DNA from: a virus
DNA: 48,131 nucleotides
IMG/VR virus record: IMGVR_UViG_3300048011_000237
Span: 1 to 48,131 of that record
Reading direction: 5' to 3' (one strand)
Position numbers and translations under genes: made by a program. The notes under the pieces are model-generated. The model saw only the letters and a list, made by a program, of their open reading frames with translations. It was not told the origin of the DNA and ran no database searches. Positions 1 to 48,131 of this stretch are shown piece after piece; the first letter of the stretch is position 1; every line of letters begins with the position of its first letter.

Positions 1-83
1 AGTATATTTGGTTCGAATGTTCGATATATGAACTCTCGACCTGTACCATGTTGTTCTTCTATTCGTTCTCTGTATGGTTTCAT
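1..83 (-). CDS. Partial CDS, N-terminus only (function unknown)
   Basis: An open frame starts with ATG at 83 and runs off the left edge without a stop, so only about 27 residues are visible. They begin MKPYRERIEEQHGTGREF. The first eleven residues match the T4 internal-protein capsid-targeting leader (MKTYQEFIAEA) at M, K, Y, E, I and E. A box resembling the late promoter (CCTAAATA) ends exactly 5 nt before the ATG, the same spacing seen at four other late genes here. I do not recognise the product. A virion-associated protein is plausible but unproven. Confidence 0.5.
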   Translation of the reverse strand, partial: MKPYRERIEEQHGTGREFIYRTFEPNI

Positions 84-105
84 ACAAATATTTAGGTGTT
101 ATTTT

Positions 106-651
106 TTACCAGAAAAATGAACCACCACCACTCAGACCAAGTTGTTTTGCGTATCTTGGTAGTCTACATGACCAATATCCTGGTGTGGTTTTATCATTTG
201 CAGTATCACAATTATGTCTTGCGACATATGATGCTCTTGCCTTAGGGTCTTTAAATTTTACTGATAGACCTGATGTATCTCCGAATGTGACTTTCTTTGT
301 CTTGTCACCGTCTTTAACATAGACATAGAACTTCTTAGGCCCGCCTGCTTTAGGTTTACCTATTGCAACATCTTTATCTTCTTCTTCGTTCATCTCCATC
401 ATAGGACAATCTAGAGGTACAAGTTCATTCTCATAGATATCATACTCACCTAAGTTTGTTTCTAAGACTTGTTTATCTATCTCTGTAAGATTGTATCTTC
501 CTTCTGCAACTAGTTTTTTTGCCTCTTTGATTACTTCAAAGTACATCATTGAACCTAGTCTGAATGGATTATCTAATAGATTTGTTTCTGTCATCTGCAA
601 GTCTCTCAATGTGTCATCGATTGCCATGCCCTTGAATGTGTTTATCTTCAT
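106..651 (-). CDS. Conserved hypothetical, putative virion-associated protein
   Basis: A 181-residue protein of unknown function. The N-terminal half is acidic. The C-terminal 75 residues form a compact basic domain with the pattern KKFYVYVKDGDKTKKVTFGD followed by RHNCDTANDKTTPGYWSC. To my memory this segment recurs in uncultured marine phage proteins, often near structural genes. The two cysteines and the conserved aromatic residues suggest a small folded, possibly metal-binding domain. The start overlaps the stop of the preceding gene by 4 bp (ATGA), so translation is probably coupled. The neighbours carry late promoter boxes, which fits late virion expression. Confidence 0.75.
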   Translation of the reverse strand: MKINTFKGMAIDDTLRDLQMTETNLLDNPFRLGSMMYFEVIKEAKKLVAEGRYNLTEIDKQVLETNLGEYDIYENELVPLDCPMMEMNEEEDKDVAIGKPKAGGPKKFYVYVKDGDKTKKVTFGDTSGLSVKFKDPKARASYVARHNCDTANDKTTPGYWSCRLPRYAKQLGLSGGGSFFW

Positions 652-1055
652 TTTGCGTTACCTGGTGCAATATCTTTTAATGTCTTTTTGCCTTTGTTCA
701 TTTCTTTTTGTCTTACGACTTTCAACATCTTCTTGGCAAGTTTAGATATTGCTTTTGTTTTCTTATCGAGTATCTTTTCTAGAGCCCTCTTTTGACCCAT
801 ACCCAATTCTGCTTTGTTTTTACCTTTTAGAATTCTTGAGGCAATCTTACTTCGAGCTTGTTTTTGTGCCCTCTTCATAAGTTTCTTTGGGTCTAGAATC
901 TTTCTCTTCATTGCCTTCTTTCGTGCAAAGGCAATCTTCGCTTTGTTCTTACGCATTGCTCTGCGTTTCTTCATTCTAGTTTGTATAGAGTCTACCTCAG
1001 AAATGACTTCTGGTGTAGATTCTTCTTCGAATAAAGACTTGAAATCCTTAATCAT
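648..1055 (-). CDS. Highly basic small protein, putative nucleic-acid-binding or core protein
   Basis: A 135-residue protein with an exceptionally high Lys/Arg content and long predicted helices (for example RAMRKNKAKIAFARKKAMKR). The N-terminus MIKDFKSLFEEE is short and amphipathic, loosely like the leader of the proteins further upstream. No enzymatic motif is visible. Its charge fits a DNA-associated internal virion protein or a scaffold-like core component; this is inference from composition and position. The start overlaps the previous stop (TAATG), and the stop overlaps the next start, so it sits in a tightly coupled late operon. Confidence 0.75.
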   Translation of the reverse strand: MIKDFKSLFEEESTPEVISEVDSIQTRMKKRRAMRKNKAKIAFARKKAMKRKILDPKKLMKRAQKQARSKIASRILKGKNKAELGMGQKRALEKILDKKTKAISKLAKKMLKVVRQKEMNKGKKTLKDIAPGNAK

Positions 1056-1936
1056 TACTTCACCATTAAATCTTTGGCTCTTTTGCCTAATTTGATTTTC
1101 TTTTTAACTTTTCTAAGTTTATTTCTAATTCTACCCATGATACCCTTTGCAAGATTCTTAAACATACCTTCGTTGATTATGTCATCTGCCATAGTAGTAT
1201 GTTCGAATACAATCTCACCATCGCCTGTCATATGTTTAATTGCAGTGTATAGACATTCTCGTGTCATTGTATCGTCAGCGCCTAAACCAGCAGGTAGTTT
1301 TTCAAATATCTGAGACATTTCATTCCACATGTATGATGCGAGCATATCTTTTTTACTGTATTCTGCATCATCATCATAGAATGTTTCTAGTTTCTTTTGA
1401 CCCATTTGAAAATACTTTCTCATGGCATCATTCATTTTGTTATTTGCTTTGGTGATAGAGGTATCAGTCATACGGTCACCAATGAAGGCAAAGTAGTAAT
1501 CACCTGTTCTGATAGGATATGATAATGCACTCCACTCATTTTTCATGGCACTATTATTTTCGTAATGGTCTTCATCTTCGTTGTCCATAATCCATTGAAC
1601 TTCGTCTGAATTAAATCCTACTTTCTTTGCGTACTTTTGGATATTCATTTTTTTGGATAATGCTTCAGATAGAATCAGTGCATCGATTTCTTCTTCAAGT
1701 TCTTTTAGTTCTACTGACTCATTGTAAGGATATCCCTTTAAAGGATTATCAAACAACATAGACATATGATTCTTCTTGCCTTCTTTGTTCTTCTTACCTT
1801 GAATCTTAATCATCTTGTCTACATTTTCAGTATAAGATGTTTCTAATTCACCTGGTGTATCTGCCTTGTAAGCGGCAAGCATTTCATCTGTACCCATTAG
1901 ATGAACACCATTGTCTGTTTTATTACCTTTTGCCAT
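1055..1936 (-). CDS. Conserved hypothetical protein in the late operon
   Basis: A 293-residue, mostly helical protein I do not recognise. The first 75 residues are polar and Lys/Glu rich. The middle contains an aromatic and Asp-rich segment (residues about 115-165, with WIMDNEDEDHYENN). The C-terminal 35 residues are strongly basic (RIRNKLRKVKKKIKLGKRAK). It overlaps the preceding gene by 14 bp and the following one by 1 bp. An internal virion protein is likely from context only. Confidence 0.7.
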   Translation of the reverse strand: MAKGNKTDNGVHLMGTDEMLAAYKADTPGELETSYTENVDKMIKIQGKKNKEGKKNHMSMLFDNPLKGYPYNESVELKELEEEIDALILSEALSKKMNIQKYAKKVGFNSDEVQWIMDNEDEDHYENNSAMKNEWSALSYPIRTGDYYFAFIGDRMTDTSITKANNKMNDAMRKYFQMGQKKLETFYDDDAEYSKKDMLASYMWNEMSQIFEKLPAGLGADDTMTRECLYTAIKHMTGDGEIVFEHTTMADDIINEGMFKNLAKGIMGRIRNKLRKVKKKIKLGKRAKDLMVK

Positions 1937-2927
1937 TTTTAATTATCCCCTGTTTTACTAGTCTTTCTCTAAGTCTAGGTTCTTTTCTATTATAGTTTTT
2001 AGATACTATTGATAGATTTGATTTATCATTATTCATTGGGTTGTTATCTTTATGATGAACATCTTTACCCTTTATGTCTTTGTTGTCTTTTAACTGATTT
2101 CTAGCTGAATTTCTTGCAGCTCGTCTTTTGATTTGTTCTGGTTTGCCTTGATAGTTCTCATACTCTTTTTTGTAATCTCTATCTTCTTCTACAGTATCTT
2201 CGCCCATTACTAACTGACCCAATGCCTGTGATATTTGAGTCAATACAGGTATTGGTATTTGTGCAATTAATTGTGCCTGAGCAGATGAAACACCTTTCAT
2301 CTTACTTAACATTGCTTTGACTTTTGCGTTCTCTTCTATCTCGGTCTCTTCTGGCACACAATTAGGAACTACTTTTCCACCTTTCTTTTTTGTACCAACT
2401 TGTTTGTAACCATCCCAGCATGCTTCGTCCATTGTGAAGTCTTCGTCTGCAACGAATGACTCACCTCTAACTTTGTTTGCAAGGTCTTTGTCTGCCTTGC
2501 CCCATGTGCCTGAACCTTTAGTGATAAAACTATTCACTCTGGCAAATGCCCATTGTGGTGCAGTTGTACCAGGTCTATGACCAGTCTTATATGCAGCCAA
2601 TCCTCTATCGTAAACTTTCTTTAGAATACCATATGAGATGCCTGATTTCTTTGCCTTGTTTACCAAACCTGTAATCTTTTCTACTATCACGGTTTCTTCG
2701 CCAAACTGTTTTTCATACTTCTTAGTATGAACTGACTTCTTAGTCTTACCTTCATCATCACCAGGTGCAGGTCCACTTTTCTTTGCCTTAAAGTGTGCAT
2801 CTCGTTTTTGTTTAGTGTCTTTAGACAAACCACTATGATATTTTGCAGGTTGTGAACCTTCTTTATCTTTAATGTCTTTGTCTTGTTTAACTCTTTGTTC
2901 TAAGATTCTTTTAAATAATGTAGTCAT
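1923..2927 (-). CDS. Virion-associated-type protein with C-terminal HNH-like domain
   Basis: A 334-residue protein made of modules. Residues about 27-47 carry the KYHSGLSKDTKQKRDAHF motif that I recall from marine T4-like phage proteins near head genes. The centre has CWDGYKQVGTKKKGGKVVPN. The last about 85 residues look like an HNH-type domain: DVHHKDNNPMNNDKSNL, with paired histidines near residues 291-292, preceded by an arginine-rich helix. HNH folds usually cleave or nick DNA, but no cleavage activity is shown here. The start (MTTLFKRILEQRV) has no Shine-Dalgarno, and a late box CATAAATA ends 5 nt upstream of the ATG. Confidence 0.75.
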   Translation of the reverse strand: MTTLFKRILEQRVKQDKDIKDKEGSQPAKYHSGLSKDTKQKRDAHFKAKKSGPAPGDDEGKTKKSVHTKKYEKQFGEETVIVEKITGLVNKAKKSGISYGILKKVYDRGLAAYKTGHRPGTTAPQWAFARVNSFITKGSGTWGKADKDLANKVRGESFVADEDFTMDEACWDGYKQVGTKKKGGKVVPNCVPEETEIEENAKVKAMLSKMKGVSSAQAQLIAQIPIPVLTQISQALGQLVMGEDTVEEDRDYKKEYENYQGKPEQIKRRAARNSARNQLKDNKDIKGKDVHHKDNNPMNNDKSNLSIVSKNYNRKEPRLRERLVKQGIIKNGKR

Positions 2928-2931
2928 ACTT

Positions 2932-4233
2932 CTATTTATGTAATTTCTTTGTTAATAGTTGTCTTTGTTTCCAGAGTGTTGCTCTGGTGTTTCCAGGAAA
3001 TGATGTAGACCATGCCATCAATTTACCAAAGACTGAGTTAGTTTTTCTTTTTAAAGAATCTAAATCATCATCATTTGATACTTGCATGAAGTCTCTTTTG
3101 AATAGTTTCTGCATAGATGCAATATTCTTTTGTGAATTGTTCCAATCTTTCTTAACAATCGCATCTGGTAATTGTCTTGGTCTTGAACTGTTTCTTGCCA
3201 ATGCGTTTGGAAGTGATGTACTGACATACACCATTTTAGATTCGTAACCAAGTTTATCTAACATGTTCTTATACGCTTTAATCTTAGTGTCGTTTGCACT
3301 TGTAGTATCGAAGATAAGACCAAGTCTATTGTCAATGTATCTGTCCATCAATCGAGTAGTTTGTCTCTTCGCCTTCTTTCTAATTGGGTCTCTGATATCG
3401 GCAGGTACTGCATTTAAGTCTAAGGTTTGACCTGCCTTCTTTAGACCATTCTCAAATGACTTATCTGTATTGACTAGTTTCAACCCTAATGCCTTCAAAC
3501 CCAAACCATCTACTACTGTTGACTTACCAGAACCTGGACCACCCATGAAGAATACTGCCTTAAAGATACCTGGGTCATATACACCTTCTCTAAGTAAGTC
3601 CTCAATCATGTAGTCTGGTAGAGTGGAGAACGACTCCTCTGCGATTCCCATACCTCTACGCACATCTTTGTATAGTTTGTCTGCGAGTTTTTTATCTGGC
3701 ACGCCACCTTTGAATGAATCAAAGTCATCTTGTTCTGCGGCTGCCCTCATCTTAGATGCACTCATACCTGACACATCATCAGCATCTGGATCCCTTTCAC
3801 CAGCACTAACTATGTTTATATCATCGAACTTATAGAAACCGTGTCTTGCCTTTACACCATTGTATTTCTTAAGTAGTGTTTCGAATTCTCTGATTCTATC
3901 TGAACCAACAACCATAGTGATACTAGTATAACCTTGTTTGTGTAATGCGTTTGCGACATCGAATACTGTTCTGGCGTTTGCATCTGGTACACCAACCTTC
4001 TTAGAAAAGAACTTTCTTAGATACTGAATCTTTGTTTTGTGATTCAGTGGATTTTTTCTCTTATCATTTGAGTGAGAAGTAAATATCATTGGGTCGCCTT
4101 TTACTGACTTTGATACCTTGTTTAGTTTATCGACAAGTTTACCATGCCCAATTGTGGGTGGGTTGAACCTTCCGAATGAAAAAACAGCGGGTCTTTGTTT
4201 CGCCTCTGATATGAATGATTGTAATGTTTTCAT
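2932..4233 (-). CDS. HxGH-type nucleotidyltransferase fused to P-loop kinase
   Basis: A two-domain enzyme of 433 residues. The N-terminal domain (about 10-185) is a cytidylyltransferase-like nucleotidyltransferase: FSFGRFNPPTIGHGKLV is the HxGH-type site and SGMSASKMRAAA matches the distal SxxxxR-type motif, as in NMN adenylyltransferases. The C-terminal domain (about 225-420) has a Walker A, FFMGGPGSGKSTVV, as in polynucleotide or nucleoside kinases. The substrate is not determinable. I start at the ATG at 4233 because MKTLQSFISEA then matches the T4 capsid-targeting leader, and the ATG overlaps the upstream stop (TAATG). An in-frame ATG at 4245 is possible. Packaging in the head is inferred from the leader. 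Confidence 0.82.
   Translation of the reverse strand: MKTLQSFISEAKQRPAVFSFGRFNPPTIGHGKLVDKLNKVSKSVKGDPMIFTSHSNDKRKNPLNHKTKIQYLRKFFSKKVGVPDANARTVFDVANALHKQGYTSITMVVGSDRIREFETLLKKYNGVKARHGFYKFDDINIVSAGERDPDADDVSGMSASKMRAAAEQDDFDSFKGGVPDKKLADKLYKDVRRGMGIAEESFSTLPDYMIEDLLREGVYDPGIFKAVFFMGGPGSGKSTVVDGLGLKALGLKLVNTDKSFENGLKKAGQTLDLNAVPADIRDPIRKKAKRQTTRLMDRYIDNRLGLIFDTTSANDTKIKAYKNMLDKLGYESKMVYVSTSLPNALARNSSRPRQLPDAIVKKDWNNSQKNIASMQKLFKRDFMQVSNDDDLDSLKRKTNSVFGKLMAWSTSFPGNTRATLWKQRQLLTKKLHK
2933..2940 (-). promoter_or_regulatory. Late (gp55-type) promoter box CATAAATA
   Basis: The minus strand reads CATAAATA, then GAAGT, then the ATG at 2927. The box lies in the 3' end of the upstream gene. T4 late promoters are TATAAATA with transcription starting about 5-6 nt beyond, so the transcript would begin at or next to the start codon. 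The same 5-nt spacing recurs at 14781, 32635 and 42425. Confidence 0.65.
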
Positions 4234-5438
4234 TATTTGTCCCATGCCTTTGCAGCTGTAAAGTTATTTAGTGAGAACTCCATACGGTCTACTAACTTCA
4301 CTGCCTTACCGTCATCATCGATTGCAACATATCCCTCAGGATTTACTACTTTTAAACCTGTGGGTGTTCTTACGAATGTGCCGATTGATTTTGCTTTGTT
4401 TAAACCATCTATGATAATCTGTTTCGCCTCAACCATGCCTACTTGAAACTCTGTCAATGCAGTTATGAATGGTTTAAGACTTCTGATATCTCTGACAAGG
4501 TCTTTACCTATTTGTTCTTTGATATCTTTTGTCTTCTGCATCTTTACTGCACCAACCACTTTTGTTTTCCAATAGTTCTCAAAGTGTTTAAGATAATCAT
4601 TATAGTTTAGATTGAACTTACCCTTTCTTATTTGGGCGTTCATGTATGTTTTGTATGTTGCACCTGCACCTTTAGATGCAATGGTGTCTTGTATCTTCAT
4701 AAACTTAATCAGTGAAGGTCTTTTGATTTTATGAAATGACTTACCTGTTTTAGTAAGTAGAGTAGATAACTTAAGTGTTTCTTTTCCTGTGAGTGTAGAA
4801 TTACCTGCAACATTCTTAAAGGTTGCATCATCAATCCATACATCATTGTTATGACCTAAAGAAGATATATCTGCACCGAATGAGGCGCCCAAATCATCTA
4901 TACTTGAACCCTCGTATGTCGTATGAAATACTATACCATACTTGGCATTTGCAATCTGTTTACCTAATTCTGATTGAACTGGTACAGCATACATGATTGT
5001 GTTAGGTTGAAATGTAATGTGTTCTACATCATTTATTTTCTTCATCTTCTTATCTGCCTGAGTAAACATCAAGTCACCTTGCATTACTTTATTCCAGGAT
5101 AGTTTAGATAGATACTCGAATGAGTCTATGAACTTCTTCTCTAAGTCTCCAGATAGTTCAGATGCGTTCTTAATTTCTGATACTGAACAATAGAACTTAG
5201 GTTCTTTATTGAATAATGATTTCTTTGCGACAAAGAATCTGCCGTCTTCTGGATGTTTTCCACAAAAGATTGCAGGTGCACCATCCCATTTGACAGTCAT
5301 GTTGAATTTTTTCTTGGCATTTCCTTTCATCATGTCTCTGAGTGCGAGTAGAAAGGTTATAGAAGCACGACCACCATCAATACCGTTATTGATGATTTCA
5401 TCTTCTAAATGTTCTAAATGTAGATTTTTAACGGCCAT
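4233..5438 (-). CDS. KxDG-motif nucleotidyltransferase-like protein (RNA/DNA ligase-like)
   Basis: A 401-residue protein usually annotated as hypothetical in marine T4-like phages. Residues 48-60 read TVKWDGAPAIFCG, which matches the KxDG adenylation motif of ATP-dependent ligases and capping enzymes. Downstream are RFFVAKKS, VMQGDLMFT (motif III-like) and YGIVFHTTYEG (motif IV-like). The ligase assignment is my inference from motif order; the rest of the protein is divergent. It is followed with 1-bp overlap by a nucleotidyltransferase/kinase fusion, so the pair could form an end-healing and sealing cassette. The mRNA start is unusual: no Shine-Dalgarno, and an inverted repeat just before the ATG. 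Confidence 0.72.
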   Translation of the reverse strand: MAVKNLHLEHLEDEIINNGIDGGRASITFLLALRDMMKGNAKKKFNMTVKWDGAPAIFCGKHPEDGRFFVAKKSLFNKEPKFYCSVSEIKNASELSGDLEKKFIDSFEYLSKLSWNKVMQGDLMFTQADKKMKKINDVEHITFQPNTIMYAVPVQSELGKQIANAKYGIVFHTTYEGSSIDDLGASFGADISSLGHNNDVWIDDATFKNVAGNSTLTGKETLKLSTLLTKTGKSFHKIKRPSLIKFMKIQDTIASKGAGATYKTYMNAQIRKGKFNLNYNDYLKHFENYWKTKVVGAVKMQKTKDIKEQIGKDLVRDIRSLKPFITALTEFQVGMVEAKQIIIDGLNKAKSIGTFVRTPTGLKVVNPEGYVAIDDDGKAVKLVDRMEFSLNNFTAAKAWDK

Positions 5439-5440
5439 AA

Positions 5441-5477
5441 GTAGTTATCACATTGTTGTGTATAACTACTATTTATG
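5441..5477 (-). promoter_or_regulatory. Late promoter box abutting an inverted repeat
   Basis: CATAAATA (5470-5477) is followed immediately by an inverted repeat, GTAGTTAT (5462-5469) and ATAACTAC (5441-5448), with an inner CACA/TGTG pair and the ATG only 2 nt further on. A late transcript starting 5-6 nt after the box would lack most of the 5' arm. Read-through RNA would form the full stem next to the start codon. Confidence 0.55.
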
Positions 5478-5488
5478 TATTTTGAAAG

Positions 5489-5941
5489 CTATGGTGTTTC
5501 GAAAGTGGCGTCTGCATCGCCTTCTAACAGCGTTGTAGCAAAAGATATATTAGCGGTAATTGATTGTACTGCATTATAGGCGACAATCTTTTCATCATCG
5601 ATTTCTGATTCACTCTTTTTATCTTGATTCCAATATGAATACATTCCGCCTGATGTGGCGTCTGGATTTGCAGTTCTCCATGCATTAAGAGCTTCTATAA
5701 TGTCTCCAGTGCCTGTCCATTCAAATATCTTATGTGAATGTGCAACATCGTCTACGGTTAAGTCTGAAGATTCTGATAAACTCACAATTATAGAATCATC
5801 TGTTTCATCTGCATCTTTAGAATAGAAATAAAATGTTCTGGAAGTTCCTGCATCTCCACCCATCAAATCGTACCTGTTTTGCCATTCGATTAATTTTGAT
5901 TGCATATCTGCTAAGTACGCATCATATCTAATTGTTGCCAT
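5489..5941 (-). CDS. Conserved hypothetical protein
   Basis: A 150-residue acidic protein without recognisable motifs. It begins MATIRYDAYLADMQSKLIEW and has several Thr/Ser-rich strands (for example SDLTVDDVAHSHKIFEW), so a mixed alpha/beta or beta-rich fold is likely. The start is supported by a good Shine-Dalgarno (ACGGAGAT, then ATAA, then ATG). It lies among late genes, so a minor virion role is possible. No function can be assigned. Confidence 0.7.
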   Translation of the reverse strand: MATIRYDAYLADMQSKLIEWQNRYDLMGGDAGTSRTFYFYSKDADETDDSIIVSLSESSDLTVDDVAHSHKIFEWTGTGDIIEALNAWRTANPDATSGGMYSYWNQDKKSESEIDDEKIVAYNAVQSITANISFATTLLEGDADATFETP

Positions 5942-5974
5942 TTATATCTCCGTGTTAAATTTCTATACTACTAT

Positions 5975-6151
5975 TTAGTTTTTTGATAGCGGTCTAGAGT
6001 GCAATTTTTCTTCTAATTGAGAAACTTTTTTCATTAATATCTCTGCCTTTTTGGTTTCACCAACAGACTTGAGTTCTTTAATGTCTCTCTTTAGTTGCAC
6101 CTTCTTTTGAAGTACTGACAATACTTCTTTAGGTTTTAAGTTCTTCGTCAT
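5975..6151 (-). CDS. Small coiled-coil protein (58 aa)
   Basis: A 58-residue ORF, MTKNLKPKEVLSVLQKKVQL and onward, ending HSRPLSKN. It is Lys/Glu rich with leucines in heptad-like spacing, so a single coiled coil or helical hairpin is likely. A full-consensus late box TATAAATA (6159-6166) ends 7 nt before the ATG, which supports its being a real late gene. No function is recognised. Confidence 0.62.
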   Translation of the reverse strand: MTKNLKPKEVLSVLQKKVQLKRDIKELKSVGETKKAEILMKKVSQLEEKLHSRPLSKN

Positions 6152-6158
6152 AATCTAT

Positions 6159-6166
6159 TATTTATA
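6159..6166 (-). promoter_or_regulatory. Late promoter box TATAAATA
   Basis: A perfect T4-type late box lies 7 nt upstream of the 58-codon gene that starts at 6151, between that gene and the tRNA-Arg. The gp55 encoded at 45213-45755 would recognise it. Confidence 0.65.
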
Positions 6167-6176
6167 TCACAATTTT

Positions 6177-6253
6177 TGGCCGACCTGAGAGGATTCGAAC
6201 CTCTGACCCTCGGTTTAGAAGACCGATGCTCTATCCAACTGAGCTACAGGCCG
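6177..6253 (-). tRNA. tRNA-Arg (UCU anticodon)
   Basis: A complete cloverleaf on the minus strand. The acceptor CGGCCTG pairs with CAGGTCG, allowing one G-U. The D-arm starts TAGCTC. The anticodon stem TCGGT/ACCGA encloses CTTCTAA, so the anticodon is TCT. The T-arm is AGAGG TTCGAAT CCTCT. A genome-encoded CCA follows the discriminator G. It reads AGA, a common codon in this AT-rich genome. Confidence 0.95.
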
Positions 6254-6263
6254 AACATTCTTT

Positions 6264-7571
6264 TTACATCAACGGAGCAAAATTAAATTCTGGTTTACCG
6301 TTGCTGTCGTAAACTTCTCCTGTAATGACAATATAATCTTCTGGTCTATCAAAGTGATTCTCATACCATTTTTGCATTGTCATTGTTGCGTTGTCGCCAG
6401 AAGATTTAAAATCATCTTTAGTGACCCATGTAATCATTTGAAAGTACCTAGAGTTAGCAGTAGGATTACCCCTAGAATCTGAGGTCATCATTGTAAGTAA
6501 GAAAGGTTTTGAATTAAATAACTTAGTAGAAGCAGTTTTACCAGCAGTCGCCATAGTTTTAGATGCAGTTCCTTTCCAAGTAAATGCCTTTATCTCTAAA
6601 CTTTCATCTTCATATTGTGCTTTACACTTGTTCACAAAAACTATATCTTCATAATTTATACCTGTTTGAGTTGTAAGTGCATTGTCACCTGTTTCGTCAA
6701 ATGATTTTGCAAACCCAAATTGAGTTGCATTACTAATGTCTGTAAGTAAAAATTGTTTCTCAGAACCAAACTGTGGATTAGTTGGCACTTCATATGTAAT
6801 GCCATCATCTGTGGTTATAGATGTAGTCAATCTTTTATCGGAGTATTGTTTTGTGTATCTTTTAGCTCTCTCAATAATAGTTTCTGCTCGTTCATCGCCT
6901 TTTAAAAATGCTACCACATTAAATTTATTTGGGTCAACTTTTCTTGCTTTTTTTGTGCCCTCTCTAGCAATTTTTAATGCTTGATGTATTGTTGTTTTAT
7001 CGTTTGGGTCATCAACTGCTTGAAGTAAATCGAATCTATCAAACTCTGCATATATTCTGTATGCATCTTTTAAAGTTTTTTCTGAAATGCCCCACTTGAT
7101 ACCAAAAGCAATTTTGAATTCGGATGTATTTTTAACTGACCAACCTTTACCAGTTTCTCTGAAACTTCTTTCATTTTTAACAGATAATCTTTTAGATAGT
7201 TTAGGTATCGCAATTTGCAATTTCTTTTCATTTCTTTCTGTTGACTTATCATCATTATCTGACTCTAGCAATTCTAGTTCATCATCTTTTTCGTTATTAG
7301 GGTTAAATGTGTAAGGTGTTGTTTCAACTTGAACATTACCACCTAATTCTTTAGCGATATATGTTCTTCGATTGCCACCATAGACAACATTTTTTTCATC
7401 TGCTTTGATTGGTCTTGTGTTGAGAAACTCTTCGCCAGCATCAAGTCTTGCTTTCATAGACTTACGAAGTTCTTGCATCTCATCGTCTTCGGTAGACCAT
7501 CCATTTGGATATAACTCTTTGTTATATGGATGTTCTATTAAATCTTTTGGATTCATTATTTTCATTGTCAT
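6264..7571 (-). CDS. ParB/sulfiredoxin-fold domain protein
   Basis: A 435-residue protein with an N-terminal ParB-like domain: MNPKDLIEHPYN at the start, then TRPIKADEKNVVYGGNRR (the GxxRR-type phosphate-binding motif) and YIAKELGG, within about 100 residues. The remainder (about 110-435) is polar and unrecognised. ParB-fold proteins in phages can be DNA-binding, nucleases or CTP/ATP-dependent switches; I cannot choose. I start at the ATG at 7571, not at 7652, because AAGGAGAT lies 8-14 nt upstream at the end of the HAD gene. The two genes are separated by one base. Confidence 0.72.
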   Translation of the reverse strand: MTMKIMNPKDLIEHPYNKELYPNGWSTEDDEMQELRKSMKARLDAGEEFLNTRPIKADEKNVVYGGNRRTYIAKELGGNVQVETTPYTFNPNNEKDDELELLESDNDDKSTERNEKKLQIAIPKLSKRLSVKNERSFRETGKGWSVKNTSEFKIAFGIKWGISEKTLKDAYRIYAEFDRFDLLQAVDDPNDKTTIHQALKIAREGTKKARKVDPNKFNVVAFLKGDERAETIIERAKRYTKQYSDKRLTTSITTDDGITYEVPTNPQFGSEKQFLLTDISNATQFGFAKSFDETGDNALTTQTGINYEDIVFVNKCKAQYEDESLEIKAFTWKGTASKTMATAGKTASTKLFNSKPFLLTMMTSDSRGNPTANSRYFQMITWVTKDDFKSSGDNATMTMQKWYENHFDRPEDYIVITGEVYDSNGKPEFNFAPLM

Positions 7572-7572
7572 A

Positions 7573-8019
7573 TTAAAAATCTCCTTCTGCAACTTGGACA
7601 ACTGTAGTGCCTCTTTTTCTCCACATTTCGACAACTTGATTTCTGTCGTCAAAGACTAAATCAATCTTGCCACCTAATTCTTCGAACTTATCTGCAAGTT
7701 CAGATTTGAATTCATCATCTTTTCTGAAATCGCCATCTGGTCTTAAGAACAAACCTTGGTGATTGTCGCCAATCCATTCTGCAATTTGTTTCTCTGTAAT
7801 CTCCCTCTCTGACTCATTTCTTGCACTGAAGAAGGCAACTTGGTCACCTTGTGCAATGAATCTTTTTGCAATGTCACATACCCACTGAACTGGAGTATCG
7901 TTTACTGTTTCTGCTCTAAAAGACTGCCAATCGTTATTACCATTGACAAAATGCCTTCTATGTTCGACATCAGCGATAGTGCCGTCAACATCGAAAATTA
8001 TTGTTTGTTTCTTTATCAT
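7573..8019 (-). CDS. HAD-superfamily phosphatase (polynucleotide 3'-phosphatase-like)
   Basis: A 148-residue single-domain HAD enzyme. Motif I is IIFDVDGTIAD (nucleophile Asp and acid/base Asp). Motif II is AFFSARNES. Motif IV is LVFDDRNQVVEMWR. The length and motif layout resemble the phosphatase half of T4 polynucleotide kinase, but there is no kinase domain here. The substrate could be a 3'-phosphate end or a nucleotide. It is transcribed from a class A promoter whose -10 box ends 6 nt before the ATG, so the mRNA is probably leaderless. The ParB-like gene follows directly. Confidence 0.8.
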   Translation of the reverse strand: MIKKQTIIFDVDGTIADVEHRRHFVNGNNDWQSFRAETVNDTPVQWVCDIAKRFIAQGDQVAFFSARNESEREITEKQIAEWIGDNHQGLFLRPDGDFRKDDEFKSELADKFEELGGKIDLVFDDRNQVVEMWRKRGTTVVQVAEGDF

Positions 8020-8025
8020 GTGTCC

Positions 8026-8055
8026 ATTATTGCATTAAATGAAGGTCACCGTCAA
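8026..8055 (-). promoter_or_regulatory. Class A early promoter (HAD phosphatase gene)
   Basis: The -35 box TTGACG (8050-8055), an 18-bp spacer and the -10 box AATAAT (8026-8031) precede the ATG at 8019 by only 6 nt. The spacer starts GTGACCTTCA, close to the spacer of the other class A copies. Confidence 0.6.
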
Positions 8056-8246
8056 CCCCTTTTAAGGTCAACAAACTTCCTCCTAGATTTACTAAACTGT
8101 TTCATTGGAGACTTAAAGATTATCTCTTCTTTAGTTCCAGTCTTGATATAACCTACGAGATGCAGTGCATCATTAACAATGTAGGTGTGATTTGGTACAG
8201 GACATTTGGCGTCTGACCAATCGGTAATCTCTTTAAGATACTTCAT
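8052..8246 (-). CDS. Small conserved hypothetical protein (64 aa)
   Basis: A 64-residue protein, beginning MKYLKEITDWSDAKCPVPNH and continuing with a VGYIKTGTKEEIIF strand pair and a basic C-terminus (SRRKFVDLKRG). I recall similar short proteins in marine T4-like phages. They look like small beta-barrels, but no function is known to me. It overlaps the upstream gene by 14 bp, and its 3' end carries the -35 box of the next promoter. Confidence 0.72.
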   Translation of the reverse strand: MKYLKEITDWSDAKCPVPNHTYIVNDALHLVGYIKTGTKEEIIFKSPMKQFSKSRRKFVDLKRG

Positions 8247-8595
8247 GTAATTCTAACTCCCCTATTAACTCTGAGACATCACCCACCCATGTAGGATTGT
8301 CGATTTCATCAGAACGAAAATCTCCTTCTTGCACTTCGATTGAAGTGATGTAGTCAAATGAACCATTTAGTCCATTGTATCTGTTGACATGTTTCATGAC
8401 CAGTGCAGCTGCACTTGCCTCAGTCAAACTAGGTGAATGGTAGTAAGAGTGTTCGCCCTCACCATATGCGTTCTCCTCGTACACAAGGGTTTCGACATCG
8501 AACCCAATAACATAATCAGAACCTCCCTTAAACTTATGGAAGTTAGTGCCGTACTCTTCGACATTTTGGGTGGTTATTACATATTGGTTTCTCAT
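8233..8595 (-). CDS. Conserved hypothetical protein (120 aa)
   Basis: An acidic 120-residue protein without a recognised motif. The pattern is alternating beta strands and one helix (SLTEASAAALVMKHVNRY), which would fit a small alpha/beta domain. The start has a strong Shine-Dalgarno (AAAAAGGAGACTGAT, then ATG) and a class A promoter about 30 bp upstream. It is probably an early host-takeover gene by position and promoter type; this is inference. Confidence 0.72.
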   Translation of the reverse strand: MRNQYVITTQNVEEYGTNFHKFKGGSDYVIGFDVETLVYEENAYGEGEHSYYHSPSLTEASAAALVMKHVNRYNGLNGSFDYITSIEVQEGDFRSDEIDNPTWVGDVSELIGELELHEVS

Positions 8596-8622
8596 ATCAG
8601 TCTCCTTTTTTATTACTGTTCC

Positions 8623-8652
8623 ATTCTACTAAAAAGTGAAGGTCATTGTCAA
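8623..8652 (-). promoter_or_regulatory. Class A early promoter (120-aa gene)
   Basis: TTGACA (8647-8652), an 18-bp spacer (ATGACCTTCACTTTTTAG) and TAGAAT (8623-8628). The spacer is identical to that of the copy at 40992-41021, 32 kb away. Confidence 0.75.
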
Positions 8653-8654
8653 CC

Positions 8655-8966
8655 CTACCATGACAAACATGTGTAAGGTTCATAACAACCTGAAACACCG
8701 ATAGCGGAGTTATCGCAACCCCTACCATCCATCCAGAGTTCGAGTTTAATCTCATCAAACTCTTTGATGTGTAGTATCATGTGTTCAAATGTATTTTGTA
8801 GATTGTTCTGGAAAACATCTTTCCAGTTAGTCTTTTGAATTGGTTTGACTAGTAAAGAATTATCACTAACCTTTTTGATGATTGCAGTATATTCCATACC
8901 GTCTTTGACATATTTACAGGTATCTAAACCCTCTTCTATGTAACCGTTAAACAAACTCATTGACAT
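8655..8966 (-). CDS. Conserved hypothetical protein (103 aa)
   Basis: A 103-residue protein starting MSMSLFNGYIEEGLD. It has an IIKKVSDNSLLVKP strand pair, a central amphipathic helix, and a Cys/Gly/Tyr-rich tail (GRGCDNSAIGVSGCYEPYTC) that might be a small disulphide or metal site. No family is recognised. It overlaps the upstream 65-aa gene by 10 bp and lies in the same class A unit. Confidence 0.68.
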   Translation of the reverse strand: MSMSLFNGYIEEGLDTCKYVKDGMEYTAIIKKVSDNSLLVKPIQKTNWKDVFQNNLQNTFEHMILHIKEFDEIKLELWMDGRGCDNSAIGVSGCYEPYTCLSW

Positions 8967-9154
8967 GCCTCCTCGAACCTAAGTTCGAACAGTTTTGCGA
9001 TAAACCCATGTTCACCACCCACTGGACTTGGTACATTTTCAATACCGAATTCTTTCTCTATTGCAAAGATTACATTCCAGATATCTTTATCTGCCATCTC
9101 TAAGATGTTTTCCATAATATCTTCTTTGATATTATCATTAACTTGATTACTCAT
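8957..9154 (-). CDS. Small acidic hypothetical protein (65 aa)
   Basis: A 65-residue acidic helical protein (MSNQVNDNIKEDIMENILEM and onward). I start at the ATG at 9154, not at an in-frame ATG at 9175, because AAAGGAGATAAT lies directly before it. No motif is visible. It is first in a small unit driven by the class A promoter at 9182-9211. Confidence 0.68.
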   Translation of the reverse strand: MSNQVNDNIKEDIMENILEMADKDIWNVIFAIEKEFGIENVPSPVGGEHGFIAKLFELRFEEACQ

Positions 9155-9181
9155 ATTATCTCCTTTCTTCATCATGGAATA

Positions 9182-9211
9182 AGGATACTAAAAAGTAAGG
9201 CCTGCTGTCAA
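9182..9211 (-). promoter_or_regulatory. Class A early promoter (65-aa gene)
   Basis: GGGGTTGACA with the -35 at 9206-9211, an 18-bp spacer ending CTTACTTTTTAG, and a -10-like TATCCT (9182-9187). The spacer tail matches the other copies. Confidence 0.65.
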
Positions 9212-9214
9212 CCC

Positions 9215-9724
9215 CTAGGCGTGATTAATTCTATGTTTATCTCTTAGAGCTTGTGCTTTGGGATTATCAGTGAAGTTGCGACAGTAAAGAAGATTACTGT
9301 CTGGATTAGTTTTCCACCTGTCAAAACCCCATTTGTTGGTGAAATCGATTAATGGTTGATTGTCTTCTCCACAATAACCAGTTATGTAAGGATGAATGTC
9401 ACATATACGAGCAAACAATTGATTCATGGCATCAGGATACTTTCGTTCAGGATCCATATCTAAACAGATATCTGCACCGAAGTAACCCAATCCTTCACCG
9501 TAATGTTCGTCTTCAGGTTCATTTACGAATTGCACCATACCTGCAAAATAACCAATCACTTTGTTTTCGTGTTTGATTACCCAAGCATCTCTCATGTTTA
9601 TCCCAATCCATTTCCATGCCTCTAGGTGCCATAGTTCTGAATGGTGATGATGTATGCCTGAATGTTGTACTCTATGACAACCTTCTGCATATTCTGGTCG
9701 CATTAAGTCTAATTCATATTTCAT
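9215..9724 (-). CDS. GNAT-like acetyltransferase
   Basis: A 169-residue protein with the outline of a GNAT fold: an N-terminal helix pair, then AWVIKHENKVIGYFAGMV (the beta2-beta3 hairpin typical of GNATs), the YFGADICLDMDP strand with an acetyl-CoA-loop-like region after it, and a late WGFDRW as in many GNAT C-termini. It has a His-rich stretch near residues 22-29. The acceptor is unknown. AGGATATATT before the ATG serves as the Shine-Dalgarno, and only 13 nt separate it from the tRNA-Thr 3' end. Confidence 0.6.
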   Translation of the reverse strand: MKYELDLMRPEYAEGCHRVQHSGIHHHHSELWHLEAWKWIGINMRDAWVIKHENKVIGYFAGMVQFVNEPEDEHYGEGLGYFGADICLDMDPERKYPDAMNQLFARICDIHPYITGYCGEDNQPLIDFTNKWGFDRWKTNPDSNLLYCRNFTDNPKAQALRDKHRINHA

Positions 9725-9737
9725 AATATATCCTAAT

Positions 9738-9813
9738 TGGAGCTACTGGTCAGAATCGAACTGACTACCTGCTGATTACAAATCAGCTGCTCTACCGAGT
9801 GAGCTACAGTAGC
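9738..9813 (-). tRNA. tRNA-Thr (UGU anticodon)
   Basis: A complete cloverleaf on the minus strand. The acceptor GCTACTG pairs with CAGTAGC. The anticodon stem GCTGA/TCAGC encloses TTTGTAA, so the anticodon is TGT. The T-arm is GTCAG TTCGATT CTGAC. The discriminator T is followed by an encoded CCA. Its first 10 nt overlap the end of the preceding coding region. Confidence 0.95.
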
Positions 9814-10019
9814 GTGTCTAAATGTTCTAAGTCAATGTTATTTGCATCTAAGAGTTCAATCTTAAATTCATCGGTCTCTCTTAAAAATTCTACTGAGTGT
9901 GGCAATTCAACACCTTGTGATGCCAATCTATCAACTGCCTCTGTAAACTCTCTGTAGGTATCTCTATCGACCTTAACTTGTTTCTTTGCTGTCACTGGTA
10001 TCATATCTATAATGTTCAT
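9804..10019 (-). CDS. Small hypothetical protein (71 aa) ending inside tRNA-Thr
   Basis: A 71-residue acidic protein (MNIIDMIPVTAKKQVKVDRD and onward) without known motifs. Its TAG stop is formed by the T8-A9-G10 of the tRNA-Thr gene, so ribosomes would read into the tRNA 5' acceptor strand. The start overlaps the end of the DruA-like gene by 4 bp (ATGA), which supports coupling and a real gene. Confidence 0.65.
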   Translation of the reverse strand: MNIIDMIPVTAKKQVKVDRDTYREFTEAVDRLASQGVELPHSVEFLRETDEFKIELLDANNIDLEHLDTLL

Positions 10020-11296
10020 CTTCCTACTGCCCCTAAGTATTTGTGTTTACATTCATCCCATGACATAGATACAATATCATCATAGAATAATGTTTCTGTT
10101 AAGTTTTGTCTCTCTGCGTTCATGAGGTTATTTATTCGTTTAGCCGCATACTTATCTTTCCATAACTGAGTAAGTGTTTCGACTGAACCATCATTGTTGT
10201 TTCTTATCAATTGGTCTTGTTCTATCTCACCTCTAAGAAATTCTCTAGTGTTTTCATAGAAACAAGAATAGTAGATACCTCTTTGATGGTCTGACTTCTG
10301 CAACTCTTTTGGTATCTTAAGTTGCGAGTACATGAATTGTCTCATACGATTTCTATGGTCTCTCTTAAGAGTCTGACCACTTTCTCTCTTTGCAACATAC
10401 AATAAGAAGTATCTCTCATTGAAATGGTGTTCTGCATAGTCTAGCATCTTTCTTTCAGTCTCTTTGGTCATTTCAAATGATAATGAACCTTGACTGTATC
10501 CCATTTTCTTCCAATGTTTGAGTCTGTCGTATTGTGATAACCCACCTGTCTTAGATTTACCATAGAGAGATGTAGTAGTCATACCGACTAGTTTATCTCC
10601 GTAGTTTTCTTCCCATTGTTTCTGTATCACATCGGCAGTACATAACAATGCCATGAGTTTACCACCAGTGTAATTGAACCCTAGTGGTTGTGTTGGTAGA
10701 ATACTTGAACCTATGGCGCTGTTGTTTAGTTTACCACTATTCGTTTTGTATATTCTTTCCCACCCAATGTAATCATCTCTAGGTGTTAAGTCAATAAAGT
10801 CACCTGTAATACAGATAACACCAAGATACTTCTCGGTCACTTTGTCTCTAACAATGTAATGTAGATTTCTACCTATGTTTGATGAGTTCTTTTGTGAGTG
10901 TGTCATTGTTCTAAGACAATTCCATTTCTCTGTAAGAGTACCAGCAGACTGTCTATCTTTGTTCGAGTCTGTATAAATCAGTTCTGGTTCTAGTTTCTCA
11001 AAGTCTTCGTATGAATTAGGAAACCATATGTTGTTCTTAGTCTCATTGATAAGTTTTAAGTGGTCTTCATTAACAAAGTTAGTCTCTTCGCCAAACAATG
11101 TAGAAACTGTTTGTGTCGGATACTTCATGTGTATCTCTTGGTACTTCTGATATAAGGTGTATTCTGCTACACCCATTTTAGATACGAATGATAAATCTTT
11201 TATCAGTAGTTCTCTGAGTTCTTCTTTTGATACGATGTCTTTCTCGACCCTATTGGCCTGATATTCATCGAATTGTTTTTGTACAAATGGTTCCAT
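10016..11296 (-). CDS. DruA/DUF4338-like protein, paralogue 1
   Basis: A 426-residue protein clearly paralogous to the product of 20140-21264. Both share a block of the form PTQPxGFNYxGGKLxAxxCT, then TTSLYGxSK. The order YLGVICITGDF, RDDYIGW, ILPTQPLGFNY, WEENYGDKLVG, TTSLYG, then KKMGYSQG matches what I recall of DUF4338 (DruA of the Druantia defence system). That assignment is remote inference. The N-terminal 100 residues are helical. It lies directly downstream of gp41, so early expression with the replication genes is likely. A role in host defence interference or DNA processing is open. Confidence 0.65.
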   Translation of the reverse strand: MEPFVQKQFDEYQANRVEKDIVSKEELRELLIKDLSFVSKMGVAEYTLYQKYQEIHMKYPTQTVSTLFGEETNFVNEDHLKLINETKNNIWFPNSYEDFEKLEPELIYTDSNKDRQSAGTLTEKWNCLRTMTHSQKNSSNIGRNLHYIVRDKVTEKYLGVICITGDFIDLTPRDDYIGWERIYKTNSGKLNNSAIGSSILPTQPLGFNYTGGKLMALLCTADVIQKQWEENYGDKLVGMTTTSLYGKSKTGGLSQYDRLKHWKKMGYSQGSLSFEMTKETERKMLDYAEHHFNERYFLLYVAKRESGQTLKRDHRNRMRQFMYSQLKIPKELQKSDHQRGIYYSCFYENTREFLRGEIEQDQLIRNNNDGSVETLTQLWKDKYAAKRINNLMNAERQNLTETLFYDDIVSMSWDECKHKYLGAVGR

Positions 11297-11298
11297 AA

Positions 11299-12687
11299 TT
11301 ACATATTAAAATCGTTAAACTTAGTTGAAGGTCTTGCCCTATCAGCGACAGGTATACTATCATCGATTAACATTTCGCCATCTACTAATTCTTCTTGTGC
11401 CTCTTGTTCTACATCATAGAGTTTCATTCTTGCTCTATCGATACCTATTACAAATCTCTTAAAGATTGTAGGGTCATTGTATCTGTTTTTTAACTGTTTC
11501 ACTACGAGTTGGTCTAACTCTTCTAGTTCTTCAGATGTAATCAATGCAAACATCAAGTCTGCTGTTGCAGGTAACCCAAATGATTCTGAAGTATCTTCAA
11601 GACCAATATCAGTAGAACCAAAACCACTTCTTGTTGTTTGTGTTGCACTCATAATAGGCACATCACATTCTACTGCAACACCTCTAAGTTCTTCTGCAAT
11701 ACTCTTAACTAGTGTATAAGAGTTTGCCCCAGCACCTGGTCTAATTCTCTGAGAGGCACATATGTTTAGATAGTCGATAAAGATGATATCGGGTTTGAAG
11801 TCTTTCTTAATCTCTAGTTCTTGTAATAGATGTCTAAAGTGACCTGCATGGGCGGCTGCAGTAGGATATTCTTTTACAATAAGTTTACCTTGAGTCTTAG
11901 ATTTAAGTCTACCAATCTTCTTGCCGTATTCTTTCTTAGACATATCAGGCAAATCTTTCATAGGTACATTCATAATGTTTGCATCTATTCTCTCTGCAAT
12001 TCTTTCTTCTGACATTTCAAGTGTAATATAAAGTACATTCTTGTTCATCATCAATGCACTTGCAGCCATGTGACACATGAATAAAGATTTACCAACACCA
12101 GTACCTGCGAGACAAATGTTTAATGTCTTATTGGGTAAACCACCTTTGGTAATCTTGTTGAAGTATTCTAAGTCAAACGGAAGTTTCTCTTCTTCTGTTG
12201 TGTAGAACTCATATCGTTCTTCTGCATCTTCTAAGACATCATGACCAATGTGTTGGTCAAATGATACTGACAATGCATCTTTCAATAGTTCTGGTATCTC
12301 ACCTGTAGACCTTTGCGACTTCTTATCAATGACTTCGATTGAATCCATGACTGCAATATAGATTGCTCTATCTTTGCACCACTTCTCTGTTTCATCTACT
12401 AACCAATCTATTGGTGTCTCTTCTTCTGGCATTGAGCCCAACAACTCTTTACAACCTGTAATGATATTCTCTGAATGAGATGTATCATTGTCTAGGTTTA
12501 TGAGAAGTGCTTCGAGTGTTGGGCTCTTGGTGTATTTTTCGAAATAAGATTTTATCTCGTTATACACCAACTGCTCAGATGAATCGGCAAAGTACTCAGG
12601 TTTAAGAAAAGGAATTACTTTTCGTGTAAACTGTTCACTCTGAATCAGGTTCTTCAGGATTGTCTGTTCTATTCTCATTGCTTCCAT
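11299..12687 (-). CDS. 41: Replicative DNA helicase gp41 (DnaB-like)
   Basis: A 462-residue DnaB-family helicase, close to T4 gp41 in length. The N-terminal domain (1-140) is helical. The RecA-like core follows, with Walker [11 protein letters not shown] (about 195-205), Walker B-like [10 protein letters not shown], the [10 protein letters not shown] segment and a DRARMKLYD motif. It unwinds DNA 5' to 3' on the lagging strand at the replication fork. It overlaps the end of uvsX by about 50 bp. An ATG three codons in (12678) is an equally possible start. Downstream comes the DruA-like gene. Confidence 0.93.
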
Positions 12688-13690
12688 ACTTAAAATAATT
12701 GTTTGCGACTTTTTCTAATCTCTCCATTACATCTGGAGTGAAATACTTTTCGGGATTGTTGTTAATTGTTTTACCAAATTCTGTTTTGCCATTTGGTAAT
12801 AACACCCTTGTACTTGACTTCTGGAATACACCACTTGCAAGTGCCATGTCTAGCAGACCATAGTATCTATCTAAGCCTGAGTCATATGTTAATCTTACAT
12901 CGACCATTCTATTTTCTACAGTCAATCTTGATTTGGCGTTCTTACAGTGTATAATATTTCCAATGATTTCTGTACCCTCTTTTTCTTTTCTTTTTGAAAG
13001 ATAGATGATTGAACTAGCGGCATACTTGAGACCACTACCCCCACCCATTTCTTTCTGAGGAAACATAGAACCAATCACATCATATGTATGATTAGTCACA
13101 ATCATTGGAACACCTGCACGACCTAGTTTTAAAGTTAATACTCTAAATGCACCCTTAGTAATTTGGGCACGAGTCATGTCTTTGGTTTCTTTTCCGTCAG
13201 CAGTATCTTGTATCTCTTTGGTAGTTGATAACATACCAAGTGAGTCTAAACAAAACATCATCGGAGGTCTTTCATCCTTTGGTGTCTCTAAGTACTTGTC
13301 GAGAATATTGATTGCCTGATTTCTGAATTCTTGTACTGTTACCACAGGCACGATAACAATTCTATCTGAGTCTATACCCCTTTCTTCAATCATTGCTTTA
13401 CTGATTGCGGACTCTGACTCAAAGTAGATAACAGCAGATTCAGGATTATCTGCAAGGAATTGTTTTACCATTCCCAATGCAAAGAAAGTTTTACCTGTTG
13501 CTGATTCACCAGCGATTGCGGTGATTTTGTTTTTGGGTAGACCACCATATAGTGACCCACTCAGCAAAGCATTAAATATGTACGACCCACTATCTACGAA
13601 TGAATCTACATCACCAGCATTGACGCCATCGGAAACTACTCCTGCGTATTCATTGCCTGATGCTTTGACTAAATCTTTTATAAATGACAT
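12635..13690 (-). CDS. uvsX: UvsX RecA-like recombinase
   Basis: A 351-residue RecA-family strand-exchange protein. Walker A is [10 protein letters not shown] (about 64-73). Walker B is [11 protein letters not shown]. The [12 protein letters not shown] segment matches the conserved DNA-binding/ATP region. The acidic tail (NPEEPDSE) resembles T4 UvsX, where it helps control ssDNA binding. Its role is recombination-dependent replication and repair. The start has a good Shine-Dalgarno (GGAGAAGTGAA, then ATG), and a class B promoter lies about 35 bp upstream. Confidence 0.94.
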
Positions 13691-13723
13691 TTCACTTCTC
13701 CATAATATGTAATATACTAATCT

Positions 13724-13752
13724 AGTATACTAGAAGATGTGTTATTTGTCTA
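13724..13752 (-). promoter_or_regulatory. Class B promoter for uvsX
   Basis: TAGACA (13747-13752), a 17-bp spacer and TATACT (13724-13729). The -10 lies within a small palindrome, CTAGTATACTAG. The -35 overlaps the last codons of the 58-aa membrane ORF. Confidence 0.75.
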
Positions 13753-13918
13753 GTAGGTTTTCTTCTAATTCTGGAAAGTCTTCACGACAACTTTTGTATT
13801 TAGATTGTTGTTCTAAAATTTCTAGTATCATTTTACATTGAGTTTCTAAATGAATTATAAAACCAAATATGATTGCAATCATAATCATGTAAAATATATC
13901 CATTATATGGATTGTCAT
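13742..13918 (-). CDS. Small membrane protein (58 aa)
   Basis: A 58-residue ORF. Residues 5-23 (IMDIFYMIMIAIIFGFIIH) form one membrane helix, followed by an acidic, Glu-rich cytoplasmic-type tail (ILEILEQQSKY, ending LEENLLDK). Its ATG overlaps the stop of the SNase-like gene by 4 bp (ATGA), which supports translation by coupling. Function unknown. Confidence 0.55.
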   Translation of the reverse strand: MTIHIMDIFYMIMIAIIFGFIIHLETQCKMILEILEQQSKYKSCREDFPELEENLLDK

Positions 13919-14355
13919 AGTTCTAACTCTGATTGTGTCTCTAAAACTACAACACCTTGTTCTAGTAATACTTCTCTGTTTGCCATGTGGGCAGCTTCAG
14001 TTTCTTCTTTATTACCACCTGTATATGCGACTGCATGGTGGTCAAGAATCATCTGTTGATTTACAGATGTTTCATTTGAACCAATGAACAAATCTCCTAA
14101 GATTCTTCCAAACTTTCCTTTATCGTGTGATACTAGTTCGATTGATTCTGCTTCTTCTAAAATTGTTTTAAGATGTTTTTTAGATGCTTTACCAAATTTC
14201 TTTTCTACTAAATCTCTTGTTCGGCTTTCAGGAGTATCGATGCCTAACATTCTTACTCTCTGTTTTTTATACACCATACCGAACCCTAAATCAATATCTA
14301 CATCTACTGTATCACCATCGACTACCTTCACTATGTTTACTTTATATCTATACAT
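13915..14355 (-). CDS. Staphylococcal-nuclease-like (thermonuclease) protein
   Basis: A 146-residue SNase-family protein. It has the diagnostic VVDGDTVDVDID strand, RVRMLGIDTPESR (catalytic Arg and Asp region), a conserved FGKASKKHL helix and KFGRILGDLFI (second Arg). No signal peptide is present, so it would act inside the cell on DNA or RNA, plausibly in host nucleic acid degradation. It follows the IscU-like gene after a 3-nt gap. Confidence 0.88.
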   Translation of the reverse strand: MYRYKVNIVKVVDGDTVDVDIDLGFGMVYKKQRVRMLGIDTPESRTRDLVEKKFGKASKKHLKTILEEAESIELVSHDKGKFGRILGDLFIGSNETSVNQQMILDHHAVAYTGGNKEETEAAHMANREVLLEQGVVVLETQSELEL

Positions 14356-14358
14356 TTT

Positions 14359-14781
14359 TTATACCTGATTATGTTTTCTATGTGCAGTTTTTTCTGCCCA
14401 ATCTTTCAATGCCTTTCTTATAGAATCTTCTGCAAGAACAGAACAATGCAATTTGATTGGCGGTAGTTCTAATGCATCTGCAATTTCTTTATCTTTAATC
14501 AGTTGTGCCTCAGTCATGGTTTTACCCATTAAGAGTTCTACGAATAAAGATGAACTTGCAATAGCAGAACCACACCCATAAGTTTTAAATTTGACATCTT
14601 CAATAACTTCAGTATCAGGATTTACTTTTAAATCTAATTTCATTACATCACCACATGCAGGTGCACCAGCTAAACCGGTCACTACATTTGGGTCATTTGG
14701 GTCGAATCTTCCGACTCCATGTTTTGATGGATTGTTCAAGACTTCTTCGAATCTATCGACTACTTTTTTTGAGTATGCCAT
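14359..14781 (-). CDS. iscU: IscU/NifU-like iron-sulfur cluster scaffold
   Basis: A 140-residue, full-length IscU-type scaffold. The three cluster-ligating cysteines are in GAPACGDVMKL (about residue 43), TYGCGSAIASSS (about 69) and KLHCSVLAEDSI (about 113), and the regulatory Asp follows the first Cys. IscU assembles 2Fe-2S or 4Fe-4S clusters for apo-proteins. No desulfurase or co-chaperone is in the window, so it would rely on the host. The gene has no Shine-Dalgarno, and a late box GATAAATA ends 5 nt before its ATG, so it is expressed late, unlike its early neighbours. Confidence 0.9.
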   Translation of the reverse strand: MAYSKKVVDRFEEVLNNPSKHGVGRFDPNDPNVVTGLAGAPACGDVMKLDLKVNPDTEVIEDVKFKTYGCGSAIASSSLFVELLMGKTMTEAQLIKDKEIADALELPPIKLHCSVLAEDSIRKALKDWAEKTAHRKHNQV

Positions 14782-14786
14782 AGAGT

Positions 14787-14794
14787 TATTTATC
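14787..14794 (-). promoter_or_regulatory. Late promoter box GATAAATA (IscU-like gene)
   Basis: GATAAATA is followed by ACTCT and the ATG at 14781. It overlaps the 3' end of gene 43, so the IscU-like gene can be transcribed late and independently of the polymerase gene. Confidence 0.65.
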
Positions 14795-17297
14795 CAAAAA
14801 AGGAATCTAAACTCGCAACTGGTTCTACATTCCAGTTAATATGTCCTATGATGTTTCGTAATGGTTCGATAAATGATTTATCAAACTGCAAATCATAATC
14901 TACAAATCTATGTAAATCAAATTCTTTTGGTAATGAGTTAGTGAATGATATCACATTCTCATTGATAGGGTTTGGCATAGTAAGATATGTAAAGTGAATC
15001 TTCTCACCGTTTTGAATAGGTTCATATCTCTTCAGTAGATTCATTTCTTTAAGTCTATGATTGAATAGTAATGAACCTCTGACATGAATTGGTGTACCCT
15101 TGCCATAGATGTGAGTTGGGTCTGCATACTGAATGAGACCTTTACACCCTCTAGGGAATGCAACATCTTCTGGCGGAAGTTCTCTGAATTCTTTTCTTGC
15201 AGTTTCTACAAAGTCCCATAACTGCTGTTCATCACCACGCATGACAATCTTAATTGCATCTTCTAGTCTTCGTCTCACCCACAAAGGAGTTGATGACTTT
15301 GCAGTCTCAATGCCCATAAGTTTGAGTTTAGGTGTCTCTAGTCTAACACCCTCATTATCAAATACATTTAGAATATATCTTTTCTTTGCAGTCCATATAC
15401 CTTTGTCTGCAATTACTTCACGACCCATTTCCATTTTCTGTTGATATGCATTGGTATAATCTGCAAGGTCTTCGAAACCTGCATCAAGTACATCTTCTAT
15501 CTTAGACTCTGCCTTAGATAAGAAATCACATATCTTGTCTTTGTCTGTTTCGCCAGGCATAACTGTTTCTACGAATTTATCCATTGTGAGATAAATTGAA
15601 TCAGTATCCATTGCAATGACATAATCTTCATTGTCTGTTTTAAGTATCTTGTTTAGATATTCGTTGACTATCTTCTCTGACCATTTGATAACTAACTGAC
15701 CAGAATAAGTAATTGCCTCTGCAAGATTTGGGTCAAAGAAAGCAAACCACTGATTCGCCATAGAACCATATGCTGAGTTAAGTGCAATCTTTCTTACTTG
15801 TTGATTGTTGTATGCCCTCTTAATAAGAGTATCTAGTTTCTTAATCTCTTTAGGGTCAGAAGTCTTCTCTTTGACTTTCTGATACTCAATCATCTTTTTC
15901 TTCCACGCCTTACGCTCATCGTACATGACTTCCATAATCTCAGGAAAGAAACCTTGTTTATCTCGTGTGAACATTACACCATTGGGTGCGACTGTAGCGT
16001 TCATCTTCTTAGCAATAGATAAGTCCACTTTCTTGTGCAACATCAATTCTACATTCGTATCTTGTCTATGACCCTTAATCATTTTCTCTGGTGAAATATT
16101 CCACTGCATAATCAAATGAGGATATAGAGAGTTCAAGTCAAATGACATAACCCAATTATGACCACCAGTGATTGGTTCTTTAACATAGGCACCTGCAATC
16201 TGATTCGTCTTGTTCTCGTTTCGTTTTTGAGGTGGTGTTTGAACTCCTTGTTCTTTTAAGAAGTTGTAGATGATTGTTTCCCAATACTTAACCATACCGA
16301 ATGTGTCGATGTAATTACACTTGGCATCATACGCCATTGCCTGAGTCAAGTCTAAGAAACCTAGTTTGTCTTCTAGTTCTTCTACGAGAACAACATCTTT
16401 AACATTATACTCTAAGTACTTTGCGTAATTGTTTTTGTATAAGGTATGCAATGAACCATACTCTGAATAATCTAGTTTCTTCTTACCTAATTCAAAGTGA
16501 GCGATGTAATCTAGTTTGTATGACTCTTGGTTATGAAAAGTAGACCTACGATATAGTTCTAAGTAGTCTACGATGTTGACACCATACAAGTCAAATATCT
16601 GAGTCTTCTGATAACCATTCTGTAAAAACTCTCTACTAGAAGACATATTCCATGGCGATAACTTTTTGTGTGCATCTTCACCGAATAGTCTATCGATTCT
16701 ATTACAAAGATAAGTCATATCAAATGCATCTACATTCCAACCAGTAATGATATCGAACCATTCTTGTCGCCAGTATTTAATAAACTCTGTTAGTAGATGT
16801 GCCTCATTTTTACAGTTGATATAGATTACATCTGATTCTGTTTCCCATTCACCTAGACCAAATACAACACAAGACTTACCGAATGGTTTGATTGAGATTG
16901 CGTTGACCTTTTCTATTGCTTCGCCTGGTTCTGGAAAACCATTTTCTGATTCACACTCAATATCAAGTGTGGCAATTTTGATTGCATTTGCATCAAAGTC
17001 TATCTTGCCAGGAAACTTATCTGATATGTAAGTATACACATACCTATCGTAACCATGAACTTCAAAACCGTCTATGCCTTGATACTTTTCTTTGAACTTT
17101 CTTGCACCACCCATTGAGTCTAAGTTGACTACATCTAGTGGTCTGCCGTCAAGTGCCTTGTAAGGCGTAGCGCTTTTCTTTGAGGGAATGAAATGATTTG
17201 GACGATAAGATACGGAAAGTTTTTGTTTCTTTCCGTTCTGATAACCAATCGCTAATATTTTGTCACGAGTGCGACATACATTTGTGTAAAAATCCAT
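14790..17297 (-). CDS. 43: DNA polymerase gp43 (family B)
   Basis: An 835-residue family B polymerase, slightly shorter than T4 gp43. The 3'-5' exonuclease motifs are at the N-terminal half (TLDIECESENGFPEPGEA with the DxE pair, WNVDAFDMTYL, and YNVKDVVLVEEL). Polymerase motif A is SFDLNSLYPHLI, motif B is KIALNSAYGSMANQ and motif C is AMDTDSIYLTMD. The KKRYI motif is KKRYILNVFD. It replicates the phage genome with clamp gp45. The class B promoter -10 box ends 6 nt before the ATG, and no Shine-Dalgarno is present, so the mRNA is predicted to be leaderless. Confidence 0.97.
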   Translation of the reverse strand: MDFYTNVCRTRDKILAIGYQNGKKQKLSVSYRPNHFIPSKKSATPYKALDGRPLDVVNLDSMGGARKFKEKYQGIDGFEVHGYDRYVYTYISDKFPGKIDFDANAIKIATLDIECESENGFPEPGEAIEKVNAISIKPFGKSCVVFGLGEWETESDVIYINCKNEAHLLTEFIKYWRQEWFDIITGWNVDAFDMTYLCNRIDRLFGEDAHKKLSPWNMSSSREFLQNGYQKTQIFDLYGVNIVDYLELYRRSTFHNQESYKLDYIAHFELGKKKLDYSEYGSLHTLYKNNYAKYLEYNVKDVVLVEELEDKLGFLDLTQAMAYDAKCNYIDTFGMVKYWETIIYNFLKEQGVQTPPQKRNENKTNQIAGAYVKEPITGGHNWVMSFDLNSLYPHLIMQWNISPEKMIKGHRQDTNVELMLHKKVDLSIAKKMNATVAPNGVMFTRDKQGFFPEIMEVMYDERKAWKKKMIEYQKVKEKTSDPKEIKKLDTLIKRAYNNQQVRKIALNSAYGSMANQWFAFFDPNLAEAITYSGQLVIKWSEKIVNEYLNKILKTDNEDYVIAMDTDSIYLTMDKFVETVMPGETDKDKICDFLSKAESKIEDVLDAGFEDLADYTNAYQQKMEMGREVIADKGIWTAKKRYILNVFDNEGVRLETPKLKLMGIETAKSSTPLWVRRRLEDAIKIVMRGDEQQLWDFVETARKEFRELPPEDVAFPRGCKGLIQYADPTHIYGKGTPIHVRGSLLFNHRLKEMNLLKRYEPIQNGEKIHFTYLTMPNPINENVISFTNSLPKEFDLHRFVDYDLQFDKSFIEPLRNIIGHINWNVEPVASLDSFFG

Positions 17298-17303
17298 ACT
17301 GTA

Positions 17304-17332
17304 AGTATACTACAGTAGGTCTATTCTGTCAA
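17304..17332 (-). promoter_or_regulatory. Class B promoter for gene 43, leaderless geometry
   Basis: TTGACA (17327-17332), a 17-bp spacer and TATACT (17304-17309), close to the sigma70 consensus. TACAGT then the ATG follow directly. The -35 lies in the 3' end of the 78-aa gene. Confidence 0.8.
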
Positions 17333-17557
17333 TGTTCTTTTAGATTCGAAGTCGAAATTATTAACAACTGCTGACTTAATATCTGTCCAGTATGAAATCT
17401 TTTCTAGTTCTTTCTCTACTGTTTCCATTGTGTCAGGATGTTCTGCGACACCAACTGCGTTCTTTGTTAATACTTCAATATTTATTTTGTGTTTCTCAAT
17501 CTGAGCATCGGCCTGTTTGACCTGTGCAACGAGAACTCTATTCATAAAGTCTACCAT
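17321..17557 (-). CDS. Small hypothetical protein upstream of gp43 (78 aa)
   Basis: A 78-residue, predominantly helical protein (MVDFMNRVLVAQVKQADAQI and onward) with heptad-like hydrophobic spacing over residues 5-30. No known family. It lies just upstream of the polymerase gene and its last codons contain the gp43 promoter -35. The upstream gene ends 2 bp before, so it is within an operon. Confidence 0.7.
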   Translation of the reverse strand: MVDFMNRVLVAQVKQADAQIEKHKINIEVLTKNAVGVAEHPDTMETVEKELEKISYWTDIKSAVVNNFDFESKRTLTE

Positions 17558-17559
17558 AA

Positions 17560-17850
17560 TTATTTTCTTACTTTGCCTCTTTGGAGGTTGTTGCCTGTCG
17601 CAACTTTAAAATTAGTTTCGAGTTGGGGCTTTGCTTCAAACACCGTCTGTATGAGGCCTGAATTGATTGTGAAGGTGTAATCTTTGGCAAAGGGAATCCA
17701 CGGCGCCAAATTGACTTCCATAGTTCCATCTTTTACCTCCATTACACATACTTGAGCTTCTGAGATTATATAATCTCCATTCCACTTCTTCTCTACAAAT
17801 CCAATCAGAACTTCACCTGTATCTAATCTGATACATTTGACACTATTCAC
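17560..17850 (-). CDS. Small beta-barrel-like protein, similar to the 46576-47043 product
   Basis: A 96-residue protein. It starts VKCIRLDTGEVLIGFVEKKW and continues with a GDYIISEA strand and an APWIPFAKDYTF strand. The order (RL-x-TGE-hhhGhh, a turn, GDYhh, then P-rich strands) resembles the protein at 46576-47043 (VIRLKDSTELVGM, GDYLEI, AVFYPYSPL), so both may share a small Sm-like barrel. This is inference from pattern. Such folds often bind RNA. It overlaps the lysozyme gene by 8 bp. Confidence 0.68.
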   Translation of the reverse strand: MNSVKCIRLDTGEVLIGFVEKKWNGDYIISEAQVCVMEVKDGTMEVNLAPWIPFAKDYTFTINSGLIQTVFEAKPQLETNFKVATGNNLQRGKVRK

Positions 17851-18301
17851 AATTTCGAACCATGTCTTGTAGTTCTACTGACCTTCTTCCAACTTGACCG
17901 AACCATTTTGAGTCTTCCATTTCGACTGCCATTTTTTCCCAATCGCATGAAACAACTCCTTTCCACATGTTATTAAATTTACCAAAACGACTTCCACCTA
18001 AGTTGAATGTCATGTTGACTAGTACATGTTGAATGTCTTCTGGAAGACTATAGAAGTCTTCACCACCCTTAGATTCGAATAGGTGTATAGTTTCATCAAC
18101 ATGTTTGTCAAAGTCTGCCTCATAGTATCTATCGACAGTTTCTTGACTGACTGGAGTACCTGCTGGTTCTCCAAATTCTGCATCATCTTCTCTAATAAGA
18201 TGACCAACCCCTAAGGTTAAGTACCCTAGAGAATCTTCATAGACTTCAAGGACTTCGCCTTCATGTCTCTTAATTTGTTCTTTTAAAACATCTTTATTCA
18301 T
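17843..18301 (-). CDS. e: T4-type lysozyme (endolysin, GH24)
   Basis: A 152-residue glycoside hydrolase 24 protein, near T4 lysozyme (164 residues). The catalytic segment is IKRHEGEVLEVYEDSLGYLT: Glu in RHEG, Asp in YEDS and Thr after LGYL correspond to the T4 Glu11/Asp20/Thr26 triad. LGVGHL and LVNMTFNLG (conserved helix) follow. It cleaves the peptidoglycan glycan chain at lysis. No signal peptide is present, so release requires a holin. Several small membrane proteins in the window are candidates. Confidence 0.92.
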   Translation of the reverse strand: MNKDVLKEQIKRHEGEVLEVYEDSLGYLTLGVGHLIREDDAEFGEPAGTPVSQETVDRYYEADFDKHVDETIHLFESKGGEDFYSLPEDIQHVLVNMTFNLGGSRFGKFNNMWKGVVSCDWEKMAVEMEDSKWFGQVGRRSVELQDMVRNCE

Positions 18302-18318
18302 TATTAATTCCTAATTAA

Positions 18319-18480
18319 TTACTCTGAAATTGGTTCTGGAGTTTTATTCGAATCGAATGTATAACCCTCTGATTCTTTATCAGCTTTGAAAGTTTCATAG
18401 TCACTTTCTTCACAATTAAAATAGTATCCAACGGTTACGCCGTCTTCTACTTTTGTAAATTTGAGATTACTTCTTGCCAT
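18319..18480 (-). CDS. Small hypothetical protein (53 aa)
   Basis: A 53-residue acidic ORF (MARSNLKFTKVEDGVTVGYY and onward, ending NKTPEPISE) that fills the gap before the lysozyme gene and overlaps the 102-aa gene by 14 bp. GAAGAGGAATC about 8-18 nt upstream offers a Shine-Dalgarno. No domain is recognised. It is kept because the gap is otherwise empty and the spacing fits the operon. Confidence 0.55.
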   Translation of the reverse strand: MARSNLKFTKVEDGVTVGYYFNCEESDYETFKADKESEGYTFDSNKTPEPISE

Positions 18481-18775
18481 TTTTTGATTCCTCTTCTCTT
18501 TTGATTTGCTCTTGAATTAATTCAACTAGAATATCACCCATGAGATTGTTTAATTCACTATTATTTAGTAATTCTTGAATTGCCTCCTCTGTGCCTTCGA
18601 CACCTTCTGGCATCCTTCTTATGTTTCTTTTGAAGTTCATTTGAGGTTCGCCATTGACAAACTGTACATCACCATATTGATATACTAAACCTTTCCACTC
18701 ACCACTTACAAGTTCAATGCCTGCATCTTTTTCAAGTGGACTTTCTACAACTTGATATACTTCTTTAAAAAGCAT
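18467..18775 (-). CDS. Conserved hypothetical protein (102 aa)
   Basis: A 102-residue acidic protein. The N-terminal 60 residues look beta-rich (LVYQYGDVQFVNGEPQMNF). The rest is two helices ending in a charged tail (REEESKNGKK). Function unknown. It overlaps the glycosyltransferase gene by 11 bp, so both are probably co-translated. Confidence 0.68.
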   Translation of the reverse strand: MLFKEVYQVVESPLEKDAGIELVSGEWKGLVYQYGDVQFVNGEPQMNFKRNIRRMPEGVEGTEEAIQELLNNSELNNLMGDILVELIQEQIKREEESKNGKK

Positions 18776-19751
18776 CGTTCATTCTCCTCGCAAACTCTTC
18801 ATAGTATTCCTCTTCTGATAGATGAACTTCTGAATAGTTTTGTCTTGCCAGTTCTAGTTTTTCTTCTCTAAAGGTATCATCTCTCAACTCTAATGATTTT
18901 TCTAGGAACTCTTCAAATGTGTAAACTCTCTGCCACTTATCAATTCTATATGTATTGTTGCAATCATAGTTTCTCCATACAAAGGGTACAATACCTATTG
19001 CAAGTGCCTCAACATATCTAGAGGTGGTTGCAGTTTCATCTAACCAATTGAAACACAATGTTTCTCTACAACCCTCTAACAAAGGATAGAGTTTCTTCCA
19101 GTCTTTTATCCATTTAGACTTTCTCTCTACACCAGATGGCATACCACCAATAAGTTGGCATGAAAGGTCACTACGATAAATTTGGCGAATGGTCTTCTCT
19201 CTATCGTGGCCGTGTTTCATACGACCCCAATATCCAAAGTCGTGAGTCTTAGATGACCCAACCATTTCGGCCAATGGGTTTTTTAAAGTATTTATAAAGT
19301 GATACTTCATGCCGTGAATGTTTCCACTGAAATCTATCTCATCGATTTTAGTGAATGATTTTAAATTGATACCTTTGAATACTTCATTGATATATAACTC
19401 TTCTGTATCTGCCCTATCACTACAGAACATGATAACATGTTTACCCTCAAAGAAAGGTCTAATTGCATCCATATGTTCATTTGACTTTGCAAGGTCTTTA
19501 GGGTTCATCTGCAACTCACCATGATATCTGAATTCTGAATCACTTGGTATTACAATACAGTCTGCCCATTCTATAGTCTCAGGCGTTCTTTTAGGTCTGA
19601 CATTATCGAATGATACATTGTAAGTATCGTAATTATGTTGTGGATTTGCTTTCATCCACTTCACATAGTTTTCAAAGAAACTATCTAATACTGTTTCTAA
19701 AGGTCCATTGTATTTTACAAATGAACGAAGTCTTGCTATTGTTATATTCAT
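18765..19751 (-). CDS. Putative glycosyltransferase (GT-B-like)
   Basis: A 328-residue protein with GT-B-like features. In the C-terminal half, TATTSRYVEALAIGIVPFVW matches the nucleotide-sugar-binding helix of GT-B enzymes (Ser/Thr-xx-R-xxE-hhh-G-hhP), followed by a KWQRVYTFEEFLEKSLEL tail. The layout recalls T4 beta-glucosyltransferase, but the identity is unproven. It overlaps the next gene by 4 bp (ATGA), a cytidylyltransferase that could supply its activated donor. Targets could be phage DNA, virion or host glycans. Confidence 0.6.
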   Translation of the reverse strand: MNITIARLRSFVKYNGPLETVLDSFFENYVKWMKANPQHNYDTYNVSFDNVRPKRTPETIEWADCIVIPSDSEFRYHGELQMNPKDLAKSNEHMDAIRPFFEGKHVIMFCSDRADTEELYINEVFKGINLKSFTKIDEIDFSGNIHGMKYHFINTLKNPLAEMVGSSKTHDFGYWGRMKHGHDREKTIRQIYRSDLSCQLIGGMPSGVERKSKWIKDWKKLYPLLEGCRETLCFNWLDETATTSRYVEALAIGIVPFVWRNYDCNNTYRIDKWQRVYTFEEFLEKSLELRDDTFREEKLELARQNYSEVHLSEEEYYEEFARRMNDAF

Positions 19752-20143
19752 GATTGTGTCACCCTTTGTCTTAGACCACTACTACTAAAAGAGTGTTGTC
19801 TGTTTGTATAATAAATTTCGTGTAGACCTTTACCTGTGAAATCTCTTTCAGTATAATCTTCTCCCACGAATCTCAAATGTATCTCTGTTGACTCTAATAA
19901 GTCAATCAGACTTTGTTCAGTATCATATGGTATGATTTCATCAACATACTTTACTGCCTGCAATTGAACGAATCTCTCATAGACTGATTGAACAGGTTTG
20001 TTCTTTTCTTGTCTATCAATACTAGGGTCTGTTTGTAAACCCACGATTAAATATTCGCAATTTTCTTTTGCCTCTTTTAACATGACGATATGACCTGCAT
20101 GTAGCAAGTCAAAACATCCGCATGTAAATCCTTTTGTCTTCAT
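19748..20143 (-). CDS. TagD-like cytidylyltransferase
   Basis: A 131-residue single-domain nucleotidyltransferase. FTCGCFDLLHAGHIVMLKEA contains the HxGH site, RFVQLQAVKYVDEII is the conserved ERxxxL-VDEVI-type block, and FSSSGLRQRV is the SSS-xxR motif. The length equals glycerol-3-phosphate cytidylyltransferase (about 130), which makes CDP-glycerol; other alcohol or sugar phosphates are possible. It sits between a DruA-like gene and a glycosyltransferase-like gene with ATGA overlaps on both sides. Confidence 0.88.
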   Translation of the reverse strand: MKTKGFTCGCFDLLHAGHIVMLKEAKENCEYLIVGLQTDPSIDRQEKNKPVQSVYERFVQLQAVKYVDEIIPYDTEQSLIDLLESTEIHLRFVGEDYTERDFTGKGLHEIYYTNRQHSFSSSGLRQRVTQS

Positions 20144-21264
20144 CTTATAATATCTATGTTTTGATTCTTAGACCAAACTTCTAGTTCATTTCTTAGTCTA
20201 CCATCTCTCTGTAAATTTTCATATCGTTTTGTTGCCATCTTTTTCCACCATGTGATTACATTCTCTAATTCGAATCTATCAAAGTTTACATTCTTCTCTA
20301 AGGTATCTGTCTCTGAGTTCATGTACTCTTTAACATTCTTGTAACCATATGTGCCTAAGTATTGTCTCTTTCTTTCTGTAAGATTCTTTGCATCTACAAA
20401 ACATTGTTTGAATGGTCTTAGCATTTCACTATCATTTTTCTCAAGTGAGTTTCTTATAATAGATATCATCTTACCTTGTGTCTTCAACTTTCTACTTGAT
20501 GCCTCTGCATCTACTAAAGGTACGCCATTGTTTTTATTCTCAAACCATTCTTTGAGATGATGATATTTCTCATCATTGATACTTGGTACAAAGTCTGAAT
20601 CAGTTAGACCAATGAATCTTAAATAAGGTTTCATGCCGTCATACATTGATGATGATTTACTTGAACCATATAATGATGTAGTCTCAAACATACAATACTT
20701 TGTATTATACTTTTTGTTCAATGCTCTTCTGGCGTAATGCGAAGTGCAAATGGCGGCAAGAAGTTTACCACCTAGATAATTGAAACCAAAGGGTTGAGTT
20801 GGTATGATATTGAAACCCATGATTGTAGAATCATTGAATCTCTTCATCGTATCTTTGTCTGTCGTATTTAGAGGTTTACCTAAGAACTCATTACGAGGTT
20901 TACTATTAATAGTAGGGCTGCCAAATCTAATAAATCCCACAATCTTATTCGTATTCTTTTCATAAACTACCCACTTTAAAGTTTTGCCTGGTATAGACTT
21001 TTGTATCATTTGAGATGCAACTATGTCAATGTAATCATCATAGATTGGCATCTCTCTGCAAACAAACTCCATATCATTTGGGTGCATAGTAAAGTCTTGA
21101 AACATATCATCTTCTGGTCCCATACCAAATAAAGATGCAGGTCTTTCTGCCATCTTTTCTAATTTGACTTTGCGAAGATAATCATCTATTCTATCGAAAT
21201 TGGAATAGTAGTCAATAAAAATTTGACCTACATATTCAGCATCTTGTTTTGAAAGTATTAACAT
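20140..21264 (-). CDS. DruA/DUF4338-like protein, paralogue 2
   Basis: A 374-residue paralogue of the 10016-11296 product. Shared blocks are IIPTQPFGFNYLGGKLLAAI, then TTSLYGSSKSSSMYD, and a GFIRFGSPTIN strand in place of LGVICITGDF. The N-terminus is different. As with paralogue 1, remote similarity to DUF4338 (DruA) is inferred from motif order only. It is the first gene of an operon with a cytidylyltransferase and a glycosyltransferase, transcribed from a class B promoter that sits inside a terminator-like hairpin. No Shine-Dalgarno is evident. Confidence 0.65.
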   Translation of the reverse strand: MLILSKQDAEYVGQIFIDYYSNFDRIDDYLRKVKLEKMAERPASLFGMGPEDDMFQDFTMHPNDMEFVCREMPIYDDYIDIVASQMIQKSIPGKTLKWVVYEKNTNKIVGFIRFGSPTINSKPRNEFLGKPLNTTDKDTMKRFNDSTIMGFNIIPTQPFGFNYLGGKLLAAICTSHYARRALNKKYNTKYCMFETTSLYGSSKSSSMYDGMKPYLRFIGLTDSDFVPSINDEKYHHLKEWFENKNNGVPLVDAEASSRKLKTQGKMISIIRNSLEKNDSEMLRPFKQCFVDAKNLTERKRQYLGTYGYKNVKEYMNSETDTLEKNVNFDRFELENVITWWKKMATKRYENLQRDGRLRNELEVWSKNQNIDIIR

Positions 21265-21303
21265 AATAAAAAACCCAAGTCCATTATACGATGAACTTGG
21301 GTT
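21265..21303 (-). terminator. Rho-independent-type terminator after the peroxiredoxin gene
   Basis: The minus strand has AACCCAAGTTC (21293-21303), an 11-nt loop, GACTTGGGTT (21272-21281), then a T-run. The stem is about 10 bp with one bulge. It follows the peroxiredoxin stop by about 20 nt. Confidence 0.75.
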
Positions 21304-21311
21304 CCTGTCTA
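21283..21311 (-). promoter_or_regulatory. Class B promoter nested in the terminator hairpin
   Basis: TAGACA (21306-21311), a 17-bp spacer and TATAAT (21283-21288). The -10 is in the loop of the terminator hairpin and the spacer contains its 5' arm. It drives the operon beginning at 21264. Confidence 0.7.
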
Positions 21312-21324
21312 GTGAGTTTTTGTG

Positions 21325-21870
21325 TTATGCTACAAAATCATCTTCTGGTTGCCATGAGCATCCAGTTAGACCACCTGCCTTAAGTGCCTGTAAGGTTCTT
21401 AAAACTTCGTCTGCATTTCTACCTGTATCTAGTGCATTTACTGATACATGTTGTACGACTCTTTGTTTATCAACAATGAAAGTTGCCCTATAACAGACTC
21501 CTTCTTCTTGGTTGATAATGCCCAAAGATTCTGAAAGATACAGACCACAGTCTGCAGCTAATGTATGTTGAATGTTTCCAATCAACTCATTACTTTGTTT
21601 CCATGCAAGTTTACAAAACTCATTATCGCCAGATATACCTATCACATTTGCCTCACTTGTCAAAATATCCATTGCAGAAATTTCGGTAGGACAAATAAAT
21701 GTAAAGTCTTTAGGGTAGAAGTAAATTACTGACCAATCATGTTTATGTGGTGTATAACTCTCTTCTACTGAGACCGGTACAATCTCATTGTTAGAATTAA
21801 CTCCTTGTAATTCAAAGGAAGGAAATTCATCTCCGACACAAAGCATGCCGTTGTTATAAGGGTAAGACAT
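21325..21870 (-). CDS. Typical 2-Cys peroxiredoxin (AhpC/TSA family)
   Basis: A 181-residue peroxiredoxin. The peroxidatic cysteine is in FYPKDFTFICPTEI (about residue 60), with the conserved Pro and Thr. Arg is in CYRATFIVD. A C-terminal cysteine in GLTGCSWQPEDDFV is the likely resolving residue. It reduces peroxides using a thiol donor from the host. I start at 21870 because GGAG lies 7-10 nt upstream; the ATG at 21882 is part of that Shine-Dalgarno. A long structured leader and a class B promoter lie upstream. Phage-encoded peroxiredoxin suggests protection of the infected cell from oxidative stress. Confidence 0.93.
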   Translation of the reverse strand: MSYPYNNGMLCVGDEFPSFELQGVNSNNEIVPVSVEESYTPHKHDWSVIYFYPKDFTFICPTEISAMDILTSEANVIGISGDNEFCKLAWKQSNELIGNIQHTLAADCGLYLSESLGIINQEEGVCYRATFIVDKQRVVQHVSVNALDTGRNADEVLRTLQALKAGGLTGCSWQPEDDFVA

Positions 21871-21879
21871 ATCGTTCTC

Positions 21880-21965
21880 CATAATAAAGTTGGAGCGGAG
21901 TTCTAGAATTGCACTAGAATCTCTTAACTGGAAGTAAAGTGTTTTACTTTAAACTAACTCCGCAT
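21880..21965 (-). promoter_or_regulatory. Structured 5' leader of the peroxiredoxin mRNA
   Basis: From the predicted start (about 21965), GCGGAGTT pairs with AACTCCGC (21956-21963 with 21895-21902). Inside are two hairpins: AAGTAAA/TTTACTT with a 4-nt loop (21932-21949) and TTCTAG/CTAGAA (21901-21919). A further CTCC can pair with the GGAG Shine-Dalgarno. The result looks like a three-way junction at the very 5' end plus a possible ribosome-site switch. Confidence 0.55.
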
Positions 21966-21971
21966 GTATAC

Positions 21972-22000
21972 AGTATACTAAAAGACTGCATACTTTTCAA
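21972..22000 (-). promoter_or_regulatory. Class B promoter of the peroxiredoxin gene
   Basis: CCCCCTTGAAA with the -35 at 21995-22000, a 17-bp spacer and TATACT (21972-21977). The C-run before the -35 is shared with the hsp20 promoter and with the promoter at 33082. Confidence 0.75.
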
Positions 22001-22014
22001 GGGGGTTTTTAAAA

Positions 22015-22422
22015 TTATTTAATTTTAATTACTTGAGGTTTCTCTTCTTCTGGAATCTCTTTTAAGAGTGAGATGATGAGCATACCATCTTTAACTTCTG
22101 CACCCTTTACTTTTACATATTCACCAAGAGTCCAACTTCTTGCAAAGTTTCTCTCAGAAATACCTTTATGTGCAAAGTCAATCTCCCTAGTCTCTTTCTT
22201 ACCATCGACTTTAAGAACTGAATCTTTAAACTCAATGAATAATTCATCTTTACTAAATCCTGCTACTGCAAGTTCAATGATGTAAGACTCTTCAGAAGAC
22301 TTGATTACATTGTAAGGTGGGAAGTTATCGTTAATATTCGAGATTCTCTCCATGTCTGAAAAGAGTTTATCGAATCCTATTGTGAATGGTCTGAACTGAC
22401 CAAAGTTATCTATTGCTGTCAT
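22015..22422 (-). CDS. Small heat-shock protein Hsp20
   Basis: A 135-residue alpha-crystallin-family chaperone. The core domain spans about 40-128: PYNVIKSSEESYIIELAVAG, then GKKETREI, then SERNFARSWTLGEYV, and the GMLIISLLKEIPEE strand. The C-terminal PQVIKIK contains an IxI-type motif (VIKI) used for oligomer assembly. Such chaperones are common in marine T4-like phages and are thought to help virion protein folding. The start has GGAGAAAAT directly before the ATG, and a structured leader lies upstream. Confidence 0.94.
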   Translation of the reverse strand: MTAIDNFGQFRPFTIGFDKLFSDMERISNINDNFPPYNVIKSSEESYIIELAVAGFSKDELFIEFKDSVLKVDGKKETREIDFAHKGISERNFARSWTLGEYVKVKGAEVKDGMLIISLLKEIPEEEKPQVIKIK

Positions 22423-22436
22423 ATTTTCTCCTATTT

Positions 22437-22571
22437 AAAGCAAGTTATGTTACCTAACCTCTATTGAGCATTAGGGTAGCAGAGAACCGAGCTCTTTTGA
22501 AGACTTGGGGTCACTAGATGTCGGCGTTGCCCAATCCTAGTTCCAAATCCGAGCTCTTTTGAAGTTCTCGT
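22437..22571 (-). promoter_or_regulatory. Structured 5' leader of the hsp20 mRNA with direct repeats
   Basis: The leader has two copies of CTTCAAAAGAGCTCGG (22549-22564 and 22487-22502), each holding palindromic GAGCTC. The outer arms GAGAAC (22564-22569) and GTTCTC (22482-22487) pair. An inner stem (TTGG/CCAA and ACTAG/CTAGT) lies between the repeats. A second hairpin (CCTAA, CTC-AATA-GAG, TTAGG) follows. TTCTC could instead pair with GAGAA at the ribosome site. Confidence 0.5.
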
Positions 22572-22577
22572 ACTACT

Positions 22578-22607
22578 ATTATATATGTCTTCTTACAGAT
22601 TTTTCAA
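22578..22607 (-). promoter_or_regulatory. Class B promoter of hsp20
   Basis: CCCCTTGAAA with the -35 at 22602-22607, an 18-bp spacer and TATAAT (22578-22583). The upstream A/C-rich block matches the peroxiredoxin promoter. Confidence 0.75.
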
Positions 22608-22626
22608 GGGGTTTTTTAAAAAAAAC

Positions 22627-22737
22627 TTAATAAATGTCTCTGATTACATTCTGTAATCTTCCGCATTTCATAAGGTTGTGTAGTTTGTCTGCTTGTGTCT
22701 TTAGATACTCGGCAGACAATGATGCATAATATCGCAT
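22627..22737 (-). CDS. Very small protein (36 aa)
   Basis: A 36-codon ORF beginning MRYYASLSAEYLKTQADKLH. It is basic and helical with a Cys near residue 25. AACAGGAGATAACA before the ATG is an excellent Shine-Dalgarno, and a promoter with a long leader (22738-22850) lies upstream, which argues for real translation. Function unknown. Confidence 0.55.
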   Translation of the reverse strand: MRYYASLSAEYLKTQADKLHNLMKCGRLQNVIRDIY

Positions 22738-22822
22738 TGTTATCTCCTGTTATGTTAGAAACTATCTGACAACTGGACTTCGCTTTCGCTACTTACTCTT
22801 TGTGTCGTAATTGTTTCTGTTA

Positions 22823-22842
22823 TGTGACAATTGTGTGTCACA
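22823..22842 (-). promoter_or_regulatory. Inverted repeat near the transcript start of the 36-aa gene
   Basis: TGTGACA and TGTCACA separated by 6 nt, about 14-33 bp downstream of the -10 box at 22856. It could be an operator or a 5' stem-loop. A GCGAAAGC mini-hairpin lies further along the same leader. Confidence 0.45.
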
Positions 22843-22855
22843 ATAGTATTTAGTA

Positions 22856-22884
22856 ATTATACTAGCTAAAGGTTATATTTGCAA
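22856..22884 (-). promoter_or_regulatory. Class B promoter of the 36-aa gene
   Basis: TTGCAA (22879-22884), a 17-bp spacer and TATAAT (22856-22861), overlapping the last codons of the 68-aa gene. Confidence 0.65.
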
Positions 22885-23068
22885 GACCCTTTATGTTTCT
22901 TCTGACCATTTCATTTTTAACCTTTTGTCTGAGTTTAGGTATAACTGGTTTGTTATACGCATCTATCAACTCTGCATTAGATTTGCATTTCATATAGTCA
23001 TGAACTATAGTTTTCTTTTTTGTATTTCTATCTATTTGTATAGAAGTTTTACCGAATTTCACTGGCAT
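22862..23068 (-). CDS. Small basic conserved hypothetical protein (68 aa)
   Basis: A 68-residue basic protein (MPVKFGKTSIQIDRNTKKKT, then HDYMKCKSNAELIDAYN). I recall close relatives in marine T4-like phages but no function. I prefer the second of two adjacent ATGs because AGGAG lies 6 nt upstream of it. It is downstream of the PP-loop gene. A small DNA/RNA-binding role is possible from charge only. Confidence 0.72.
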   Translation of the reverse strand: MPVKFGKTSIQIDRNTKKKTIVHDYMKCKSNAELIDAYNKPVIPKLRQKVKNEMVRRNIKGLANITFS

Positions 23069-23085
23069 CATAATCTCCTTTTTTA

Positions 23086-23778
23086 TTATTTAGTGACATT
23101 TAATAATTCAAATTCTTCGCATTTCATACATTTACCACAATTAGTAAAATGTATACAACTTTGAACTAATGGTTTTATATCATCTCTTATATAATCCCAT
23201 TGCTGTTTTTTTGTCCAACCTATTAGTGGTGCTGATATTGTTTGTTTGATTGGCCAATCAAAAGAATGTTTATAACTTCCGTCATGATGTTTTGCATCTG
23301 CATCATGATATCCTTTTACTTTTTGGGGTATGTTCTGTAATGCCTCAAATACATTTTGAACCTGATACTTTGTAGGGTCGACTATAGAACAGTCTCCTAA
23401 TCCATCATTGAACTCTAACATACCACTATTTGCTCCCCAATAGAAATTTTTAACTTTTGAAAATCTCAATGATGCATTACACATTGCTAATAACCAATGT
23501 CTTGTAGAATAAAAAGAAGTTTCGACATCACGATATTTGGTATAATGTTCATGAGTATGTGTTATAAAGTCAACATCAAGTAGTTTACATATTAGTTCTA
23601 AATGATTGGGAAGACGATTAGCTTGAATTGTTTTTTTTCTTGCAGGATAATGACTGTATATTGCAGCCACTTTTAATTTGTTATCACAAAGATATTGTAG
23701 AAGTGATGTAGATTCCACTCCGCCAGAAAATGCAACAACGGCATCTATTTCTGAAGTATTTTTAGAAAAGCGATTCAT
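23086..23778 (-). CDS. QueC-like PP-loop ATPase
   Basis: A 230-residue PP-loop protein. AVVAFSGGVESTSLLQYL is the SGGxxS pyrophosphate loop near residues 14-30. YWGANSGM follows the nucleotide region. The C-terminus CIHFTNCGKCMKC (C-x6-C-x2-C-x2-C) resembles the zinc site of QueC, which makes 7-cyano-7-deazaguanine (preQ0). PLIGWTKKQQW fits the QueC-like substrate region. No other queuosine/deazaguanine gene is present, so the product is uncertain; other PP-loop ligases are possible. It overlaps the oxygenase gene by 17 bp, at the end of the cyclase operon. Confidence 0.75.
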   Translation of the reverse strand: MNRFSKNTSEIDAVVAFSGGVESTSLLQYLCDNKLKVAAIYSHYPARKKTIQANRLPNHLELICKLLDVDFITHTHEHYTKYRDVETSFYSTRHWLLAMCNASLRFSKVKNFYWGANSGMLEFNDGLGDCSIVDPTKYQVQNVFEALQNIPQKVKGYHDADAKHHDGSYKHSFDWPIKQTISAPLIGWTKKQQWDYIRDDIKPLVQSCIHFTNCGKCMKCEEFELLNVTK

Positions 23779-24400
23779 ATTTTCCCTTTTGTTTAGGTGT
23801 AGAAAGTGTAAAAACTATAGAATATCTTTTTGTATTTGTCTGCATAGGTTTAACCATATGTGTTATATTATTGGGAAATAAAACCAATAAAGATTCTACT
23901 ACACTTATACTTAAAACATCAGTATGAGAATTTTTATATGCAAAGTTTGGAGAAAAGAGAATTAAATCTCCCTCGTCTTTACTATATCTACTTTTCATGA
24001 AATTATCTTTTTCTACTAGACCCTTTGGAAAATATACAGCAGTCATTTTGGTAGAAACCGAACCCCTTATTTCGTTTTTTTTACTGTTATGAGTATGTGG
24101 AAAAGAAAATCCACCAGCTCCATGTATAAGATTAGCCCAACAGGCTGATACTTGCATCTCTTCTTCTAGGAGTAAATCGTCTATCTGACGAGTTAAAGTT
24201 CTAAAACTATGATAAGTATGTTGCATCTTAGTGTTCGATTGCCAAGTGTTATTGGGTGTAGAAGCAAAACTTCGTGTGTCACCATCTGGCGCAAGGAGTT
24301 TTTCTTGTTCAATTTCATCAATCAAGTTTTTGTTTAACTCAGTGTTATCTGGAAATTTATGACTCAGAAAAGGAGTGTAAAATATTTTATCTAAATGCAT
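23762..24400 (-). CDS. Putative 2OG-Fe(II) oxygenase
   Basis: A 212-residue double-stranded beta-helix type protein. HTHNSK near residues 97-102 offers an iron ligand region, EGDLILFSP is the characteristic strand, and LLVLFPNNITHMVKP contains the distal His. KRYSIVFTL follows with the Arg that usually holds 2-oxoglutarate. The order resembles the phage 2OG-Fe(II) oxygenase family, but the HxD pair is not clean, so activity is uncertain. It overlaps both neighbours. Confidence 0.68.
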   Translation of the reverse strand: MHLDKIFYTPFLSHKFPDNTELNKNLIDEIEQEKLLAPDGDTRSFASTPNNTWQSNTKMQHTYHSFRTLTRQIDDLLLEEEMQVSACWANLIHGAGGFSFPHTHNSKKNEIRGSVSTKMTAVYFPKGLVEKDNFMKSRYSKDEGDLILFSPNFAYKNSHTDVLSISVVESLLVLFPNNITHMVKPMQTNTKRYSIVFTLSTPKQKGKYESLF

Positions 24401-25158
24401 TTTATATCTGTAATTTTATCTAGGTGTTCTATATTTATTTGATTATCAAATACTCTATTTTCTATATCAAAAACAAAAACAGACGCAACATCTCCTTCGT
24501 TATTGCCAACTAAAAGTTTTCCATTTCTTTTTGCTAAACCTCTACAGAAACCCTTATTAATGAAATATCTATCGTCATCAATGACTAGTTCATAGGCACC
24601 TGTATCAATAGTATAGAAATGTTCATCAACAATTATGTTATGACATTTTCTTCCTAATTCCTTTATCTTAGTATCTCCTCTATAAAACTCAGATGGTTTT
24701 AGATTTCTATTGTGAAATACATAGTATAACTCATCTTTAAAAAATAGACTGTTGCAATGAGATTTTTTAGGAAGAACTTTAAAGAATGAACTGCCGTCAT
24801 CTAAATTATGTATACCAATTGAGTTTTCGTGTGTATTCGCAACATACATGATATTGTCTTTCTTTAATATTTGATGCGTGTTAAAAAAACTAGTAATAGG
24901 TAATAGACCTTTGAATGTGTAATCATTGATATCGTAGATACCTATTTTAGTATGATTTGCAATGTAAATATTATCTTCATCATAAGTTATGCCAAAGGGT
25001 CTAAAGGTTGGTCTGGTGTTTTTGCCTGATTTCATTCCTTCAACTGACAAGTCATCTAATTCAGGAGTGTAGGGTTTGACCAATTGTAGTTCAAAATTAT
25101 CATTGTATACAAGAAAAGATACTCTGTTATCTTTTTTTGTACCAGTTATTATTATCAT
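24391..25158 (-). CDS. Beta-propeller (NHL/WD-like) protein
   Basis: A 255-residue protein of repeating four-strand units. Examples are RPFGITYDEDNIYIANHTKI, then NIMYVANTHENSIGIHNLDD, then NGKLLVGNNEGDVASVFVFD, spaced at about 45 residues, which suggests a 5-6-bladed propeller. No signal peptide is visible. I choose the ATG at 25158, which overlaps the upstream stop by 4 bp (ATGA) and follows GGAAGAAG. It may bind a ligand or a partner of the neighbouring enzymes; this is inference from the operon. Confidence 0.68.
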   Translation of the reverse strand: MIIITGTKKDNRVSFLVYNDNFELQLVKPYTPELDDLSVEGMKSGKNTRPTFRPFGITYDEDNIYIANHTKIGIYDINDYTFKGLLPITSFFNTHQILKKDNIMYVANTHENSIGIHNLDDGSSFFKVLPKKSHCNSLFFKDELYYVFHNRNLKPSEFYRGDTKIKELGRKCHNIIVDEHFYTIDTGAYELVIDDDRYFINKGFCRGLAKRNGKLLVGNNEGDVASVFVFDIENRVFDNQINIEHLDKITDIKCI

Positions 25159-25748
25159 CTTCTTCCACAGTTTTTTTCTGCTCTGTGCCATACATTGTAG
25201 TTGTTGCCTACAACTAATGCCATTAAAAGATTTATATTATTCATAGTTTTTGGTTCTAGAGTCTGTCGTTCTATATCAGAATTGATTGCAGGTATGAGAA
25301 CAAGTGTTTTAACAAGAAACATTTGTGGTACTGATGGTTGTTCACCAACAATTGGATTTATTTCATAAACACAATTGTATTTAAGTCCACGATAAGTTGT
25401 ATAGATATCTGCAAGTTGTAGTGTGGTAAATGTAATCCACTGCTTAGTTGTGATTGGGTCAGATAGTGTAAATTGTGACTTGTTCTGATTTTCCTTTAAC
25501 TGTAATTCTATCAACTCTAGTGAATGCTCTGTCTGGACATAGTTGATAAGTTCTTTCTGATAACAACAAGTCCACCCCATTATAATTTCTTGTTTGGCCT
25601 TCGAGTCTAGCGCCCAAGTTGACGGCATCTCCGATGACGGAATAGTCAAATCTAAGTTCGGAACCCATGTTTCCGACAATACATTCGCCTGAACTGATAC
25701 CGATGCCCACATTAATAGGAGGCAGGTTAAGAGGTTTAAGTTCTTCAT
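25155..25748 (-). CDS. Putative membrane/exported protein overlapping the cyclase 3' end
   Basis: A 197-codon frame. Residues 1-22 look like a signal peptide (MKNLNLLTCLLLMWASVSVQ, then AN), but about 290 nt of this frame lie inside the cyclase gene in another frame. After the cyclase stop, residues about 97-197 are certain to be free coding sequence. They contain FTTLQLADIYTTYRGL and INPIVGEQPSVPQMFLVK, typical of small membrane proteins with two or three helices. Either the whole frame is overprinted, or translation starts near 25460-25500 from a non-ATG codon. No function is recognised. Confidence 0.5.
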   Translation of the reverse strand: MKNLNLLTCLLLMWASVSVQANVLSETWVPNLDLTIPSSEMPSTWALDSKAKQEIIMGWTCCYQKELINYVQTEHSLELIELQLKENQNKSQFTLSDPITTKQWITFTTLQLADIYTTYRGLKYNCVYEINPIVGEQPSVPQMFLVKTLVLIPAINSDIERQTLEPKTMNNINLLMALVVGNNYNVWHRAEKNCGRR

Positions 25749-27297
25749 TTAATTCCTTTGTTGCATCTAGGACTTCTAGTGCTGATTTTACGGCAAGGTC
25801 TGCGTGGTTTTCACAATCAAGTGGTGCATTCCAAAAACTCATTATGCAATCCCCCATATACTTATCTATGGTTCCACTATTATTTAGTATGATTTTAGTT
25901 TGCATATCTAAAAACTTATTAATGAGTTCTACTAAACCTTCTGGATCATCTTTCTGCATATAGTGTTCGCTTATGGGAGTGAATCCGATTATGTCCATAA
26001 ACATGAAAGTCATCTCTCTTCTATCTCCGCCAAGTCTAAGTTTACTTGGGTCTTTTTGTAGTTCTTCAATCATGTCAGGAGATAAATACTTTTGGAACTG
26101 CTTCTTAATTTGTTCTTTGAGTTGGTAAGTAGTATAGTATTGGTTAAAAGAAGCGTGTCCGAAAACAACAACGGAGCTTAACGATGACCAGAAGATATCG
26201 AAAAGAACGAGATTGTAAAACCACAAATAGTGACTTAACCCCACCTGAAGTAAAACGAACCCTACAGAGACTATCGCCGAGAAGGCTGTGGGAAGTTTGT
26301 AGACCGATACCAGTATTCCTAGAAGGACTAACAGAAGAAGAAAAGTCTCGAGCATTTCAAGAGTCTCGGATACATGTATTTGAACTCCTGACGAAACGGT
26401 TTGGATTAGGTGTGCTTGAACTTCGTGAGGATACATTACACCCATTGGGGTTGAAACTGGAATAGATAACCCCTCAGCGGTTAGTCCATAGACTAGAATC
26501 TTTCCTTCTATATCAGAATCTTGCAAGTCTGCAAATGAGATAGATTCGAATTCGTTCCAATACGAAATCATCAAGTCTGCACTTGATGTGGTCTCTATTG
26601 GTTTGTCTCTTCCCATTTTAACCCATTCAATACCTGCATCAGCAGTTACCCTAGTTTGATAATTGGGTTGGTCATAGTATGCTCTGAGAACTTCGAATCC
26701 TAAACTTGGATATAATTGACCATTTGCCTGGATGACTAGCGGAATCGCTCTGTTTGTTCCGTCAAAATTTGGTGTATTCGCCACAGGTGGTGTGGCAACT
26801 GTCACGCCCATACCCCAAGCTGAGTTTTGTAATTCGGTTCGGGGACTTACTAAACCTGAAAAGTTCCATACATGGTCTTGTATATTACCATCTCCGAATA
26901 CAGATGTATTTACAAATGGTGCGTTGCCTGATTCTTTTTGAATTGTTGGTGCTGATGATAATATCGTTAATCTGTTTTCTAGTGCCTCTGCAAAGACTTC
27001 ATCACCACCGAATCTATCTTCTTCTGCGAATAGTATATTGAATACATGAGTATTTGAGTGATGTGTTTCCCATAATGTATCTGCGTATATGTCTCTAGGG
27101 AAAGGATATTGACCGTACTTCTCTATTGCCTTTTCATCTATGTTGACCAGTAGTATGTCGTCTACTATCACTTTTTCTTTTTGTTGATGTAGAACATCGA
27201 AGTAAGACCATCTAACATTATCTATTAGATAAGGCGACCATATCTTTATGCCCACGAGTGCAATGATGGTTATAAGTACAGTTTTCCAATTATACAT
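25459..27297 (-). CDS. CHASE2-domain adenylate/guanylate cyclase (class III)
   Basis: A 612-residue membrane sensor. TM1 is residues about 6-22. A periplasmic CHASE2-like domain spans 25-300. Three transmembrane helices lie at about 315-390. The class III catalytic domain is at 415-600. Catalytic residues are in place: metal Asp in FMFMDIIGFT (435), Asp in KYMGDCIMSF (483), and transition-state Asn and Arg in DAVNLGARLE (560 and 564). It should make cAMP (or cGMP) on sensing a periplasmic signal. Full-length sensor cyclases are exceptional in phages. It lies downstream of a FecR-domain and curli gene cluster. Confidence 0.92.
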   Translation of the reverse strand: MYNWKTVLITIIALVGIKIWSPYLIDNVRWSYFDVLHQQKEKVIVDDILLVNIDEKAIEKYGQYPFPRDIYADTLWETHHSNTHVFNILFAEEDRFGGDEVFAEALENRLTILSSAPTIQKESGNAPFVNTSVFGDGNIQDHVWNFSGLVSPRTELQNSAWGMGVTVATPPVANTPNFDGTNRAIPLVIQANGQLYPSLGFEVLRAYYDQPNYQTRVTADAGIEWVKMGRDKPIETTSSADLMISYWNEFESISFADLQDSDIEGKILVYGLTAEGLSIPVSTPMGVMYPHEVQAHLIQTVSSGVQIHVSETLEMLETFLLLLVLLGILVSVYKLPTAFSAIVSVGFVLLQVGLSHYLWFYNLVLFDIFWSSLSSVVVFGHASFNQYYTTYQLKEQIKKQFQKYLSPDMIEELQKDPSKLRLGGDRREMTFMFMDIIGFTPISEHYMQKDDPEGLVELINKFLDMQTKIILNNSGTIDKYMGDCIMSFWNAPLDCENHADLAVKSALEVLDATKELNEELKPLNLPPINVGIGISSGECIVGNMGSELRFDYSVIGDAVNLGARLEGQTRNYNGVDLLLSERTYQLCPDRAFTRVDRITVKGKSEQVTIYTI

Positions 27298-27363
27298 AGA
27301 TATCTATCAGGTTACCCTTTTTCCATTCGAGTAGTCGATATCTCCTGTATCTGTTTTGTGGCA

Positions 27364-27543
27364 CTATTCAATTGTGGGCCACGCAAAAAAGAATATGTAT
27401 AGACAAACACCAATGAGTGATATTGCAAGAACTGTTGACCAGAAACTTGACCACCATTGTTGTTTTTTCTTTCTACGATATTCGTTAACCATTGCGATGG
27501 TCCTTTCTCGTGCATCTTTTGAAAATGGATTCGCTTCATTCAT
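27364..27543 (-). CDS. Small single-TM protein (59 aa)
   Basis: A 59-residue ORF: a charged N-terminus (MNEANPFSKDARERTIAMVN), a basic KKKQQWW segment, then a TM helix (VLAISLIGVCLYIFFFAW). Its ATG overlaps the stop of the 33-aa ORF by 4 bp (ATGA). A different frame of 75 codons over the same DNA is less plausible: it lacks the TM signature and the coupling. It sits between the curli genes and the cyclase. Confidence 0.65.
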   Translation of the reverse strand: MNEANPFSKDARERTIAMVNEYRRKKKQQWWSSFWSTVLAISLIGVCLYIFFFAWPTIE

Positions 27544-27641
27544 AATATTAAACCGATAATAAAACCTATGTTTAGTCCTAAAGAACAGACTAAGATAAAG
27601 TCTTTTTTAAAAGAATACGGTATCATGTCGATTGTGTTCAT
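27540..27641 (-). CDS. Micro-membrane protein (33 aa)
   Basis: A 33-codon ORF (MNTIDMIPYSFKKDF, then a TM helix ILVCSLGLNIGFIIGLIL). Its start and stop both overlap neighbouring genes by 4 bp (ATGA), making a chain of coupled micro-membrane genes. Function unknown. Confidence 0.55.
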   Translation of the reverse strand: MNTIDMIPYSFKKDFILVCSLGLNIGFIIGLIL

Positions 27642-27895
27642 GAGAATTTCTTCTGTATTCGTTTATAGATATAGTATATAGACAGTCCATAAGTAGCGAG
27701 AACAGTCATTGTAAAACCTATGTAAATAAGTTCTATTGGTGTTAGGAAGAGAACTTGCCAAACGAAATCAGATGCAGCTTCTACATCACCCAAAGATTCA
27801 GGCATGACCATATCGTTCTCTTCAAAGAGTTCTAATATGTCGTCATACTCTTCTTCAGTGAGACACTCGTAAAACTCAGGTGGACATTCACTCAT
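27638..27895 (-). CDS. Small membrane protein (85 aa)
   Basis: An 85-residue protein with a very acidic N-terminal half (residues 1-45, with EEEYDDILELFEEND) and a membrane helix (about 50-75, PIELIYIGFTMTVLATYGLS) followed by a basic tail KRIQKKFS. It overlaps the curlin-like gene by 4 bp at the start and the 33-aa gene by 4 bp at the stop. It is part of the curli-to-cyclase operon. Function unknown; an adaptor between envelope proteins is one possibility. Confidence 0.68.
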   Translation of the reverse strand: MSECPPEFYECLTEEEYDDILELFEENDMVMPESLGDVEAASDFVWQVLFLTPIELIYIGFTMTVLATYGLSIYYIYKRIQKKFS

Positions 27896-28662
27896 TGTTG
27901 GGTCACCGATGTACTACAACCACCGACTGTCATGCAATCGACTGATATAGTATAAGACTGAGTACCACTAGTACCAAATTGTAATAATGTTAAGTCTGTT
28001 CCATATAAACCATCAAGAGTTATATTTGCAGTGTGATTTGCACTAGTTCCTTTCTGACGGACATACACATCGTTATAATCATTGTAGATTGTTAAGTTTG
28101 TAGTTTTTACACCATTGCCTTGTTGTTTGATTTGAACTTCGTTATGGTCACCTGCTAAATGCAAATCAAAGTTATGACCATCCCATGCATTATGTTGATT
28201 TGTTTGTTGAACTGCTAATTTGTTATAGTCGCCATACATTGTAATGTCTATCTCGTGTCCGCCACCTTCACTACCATCATGACTCCAATCTAAATTTGTT
28301 TCGGAGTCTAGTGAATCCCAAGTAATGCCTTGACCAAGTTTCATTTTGTTACCAGTACCACTGACCTCATCAAATACAATTGAGTTGGGATAAGTATAAC
28401 TTGATGATGTATTGTGTATGTTGTATTGAACCATATACACACCTAGACTAGAAGCATTAATATATGAATTAGCATCTAACATTTTAATTTCATTATCGAA
28501 ACCAATTTGTTCTATACCTAGTTCAAAATTATCTCCGCTTTGTTCAATAGATATAACATTGTCATCAGCGTATACAGGAAATACCATGAGATAACAAGCA
28601 CCCCATGGTAGTATCCAGTATTTGTAAAATTTATTTTTTAATTTGTTTAAAAAATCCACCAT
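27892..28662 (-). CDS. Curlin-like (CsgA/CsgB-type) repeat protein
   Basis: A 256-residue exported protein. The signal peptide is residues about 1-33 (hydrophobic WILPWGACYLMVFPVYA, cleaved before DD). The mature part has curlin-type repeats with the x-Q-x-G-x-x-N spacing: ISIEQSGDNFELGIEQIGFD, QIKQQGNG, and a VYVRQKG strand. Curlins form extracellular amyloid nucleated by CsgB and secreted through CsgG. Here Gln/Asn ladders are irregular, so amyloid formation is not assured. I start at 28662 (AGGAT upstream), overlapping the 51-aa gene by 16 bp. Confidence 0.82.
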   Translation of the reverse strand: MVDFLNKLKNKFYKYWILPWGACYLMVFPVYADDNVISIEQSGDNFELGIEQIGFDNEIKMLDANSYINASSLGVYMVQYNIHNTSSSYTYPNSIVFDEVSGTGNKMKLGQGITWDSLDSETNLDWSHDGSEGGGHEIDITMYGDYNKLAVQQTNQHNAWDGHNFDLHLAGDHNEVQIKQQGNGVKTTNLTIYNDYNDVYVRQKGTSANHTANITLDGLYGTDLTLLQFGTSGTQSYTISVDCMTVGGCSTSVTQQ

Positions 28663-28802
28663 AATAATAATCCTAAAATTAATCCCTCGGTGTATGACAC
28701 CCATAACATTTCATATTCATCTAAACCAAAATAGTCGGCAACTTCCCATGTTAGGTTTTCATGCCATTGTCTTAGTTTAGTAAAGTCAATATTTATGCTC
28801 AT
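28647..28802 (-). CDS. Small membrane protein (51 aa)
   Basis: A 51-residue ORF with an N-terminal soluble part (MSINIDFTKLRQWHENLTWE) and a C-terminal membrane helix ending GLILGLLLWWIF. I prefer the ATG at 28802 over 28856 because AAGGAGAGATTT lies directly before it and the longer frame would overlap the FecR gene. It sits between the FecR-domain gene and a curlin-like gene. Function unknown. Confidence 0.62.
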   Translation of the reverse strand: MSINIDFTKLRQWHENLTWEVADYFGLDEYEMLWVSYTEGLILGLLLWWIF

Positions 28803-28812
28803 AAATCTCTCC

Positions 28813-29964
28813 TTAATCTTGTCGTATAACAATTGTAATTCCATCTCCATCTCCAAATGTCATGACACCTGAGTATCCTGGAACTTCGGCATCTATAATA
28901 CCTGAACCACCACTTGTTATAATTATATTTATGACTCCTTGGACATCACGAAAGAAAACTAAGTCTCCGTCTTGTTCGAAAACATTAAACTGAGAATCTT
29001 TGTTGAAACCTTGTGAGGCACCTTTAAGTGCAAACCCAGCTAATTCAGTACCCGAACTACTTTTGGAACCTAACGATACCGTGGTTCTCTCTAATTCTTC
29101 TATAACATCTAATAAGTCTTGTAAAAAATCCACATCCAAATAATCTATGTCCAACTCTGAAAATGATAAATCTTCAGTCGTATCGGCCAAAGCATCTCCC
29201 TCAAGTTCATTGAACTCTAAGAAGTCTACATCTAATAGACCTTGGTCATCATAGTTTTCATCTTGATAGGATTCTTCCATCGCATTTCGTATTTCCGAAG
29301 GCGGATTTACGATGAACATGTTGTCAATCAGACTCGGTGTAATACCTTGAACCGTGACTGCTGTAGTTGGTGATGAATCAAACGATGCAACAGTAGTTGC
29401 CTGATATGGTTGATTTAAAACAACTTCACCACCGTCATTATAAACTAGTATTTCTCCAGATGATTCACCTGTATCTTCATCCGGAAGTAAGATTACCATA
29501 GTCCTTCCCAACTCATCAATGGTGGTTGTAAAATCTGTCCCTCTCATTGTGATATTGGCTGTAGGAGTAGATACATCTACATTTTGTTTTTTAATTCTTG
29601 AACCACCACCCGAGGCGAATCGTGCTGTGCCTCGTGCCATTCGTATTGACATTTTGGATAAACTTGGGTCGGGGTCGTAATATGCCTCGTCTATGTAAAC
29701 GAGTGAGTTTTCTGTTAAACTCAATTTTTCATTATCTAAAAATTGTATGAGCATACGCCCATTGGCAGTCTCTGCTTCATCATACATGTTGATGTCTGTA
29801 CCGACATCTGTTAGAATTCTGTCCTGCTCTCTTTTTACAGATGTGACACCTGTAGATTCAATTACACCGCCAATGGGCTCAGCCCAGCTGAACCCACCAG
29901 CGAATAATAAAAAGAAACTAACTATCGCTGCCGGAATCTTTTTGTGTAATCTGAATAATCGCAT
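28813..29964 (-). CDS. FecR-domain exported protein
   Basis: A 383-residue exported protein. The signal peptide is residues about 8-29 (PAAIVSFFLLFAGGFSWAEP). The FecR domain (about 35-180) has the LSLTENSLVYIDEAYYDPDP and TPTANITMRGTDFTTTIDEL signatures of this beta-strand domain. The C-terminal half is acidic. FecR domains transmit signals across the periplasm, and in bacteria often sit next to CHASE2 cyclases. The start is ATG 29964 or GTG 29970; neither has a clear Shine-Dalgarno. It overlaps the curlin-like gene 29918-30652. Confidence 0.88.
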   Translation of the reverse strand: MRLFRLHKKIPAAIVSFFLLFAGGFSWAEPIGGVIESTGVTSVKREQDRILTDVGTDINMYDEAETANGRMLIQFLDNEKLSLTENSLVYIDEAYYDPDPSLSKMSIRMARGTARFASGGGSRIKKQNVDVSTPTANITMRGTDFTTTIDELGRTMVILLPDEDTGESSGEILVYNDGGEVVLNQPYQATTVASFDSSPTTAVTVQGITPSLIDNMFIVNPPSEIRNAMEESYQDENYDDQGLLDVDFLEFNELEGDALADTTEDLSFSELDIDYLDVDFLQDLLDVIEELERTTVSLGSKSSSGTELAGFALKGASQGFNKDSQFNVFEQDGDLVFFRDVQGVINIIITSGGSGIIDAEVPGYSGVMTFGDGDGITIVIRQD

Positions 29965-30652
29965 TGTCACTGTTTACATTAAGATTGACATTTGCATTAG
30001 GTGTTGCACACCCTCCGCCAGAAGCTGCACATGTGCCTGATATCTGAGTGATATCAACATCAGCACTGTCTCCTGTAAAATCAAAATTAAGTGTTTGTGA
30101 ACCATCTTTTTGCAATGTATTGAAATTAGAACTAGAACCAGTCACATCGAAATTCCATGTGACATCATCTGATTCCCAATCAATATCAAAAACATTACTA
30201 CTTCCAATGAGAACTAAATCCGCATTTAATCTCTCTGCACTTGCAACAGCACCTTGGTCGATATCGAATGTATTCGAATCGCCTGTCATTGCGAAATTGA
30301 TGTCTGAATCATCTGAACTACCTGTAGAACCTATGTTCCAGTCAATAGCGTTAGAATCACCAGTCATCGATATAGCGTAGTTCGATGTATCGGCAACGAG
30401 AGGTCCGAATAACAAGTTCTTGTTACCTATCATATCTATGTTGAAATCCAAAGTCACACCAGTAATGGTCATGTTTGAACCAGAACCACTTGAAAAGTCG
30501 TTTAGTCCTACTTTGTTACCAAAACCAACTTGGTCAACATATAATTTTAGAGTATCACCAACTTGTGTTATCATAATCTCATTATCATCAGTTGCAGCTG
30601 CGAAAACGAATGGTGTCGACATTAGTAATAAAATACTTAAAATTTTATTCAT
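29918..30652 (-). CDS. Curlin-like exported repeat protein
   Basis: A 244-residue exported protein. The signal peptide is MNKILSILLLMSTPFVFA, cleaved before AAT. The first repeats are of curlin type: EIMITQVGDTLKLYVDQVGF. Later repeats are spaced at about 20-24 residues with GDSNxhD or GSSNxFDID cores, ending QITQKDSG. These form stacked beta arcs, consistent with a secreted beta-solenoid or amyloid subunit. It has an excellent Shine-Dalgarno (AAAAGGAGAAGAAA, then ATG) and overlaps csgG by 8 bp. Confidence 0.84.
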   Translation of the reverse strand: MNKILSILLLMSTPFVFAAATDDNEIMITQVGDTLKLYVDQVGFGNKVGLNDFSSGSGSNMTITGVTLDFNIDMIGNKNLLFGPLVADTSNYAISMTGDSNAIDWNIGSTGSSDDSDINFAMTGDSNTFDIDQGAVASAERLNADLVLIGSSNVFDIDWESDDVTWNFDVTGSSSNFNTLQKDGSQTLNFDFTGDSADVDITQISGTCAASGGGCATPNANVNLNVNSDNAIIQITQKDSGSDS

Positions 30653-31610
30653 TTTCTTCTCCTTTTATTGAGTGTAAATCATTTACACCATCACTATTGT
30701 GTGGGTGTCTATGACCTTCCTCTATTTTCCAAAAACCCCTATCATGCCCTTGGTAGATTAATTCCAGTACGGCAGCCTCAATAGCTGTTCGTACCGCATA
30801 TGTCACTGACTCATTATTACCCACTCCGTCCTCGAACTCTAGCAATTGTGTACCTTCTTCAATGAATCGGAATACATCGCCGCCTGAACCATAAGAAAGG
30901 ATAGTCTTTCTTGTTTGGACATTCAATAATACTTCACCTGTTAGAACTGAAACAGCTCTCATACTAACCGTGACAGCATCTTGACGATACTGTCTACTAA
31001 CTCCAATTCCTAGTGTCCTTGCGCCTCGACCACCAGTTAATAAATTGGAATCATAACCTATTATACCACCCTCTATTATCATACCTGCGAATAGTAAGGG
31101 TTGTAAATTTTGAAACTTGTCTTCGCCTTGTTGTTTAGCAAAGTCTTGTCTAGCAGAACGAATGATTTGTCTCTCTCTTACTAAGTTGTCTATGCCATGT
31201 CTTTCAACAACTCTAAACCATGTTCCTTTACCTGCCGTTTTAAGTGCATCAATAACCATTTCGGTTGCACCTTGTGTCACAGCAGTAGAAAATGATGCGA
31301 GATTATCTTCTGCCTTTCTTTGACCAGTCTTATCTATAAAATTATAAACTGCAACAGTAGGTCTTTCTTTTGCCTTAGGCAAATTCAGTAGTTCTAAATG
31401 TGAAGGTAGATTAATTACAGTAGCATTTTCTACACATATGTAATTTCTAGACCATGCCTTTGCGACACCTGTGACAACATCTCTGCCGAAACCCTCATCA
31501 AATCTTCCTGTCTCATAGGCACAATCTGCTGGGTTGTCTGACCACTTTGGAACAGATGCACATCCAGATAGTAAAAGTACGCAGGTGAGTAAATATTTAA
31601 CCAGTTCCAT
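30645..31610 (-). CDS. csgG: CsgG-like curli secretion lipoprotein
   Basis: A 321-residue lipoprotein of the CsgG family, which forms the nonameric outer-membrane curlin channel. The lipobox is VLLLSGCASV. The family signature is VAVYNFIDKTGQRK, then GATEMVIDALKTAG, FRVVERHGIDNLVRERQII, and GGRGARTLG. I use the ATG at 31610, which puts the signal peptide at the N-terminus and overlaps csgF by 14 bp. A longer frame from 31682 lies inside csgF. The length is a little above E. coli CsgG (277). Confidence 0.93.
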   Translation of the reverse strand: MELVKYLLTCVLLLSGCASVPKWSDNPADCAYETGRFDEGFGRDVVTGVAKAWSRNYICVENATVINLPSHLELLNLPKAKERPTVAVYNFIDKTGQRKAEDNLASFSTAVTQGATEMVIDALKTAGKGTWFRVVERHGIDNLVRERQIIRSARQDFAKQQGEDKFQNLQPLLFAGMIIEGGIIGYDSNLLTGGRGARTLGIGVSRQYRQDAVTVSMRAVSVLTGEVLLNVQTRKTILSYGSGGDVFRFIEEGTQLLEFEDGVGNNESVTYAVRTAIEAAVLELIYQGHDRGFWKIEEGHRHPHNSDGVNDLHSIKGEENE

Positions 31611-32085
31611 CTGAGTCTTGTCCAAAGTTTCCTGTTCCGATTGGTATCTCAATAACTGTTTCTGTTCCATCGGAATCAACAATTGTCATTCGTATAAATT
31701 CTGAACCATCTTCGTTAGTCATTACTTCATATGTGACAACATTGCCCTCTAAACTAAATGAACCAAATCTAACTGAACCGTCATTCGAAAACATAGACTC
31801 AACCAATTGTTTTGCCATTTGAGCATAAATTCGTGATTCTAAATTACGAATAAATTTGGCCATGGTTGTATTGTCTTCTGCCCTTTCAGCTGCCTTTCTA
31901 GCAGATTCAAGTGCATCTTCTATTTCTTTTTTTCTTGTAAACTCTTGGTTCTCAACGGTTAGGTAATGTGATGCTGTGCCTATTCCACTGAAACTAGGGT
32001 TTTTAAATTTATGTTTTATATCAGCCTGTACGCTTTCGCTAATACAGAATACTGAAACTAAGAATATGATTTGTAATAATTTCAT
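31597..32085 (-). CDS. csgF: CsgF-like curli assembly factor
   Basis: A 162-residue protein with a signal peptide (MKLLQIIFLVSVFCISESVQ, cleaved before AD) and the CsgF marker KFKNPSFSGIG directly after, which is the part that inserts into the CsgG pore. The remainder has AERAEDNTTMAKFIRNLESR and C-terminal strands (VTYEVMTNEDGSEFIRMTIV). The length is near that of E. coli CsgF (138). It precedes csgG with overlap. No csgE is recognised. Confidence 0.9.
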   Translation of the reverse strand: MKLLQIIFLVSVFCISESVQADIKHKFKNPSFSGIGTASHYLTVENQEFTRKKEIEDALESARKAAERAEDNTTMAKFIRNLESRIYAQMAKQLVESMFSNDGSVRFGSFSLEGNVVTYEVMTNEDGSEFIRMTIVDSDGTETVIEIPIGTGNFGQDSDGTG

Positions 32086-32339
32086 TTCTTTTTCACCTCT
32101 TCCTTTTTGGCATTCTCTTTCATCTCTAAAACTACATCTACTTTTTGTTGTAGTCTTATTAAGTCTTGGTCTAACATTCTTGTTTGGTCTATTACTTTAA
32201 TTAATTGAAAGTGCATTTTTTCAATTTCGGGTTCTAGTTTTTCACCTACAAACCACCAAATGTAATATATGAAATAACCGAGTCCTACTGCCATCACAAT
32301 GGGAAATCCGAAATCGGAGATTAATTGTGCAATGTCCAT
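32082..32339 (-). CDS. Membrane protein with coiled coil (85 aa)
   Basis: An 85-residue protein: TM helix at residues about 11-30 (GFPIVMAVGLGYFIYYIWWF), then a long coiled coil (KMHFQLIKVIDQTRMLDQDL) and a Lys/Glu tail. I recall similar proteins in marine T4-like phages. The design fits a small holin-like or membrane scaffold protein. It overlaps csgF by 4 bp and abuts the similar 98-aa gene, so it probably belongs to the late curli unit. Confidence 0.74.
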   Translation of the reverse strand: MDIAQLISDFGFPIVMAVGLGYFIYYIWWFVGEKLEPEIEKMHFQLIKVIDQTRMLDQDLIRLQQKVDVVLEMKENAKKEEVKKK

Positions 32340-32635
32340 CAGTCTCTCCTGACATCGAGCTTATCATCTTCTATGAAGTTTTCAGCTCTCGCAATTCTCT
32401 CTATGTCTGGTCTCAACTCTAAAGCACTTGATACAAGTAAATCTATCTTAATCATTTCGTTAGACATTGTTCTTGCTCGATTTTCTAAAGATTTACAGAA
32501 CATTGTAAGTGTGGAAATAGAATCAACTACACCCTCAAGTATCTGTTTAATAACTATGAATATAAAGAACCCCATTACTACTGAACCAGCAATCGGAGCA
32601 CCCACTTCACCTATTAGATTAAAAATCTCTTCCAT
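32339..32635 (-). CDS. Membrane protein with coiled coil (98 aa)
   Basis: A 98-residue protein: TM helix about 11-32 (GAPIAGSVVMGFFIFIVIKQ), then a helical region with CKSLENRARTMSNEMIKIDL, and a charged tail. It resembles the 85-aa neighbour in layout and may be a distant paralogue. It is first in the unit that continues into csgF and csgG, driven by a full TATAAATA box 5 nt before its ATG. Function unknown. Confidence 0.76.
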   Translation of the reverse strand: MEEIFNLIGEVGAPIAGSVVMGFFIFIVIKQILEGVVDSISTLTMFCKSLENRARTMSNEMIKIDLLVSSALELRPDIERIARAENFIEDDKLDVRRD

Positions 32636-32640
32636 ACTGT

Positions 32641-32648
32641 TATTTATA
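32641..32648 (-). promoter_or_regulatory. Late promoter box TATAAATA (curli operon)
   Basis: A full-consensus late box with ACAGT then the ATG at 32635. It lies after a strong terminator and is the only promoter I can see upstream of csgF, csgG, the curlins and FecR. This points to late expression. Confidence 0.75.
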
Positions 32649-32671
32649 CAAATTGTCTTTTCCTAAGGGCT

Positions 32672-32700
32672 AAAAAAAAGGGACTCTAACGAGTCCCTTT
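32672..32700 (-). terminator. Strong rho-independent terminator
   Basis: GGGACTC, loop GTTA, GAGTCCC, then a run of eight T on the minus strand, about 20 nt after the stop of the SAP-like gene. It separates that early-type unit from the late curli operon. Confidence 0.93.
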
Positions 32701-32722
32701 CGTGTCCTGGTAGGACTAATAA

Positions 32723-33052
32723 TTATTCTTCTTCGGTATCATCACCATCAGAATCATTATTATTTTTCAGTTGCGAGTGTATTTCGGTAATTACAGCTGC
32801 TTTCGAACCACTTCTTTTTACTTTCAGTGATTTTTTATCAGCAAGTTCTAATAGTTGAACTTTAGTTAATGTCTTAAGTTCAGCCTTAGATGTAATACCG
32901 TTATTGTTTTTATCTGCAACAACTTTTGGTTTCACTACTCTTGGTTTTCTAACCGGAGGTGGAGCCACCGTTGTTGTAGTTGTTTCGTTATCTCTATTGA
33001 AATAAGCGTAAACAATAACAAATAACACTACAATTGCAATTGCGTATTCCAT
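32723..33052 (-). CDS. Membrane-anchored SAP-like protein (109 aa)
   Basis: A 109-residue protein: an N-terminal membrane helix (YAIAIVVLFVIVYAYF), a Thr/Pro/Val-rich linker (residues about 24-46), then a helical domain LTKVQLLELADKKSLKVKRS that fits a SAP/Rho-N-like nucleic-acid-binding motif, and an acidic tail. It could tether DNA or RNA to the membrane; this is inference. It has its own class B promoter and terminator, so it is a single-gene unit. Confidence 0.72.
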   Translation of the reverse strand: MEYAIAIVVLFVIVYAYFNRDNETTTTTVAPPPVRKPRVVKPKVVADKNNNGITSKAELKTLTKVQLLELADKKSLKVKRSGSKAAVITEIHSQLKNNNDSDGDDTEEE

Positions 33053-33081
33053 AATATACTCCTATCAAATTATGAGACTCC

Positions 33082-33110
33082 AGTATATCGAAGTTTCGTG
33101 TATTTGTCTA
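33082..33110 (-). promoter_or_regulatory. Class B promoter (SAP-like gene)
   Basis: CCCCCTAGACA with the -35 at 33105-33110, a 17-bp spacer and TATACT (33082-33087). The C-run before the -35 is as at the peroxiredoxin and hsp20 promoters. Confidence 0.72.
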
Positions 33111-33129
33111 GGGGGTTTTATAGAACTTT

Positions 33130-33303
33130 TTAGTCCTTTGCTTTACCAACATTTAATGCGACCCAATCAAGTACTTTGTAAGCTTTCTTGACTATGCCAT
33201 CATCAACTGGTGTAGGTGTAAGAGCTGCAATTAATGATGCACCCATTACTAACCAGGGTAACACTTGTACCCAAGCAATTATCCATTGAAGAAATTCCAA
33301 CAT
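33130..33303 (-). CDS. Small membrane protein (57 aa)
   Basis: A 57-residue ORF: membrane helix MLEFLQWIIAWVQVLPWLVM and GASLIAAL, then a basic amphipathic tail (IVKKAYKVLDWV). AACAGGAGTATTAT before the ATG is a good Shine-Dalgarno, partly held in an inverted repeat. A late box CATAAATA lies 36 nt upstream at the end of regA. The amphipathic design would fit a small holin or pinholin; this is speculative. Confidence 0.6.
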   Translation of the reverse strand: MLEFLQWIIAWVQVLPWLVMGASLIAALTPTPVDDGIVKKAYKVLDWVALNVGKAKD

Positions 33304-33312
33304 ATAATACTC

Positions 33313-33347
33313 CTGTTATTAATTGATTTATAACAGAGGTATTTATG
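33313..33347 (-). promoter_or_regulatory. Late promoter box with inverted repeat over the ribosome site
   Basis: CATAAATA (33340-33347) then CTGTTAT (33330-33336) and ATAACAG (33313-33319), whose end overlaps the AGGAG Shine-Dalgarno. A transcript starting 5-6 nt after the box loses part of the 5' arm, so late RNA should be better translated than read-through RNA. Confidence 0.5.
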
Positions 33348-33753
33348 ATATGTTAGTGCCTATTGAGTACTTTTGTGTGAGTTTCCACTGTTGTTTCTCT
33401 TTGTAAGGTATAACCTTAATCTGAGAAAGTGGTGCTCTAGGTTCTTCAATTCTCTTTGGGTCAAGTACCTTGACAAGACTCCATTGTCTCAATAAATCGA
33501 TTATGGTGTTGCGCCTTGCAACATCTGATTCGTCAAAGTTTGATTGTTTACCATCGAGTTTGAATAACTCTTTGAAGTGGACAATGTAATACTTGCCCCT
33601 TTTGTGTAGTATGTGACATGACTGAAAAAGTTCTTTTTCTTTTCTTGACGCTACGCCAATTCTAGATAGGGTTTCTCTTATCTTTAAGAAGTCGTCCTTT
33701 TCAGGAAATGTTATTTCTACTAAATCTTTTACTGATTCTAAATTGTCATCCAT
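33343..33753 (-). CDS. regA: RegA translational repressor
   Basis: A 136-residue RegA-family protein (T4 RegA is 122). It begins MDDNLESVKDLVEITFPEKD, then FLKIRETLSRIGVASRKEK, the conserved LFQSCHILHKRGKYYIVHFK core and RRNTIIDLLRQWSLV. RegA binds early mRNA near start codons and represses clamp and clamp-loader synthesis. The ATG at 33753 overlaps the gp62 stop by 8 bp. The gp62-regA order is that of T4. Confidence 0.94.
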   Translation of the reverse strand: MDDNLESVKDLVEITFPEKDDFLKIRETLSRIGVASRKEKELFQSCHILHKRGKYYIVHFKELFKLDGKQSNFDESDVARRNTIIDLLRQWSLVKVLDPKRIEEPRAPLSQIKVIPYKEKQQWKLTQKYSIGTNIS

Positions 33754-34138
33754 TATTCTTTCCACCAATTTTCATACTGTCTTTCAAGTCACGATACTGT
33801 TTATCATTTAAAAGTTCTAGATATTCTTTGGCTCGTTGTGAGGATACACCAAAGGCGTTCTTCACTGTATCTAATTTCTTACTCTCGTAAGGTTTATGCC
33901 ATTTCGAAAATCTCTGCCTTTTTCTAAGAGTATTTATGAAAAACAAGTATTGAAGACGACCCTCAGTCGAATGTCTGGTGTTCATCTCGTTTACTAGAAA
34001 GACTGCATCTTGGTGGTAAGATAATGCCTTATTGATTAGGAAAGGTTGATATGCTTTCTCTTCGATATCATCAACCATGATATCTTTTTTGTCGTAAGAG
34101 ACCGACTTAACGAAGTCGAATGGATTTCGTTTTGCCAC
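33746..34138 (-). CDS. 62: Clamp loader small subunit gp62
   Basis: A 130-residue protein matching marine T4-like gp62 (T4 gp62 is 187). The NPFDFVKSVSYDKKDIM start, EEKAYQPFLINKALSYHQD and RKRQRFSKWHKP are typical. It joins gp44 to load clamp gp45 on DNA. It begins with GTG immediately after the TAA of the 86-aa gene. regA follows with overlap. Confidence 0.92.
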   Translation of the reverse strand: MAKRNPFDFVKSVSYDKKDIMVDDIEEKAYQPFLINKALSYHQDAVFLVNEMNTRHSTEGRLQYLFFINTLRKRQRFSKWHKPYESKKLDTVKNAFGVSSQRAKEYLELLNDKQYRDLKDSMKIGGKNNG

Positions 34139-34399
34139 TTAAGTGTTTCTTATGTAAGAGTCAACTAGTGCTTGACCAGTGAGAGCTTCACCAAAGTAAA
34201 TAATCTCACCACTTGACTTTATTGTTCTTTGCACAACACCGTTGTTATATTCAATGTCCATCACTGAACCATCATTGTTTCTGTTGTCGTACCACATTGA
34301 AGTAAAAGAATGTGCATGAATAGATTTAACACCACTTGACCATTTCTCTGCTTCTAATAACAGTCTTTGTCGTTCTACTCTCTCGTTATGTTCTGTCAT
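34139..34399 (-). CDS. Conserved hypothetical protein (86 aa)
   Basis: An 86-residue protein: an N-terminal helix (RVERQRLLLEAEKWSSGV) then beta strands (SMWYDNRNNDGSVMDIEY, IKSSGEIIYFGEALTGQAL). I recall relatives in marine T4-like phages between clamp-loader genes, without known function. The gp62 GTG start follows its TAA directly. It overlaps the 37-aa ORF by 14 bp. Confidence 0.72.
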   Translation of the reverse strand: MTEHNERVERQRLLLEAEKWSSGVKSIHAHSFTSMWYDNRNNDGSVMDIEYNNGVVQRTIKSSGEIIYFGEALTGQALVDSYIRNT

Positions 34400-34499
34400 T
34401 GTCTCTACTCTCCCGCCATATTTTATCGGCTTGTCTTTGTAAACTTTTCTCTAAGTGGTAATCAAACCATCTTGCTAACCATTGTCTTAATTTACCCAT
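34386..34499 (-). CDS. Very small basic protein (37 aa)
   Basis: A 37-codon ORF (MGKLRQWLARWFDYHLEKSL and onward), amphipathic and basic. Its ATG shares one base with the TAA of the preceding gene and its stop lies in the next gene, so it fits the operon without gaps. No function is known. Confidence 0.5.
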   Translation of the reverse strand: MGKLRQWLARWFDYHLEKSLQRQADKIWRESRDNDRT

Positions 34500-34915
34500 T
34501 ATGCTTCTTCGTTTGGATTCCAGATTGTTAGGTTTTTAGTTTTAAGTCTATTTACAACTAACTTATATCTACTTCTCTCTTCTTGCCATTCTTTTAACCA
34601 ATTAGAACCATCTCTCTCTGCATCAATAAAGATTGCATTGGTAAATGCCAAAGGTAATAGAATTGCACAATGTATAACAATACTTGCTACTGTATTGTAG
34701 TTAAAGAAACCTAGATAGTTTGCCGCCAAGAAACCAAAAAACACTGACCATACAGTAAACAACACTAACATAAAGTAAGTTTGTAAACTTGGGTCAGGTA
34801 TATACTTTAAAGGATTGTATCTTACATCCATAACTCTTCGCCACCCATTCACAAGGGCAAATGCAGTTCTTCTGAATAAACTTGGTTTTTTCATCATTGG
34901 TTGAATCTTACTCAT
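34499..34915 (-). CDS. Membrane protein with two TM helices (138 aa)
   Basis: A 138-residue membrane protein with TM helices at about 48-68 (FMLVLFTVWSVFFGFLAANY) and 78-96, a basic N-terminus (FRRTAFALVNGWRRVMDVRY), and a charged C-terminal helix (WLKEWQEERSRYKLVVNRL). I recall relatives in marine T4-like phages with the NPLKYIP motif. Function unknown. GGAG lies 9 nt before its start. Confidence 0.74.
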   Translation of the reverse strand: MSKIQPMMKKPSLFRRTAFALVNGWRRVMDVRYNPLKYIPDPSLQTYFMLVLFTVWSVFFGFLAANYLGFFNYNTVASIVIHCAILLPLAFTNAIFIDAERDGSNWLKEWQEERSRYKLVVNRLKTKNLTIWNPNEEA

Positions 34916-34916
34916 T

Positions 34917-35012
34917 TCATTCTCCGTTAAATCGTATGTATTCTTTTATCACATGAAGTCCTACTGACAACCATGTAATTACTATTAGACTCCATATAAG
35001 TATTTCAATCAC
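34917..35012 (-). CDS. Micro-membrane protein with GTG start (31 aa)
   Basis: A 31-codon ORF with a GTG start that shares bases with the stop of gene 44. It reads IEILIWSLIVITWLSVGLHV as a TM helix, then IKEYIRFNGE. It fills the gap before the 138-aa gene exactly, but the evidence is hydrophobicity and position only. Confidence 0.42.
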   Translation of the reverse strand: MIEILIWSLIVITWLSVGLHVIKEYIRFNGE

Positions 35013-35953
35013 TTAAATCTACACTCTGACATAATCTCGGTGAGACATGCAGTGAAGTTGATTTCTGAGTCCATTGCAAATGCAGCCTTGTATTGATAAT
35101 CAGCAATGAACAAAACAGCTGCAGGTATAGAACTTGGTTCTAATCTTTGTTCAAGTGCATCGAAAACTTTACGATATAAACCATTGAAATCATTATCAGA
35201 ATTCTGAGCAACCCATTTTCTCATGGCAGTCCAGTTTTTCTTTTCAATCATATCAATGAGAGGTGTAAGTTTTTCTTCTGATAATGTCGCTAGTAGACCA
35301 CTATCGATTACACCACTTGCACCATATCGTTGTACTTCATTGATGCATCGTCTGAAATCTGGAAAGAACTTTAGTATAAGTTCTACTAATACCTTTTCAT
35401 CATACTTGATACCCTCATTGTCACATATAGATTTTAATCTATCAAGACCACCCATTGCGAGTTTTTGTTTCTCACTCTTAGGTATAGAAAAATCGATTAC
35501 AGTACATCTACTATGTAGAGGTGCAATGATTCTATTCTTGTAATTACATGTAAAGATAAATCTACAATTACTTGAGAACTCTTCTATGAAGTTTCTCAAT
35601 GCCGGTTGAACTGAATCAGCAGATATATAATCTGCCTCATCAAGAATGACAACTTTAGGACCACCGGCAAGAGATACAGTAGATGCAAAGTTTTTGATTT
35701 TAGTTCGCAAAGTGTCGATAAGTCGGCCTTCGTCACTGCCATTGATAACAATGAAATCAGCGCCTAACTCATTACAGAGTGCCTTAGCGACGGTTGTTTT
35801 GCCTGTTCCCTGTGAACCACAGAGCATCAGATTTGGTATTTCGTTATTAGAAACAAACTCTTTGAATGTTTTCTTAACGCCTTTTGGTAGTATAGTATCG
35901 TCAATGATAGTGGGACGATACTTTTCTACATATAAAAATTCATTTGTATTCAT
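35009..35953 (-). CDS. 44: Clamp loader large subunit gp44 (AAA+)
   Basis: A 314-residue AAA+ ATPase close to T4 gp44 (319). VEKYRPTIIDD begins the RFC-type N-terminus. Walker A is CGSQGTGKTTVAKAL, Walker B is VVILDEADYIS, sensor 1 is FIFTCNYKNRI and the SRC motif is HSRCTVIDF. It loads gp45 with gp62. I start at the ATG at 35953; a TTG at 35968 would extend it by 5 codons. Confidence 0.96.
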   Translation of the reverse strand: MNTNEFLYVEKYRPTIIDDTILPKGVKKTFKEFVSNNEIPNLMLCGSQGTGKTTVAKALCNELGADFIVINGSDEGRLIDTLRTKIKNFASTVSLAGGPKVVILDEADYISADSVQPALRNFIEEFSSNCRFIFTCNYKNRIIAPLHSRCTVIDFSIPKSEKQKLAMGGLDRLKSICDNEGIKYDEKVLVELILKFFPDFRRCINEVQRYGASGVIDSGLLATLSEEKLTPLIDMIEKKNWTAMRKWVAQNSDNDFNGLYRKVFDALEQRLEPSSIPAAVLFIADYQYKAAFAMDSEINFTACLTEIMSECRFK

Positions 35954-36067
35954 AATTAAAGAGAACAAACCCCTCCGAGTGTTCGTGTATTAGACCATTG
36001 ATGATGAGATTCTAATACTCCCATGAAAGTAGCGGAGACTGGCGCTGTTTCACACATAATATATATG

Positions 36068-36733
36068 TTAAGCGCTGTAAGAACTATCTGGTTCTAAAGC
36101 AATAAAGTACTCTAAATCTACATCTTTATTCTTAAAGTGTGAGATGCCTTTAGAAGATACTGCAACTGTATAGTTGCCATCTAAAACTTTCAAGTTCTCA
36201 ATCTTGAAGTTCATTGTGAATGTTGCACCATTGCCTTCGCCTACAGTTCTACTGAATGTATTTGAAGTTGTGTTCTTTTTATCAGTCACTTGCATCTCGA
36301 TTTTAGTACCATCGGATGTAAGAACTAAATCATTTACACCTAATACTGAAGCTGCCTTTTGCAATTCAGTTAGAAGTGTAGAAGTTAAGTCAATACTAAT
36401 CTCTGCATCTGGCATGGTAATCATCTTCTCTGGTGAAGTGACCATACCCTCTGAGGCATAGAAATATGTTAGAGATGTATCAGCATCTGCAATCGCCAAC
36501 GAAGCTTCGTTGAAGTTGAAGTCTGGATTCTCCATTAGACTTGTTGCACCTAGAAATTCTACTAGATTGTAGATACTAAATGACTTGTCGAATGTTTCTG
36601 GTATCGTTGCGACTGCCAGTATATTCTTCATGTTAGATATCGTCTTAAGTTGATTACCTGAATCAACTTTGATACCTGAATTAATAGTAGCGAAGTTTTT
36701 TAATATCGCCTTTGTTTCACTTGAAATTTTCAT
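36068..36733 (-). CDS. 45: Sliding clamp gp45
   Basis: A 221-residue protein matching T4 gp45 (228) in length and in its features: MKISSETKAILKNFATINSG at the start, AVATIPETFDKSFSIYNLVE, and DLEYFIALEPDSSYSA at the end. It is a trimeric ring that tethers gp43 and helps gp55-directed late transcription. The short gene-poor gap (35954-36067) between it and gp44 holds one 33-codon frame that I do not accept. Confidence 0.95.
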   Translation of the reverse strand: MKISSETKAILKNFATINSGIKVDSGNQLKTISNMKNILAVATIPETFDKSFSIYNLVEFLGATSLMENPDFNFNEASLAIADADTSLTYFYASEGMVTSPEKMITMPDAEISIDLTSTLLTELQKAASVLGVNDLVLTSDGTKIEMQVTDKKNTTSNTFSRTVGEGNGATFTMNFKIENLKVLDGNYTVAVSSKGISHFKNKDVDLEYFIALEPDSSYSA

Positions 36734-37065
36734 TTCTTGTCTCCTTTATAGCCTGCTTCTTCAAGCATTAATTTATCGTGATTGTTCAATGCAAGGAATC
36801 CATAATGAATTACCTTTAAAAGGTCGGCACGATTTTTCCCACCTTTTTTGCCGTATCGTTGGGCATACTTTAAAATATTCCCAATACAGAAACCTTCACC
36901 GTGTCCTGCATCCATAATGAATTCAGTTGCCTGATATTTGTTCAGACTGTAGTGTTGGTCATATGTTGAGTCTACATAAGAAGAGAACTCCTTTAGAAGT
37001 TCTCCCTCATTGTATTTGTAGTCAATACCACTTTTGGTGTTAGTTGACTTAGTAAATAAACCCAT
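36730..37065 (-). CDS. DUF3310-type protein (nucleotide-kinase-associated)
   Basis: A 111-residue protein with the DUF3310 pattern: YQATEFIMDAGHGEGFCIGN, then ILKYAQRYGKKGGKNRADLL and KVIHYGFLAL. DUF3310 is found as a stand-alone domain in many phages; its role is not established. The start is uncertain: ATG 37065, 37074 or 37101. I choose 37065, two bases after the stop of the MoxR-like gene. It overlaps gene 45 by 4 bp. Confidence 0.83.
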   Translation of the reverse strand: MGLFTKSTNTKSGIDYKYNEGELLKEFSSYVDSTYDQHYSLNKYQATEFIMDAGHGEGFCIGNILKYAQRYGKKGGKNRADLLKVIHYGFLALNNHDKLMLEEAGYKGDKK

Positions 37066-37066
37066 A

Positions 37067-38299
37067 TTAATCATTATACTCTGAAGACTCTGAATCGTCA
37101 ACAGGGTTTTCTAAATGAACACCATCGTCAACTTTGGTGTAGAGGTCTAGAACAGCATTTCTAGTTTCTTCATCGAATCTTGAAATACACATTGTAATCG
37201 CCTTGAGTTTGTCACCAAACATCTTGTAAGCACTGACAATGTGAACAAGTCTTCTTGTTGTAATCACATCATCAATGGCGCCTTCATAATAAGTTTTTCT
37301 GATTATGTCAGCCCAATCAACTAGTTTCTTAACGAAGTCTTCATCGACATCGCCAGTCAAAGCCATTTCTTGTTTCAGAATATTTCTCTCAGTAGTCACT
37401 GGTGGATATTCTTGTTGCATAGTGATAGCGAATCTTTCAAGCATCGCCTCATTCATGATTTGAGTACCAATGAACTTGCCATCTTCAGACCCTTGGCCCT
37501 TGGTGTTGGCAGTAGCGACAACAGTAAACCCTGGTGTCGGTGTGACCCACTCACCAGTTTTCTTGATAAGGTAACCTTTGCCCTCAAGAACTGATTGTAG
37601 ACACATCATTTTGTTAGACCCTAAGTCTACTTCGTCAAGAAGTAATACAGCGCCTTTTCTCATTGCCTTGATAACTGGACCTTCTCTGAAGATGATGTTA
37701 CCATTCTGCAAAGTGTGACCACCCATTAGGTCGTCTTCGTCTGTCTCAATAGTGATATTGACTCTGAAGAGTTCTCTATTCAATTGAGCACAAGTTTGTT
37801 CAATCATTAATGTTTTACCATTACCTGAAAGACCAGTCACAAAGAAAGGGAAGAACATTTTAGATTTGATTATGTTCTTGACATCTTTAGCATGACCAAA
37901 CGGTACATAGTTTGGCATTTTTTCTGGAATGATTTTTACATTATCATCAATCATGTTGACCGAAGCAGTAGCAGCGGCAACTGGCATTTGTTGAACTTGA
38001 GGTGCAACTTTTGGAACTGTTAAAGGTTCTGGTTTAGAAACTGCAACAGTCGTACCGTTATTATCAATCGCAAGGATTGGTGTTAGATTGAAAACAGCAC
38101 CATCTTTAAAATTGTACCTGTTTGATTTCAACCAGTATGGAAAATGGCCCAATGAATTGAACTGCTCTTTCGAGAATTGCAATTGATTCGGATATTTCTC
38201 CTTTAATGCCTGAATGAATTCTTTCCTGTCAGGTGTCAGGTGGAAATTTTTATCTCCCAGATTTATCGACTCTGTTGGGTCGTATGTCCACTTACTCAT
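37067..38299 (-). CDS. cobS: MoxR/CobS-like AAA+ ATPase
   Basis: A 410-residue ATPase of the kind called CobS in marine T4-like phages. The N-terminal 130 residues are specific. The AAA+ core has Walker A VTGLSGNGKTLMIEQ (about 157-171), Walker B GAVLLLDEVDLGS, sensor 1 FTVVATANTKGQG and a VITTRRLVHIVSAY arginine segment. MoxR-type ATPases act with VWA partners to remodel proteins or insert metals. The VWA protein at 38607-40985 is the expected partner. Both are behind class A promoters. Confidence 0.9.
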   Translation of the reverse strand: MSKWTYDPTESINLGDKNFHLTPDRKEFIQALKEKYPNQLQFSKEQFNSLGHFPYWLKSNRYNFKDGAVFNLTPILAIDNNGTTVAVSKPEPLTVPKVAPQVQQMPVAAATASVNMIDDNVKIIPEKMPNYVPFGHAKDVKNIIKSKMFFPFFVTGLSGNGKTLMIEQTCAQLNRELFRVNITIETDEDDLMGGHTLQNGNIIFREGPVIKAMRKGAVLLLDEVDLGSNKMMCLQSVLEGKGYLIKKTGEWVTPTPGFTVVATANTKGQGSEDGKFIGTQIMNEAMLERFAITMQQEYPPVTTERNILKQEMALTGDVDEDFVKKLVDWADIIRKTYYEGAIDDVITTRRLVHIVSAYKMFGDKLKAITMCISRFDEETRNAVLDLYTKVDDGVHLENPVDDSESSEYND

Positions 38300-38341
38300 A
38301 ATTTGTCTCCGTTAAAGTAGTTTTATTTCTCATCAGTTATT

Positions 38342-38371
38342 ATCCTATCAAAAAGTTAGGGTCATTGTCAA
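38342..38371 (-). promoter_or_regulatory. Class A early promoter (MoxR/CobS-like gene)
   Basis: TTGACA (38366-38371), an 18-bp spacer (ATGACCCTAACTTTTTGA) and TAGGAT (38342-38347), followed by a leader of about 40 nt. Confidence 0.72.
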
Positions 38372-38373
38372 CC

Positions 38374-38607
38374 CTATTCAATTTCTTTTAGTAATCTTTC
38401 CATGTCAATTGCAATAGAGGTCTTCTGACCTTTTCTCATTGTGGTGTATGAGTCGTTGTTAACCCAAAACCTAAATGCCTTACATTCAACCTCTTCTTCG
38501 CCACAAGCCTTTTGCCTAGGGCAATCAAACTTTACGCAAGGTCCTTTACCGACCTGTTGTATGGCGTCTTGAAATTTATCAATATTAATAGTACCTATCA
38601 TTTCCAT
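38374..38607 (-). CDS. Small Cys-containing protein (77 aa)
   Basis: A 77-residue protein. CVKFDCPRQKACGEEEVECK holds four cysteines that could ligate zinc or an iron-sulfur cluster, preceded by an amphipathic helix and followed by FRFWVNNDSYTTM. AAGGAG lies 8 nt before the ATG, and the ATG shares a base with the VWA gene's TAA. Possibly a partner of the CobT-like protein. Unproven. Confidence 0.68.
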   Translation of the reverse strand: MEMIGTINIDKFQDAIQQVGKGPCVKFDCPRQKACGEEEVECKAFRFWVNNDSYTTMRKGQKTSIAIDMERLLKEIE

Positions 38608-40985
38608 TATGCAATCTCCTTTATAAATTCGTTAGTTAGAAATCTTGATGTTGACTTGCCTTTCTGATTTCTTTTGAAAGCGGCAGTCACTCTGTTTTTG
38701 TTTGCACCAATGAACTCTTCGCCAAGTTCATCTTCGCCTGTCGTAGCAAGATTAGATGCAGTGGTCAAGAACAATTTGTTGTAACCCTTGGTGTCAACTA
38801 CTACACCTGATTTTCTCATATCTCTCCACAACCCATCAACTTCTTCCCAAAAGTTTGGTATAATGTATTCACCCATTTGTTGAAAGTCTCTTTTCTTGGT
38901 GAAGACAAAGTAACCAGTCACGGTCACATTACAAGTTTCTGATAACCACTCTAAGATGTTTTGAGTTTTCTCGAAGTCGTTTCTACCATATCTTGAATTA
39001 GTCGTGTAAAGGAAGTTCTTGTTGATGTATGGGTCAATGAAACTTCTCTCTCTCTGAGCAGACCAGTAGTAATCATCGCCTGCCTGAGCCTTATAGTCAG
39101 CAGACTCAACTTCTGATTCGTCAAAGAAGTCACTTCTGAAACTGAACCCATCGGTGATGATTGTTAGAATTGATTTCTCAATACCATACTGTCTGTTGAA
39201 CTCTGGTAAGAATTTTCTCATAGCAACTAAACATTCGTCAAGTGGTGTACCACCCAATCTGTAATTATCAGGACAGCAGTATCTTGAGAATCTTGAATCA
39301 CCCCAATATGAAGTACCTGATTCCCATTCTTGAATAGAACTGAATACTGAATTGTACTCTTCGATTAGTTTCTGACCTTTCGGTGAACCAGCCCAGCAAT
39401 CATGAAGTTCATTGTGCATGTACCCAACAAGGATACAAGATAAGTAATCTAACATCTCTGAATATTTTCTATTAGATATTTCGTTAGACATAATCTCAAC
39501 AAGTTTTGCCTTGCCACTTGAGTAGTCATATCTGTCTTGTCTTACAATAGAATCTGAGAAGAGATATACTCTGTAAGGAATGTTTACTTTTCTACAGAAC
39601 TCTGAAAGTATAATTGATTGTTCTAACATGTCAGCAGCTTCGTTGTGAATAGAACCAGACCAGTCAAGTAAAACATTGACACCATGGTTCTTGCCATCTG
39701 GAATGTAAGTGACTCTTTTGAAGATATCATCTACAATCTGATACTTAGCAAGTCTATTCATATCAAGGTCACCACTAGTGCCTGTATATGCCTTTGCACT
39801 TCTATGTGCATTTTGTCTTAACTCAAACTCTTTTGCCATATGGGCAACAATCTTTTTGTTTTTGTTTTGAAGATGTTTTCTGTAATGTTTACCAAGAACT
39901 AAAGTATTACTTCTCTCGTTGACAGTTTCTTGTTTTCTCTCTTCAGTGTAGTATCTTGGGTCTTCTTTTATCAACTTGTCATAGTCAACACCAGCAAACC
40001 AACTCTGCCAATCAGATGTAATTTGTTTGTTGTCATAAATCATTGCATCTATATCAGTACTTTTGAATCTAGTTCTCAAATCAATATTAGTTTTGATGTT
40101 TGCCTTTTCGTCAACAAAATCATCTTCATTATTATGTGCATAGTGTTCAGTGATTGACTCTCTGGCGCCATCTAATTCATCATATTTGCCATCGAACTTG
40201 CCACCCTTGGCGCCAGATTCTACAAGAGTCTCTTCAACTTTATCACCCTCTTCTTCTATGTCACCCTCTGTATTTGATTTGTATTCTTCTTCTTCACTCT
40301 CTGGTTCATCATCTGACTCTTCACCACTCATTGGAGATGATTCAGTCTCGTCTTCTTCATCGCCATCTTCTGATTCAGGTATTTGCATCTTAGAAAGTTT
40401 TTCGTCTTCTTCATCTCTCTCTTCATTTTCTTTAGAGTATTCGTAGATTGAATTTGCACATTCAACAACTTCTTCCCAAGTCTTACAGTCTTCTGCCATT
40501 TGCAAGAATTCTTGTTCGGTGTCATTTAGTTTGATGTTGACTCTAGAACCACACTTAGTAATAAGATTGATTTTGTCAATCAATGCAAGTTCTTGTAAGT
40601 TTCTACCCTTGATGCCGAAGAAGTTTTTTTCCATAAGTTCATTGTATGCCTTAAAGAAAGAAGTTCTCAACCCTTGATATTTTTGTTTGATTGCCTTTTC
40701 GATTCTCACATCTTCTACAACATTAAGATAACCCTTAAGAGTTCTATTCTCAGTTAGTGTAGAGTGAAGTCCCTCGTAAGGAGTATTCAGTGCATGACCA
40801 ACTTCGTGTCCCATGAACAAGTCATATAGTTCAGGAGAAATATCATCTTTGAAAGTAGGACAAGCAAGTACCCTATTCTTAACATCAAAGTATGCAGTCG
40901 GTATTTTTTTATGTACAATCGTAAGATTTTCTGTTGCCATTAATCTTGCGAGAGAGTCTTTTTGGTTTTTAAGTTTTTCTGTCAT
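38607..40985 (-). CDS. CobT-like VWA protein with N-terminal HExxH motif
   Basis: A 792-residue protein. Residues 58-65 read FMGHEVGH, an HExxH zinc motif, with NVVEDVRIE nearby as a possible third ligand (about 88-96). A long acidic region (about 190-260, rich in Glu/Asp/Ser) follows. The VWA domain is at about 430-620, with VLLDWSGSIHNEA as the MIDAS (DxSxS). The C-terminus includes GYNKLFLTTASN. The architecture fits a MoxR-partner VWA protein; protease activity is inferred from HExxH only. Class A promoter, leaderless start. Confidence 0.86.
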   Translation of the reverse strand: MTEKLKNQKDSLARLMATENLTIVHKKIPTAYFDVKNRVLACPTFKDDISPELYDLFMGHEVGHALNTPYEGLHSTLTENRTLKGYLNVVEDVRIEKAIKQKYQGLRTSFFKAYNELMEKNFFGIKGRNLQELALIDKINLITKCGSRVNIKLNDTEQEFLQMAEDCKTWEEVVECANSIYEYSKENEERDEEDEKLSKMQIPESEDGDEEDETESSPMSGEESDDEPESEEEEYKSNTEGDIEEEGDKVEETLVESGAKGGKFDGKYDELDGARESITEHYAHNNEDDFVDEKANIKTNIDLRTRFKSTDIDAMIYDNKQITSDWQSWFAGVDYDKLIKEDPRYYTEERKQETVNERSNTLVLGKHYRKHLQNKNKKIVAHMAKEFELRQNAHRSAKAYTGTSGDLDMNRLAKYQIVDDIFKRVTYIPDGKNHGVNVLLDWSGSIHNEAADMLEQSIILSEFCRKVNIPYRVYLFSDSIVRQDRYDYSSGKAKLVEIMSNEISNRKYSEMLDYLSCILVGYMHNELHDCWAGSPKGQKLIEEYNSVFSSIQEWESGTSYWGDSRFSRYCCPDNYRLGGTPLDECLVAMRKFLPEFNRQYGIEKSILTIITDGFSFRSDFFDESEVESADYKAQAGDDYYWSAQRERSFIDPYINKNFLYTTNSRYGRNDFEKTQNILEWLSETCNVTVTGYFVFTKKRDFQQMGEYIIPNFWEEVDGLWRDMRKSGVVVDTKGYNKLFLTTASNLATTGEDELGEEFIGANKNRVTAAFKRNQKGKSTSRFLTNEFIKEIA

Positions 40986-40991
40986 GTTTAT

Positions 40992-41021
40992 ATCCTACTA
41001 AAAAGTGAAGGTCATTGTCAA
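40992..41021 (-). promoter_or_regulatory. Class A early promoter (CobT-like gene), leaderless geometry
   Basis: TTGACA (41016-41021), an 18-bp spacer identical to the copy at 8623, and TAGGAT (40992-40997). ATAAAC then the ATG at 40985 follow. No Shine-Dalgarno can fit. Confidence 0.75.
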
Positions 41022-41024
41022 CCC

Positions 41025-41213
41025 CTACAGGTTGTCTACTGTTGATTCGATACTGTTTACGATTGATTCGATTGAACCCACATCACTTTCAAGTGAACTG
41101 ACTTTGGAATCTATACTGTCTATTAAAGATTCTAATTGATTGAGCTTGCTCTCAAGATTGTCTCCAATCTCTATGAGTTTATTCATTATTTGTGTTTCTG
41201 TTGGATGTCCCAT
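41025..41213 (-). CDS. Coiled-coil protein (62 aa)
   Basis: A 62-residue protein that is almost entirely heptad coiled coil: repeats of the form LESxhxxIDSxVSSLES with Ser/Ile/Val/Leu at a and d positions. It starts MGHPTETQIMNKLIEIGDNL. AAAAAAGGAGAAGAA is an excellent Shine-Dalgarno, and a class A promoter lies just upstream. Probably oligomeric. Function unknown. Confidence 0.76.
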   Translation of the reverse strand: MGHPTETQIMNKLIEIGDNLESKLNQLESLIDSIDSKVSSLESDVGSIESIVNSIESTVDNL

Positions 41214-41239
41214 TTCTTCTCCTTTTTTGATTCAGGAGT

Positions 41240-41269
41240 ATGGTAACAAAAAGTTAGGGTCGCTGTCAA
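41240..41269 (-). promoter_or_regulatory. Class A early promoter (coiled-coil gene)
   Basis: GGGGTTGACA with the -35 at 41264-41269, an 18-bp spacer (GCGACCCTAACTTTTTGT) and TACCAT (41240-41245). Confidence 0.68.
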
Positions 41270-41272
41270 CCC

Positions 41273-41854
41273 CTAGGTATTTCGAATATTGTCTTCGTTT
41301 AGATTTAGGTCATCGACTGGATATAAAGGCATGGTTCTATCGATGTCTGTGGTGAACCACATTGCGACTGTATGTCGTGGGTGTCTTCTAACTTTCTCAA
41401 CACCATGTGGAATGTAGATGCCTTGAAATAAAAGGCCTGAACCTGTTTCTGGTTCGTATACTTCTCCGTCTGGTATATAAGTTCTACCACCCTTAAAATT
41501 ATCATTGAGATAAAGAATACAAGTCCATTCTCTAGCAGGTTTCTCTTCGTGTGTTCCGGCGTTCATCTGTTGATTTGAATATGTATCTAAATGTGGTGCT
41601 TGAACTCCGCCTATTGGCCATTCATTAATACCCACCATTTCAGGAAATACAACTTGGTCTGATATCTTTCTTATTTCGCCTATGAGATTGACCATGACTT
41701 CGGCAATCCATTTTCTTATTAAATTATTCTGAATATGCATAAGTCTGATACCTGTGTAATCAGACCCATCACCAATTGCTGTTAAGTGTCTATGACTCTT
41801 GTGAAACTCTATCATCTGTTGACACTGTTCCTGTGTCATTAGATTCTGAATCAT
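41273..41854 (-). CDS. 2OG-Fe(II) oxygenase (prolyl-4-hydroxylase-like)
   Basis: A 193-residue oxygenase. Iron ligands are in QAPHLDTYSN (HxD) and YIPHGVEKVRR (distal His), with a downstream Arg for 2-oxoglutarate. ILYLNDNFKGGRTYIPDG matches the P4H strand. Its substrate is not known; related marine phage genes are common. A start at 41908 would overlap def by 119 bp, so I use the ATG at 41854 (64-bp overlap). Neither has a clear Shine-Dalgarno. Confidence 0.85.
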   Translation of the reverse strand: MIQNLMTQEQCQQMIEFHKSHRHLTAIGDGSDYTGIRLMHIQNNLIRKWIAEVMVNLIGEIRKISDQVVFPEMVGINEWPIGGVQAPHLDTYSNQQMNAGTHEEKPAREWTCILYLNDNFKGGRTYIPDGEVYEPETGSGLLFQGIYIPHGVEKVRRHPRHTVAMWFTTDIDRTMPLYPVDDLNLNEDNIRNT

Positions 41855-42425
41855 CTTTGGTGGATTGCATTTCTTGGAAGTATCTTGCGAGTGCAATTCT
41901 TCTTTCATACTCTAACCTCTTCTTTCTTTCTTTTACTCTTGCCTTTTGAGCTCGTTCAAGTTTTAATCTAGATGCTCTCTGTAAAAATAGTATACCGTTC
42001 AAGTGGTCAATTTCGTGTTGAACACATCTTGCACCTATGCCTTCTAGTACAGCACTTTTCTCTTCACCTGTTTCATCTTGATATGTAAATTCGATTGTCT
42101 TTGACCTTTTAATCATTAAGAATAAATCTGGAAAGGATAGACAACCCTCTTTCATTAAGTCCGTGTCTTGAGATACTCTAGTCAACTTAGGGTTGAAATA
42201 AGGAAGAACTTTAGACTCTTCGTCACCCTCGTGCATAGTTCTCATAACAAACAATCTATACGGTAAACCAACTTGATTTGCCGATAGACCTAAACCACCA
42301 AACTTCTCCATTGCTTCTGCCAAGTTCTTGGTAATTTCTGCTGGGTCTTCTGGTGGATTTTCAAAGTCAAACTCCGGAGGTGGAGTTCTTAATACTTGTG
42401 ATGCTTCTTCTATTAATTGATACAT
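41790..42425 (-). CDS. def: Peptide deformylase with C-terminal extension
   Basis: A 211-residue peptide deformylase. The three motifs are present: GLGLSANQVGLP (about 45-56), EGCLSFP (about 93-99) and CVQHEIDHLNG with the metal-binding HExxH (about 133-143). It removes formyl groups from nascent proteins. The C-terminal about 60 residues are a charged Arg/Lys/Glu helix and a Ser/Asp-rich tail not found in the core enzyme. A late box CATAAATA ends 5 nt before the ATG, and there is no Shine-Dalgarno. The tail overlaps the oxygenase gene. Confidence 0.94.
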   Translation of the reverse strand: MYQLIEEASQVLRTPPPEFDFENPPEDPAEITKNLAEAMEKFGGLGLSANQVGLPYRLFVMRTMHEGDEESKVLPYFNPKLTRVSQDTDLMKEGCLSFPDLFLMIKRSKTIEFTYQDETGEEKSAVLEGIGARCVQHEIDHLNGILFLQRASRLKLERAQKARVKERKKRLEYERRIALARYFQEMQSTKDDSESNDTGTVSTDDRVSQES

Positions 42426-42430
42426 AGTTT

Positions 42431-42438
42431 TATTTATG
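42431..42438 (-). promoter_or_regulatory. Late promoter box CATAAATA (deformylase)
   Basis: CATAAATA, AAACT, then the ATG at 42425. It lies at the 3' end of gene 46. Confidence 0.65.
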
Positions 42439-44152
42439 AAATTGCGATACGGCTGAAGTTCTTGTGTTTCTCAAATCGAACCACTTCTTCAAACTTATCA
42501 TATAGTTGGTCTCCTTTATGGGAGATAATAAATGCATTTGTCTTCTCATTCAGTGAGTTCAGTAATTTCAAGAAATCATCTGTACCCTGGGAATCTAAAG
42601 AAGAATCAAACACCTCGTCTAGTATAAGTATGTTGGTGTTTACTGAGTTTTTAATTCTTGCGACTGCTCTCCATGTGAACAACAACGAAAGGTCAATTCT
42701 CATCTTCTCTCCTTGTGAGAAGTTATCATACTTAAACACATCTCTAAATCTGGACTTGATTGTTTCTTCGAATGATTCATTCAATTCAAATCCAACATAG
42801 AATTCTAAATTTGCAAGATACTTGTTAATCATCTTGTTCATTACTGGTACATACTGTTTGATGATTCTTTGTCTTACACCTTGGTCTCTCAATAGAGTTG
42901 TTGCAAGGTCAAAGTAATGTTGTCTATCTGTTAGACTTTCTTTCTTAGTATGTAGTTTATCTAAATCATCTTCAGCACTTGTAAGTCTATCACTTACGCC
43001 AGAGTCAGCATTAATCTCACTTTGTAAATCCTTTACTTCGCCATTGAGTTTTTCTATGTACTTCTGATTAGATAAAACTTCTGTTTGATGTAATCCAATC
43101 TTTCTTTGAATCTCTTCTATTTCTCCGATGACTGTTTGTATTTCCGCCATTCTATTTCTGGATGCTTCAATGGTTTCTCCAATTGAAAGAACTGCCGTCT
43201 TGAGCTCTGCAACCTTATCTGATTTTTCTTTAATGCATTTCGTCTTGTGGTCTTCATCTAATCCTTGTTTACATACTGGACAATCATCGTTGTTTTGATA
43301 GAACTCAATTTCTTTAAGTGCCTTTTTCTGAGAATCTTCAAGTCTCTTCTCTACATCTAAAGCTTGTTTGAGTCTATCTCCTTGTGGGTCTCTATCTGAT
43401 ATAGACTTCTGTTTATCTTTTACTTCGCCTTGTTTTACACCAATACTTTTCATAACAGAATTTATGTTATTCTGAGTTTCTTGTATTGTATTTTCATACT
43501 TCGCAATCTTCTTGTCACGATTCTTTTGTAGTAGACTCATCTGTTCATTAAGACCACTAATTCTTTCTTCTAGTAATTCTGTTTCGTGTTTAGTTTCTCT
43601 GACATCTATATTGTGTTGGGTGACTTTCTTCTTAAGTATATCTTGCATGGTAGAGAAGATACTAATGTCTAGTAAGTCTTCTACTAGTCTTCTTCTCTCT
43701 ACTGACTTCAACTGCATAAAAGGAGTAAAGTTAGCAGAACCCAATACTGCAACTTGAGTAAATGAACGAAAGGACATCTTTAGAATGTTCTTCTCTAAGT
43801 GTTCTTGATAATCTCTAACTGTTGCATCTTGATTGAGCATTGTACCATTGACATATAACTCAAACTTATTTGGTTTAGCACCTCTTATAACTTTGTATGA
43901 TTTTCTACCAACTGTAAATTCTATCTCTACTAATAAGTCTTTCTGATTAATAGAGTTTACTAATAGGTCTTTTTTTAGATTACGAAATCCTTTTCCATAT
44001 AGAACAAAACATAATGCATCTAATAAGGTAGATTTACCTGCACCATTGTCTCCAACAATCAATGTTGTTTGCGACCTGTCTAGGTCAAAGTTTGTAAATG
44101 TGTTTCCAGACGATAACAAATTCTTGTATCGTATCTTAGTAAAATTAATCAT
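42434..44152 (-). CDS. 46: Recombination endonuclease subunit gp46 (Rad50/SbcC-like)
   Basis: A 572-residue SMC-like ATPase (T4 gp46 is 560). Walker A is VGDNGAGKSTLLDALC. The coiled coil has a CPVC zinc hook (CPVCKQ, about residue 295). The signature/Walker B region is NFSQGEKMRIDLSL and ILILDEVFDSSLDS. With gp47 it makes the nuclease that degrades host DNA and resects ends for recombination. It overlaps gp47 by 4 bp (ATGA). Confidence 0.96.
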   Translation of the reverse strand: MINFTKIRYKNLLSSGNTFTNFDLDRSQTTLIVGDNGAGKSTLLDALCFVLYGKGFRNLKKDLLVNSINQKDLLVEIEFTVGRKSYKVIRGAKPNKFELYVNGTMLNQDATVRDYQEHLEKNILKMSFRSFTQVAVLGSANFTPFMQLKSVERRRLVEDLLDISIFSTMQDILKKKVTQHNIDVRETKHETELLEERISGLNEQMSLLQKNRDKKIAKYENTIQETQNNINSVMKSIGVKQGEVKDKQKSISDRDPQGDRLKQALDVEKRLEDSQKKALKEIEFYQNNDDCPVCKQGLDEDHKTKCIKEKSDKVAELKTAVLSIGETIEASRNRMAEIQTVIGEIEEIQRKIGLHQTEVLSNQKYIEKLNGEVKDLQSEINADSGVSDRLTSAEDDLDKLHTKKESLTDRQHYFDLATTLLRDQGVRQRIIKQYVPVMNKMINKYLANLEFYVGFELNESFEETIKSRFRDVFKYDNFSQGEKMRIDLSLLFTWRAVARIKNSVNTNILILDEVFDSSLDSQGTDDFLKLLNSLNEKTNAFIISHKGDQLYDKFEEVVRFEKHKNFSRIAIS

Positions 44153-45216
44153 AGATAGTTATGTTCTTCAAGTGCTTCATTATACAACGAAGTCATTAAT
44201 TCGAGAAGTGGTTTTTTCTGACCTTGTATCTCAAGACCGTCTACATACTTCTCTAATATTGTAAGAGTGTCTTCTACACCCTCAATATCATCATCGTCCA
44301 TTAAGTCCATATGTTTGTGGTCATCTACAACTACAACATGCAAAGGATTAGCAGAATGTAATTTATCGACCATCGAATCGAACCAGTATGGATTGTCTTT
44401 GTTTACTACGATAACTTTACAGAATTTACCTGTGTACTTTGAATAATCTTTATTACTGATTGTTTCAAATGTCTCTTTACTATCATCGTAAAATACTTTC
44501 TCGAACATCGTCAAAGGATTGTGTATTGGTTCCATCTCTCTAGTTTCAGTATCAAAGATATGGAAGTATTTGTTATCTCCATAATCTGACCATGTGAATT
44601 CCATTTGAGAACCTAGATACTTGATGTTCTTAACTTCAGACTTTTGATGAAAGTGACCACTATAAACTTTATCAAATCGTTTTAGATATGTGTGGTCTAG
44701 ACCATGTTGACATGTCATGCCTGGCATCATCAATGCACCTTCAATTTCAAAGTGACCCATACATGTATCTGCATTTGCACTGAGTAGAAAATCTATACTA
44801 TCGGCATAGTTCTCATTATTAATCCAAGGAACAAGTGCGAGATTAACTCCGTCAAATTCTTTTACAATGGGATGATGTATGATATTAATCGAATCACTTT
44901 CGAATAGTAATAACTCTGGTGCATTTACTTCATTCGTATTCTTATAGTAGACATCATGATTACCCAATATCAAATCCATAGAGATGCCTCTCTCTAACAT
45001 TGGATTGATGAAGTGGTCTCTATTTGCTTTTAGAGAGGCGAAGTTTACAAACTTTCTTCTGTCGAAGTAATCGCCCAAGTGTAATATGTGTTTGATGTCG
45101 TGTTCATCTAAGTATGGGAAGAATACTTCCTCATAGAATCTGCCTTGATATTTGGACATCTCCAACATATCGCCACGAACACCAGCATGTGTGTCGTTAA
45201 GAATCGCTATTTTCAT
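44149..45216 (-). CDS. 47: Recombination endonuclease subunit gp47 (Mre11/SbcD-like)
   Basis: A 355-residue metallophosphoesterase (T4 gp47 is 339). The motifs are present in order: AILNDTHAGVRG, HLGDYFDRRKF, LILGNHDVYY and GHFEIEGA, then YSGHFHQKSEV. It is the Mn-dependent nuclease partner of gp46. The gene overlaps gene 55 by 4 bp (ATGA), giving a translationally coupled 55-47-46 operon. Confidence 0.96.
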   Translation of the reverse strand: MKIAILNDTHAGVRGDMLEMSKYQGRFYEEVFFPYLDEHDIKHILHLGDYFDRRKFVNFASLKANRDHFINPMLERGISMDLILGNHDVYYKNTNEVNAPELLLFESDSINIIHHPIVKEFDGVNLALVPWINNENYADSIDFLLSANADTCMGHFEIEGALMMPGMTCQHGLDHTYLKRFDKVYSGHFHQKSEVKNIKYLGSQMEFTWSDYGDNKYFHIFDTETREMEPIHNPLTMFEKVFYDDSKETFETISNKDYSKYTGKFCKVIVVNKDNPYWFDSMVDKLHSANPLHVVVVDDHKHMDLMDDDDIEGVEDTLTILEKYVDGLEIQGQKKPLLELMTSLYNEALEEHNYL

Positions 45217-45755
45217 TCAGTAAATTTATCCAGACCTTTTTCTTTCTTTGTTTTTTCTCTTTTGGTTTTTCGTGGTTGATACTCAACATGATTCATGTTG
45301 TCTTGCATCCACTCTACATTGGTATTGACCATTCCAGTTGTATCGCCGTCTATGGAATCCAGTGTTTCTTGTGTTATGTCTGATATGACTTGTTGCTTAA
45401 TGTAAACTTGTTTCTTTTCTTTCTGTATCCTTCTTAAGAAAGCGTAGTAGCAAATTTGCGTTATATAAGCAAAAGCATTGTTTGATTTTTCTACATTGAA
45501 GTTTTTGATATACTGTATGCAATTTTCTATGCCATCGCATATCATTTCATCTCTGTAGGTGTAGTTTATGAAATTTGGTCTAGTAGATAGTCGAGTAGCA
45601 ATCTTATAGATACACTCTCCTATGTAGTTTGACATTTGTGGAGGGGTTCTACCCTCTTCTTCGGCGAGTTTTACACTTGCGTTGAACTCGGCGACAGCTG
45701 CTGTGAACTCTTTGTTGTTGACATAGTGTTCTTGTTGTTTTGCGTTTTTTGCCAT
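45213..45755 (-). CDS. 55: Late-promoter sigma factor gp55
   Basis: A 180-residue protein close to T4 gp55 (185). Marks are YRDEMICDGIENCIQYIKNF and AFAYITQICYYAFLRRIQKE (region 2-like promoter-binding helices). It directs host RNA polymerase to TATAAATA boxes. The window carries several such boxes, which supports the call. Its promoter has TATAAT nine bases before the ATG, so the leader is only 2-3 nt. Confidence 0.95.
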   Translation of the reverse strand: MAKNAKQQEHYVNNKEFTAAVAEFNASVKLAEEEGRTPPQMSNYIGECIYKIATRLSTRPNFINYTYRDEMICDGIENCIQYIKNFNVEKSNNAFAYITQICYYAFLRRIQKEKKQVYIKQQVISDITQETLDSIDGDTTGMVNTNVEWMQDNMNHVEYQPRKTKREKTKKEKGLDKFTE

Positions 45756-45764
45756 GATGTACTT

Positions 45765-45770
45765 ATTATA
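45765..45770 (-). promoter_or_regulatory. -10 box of the gp55 promoter
   Basis: A consensus TATAAT lies 9 nt before the gene 55 ATG. No good -35 is found at 16-18 bp (TATCCT at 17), so it might need an activator. The 100 bp upstream (45771-45870) hold an A/T inverted repeat (TTAATTTAAAATTAA) and a CCCACAAGGGGG sequence, but no gene. Confidence 0.5.
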
Positions 45771-45870
45771 CTAGGTTAGTTGTTGTAAGGATAGTGGTTT
45801 TTTAAGTTAATTAATTTTAAATTAATTTCAAAACCCCCTTGTGGGAATCAGGAATAGTATGTTAAGATAA

Positions 45871-46047
45871 CTATGTCGCCAGGGTCAGGATCCATATAAG
45901 AAGTAATCCTGGTATAACAGTAAAGATACTCCCTACCAATATTGCAATTATCAATACATTTAGATAGGTTACAGCAAACTCGTCTTCCTCTTTTCCTAAT
46001 CCTAGTAAAAGTTTAAGAGTCGTTCTAAAATACGATACTATTGACAT
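45871..46047 (-). CDS. Small membrane protein (58 aa)
   Basis: A 58-residue ORF: amphipathic N-terminus (MSIVSYFRTTLKLLLGLGKE), then a 26-residue hydrophobic segment (LNVLIIAILVGSIFTVIPGL). Its start overlaps the previous gene by 23 bp. It is one of four tiny membrane genes in a row. No function is known. Confidence 0.6.
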   Translation of the reverse strand: MSIVSYFRTTLKLLLGLGKEEDEFAVTYLNVLIIAILVGSIFTVIPGLLLIWILTLAT

Positions 46048-46231
46048 AAAACATAACTAACATCATTCCAAATACGACTATCTGTATGACGGCGGGTATG
46101 ACTACGAAAAGTTTCATAGCATCAAAATCCCCTTTCATAAAGAAATCATCTTCGTGCCACTTCTGAACTTCTTCAGGAGTTGCATCTCTATTTTTATTTA
46201 GTGCGAGTGGAAGTTGGTGTTGATAACTCAT
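46025..46231 (-). CDS. Small membrane protein (68 aa)
   Basis: A 68-residue protein with a soluble N-terminal half (residues 1-38, TPEEVQKWHEDDFFMKGDFD) and a C-terminal TM helix (KLFVVIPAVIQIVVFGMMLV). The ATG overlaps the stop of the 32-aa ORF (ATGA). Function unknown. Confidence 0.68.
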   Translation of the reverse strand: MSYQHQLPLALNKNRDATPEEVQKWHEDDFFMKGDFDAMKLFVVIPAVIQIVVFGMMLVMFYVNSIVF

Positions 46232-46326
46232 TGTGGTACTAGTGATACGATTGATATAATAAAGACGAACAGAAGTGTTGCCACCTCTGTTGCGTCCTTA
46301 AGTTTTTCTGTGGTTCTCTTTGACAT
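46228..46326 (-). CDS. Micro-membrane protein (32 aa)
   Basis: A 32-codon ORF (MSKRTTEKLKDATEVATLLF then a TM helix VFIISIVSLVPQ). The stop overlaps the next start by 3 bases and its start follows the previous stop by 2. It is kept for the coupling and the membrane signature. Confidence 0.55.
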   Translation of the reverse strand: MSKRTTEKLKDATEVATLLFVFIISIVSLVPQ

Positions 46327-46328
46327 TC

Positions 46329-46490
46329 TTACACGATGCCTTTCGACATGAATATAATAATCCAAGGTAATAAAACAGGAAGAGTCAATAGTGTCATAAA
46401 CTCAATTGCTTCTATGATGCTGGGTAGCACTTCTTTCAGGTCTTCGAATCGTCCCACCATGCTCTTCGCAATTCTAATTGCAGTTGACAT
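46329..46490 (-). CDS. Small membrane protein (53 aa)
   Basis: A 53-residue ORF (MSTAIRIAKSMVGRFEDLKE and onward) with a TM helix, FMTLLTLPVLLPWIIIFM. AACTGGAGAAACC before the ATG is a good Shine-Dalgarno. First of the four-gene micro-membrane cluster. Function unknown. Confidence 0.6.
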   Translation of the reverse strand: MSTAIRIAKSMVGRFEDLKEVLPSIIEAIEFMTLLTLPVLLPWIIIFMSKGIV

Positions 46491-46575
46491 GGTTTCTCCA
46501 GTTTAATAATATTAATAATAATGATAAATGCATATAACTACTCGTTATACGCACTTATTTAGTTAAATTGAAAAC

Positions 46576-47043
46576 CTAATGAATTGTTTTTTCGATATCG
46601 AAGTCTTCATCGAAATCTTCAAGTTCTTCTTCAAAGGCAATGTCTTCTCTATATGAAGTCATCATCTCTTGCATCTTTCTTTGTAGGTTATCTCTTACTT
46701 TATTCTCTTCTGCTGTTGCAAGTGGCACACTCTGATTTTCAATCATATCGAACCATCTTGCCGATGCATTATCATAATAGGGAATAAATTGTGGGTTCAT
46801 AGTATTTCTATGAACAACCTCAGTCTTAGGTAATTGTACTCTCTCATCTGAACTCAAGGGTGAGTATGGATAGAAAACTGCATTTGTTTTTGCAATTCCT
46901 GGTATGAGAGATAATTGACATATCATGGGTAAAGTTATTTCTAAGTAATCACCACAATCCTTTGTCATACCGACAAGTTCTGTACTGTCTTTGAGTCTTA
47001 TAACTTCGTATCTACTTGGTGTTAAATCTGTTGGTCTTGTCAT
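46576..47043 (-). CDS. Conserved protein downstream of uvsW, beta-barrel-like (155 aa)
   Basis: A 155-residue protein. The first about 90 residues (VIRLKDSTELVGMTKDCGDY, then AVFYPYSPLSSDE) share a pattern with the 96-aa protein at 17560-17850. The C-terminus is an acidic helix (REDIAFEEELEDFDEDFDIE). It overlaps uvsW by 4 bp (ATGA). A helicase-associated or RNA-related role is possible but unproven. Confidence 0.72.
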   Translation of the reverse strand: MTRPTDLTPSRYEVIRLKDSTELVGMTKDCGDYLEITLPMICQLSLIPGIAKTNAVFYPYSPLSSDERVQLPKTEVVHRNTMNPQFIPYYDNASARWFDMIENQSVPLATAEENKVRDNLQRKMQEMMTSYREDIAFEEELEDFDEDFDIEKTIH

Positions 47044-48131
47044 TTAAGGTCAAATTGTTTTAGTTCGTAAGAAAAGTTCTCCTCATTGTATATATTTATC
47101 CTTTCCTTAAGGTGGTTTAGCGTATGATTTTCACATTGTAAATCATCTGCAATATCAAATAACCTCATCTCAGTCTTACCTTCTGCCTTACGAAGACCAC
47201 GACCAATAGACTGTAAGTTTCTTATTCTTGATTTTGACGGTGATGCGAATACTACATTATCTATCTTCTTAATGTTTACGCCTGTTGAGAATGTTCCGTA
47301 TGACGCCAGTATGACATTATCACTTGCCTTTTCTACGACTTCTCTTACATTCTCTCTATCTTCTACATCTGTACCACCGAATACATAATGTAGTTTATCT
47401 TCTAATCTATCAAACATTTTTTTATGTAGTAAGACTCCATGTTTCTCTACATACTGAAACAACACTAAAGTATTACCTTTCAGTGAATATACTAGATTAC
47501 ATATAAATTCATTTCTATTTTCATGCGATACTAAGTAGTCCATCTCATCTTGATAGGACATTTTCTTTTGTTTAGTATGACGGAGTATGACACAATCAAT
47601 ATTCAAATTTGCAATTGTGCCTTCTTCCATGAGTTGGTATGACGATACTACTTTCTTTACAGGACCAAATAGTCCTTCTAGTTGTAATCTATGTACTTCT
47701 GTTCCGTCTAGTGTACCTGTTAGACCTATTCTGATTGCAGTAGTTTTCATCTTCTCTAAGATGCCTTTGAGTGTTTGTGCCTTGAATAGATGTGCCTCAT
47801 CTCCGATAACCATATCGAATGATTGCATTACTTCTTTAGGTGCCTTGGCGAAACTCTGCCATGTTGTGACTGTAATTGGTGCATCGAATACTTCTTGACC
47901 ACTATATATTTTGCATACTCTTTCTTTATATCCATATTCTTCAAAGTCTTTCGCCATTTGTTCTACGAGTGATGTAGTGGGTACAATTATGATTGTTTTC
48001 TTATCATAGTATCTTGCCAACATATAGATGATTAGAGACTTGCCAGACGCCGTAGGAGACAAAAGAAGTTGTCTACCATACTGTATTGCAGTTTTAAATG
48101 CTTCGAGTTGGTAATCTCTAGGATTAAAGGG
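47040..48131 (-). CDS. uvsW: UvsW-like RNA-DNA/DNA helicase, N-terminus cut by window edge
   Basis: The reading frame is open at the right edge, giving 363 residues of a superfamily 2 helicase. A Q-motif-like PRDYQLEAFKTA precedes Walker A SPTASGKSL. Motif II is VIGDEAHLF (DEAH), motif III is GLTGTLDG, motif V is SYGTFSTGVNI and motif VI is QSIGRGLRKAEG. UvsW unwinds branched DNA and R-loops and helps switch replication modes in T4. The N-terminal DNA-binding domain is outside the window. A TTG at 48062 is not the true start. Confidence 0.93.
   Translation of the reverse strand, partial: PFNPRDYQLEAFKTAIQYGRQLLLSPTASGKSLIIYMLARYYDKKTIIIVPTTSLVEQMAKDFEEYGYKERVCKIYSGQEVFDAPITVTTWQSFAKAPKEVMQSFDMVIGDEAHLFKAQTLKGILEKMKTTAIRIGLTGTLDGTEVHRLQLEGLFGPVKKVVSSYQLMEEGTIANLNIDCVILRHTKQKKMSYQDEMDYLVSHENRNEFICNLVYSLKGNTLVLFQYVEKHGVLLHKKMFDRLEDKLHYVFGGTDVEDRENVREVVEKASDNVILASYGTFSTGVNIKKIDNVVFASPSKSRIRNLQSIGRGLRKAEGKTEMRLFDIADDLQCENHTLNHLKERINIYNEENFSYELKQFDLK

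Follow-up and report, generated by a model that had tools for sequence, protein, structure and literature searches.

Does the sensor cyclase that ends a phage curli locus belong to a new kind of signalling system, and what else does its gene encode? The window, which is the whole 48,131-nt stretch of DNA analysed (positions 1 to 48,131 of IMG/VR record IMGVR_UViG_3300048011_000237), comes from a virus of T4-like type. It carries on one strand, in order, genes for CsgF, CsgG, curlin, an exported FecR protein, a second curlin and a CHASE2 class III cyclase. The curli/FecR/CHASE2 cluster is real but already known. What looks new from sequence comparison is that the cyclase gene of this lineage contains two more coding sequences, both conserved. 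As regards FecR and CHASE2, the locus is one more member of a published phage cluster; the overlaps matter more. The features of the locus, in gene order, are:

32641–32648, minus strand: TATAAATA, which could be a T4-type late promoter; the ATG (32635) that opens the curli operon's first gene follows after 5 nt
32339–32635, minus strand: 98-aa ORF with a hydrophobic stretch (phrog_18771; weakly holin-like, phrog_4898 E 0.0017)
32082–32339, minus strand: next ORF in line, related to the 98-aa ORF
31597–32085, minus strand: CsgF (PF10614 E 1.6e-13)
30645–31682, minus strand: CsgG (PF03783 E 1.7e-54; phrog_20175), its TTG start being mechanical and the real start probably further inside the ORF
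29918–30652, minus strand: curlin-repeat protein 1, signal-peptide-like start (PF07012 E 7.9e-4; 19.8 bits, just below the Pfam cut-off of 20.7)
28813–29964, minus strand: FecR-domain protein, signal-peptide-like start (PF04773 E 1.3e-9; phrog_37870), counted from the ATG at 29964 (mechanical GTG start at 29970)
28647–28802, minus strand: small ORF sD (matches in 55 of the 84 records searched, own copies included)
27892–28704, minus strand: curlin-repeat protein 2 (PF07012 E 1.2e-4, above cut-off)
27364–27895, minus strand: small ORFs sA, sB and sC with hydrophobic stretches (matches in 30, 7 and 23 of the 84 records, own copies included)
25459–27297, minus strand: CHASE2 class III cyclase of 612 aa, a predicted adenylate cyclase (Pfam domains, alignment)

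Gene order and domain matches place the locus in the type VIII secretion (curli) cluster already published for phages, which runs csgF-csgG-curlin-fecR-curlin-CHASE2 cyclase. By Pfam, it has both the CsgG pore with CsgF and the curlin-repeat subunits that define type VIII secretion. A CsgE gate was not found among the 10 window proteins scanned with Pfam. The FecI–FecR anti-sigma type, which pairs a neighbouring sigma factor with a cytoplasmic anti-sigma part, does not fit: the FecR protein has a signal-peptide-like start, FecR is the sole domain detected in it, and no sigma factor is among the same 10 proteins. As the preliminary description stated, the cyclase lies downstream of the FecR and curlin genes in the same orientation. 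The FecR and cyclase genes are not adjacent but are separated by sD, the second curlin and sA, sB and sC, the last three filling the 594-nt gap upstream of the cyclase. An RNA element in this gap was rejected, Rfam having returned just three tRNAs in the window.

In its available text, PMC9599517 (2022) describes T8SS/curli clusters of phages (pelagiphages) that include FecR and adenylate cyclase. Together with the same gene order annotated in the phages HTVC008M and Melnitz, this overturns the earlier statement that no such phage system had been described. The words antisense, DUF5658 and CHASE do not occur in the main text of PMC9599517.

The cyclase itself is as previously described, with a full-length CHASE2 domain and intact catalytic residues. 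Residues 11–325 match CHASE2 (PF05226 E 2.5e-29, profile positions 3–255 of 257) and residues 428–608 match Guanylate_cyc (PF00211 E 3e-18). The full-length domain is flanked by membrane helices, read from the sequence alone, as in a CHASE2 sensor. Asp435, Asp483, Lys479 and Arg564 are invariant in an alignment of 11 phage cyclases; the window protein has Asn560, a position occupied by Ser in two of the 11, L002 (Melnitz) and L228. We take the two Asp to bind metal, Lys479 to contact adenine, and Asn560 and Arg564 to stabilise the transition state. By alignment, the class III adenylate cyclase set (two Asp, Lys, Asn, Arg) is therefore complete. An adenine-contacting Lys separates adenylate from guanylate cyclases; because of Lys479, a guanylate cyclase is disfavoured, and the residues point to an adenylate cyclase. 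The cNMP-binding domain PF00027 was found in none of nine related phage records, some of them possibly fragments. This speaks against a phage-encoded cAMP receptor, and a host receptor would therefore be needed.

The cyclase is no chance insertion, since nearly all IMG/VR pattern matches encode relatives and the module is kept. Relatives were encoded by 365 of 366 matches in one set and by at least 584 among the 599 matches listed in a second, where the two sets may overlap and the best 80 of each were retained. The co-occurrence survey proposed earlier drew on related loci with sufficient sequence; FecR, curlin, CsgG and CsgF all lie upstream of the cyclase gene in 50 of 50 and in 21 of 22 of these. 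The proposed bacterial neighbourhood was also recovered. Of the bacterial CHASE2 cyclases, the closest 80 were retrieved; FecR lies in the flank of 27 and immediately upstream in 14. When eight such FecR proteins were scanned, six proved to contain cadherin, Ig, laminin-G, VWA or RTX domains. These adhesin-like proteins offer a concrete hypothesis for the signal that CHASE2 perceives.

Late expression of the curli operon, as first suggested, is plausible. TATAAATA stands 5 nt ahead of the first operon gene in the window and likewise ahead of csgF in HTVC008M, and NATAAATA-N5-ATG occurs 122 times in the phage loci examined, compared with 1–24 times at eight other spacings. Against this, TATAAATA is not enriched across the window (3 found, 4.86 expected). 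A sigma-70 promoter scan was uninformative, with 49 hits versus 44.4 in shuffles.

We consider it likely that the published curli cluster, the two overlapping coding sequences and a late signalling module together explain the locus. The operon would be turned on late alongside the virion genes, and CsgG and CsgF would export curlin. The periplasmic CHASE2 domain may respond to the FecR protein or to the secretion state, by analogy with the bacterial FecR adhesins directly upstream of CHASE2 cyclases, and the catalytic domain would make cAMP acting on a host receptor. The overlapping products, both with start signals of their own, could tune or accompany this membrane module.

An alternative without any signalling sees CsgG and CsgF as a pore for lysis timing and the cyclase as a passenger. 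The available text of PMC9004378 proposes a lysis role for the Melnitz cluster and does not mention the cyclase, and the first ORF of the window operon is weakly holin-like. However, a passenger sits poorly with the joint retention of cyclase, FecR, curlin, CsgG and CsgF across the related loci, and we regard this account as unlikely.

The overlapping sequences and their candidate signals are:

26081–26088, plus strand: GATAAATA, possible late promoter for the antisense ORF (motif counts across gene groups)
26173–26176, plus strand: GGAG, Shine-Dalgarno-like (SD-like) site of the antisense ORF (row counts)
26184–26465, plus strand: antisense ORF of 93 aa in cyclase codons 277–371 (comparative evidence)
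25155–25748, minus strand: DUF5658-like ORF of 197 aa with an N-terminal hydrophobic helix (PF18902 E 4e-4)

For their comparison, 196 records yielded 152 distinct cyclase ORFs once those with no stop, with N or with equal last 600 nt had been dropped. The 83 ORFs without a DUF5658-like gene were reduced to 76 by removing five with less than 400 nt downstream (L058, open for 96 codons, L087, L097, L105 and L110) and the two pieces of L194. ORFs shorter than 1300 nt were omitted in one comparison step. Column statistics exclude genes more than 95% identical (66 to 49 and 81 to 72), and one comparison of the antisense ORF sampled alternate Da genes and had 39 rows in total. Group D (66 genes) is defined by an open +1 frame and Da by an open antisense frame; stop counts within these groups are therefore partly by construction. 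Three kinds of test escape this bias: openness set against presence of the downstream gene, synonymous divergence measured on the undivided group, and the counts of start, SD and promoter. Synonymous divergence was measured on greedily chosen closest pairs sharing no sequence, whose independence on the tree is unproven.

The antisense ORF spans the membrane region of the cyclase. Synonymous divergence at codons 277–371 comes to 0.44 of the expected value in the undivided lineage (Z −13.2; all Z values assume independent codons) and 0.36 where the antisense frame is open (25 pairs, Z −14.2). The comparison values are 1.10 (37 pairs) and 1.09 (3 pairs of sister genes lacking the antisense ORF). 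A recombined block is disfavoured as the cause, because amino-acid divergence in the same lineage pairs is 0.103 in the antisense stretch, and two control stretches gave 0.097 and 0.053. Control genes reach 0.207 in the antisense stretch, with twice as many amino-acid changes there. It counts against the overlap that the ratio of third- to first-plus-second-position divergence drops at this stretch in control genes as well, from 1.84 to 1.02, compared with 1.73 to 0.74 in the lineage.

The start signals follow the open frame. Antisense start and SD occur together in 42 of 44 and 2 of 2 genes with an open frame versus 0 of 5 and 0 of 70 without, and the SD-like 4-mer is present in 43 of 43 rows having the start motif (3 of 46 rows, motif-less, were left out). 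The promoter-like motif is found in 43 of 44 Da, none of 5 Dn and 2 of 72 C genes (L019 and L022). Start, SD and promoter-like motif are found only in genes with an open antisense frame. The ORF is missing from 5 of 49 non-redundant lineage genes; the open frame of L196 encodes a different protein, the ORF of L180 is shortened and lacks the usual start, and L228 has the ORF and no NATAAATA. Openness alone is weak evidence per sequence (shuffle P 0.017–0.062 in six tested sequences with an open frame). For the antisense protein, Pfam and PHROG gave no match, and Foldseek none with E ≤ 0.001 in PDB or BFVD. Its best VIA-align Z is 5.0 (human PNPase), inside the tool's stated background, and its best E in a PDB profile search is 0.36.

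Instead of encoding a protein, the region could be constrained because it makes a regulatory antisense RNA or acts as a DNA element. The late-promoter-like motif is directed against the cyclase and curli mRNA, and constraint extends upstream of the ORF to codons 372–416 (synonymous ratio 0.54). Against this, constraint fills the ORF, and frame −1 stops number 0.06–0.14 per 16 codons in the lineage versus 1.0–1.9 in control genes (codons 289–368). Start and SD are preserved and are lost together with the ORF, and the AlphaFold model of the protein reaches a mean pLDDT of 77.4 and pTM of 0.59 (no shuffled control folded). An RNA or DNA element thus appears quite improbable to us.

The second overlap lies on the cyclase strand, where positions 25459–25748 of the DUF5658-like ORF (about 97 codons) occupy the +1 frame of the cyclase 3′ end. 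We call it DUF5658-like because its PF18902 score of 21.5 bits is under the curated cut-off of 25.2. Its profile was started from the non-overlapping part of the gene. The overlap might be no more than a mechanically long ORF, with the protein beginning near the cyclase stop. In accordance with this, synonymous constraint is absent at codons 517–544 (1.17) and 593–611 (1.55), the signal-like and linker parts of the overlap, and residues 16–41 of the protein model have pLDDT below 50. However, the +1 frame is open for at least 96 codons in 68 of 69 cyclase ORFs with a DUF5658-like gene downstream, whereas none of 76 intact ORFs without it and with at least 400 nt downstream is open beyond 33 codons. 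The single exception comes from L075, a split gene whose other piece is counted in the 68. Codon shuffles of five sequences left 96 codons open in at most 1 per 20,000 trials each. Moreover, at codons 545–592 the undivided lineage shows 0.67 of the expected synonymous divergence (28 pairs, Z −6.1), compared with 1.24 in genes without the DUF5658-like gene (37 pairs). All 69 open genes have an in-frame ATG 270–345 nt before the cyclase stop, and in 54 of 69 one of the first ATGs is preceded by an SD-like 4-mer, a figure that stands without a control count. In L228, the DUF5658-like gene does not overlap, yet it also has an N-terminal hydrophobic stretch. A mechanical ORF is thus very improbable. 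That the long same-strand +1 overlap reflects a cyclase fusion made by programmed frameshifting is extremely improbable, given the in-frame ATGs and SD-like sequences.

The lineage cyclase gene therefore seems, on comparative evidence, also to carry two conserved coding sequences, the N-terminal part of the +1 DUF5658-like protein and the 93-aa antisense protein. Codon-level constraint beyond the first frame, the mark of an overlapping gene, was found for the antisense ORF and for part of the +1 overlap. Both overlaps are conserved, in dozens of contigs from marine phages. A tblastn search of both products against 50,697 phage records, from which records near the window genome are possibly absent, gave no real match. 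As a tentative but quite possible extension, the cyclase gene may be triple-coding: the +1 frame would supply the exported N-terminus of a downstream membrane partner, and the antisense frame, gained once in the clade, an orphan protein with its own late promoter and RBS, the three products forming one late curli control unit. Genes with and without each overlap differ jointly in stops, synonymous constraint, start, SD and promoter motif, a natural experiment through which overprinting in a dsDNA phage becomes directly testable. It also suggests that routine gene calling may overlook conserved antisense genes in ocean phages.

When comparing the window with known systems, the clusters in the available text of PMC9599517 share its order of CsgF, CsgG, curlin, FecR, second curlin and cyclase. 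The podovirus clusters described there begin with a histidine kinase, whereas none is among the 10 window proteins scanned. Pelagibacter phage HTVC008M (NC_020484) has the gene order of the window and a cyclase 38.8% identical over its length. Unlike the window, no DUF5658-like gene was found downstream, the +1 frame is shut after 7 codons, and the antisense frame, open in the window, has 6 stops. Methylophilales phage Melnitz also shares the order (cyclase 33.2% identical) and differs in its Ser at the Asn560 position, a +1 frame shut after 4 codons and 4 stops in the antisense frame.

Bacterial neighbours, mostly Alphaproteobacteria by record labels, resemble the window in combining FecR with a CHASE2 cyclase. 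In contrast to the phage loci, profiles built from phage CsgG, CsgF and curlin match 0 of 80 of them, and the six adhesin-like FecR proteins are large. Antisense overlapping genes are known in bacteria (PMC9927249, PMC6294744), and the window case is alike in being a putative coding sequence antisense to an annotated gene. It differs in lying inside a phage sensor gene and in its lineage-wide codon-level constraint.

The virus record (IMG/VR, 48131 bases) carries T4-type replication genes, and all genes of the curli module lie on the minus strand:

14790-17297: DNA polymerase (phrog_262), an example of the T4-type replication genes
32339-32635 and 32082-32339, minus strand: two related small ORFs with hydrophobic stretches at the head of the curli operon, one weakly holin-like, with a late-promoter motif in front
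26184-26465, plus strand: antisense ORF of 93 aa inside the cyclase gene, with an SD, a NATAAATA motif and strong synonymous constraint
25155-25748, minus strand: DUF5658-like ORF in the +1 frame, starting 290 nt before the cyclase gene ends and conserved in the lineage

In transcription order, the two small ORFs are followed by CsgF, CsgG, a first curlin, the FecR protein, a small ORF, a second curlin, three small ORFs and the CHASE2 cyclase; the DUF5658-like ORF, overlapping the cyclase end, closes the module. The cyclase is full length (CHASE2 at residues 11-325, catalytic domain at 428-608), and by sequence it matches bacterial adenylate cyclase domains best among PDB entries (6fht, 2w01 and 3r5g, for example). 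Asp435, Asp483, Lys479 and Arg564 are invariant in an alignment of 11 phage cyclases, two of which have Ser in place of Asn560. Lys479, a residue that as a rule specifies ATP, suggests ATP as the substrate. Two cyclases of another catalytic domain type (L002:8986-11037, from Melnitz, and L228:2057-4096) carry Ser at the Asn560 position and may have altered activity. Domains, gene order and residues confirm the preliminary description of a FecR-domain protein, curlin genes and a full-length CHASE2 cyclase in one orientation; what the sequence establishes is the set of genes and its order, the residues and the promoter motifs. After the DUF5658-like gene, 23086-24400 (minus) encodes a QueC-like PP-loop protein and a possible 2OG-Fe(II) oxygenase (below the Pfam cut-off), a pair also present in four related loci (L004-L007). 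An Hsp20 gene (22015-22422, minus; PF00011, E 3.6e-15; matches in 74/84 records) likewise lies downstream of the module.

A survey of co-occurrence shows that the cyclase and its module are kept in related phages. Two possibly overlapping IMG/VR scans (best 80 of each) gave 50 and 22 loci whose sequence ahead of the cyclase spans 5.5 kb or more; the complete set of FecR, curlin, CsgG and CsgF occurs in 50/50 and 21/22 of them, respectively. For bacteria, we compared the best 80 of the 580 confirmed matches listed in genome contigs (29-34% identity), by title mostly Alphaproteobacteria. A phage-built FecR profile matched the fetched flank of 27 of these 80 loci, a raw count over flanks of unequal length, and in 14 of the 80 FecR has the orientation of the cyclase ORF and ends <160 nt ahead of it, in line with the earlier statement that the two are often neighbours in bacteria. 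Phage profiles of CsgG, CsgF and curlin matched in 0/80 of these fetched flanks. A Pfam scan of eight bacterial FecR neighbours found cadherin, Ig, laminin-G, VWA or RTX domains in six and FecR alone in two. This neighbourhood and the adhesin-type domains support a putative FecR-CHASE2 pair associated with adhesins or fibres at the cell surface.

For cyanophage S-PM2, the late promoter is described as NATAAATA (PMC2984593). In HTVC008M, NATAAATA stands 5 nt ahead of the ATG in three structural genes and csgF. Across the phage loci, NATAAATA-N5-ATG occurs 122 times versus 1-24 times at eight other spacings, counts over overlapping and related loci that do not represent a probability. In the window, TATAAATA, which is not enriched there, lies 5 nt ahead of the operon head gene, and the motif precedes the first such head ORF in 35/54 loci. 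Most likely, the operon would be switched on late, curlin would be secreted via CsgG and CsgF, periplasmic FecR would be read by CHASE2, and cAMP from the cyclase would act on a host receptor; a cNMP-binding domain was found in 0/9 phage records. The sensing and signalling steps are our inference.

Synonymous divergence dips at cyclase codons 273-416 in the lineage (cyclase genes with an open +1 overlap) and not in control genes (related phage cyclase genes outside it). The antisense frame is open in 44/49 non-redundant lineage genes versus 2/72 control genes (loci L019 and L022); among the 44, the open frame of L196 does not give the same protein, and in L180 the ORF is shortened. At codons 277-371 the synonymous ratio is 0.36 across 25 pairs with the frame open (observed 164, expected 450.6; Z -14.2), with 0.95 and 1.12 in control stretches of these pairs. 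The ratio is 0.44 in the lineage undivided by openness (28 pairs, Z -13.2), 1.10 in 37 pairs without the antisense ORF and 1.09 in three pairs of sister genes without it. Codons 372-416, within which the antisense leader with the promoter motif lies, are also constrained (0.54). An antisense ATG with SD occupies the start place in 42/44 (all except L180 and L196) and 2/2 open frames, and in 0/5 and 0/70 genes without one. Moreover, GATAAATA lies ~100 nt upstream in 43/44, 0/5 and 2/72 (again L019 and L022), and the NATAAATA upstream of the antisense ORF is the only one on the window's plus strand, with 15 on the minus strand. On a tree of CHASE2 and the membrane part (39 rows) the ORF requires two changes, which we read as a single gain and a single loss. 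Searching with the antisense protein recovered 35 viral loci, and in each of the 35 the other strand encodes a cyclase. Neither Pfam nor PHROG gave a match to the antisense protein, phage records just a chance match (E 0.9) and fold searches nothing convincing; its AlphaFold model (mean pLDDT 77.4, pTM 0.59) comprises four helices and a hairpin. Openness by itself would be unconvincing (codon shuffle P 0.017-0.062 per sequence); the joint evidence convinces us that this predicted ORF is coding.

Among 152 distinct cyclase ORFs, 69 have a DUF5658-like gene downstream, and the +1 frame is open for 96-127 codons in 68 of them; the L075 gene is split, and its first piece is the remaining ORF. In 82 of the 83 without the DUF5658-like gene the open stretch does not exceed 33 codons; in the other one, L058, the sequence itself ends 27 nt past the cyclase. 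Without five ORFs with <400 nt downstream and two L194 pieces, 0/76 are open beyond 33 codons. In L194:2-2009 a different CHASE2 cyclase, broken across two frames, comes after the DUF5658-like C-terminus, so that the cyclases may be in tandem. Protein-preserving codon shuffles of five sequences reached 96 codons in at most 1/20,000 trials. For the undivided lineage, codons 545-592 give a synonymous ratio of 0.67 (28 pairs, Z -6.1), with ratios of 0.70 (25 pairs) and 0.42 (3 pairs) versus 1.24 in 37 control pairs; constraint is absent at codons 517-544 (1.17) and 593-611 (1.55). An in-frame ATG lies 270-345 nt ahead of the cyclase stop in each of the 69 open genes, and 54 have an SD-like 4-mer ahead of one of the first ATGs. 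In L228, with its other catalytic domain type, the DUF5658-like gene is separate (17-nt overlap, own hydrophobic N-terminus); L019 and L022 lack it, and the L019 catalytic domain also differs. This pattern suggests that the catalytic end was exchanged and the overlap lost. The DUF5658-like AlphaFold model (mean pLDDT 72.8, pTM 0.47; residues 16-41 <50) shows one helix at the N-terminus (4-24) and three at the C-terminal end.

A merely mechanical long +1 ORF would agree with the DUF5658 score of 21.5 bits, below the Pfam cut-off of 25.2, and with L196 and L180, which weaken two counts; set beside the shuffles and the constraint at codons 545-592, we consider it improbable. The divergence patterns demonstrate, as far as comparative data reach, selection on both overlapping sequences. 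A member of the published curli clusters whose cyclase gene also carries two conserved coding sequences that overlap it, together with late expression and sensing, is the explanation we regard as probable, our confidence being slightly reduced by that same score and those two loci.

The cyclase matched 8 of 50,697 phage records by tblastn, six of them over its full length, namely two of HTVC008M (38.8%) and four of Melnitz strains (33.2%), and the other two, from Acinetobacter phages, in the catalytic part only; a FecR search returned six records of the same phages, HTVC008M and Melnitz. The second HTVC008M curlin (L001:7658-8983) also matches PA14 (E 2.7e-6), which may be a carbohydrate-binding part. 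Both HTVC008M and Melnitz have the gene order of the window and a cyclase annotated in the record. Excerpts of PMC9599517 (2022) describe phage curli clusters with FecR and adenylate cyclase; those of PMC7029224 (2020) and PMC9004378 (Melnitz, 2022) discuss curli genes and lack the words cyclase and FecR. Thus, the module is already known in kind, and the earlier claim that no such phage system had been described does not stand. Open-licence PMC literature on phage CHASE2 cyclases or such overlapping genes yielded no report of these overlaps; what is new and testable beyond the published clusters is the pair of conserved overlapping coding sequences within the cyclase gene.
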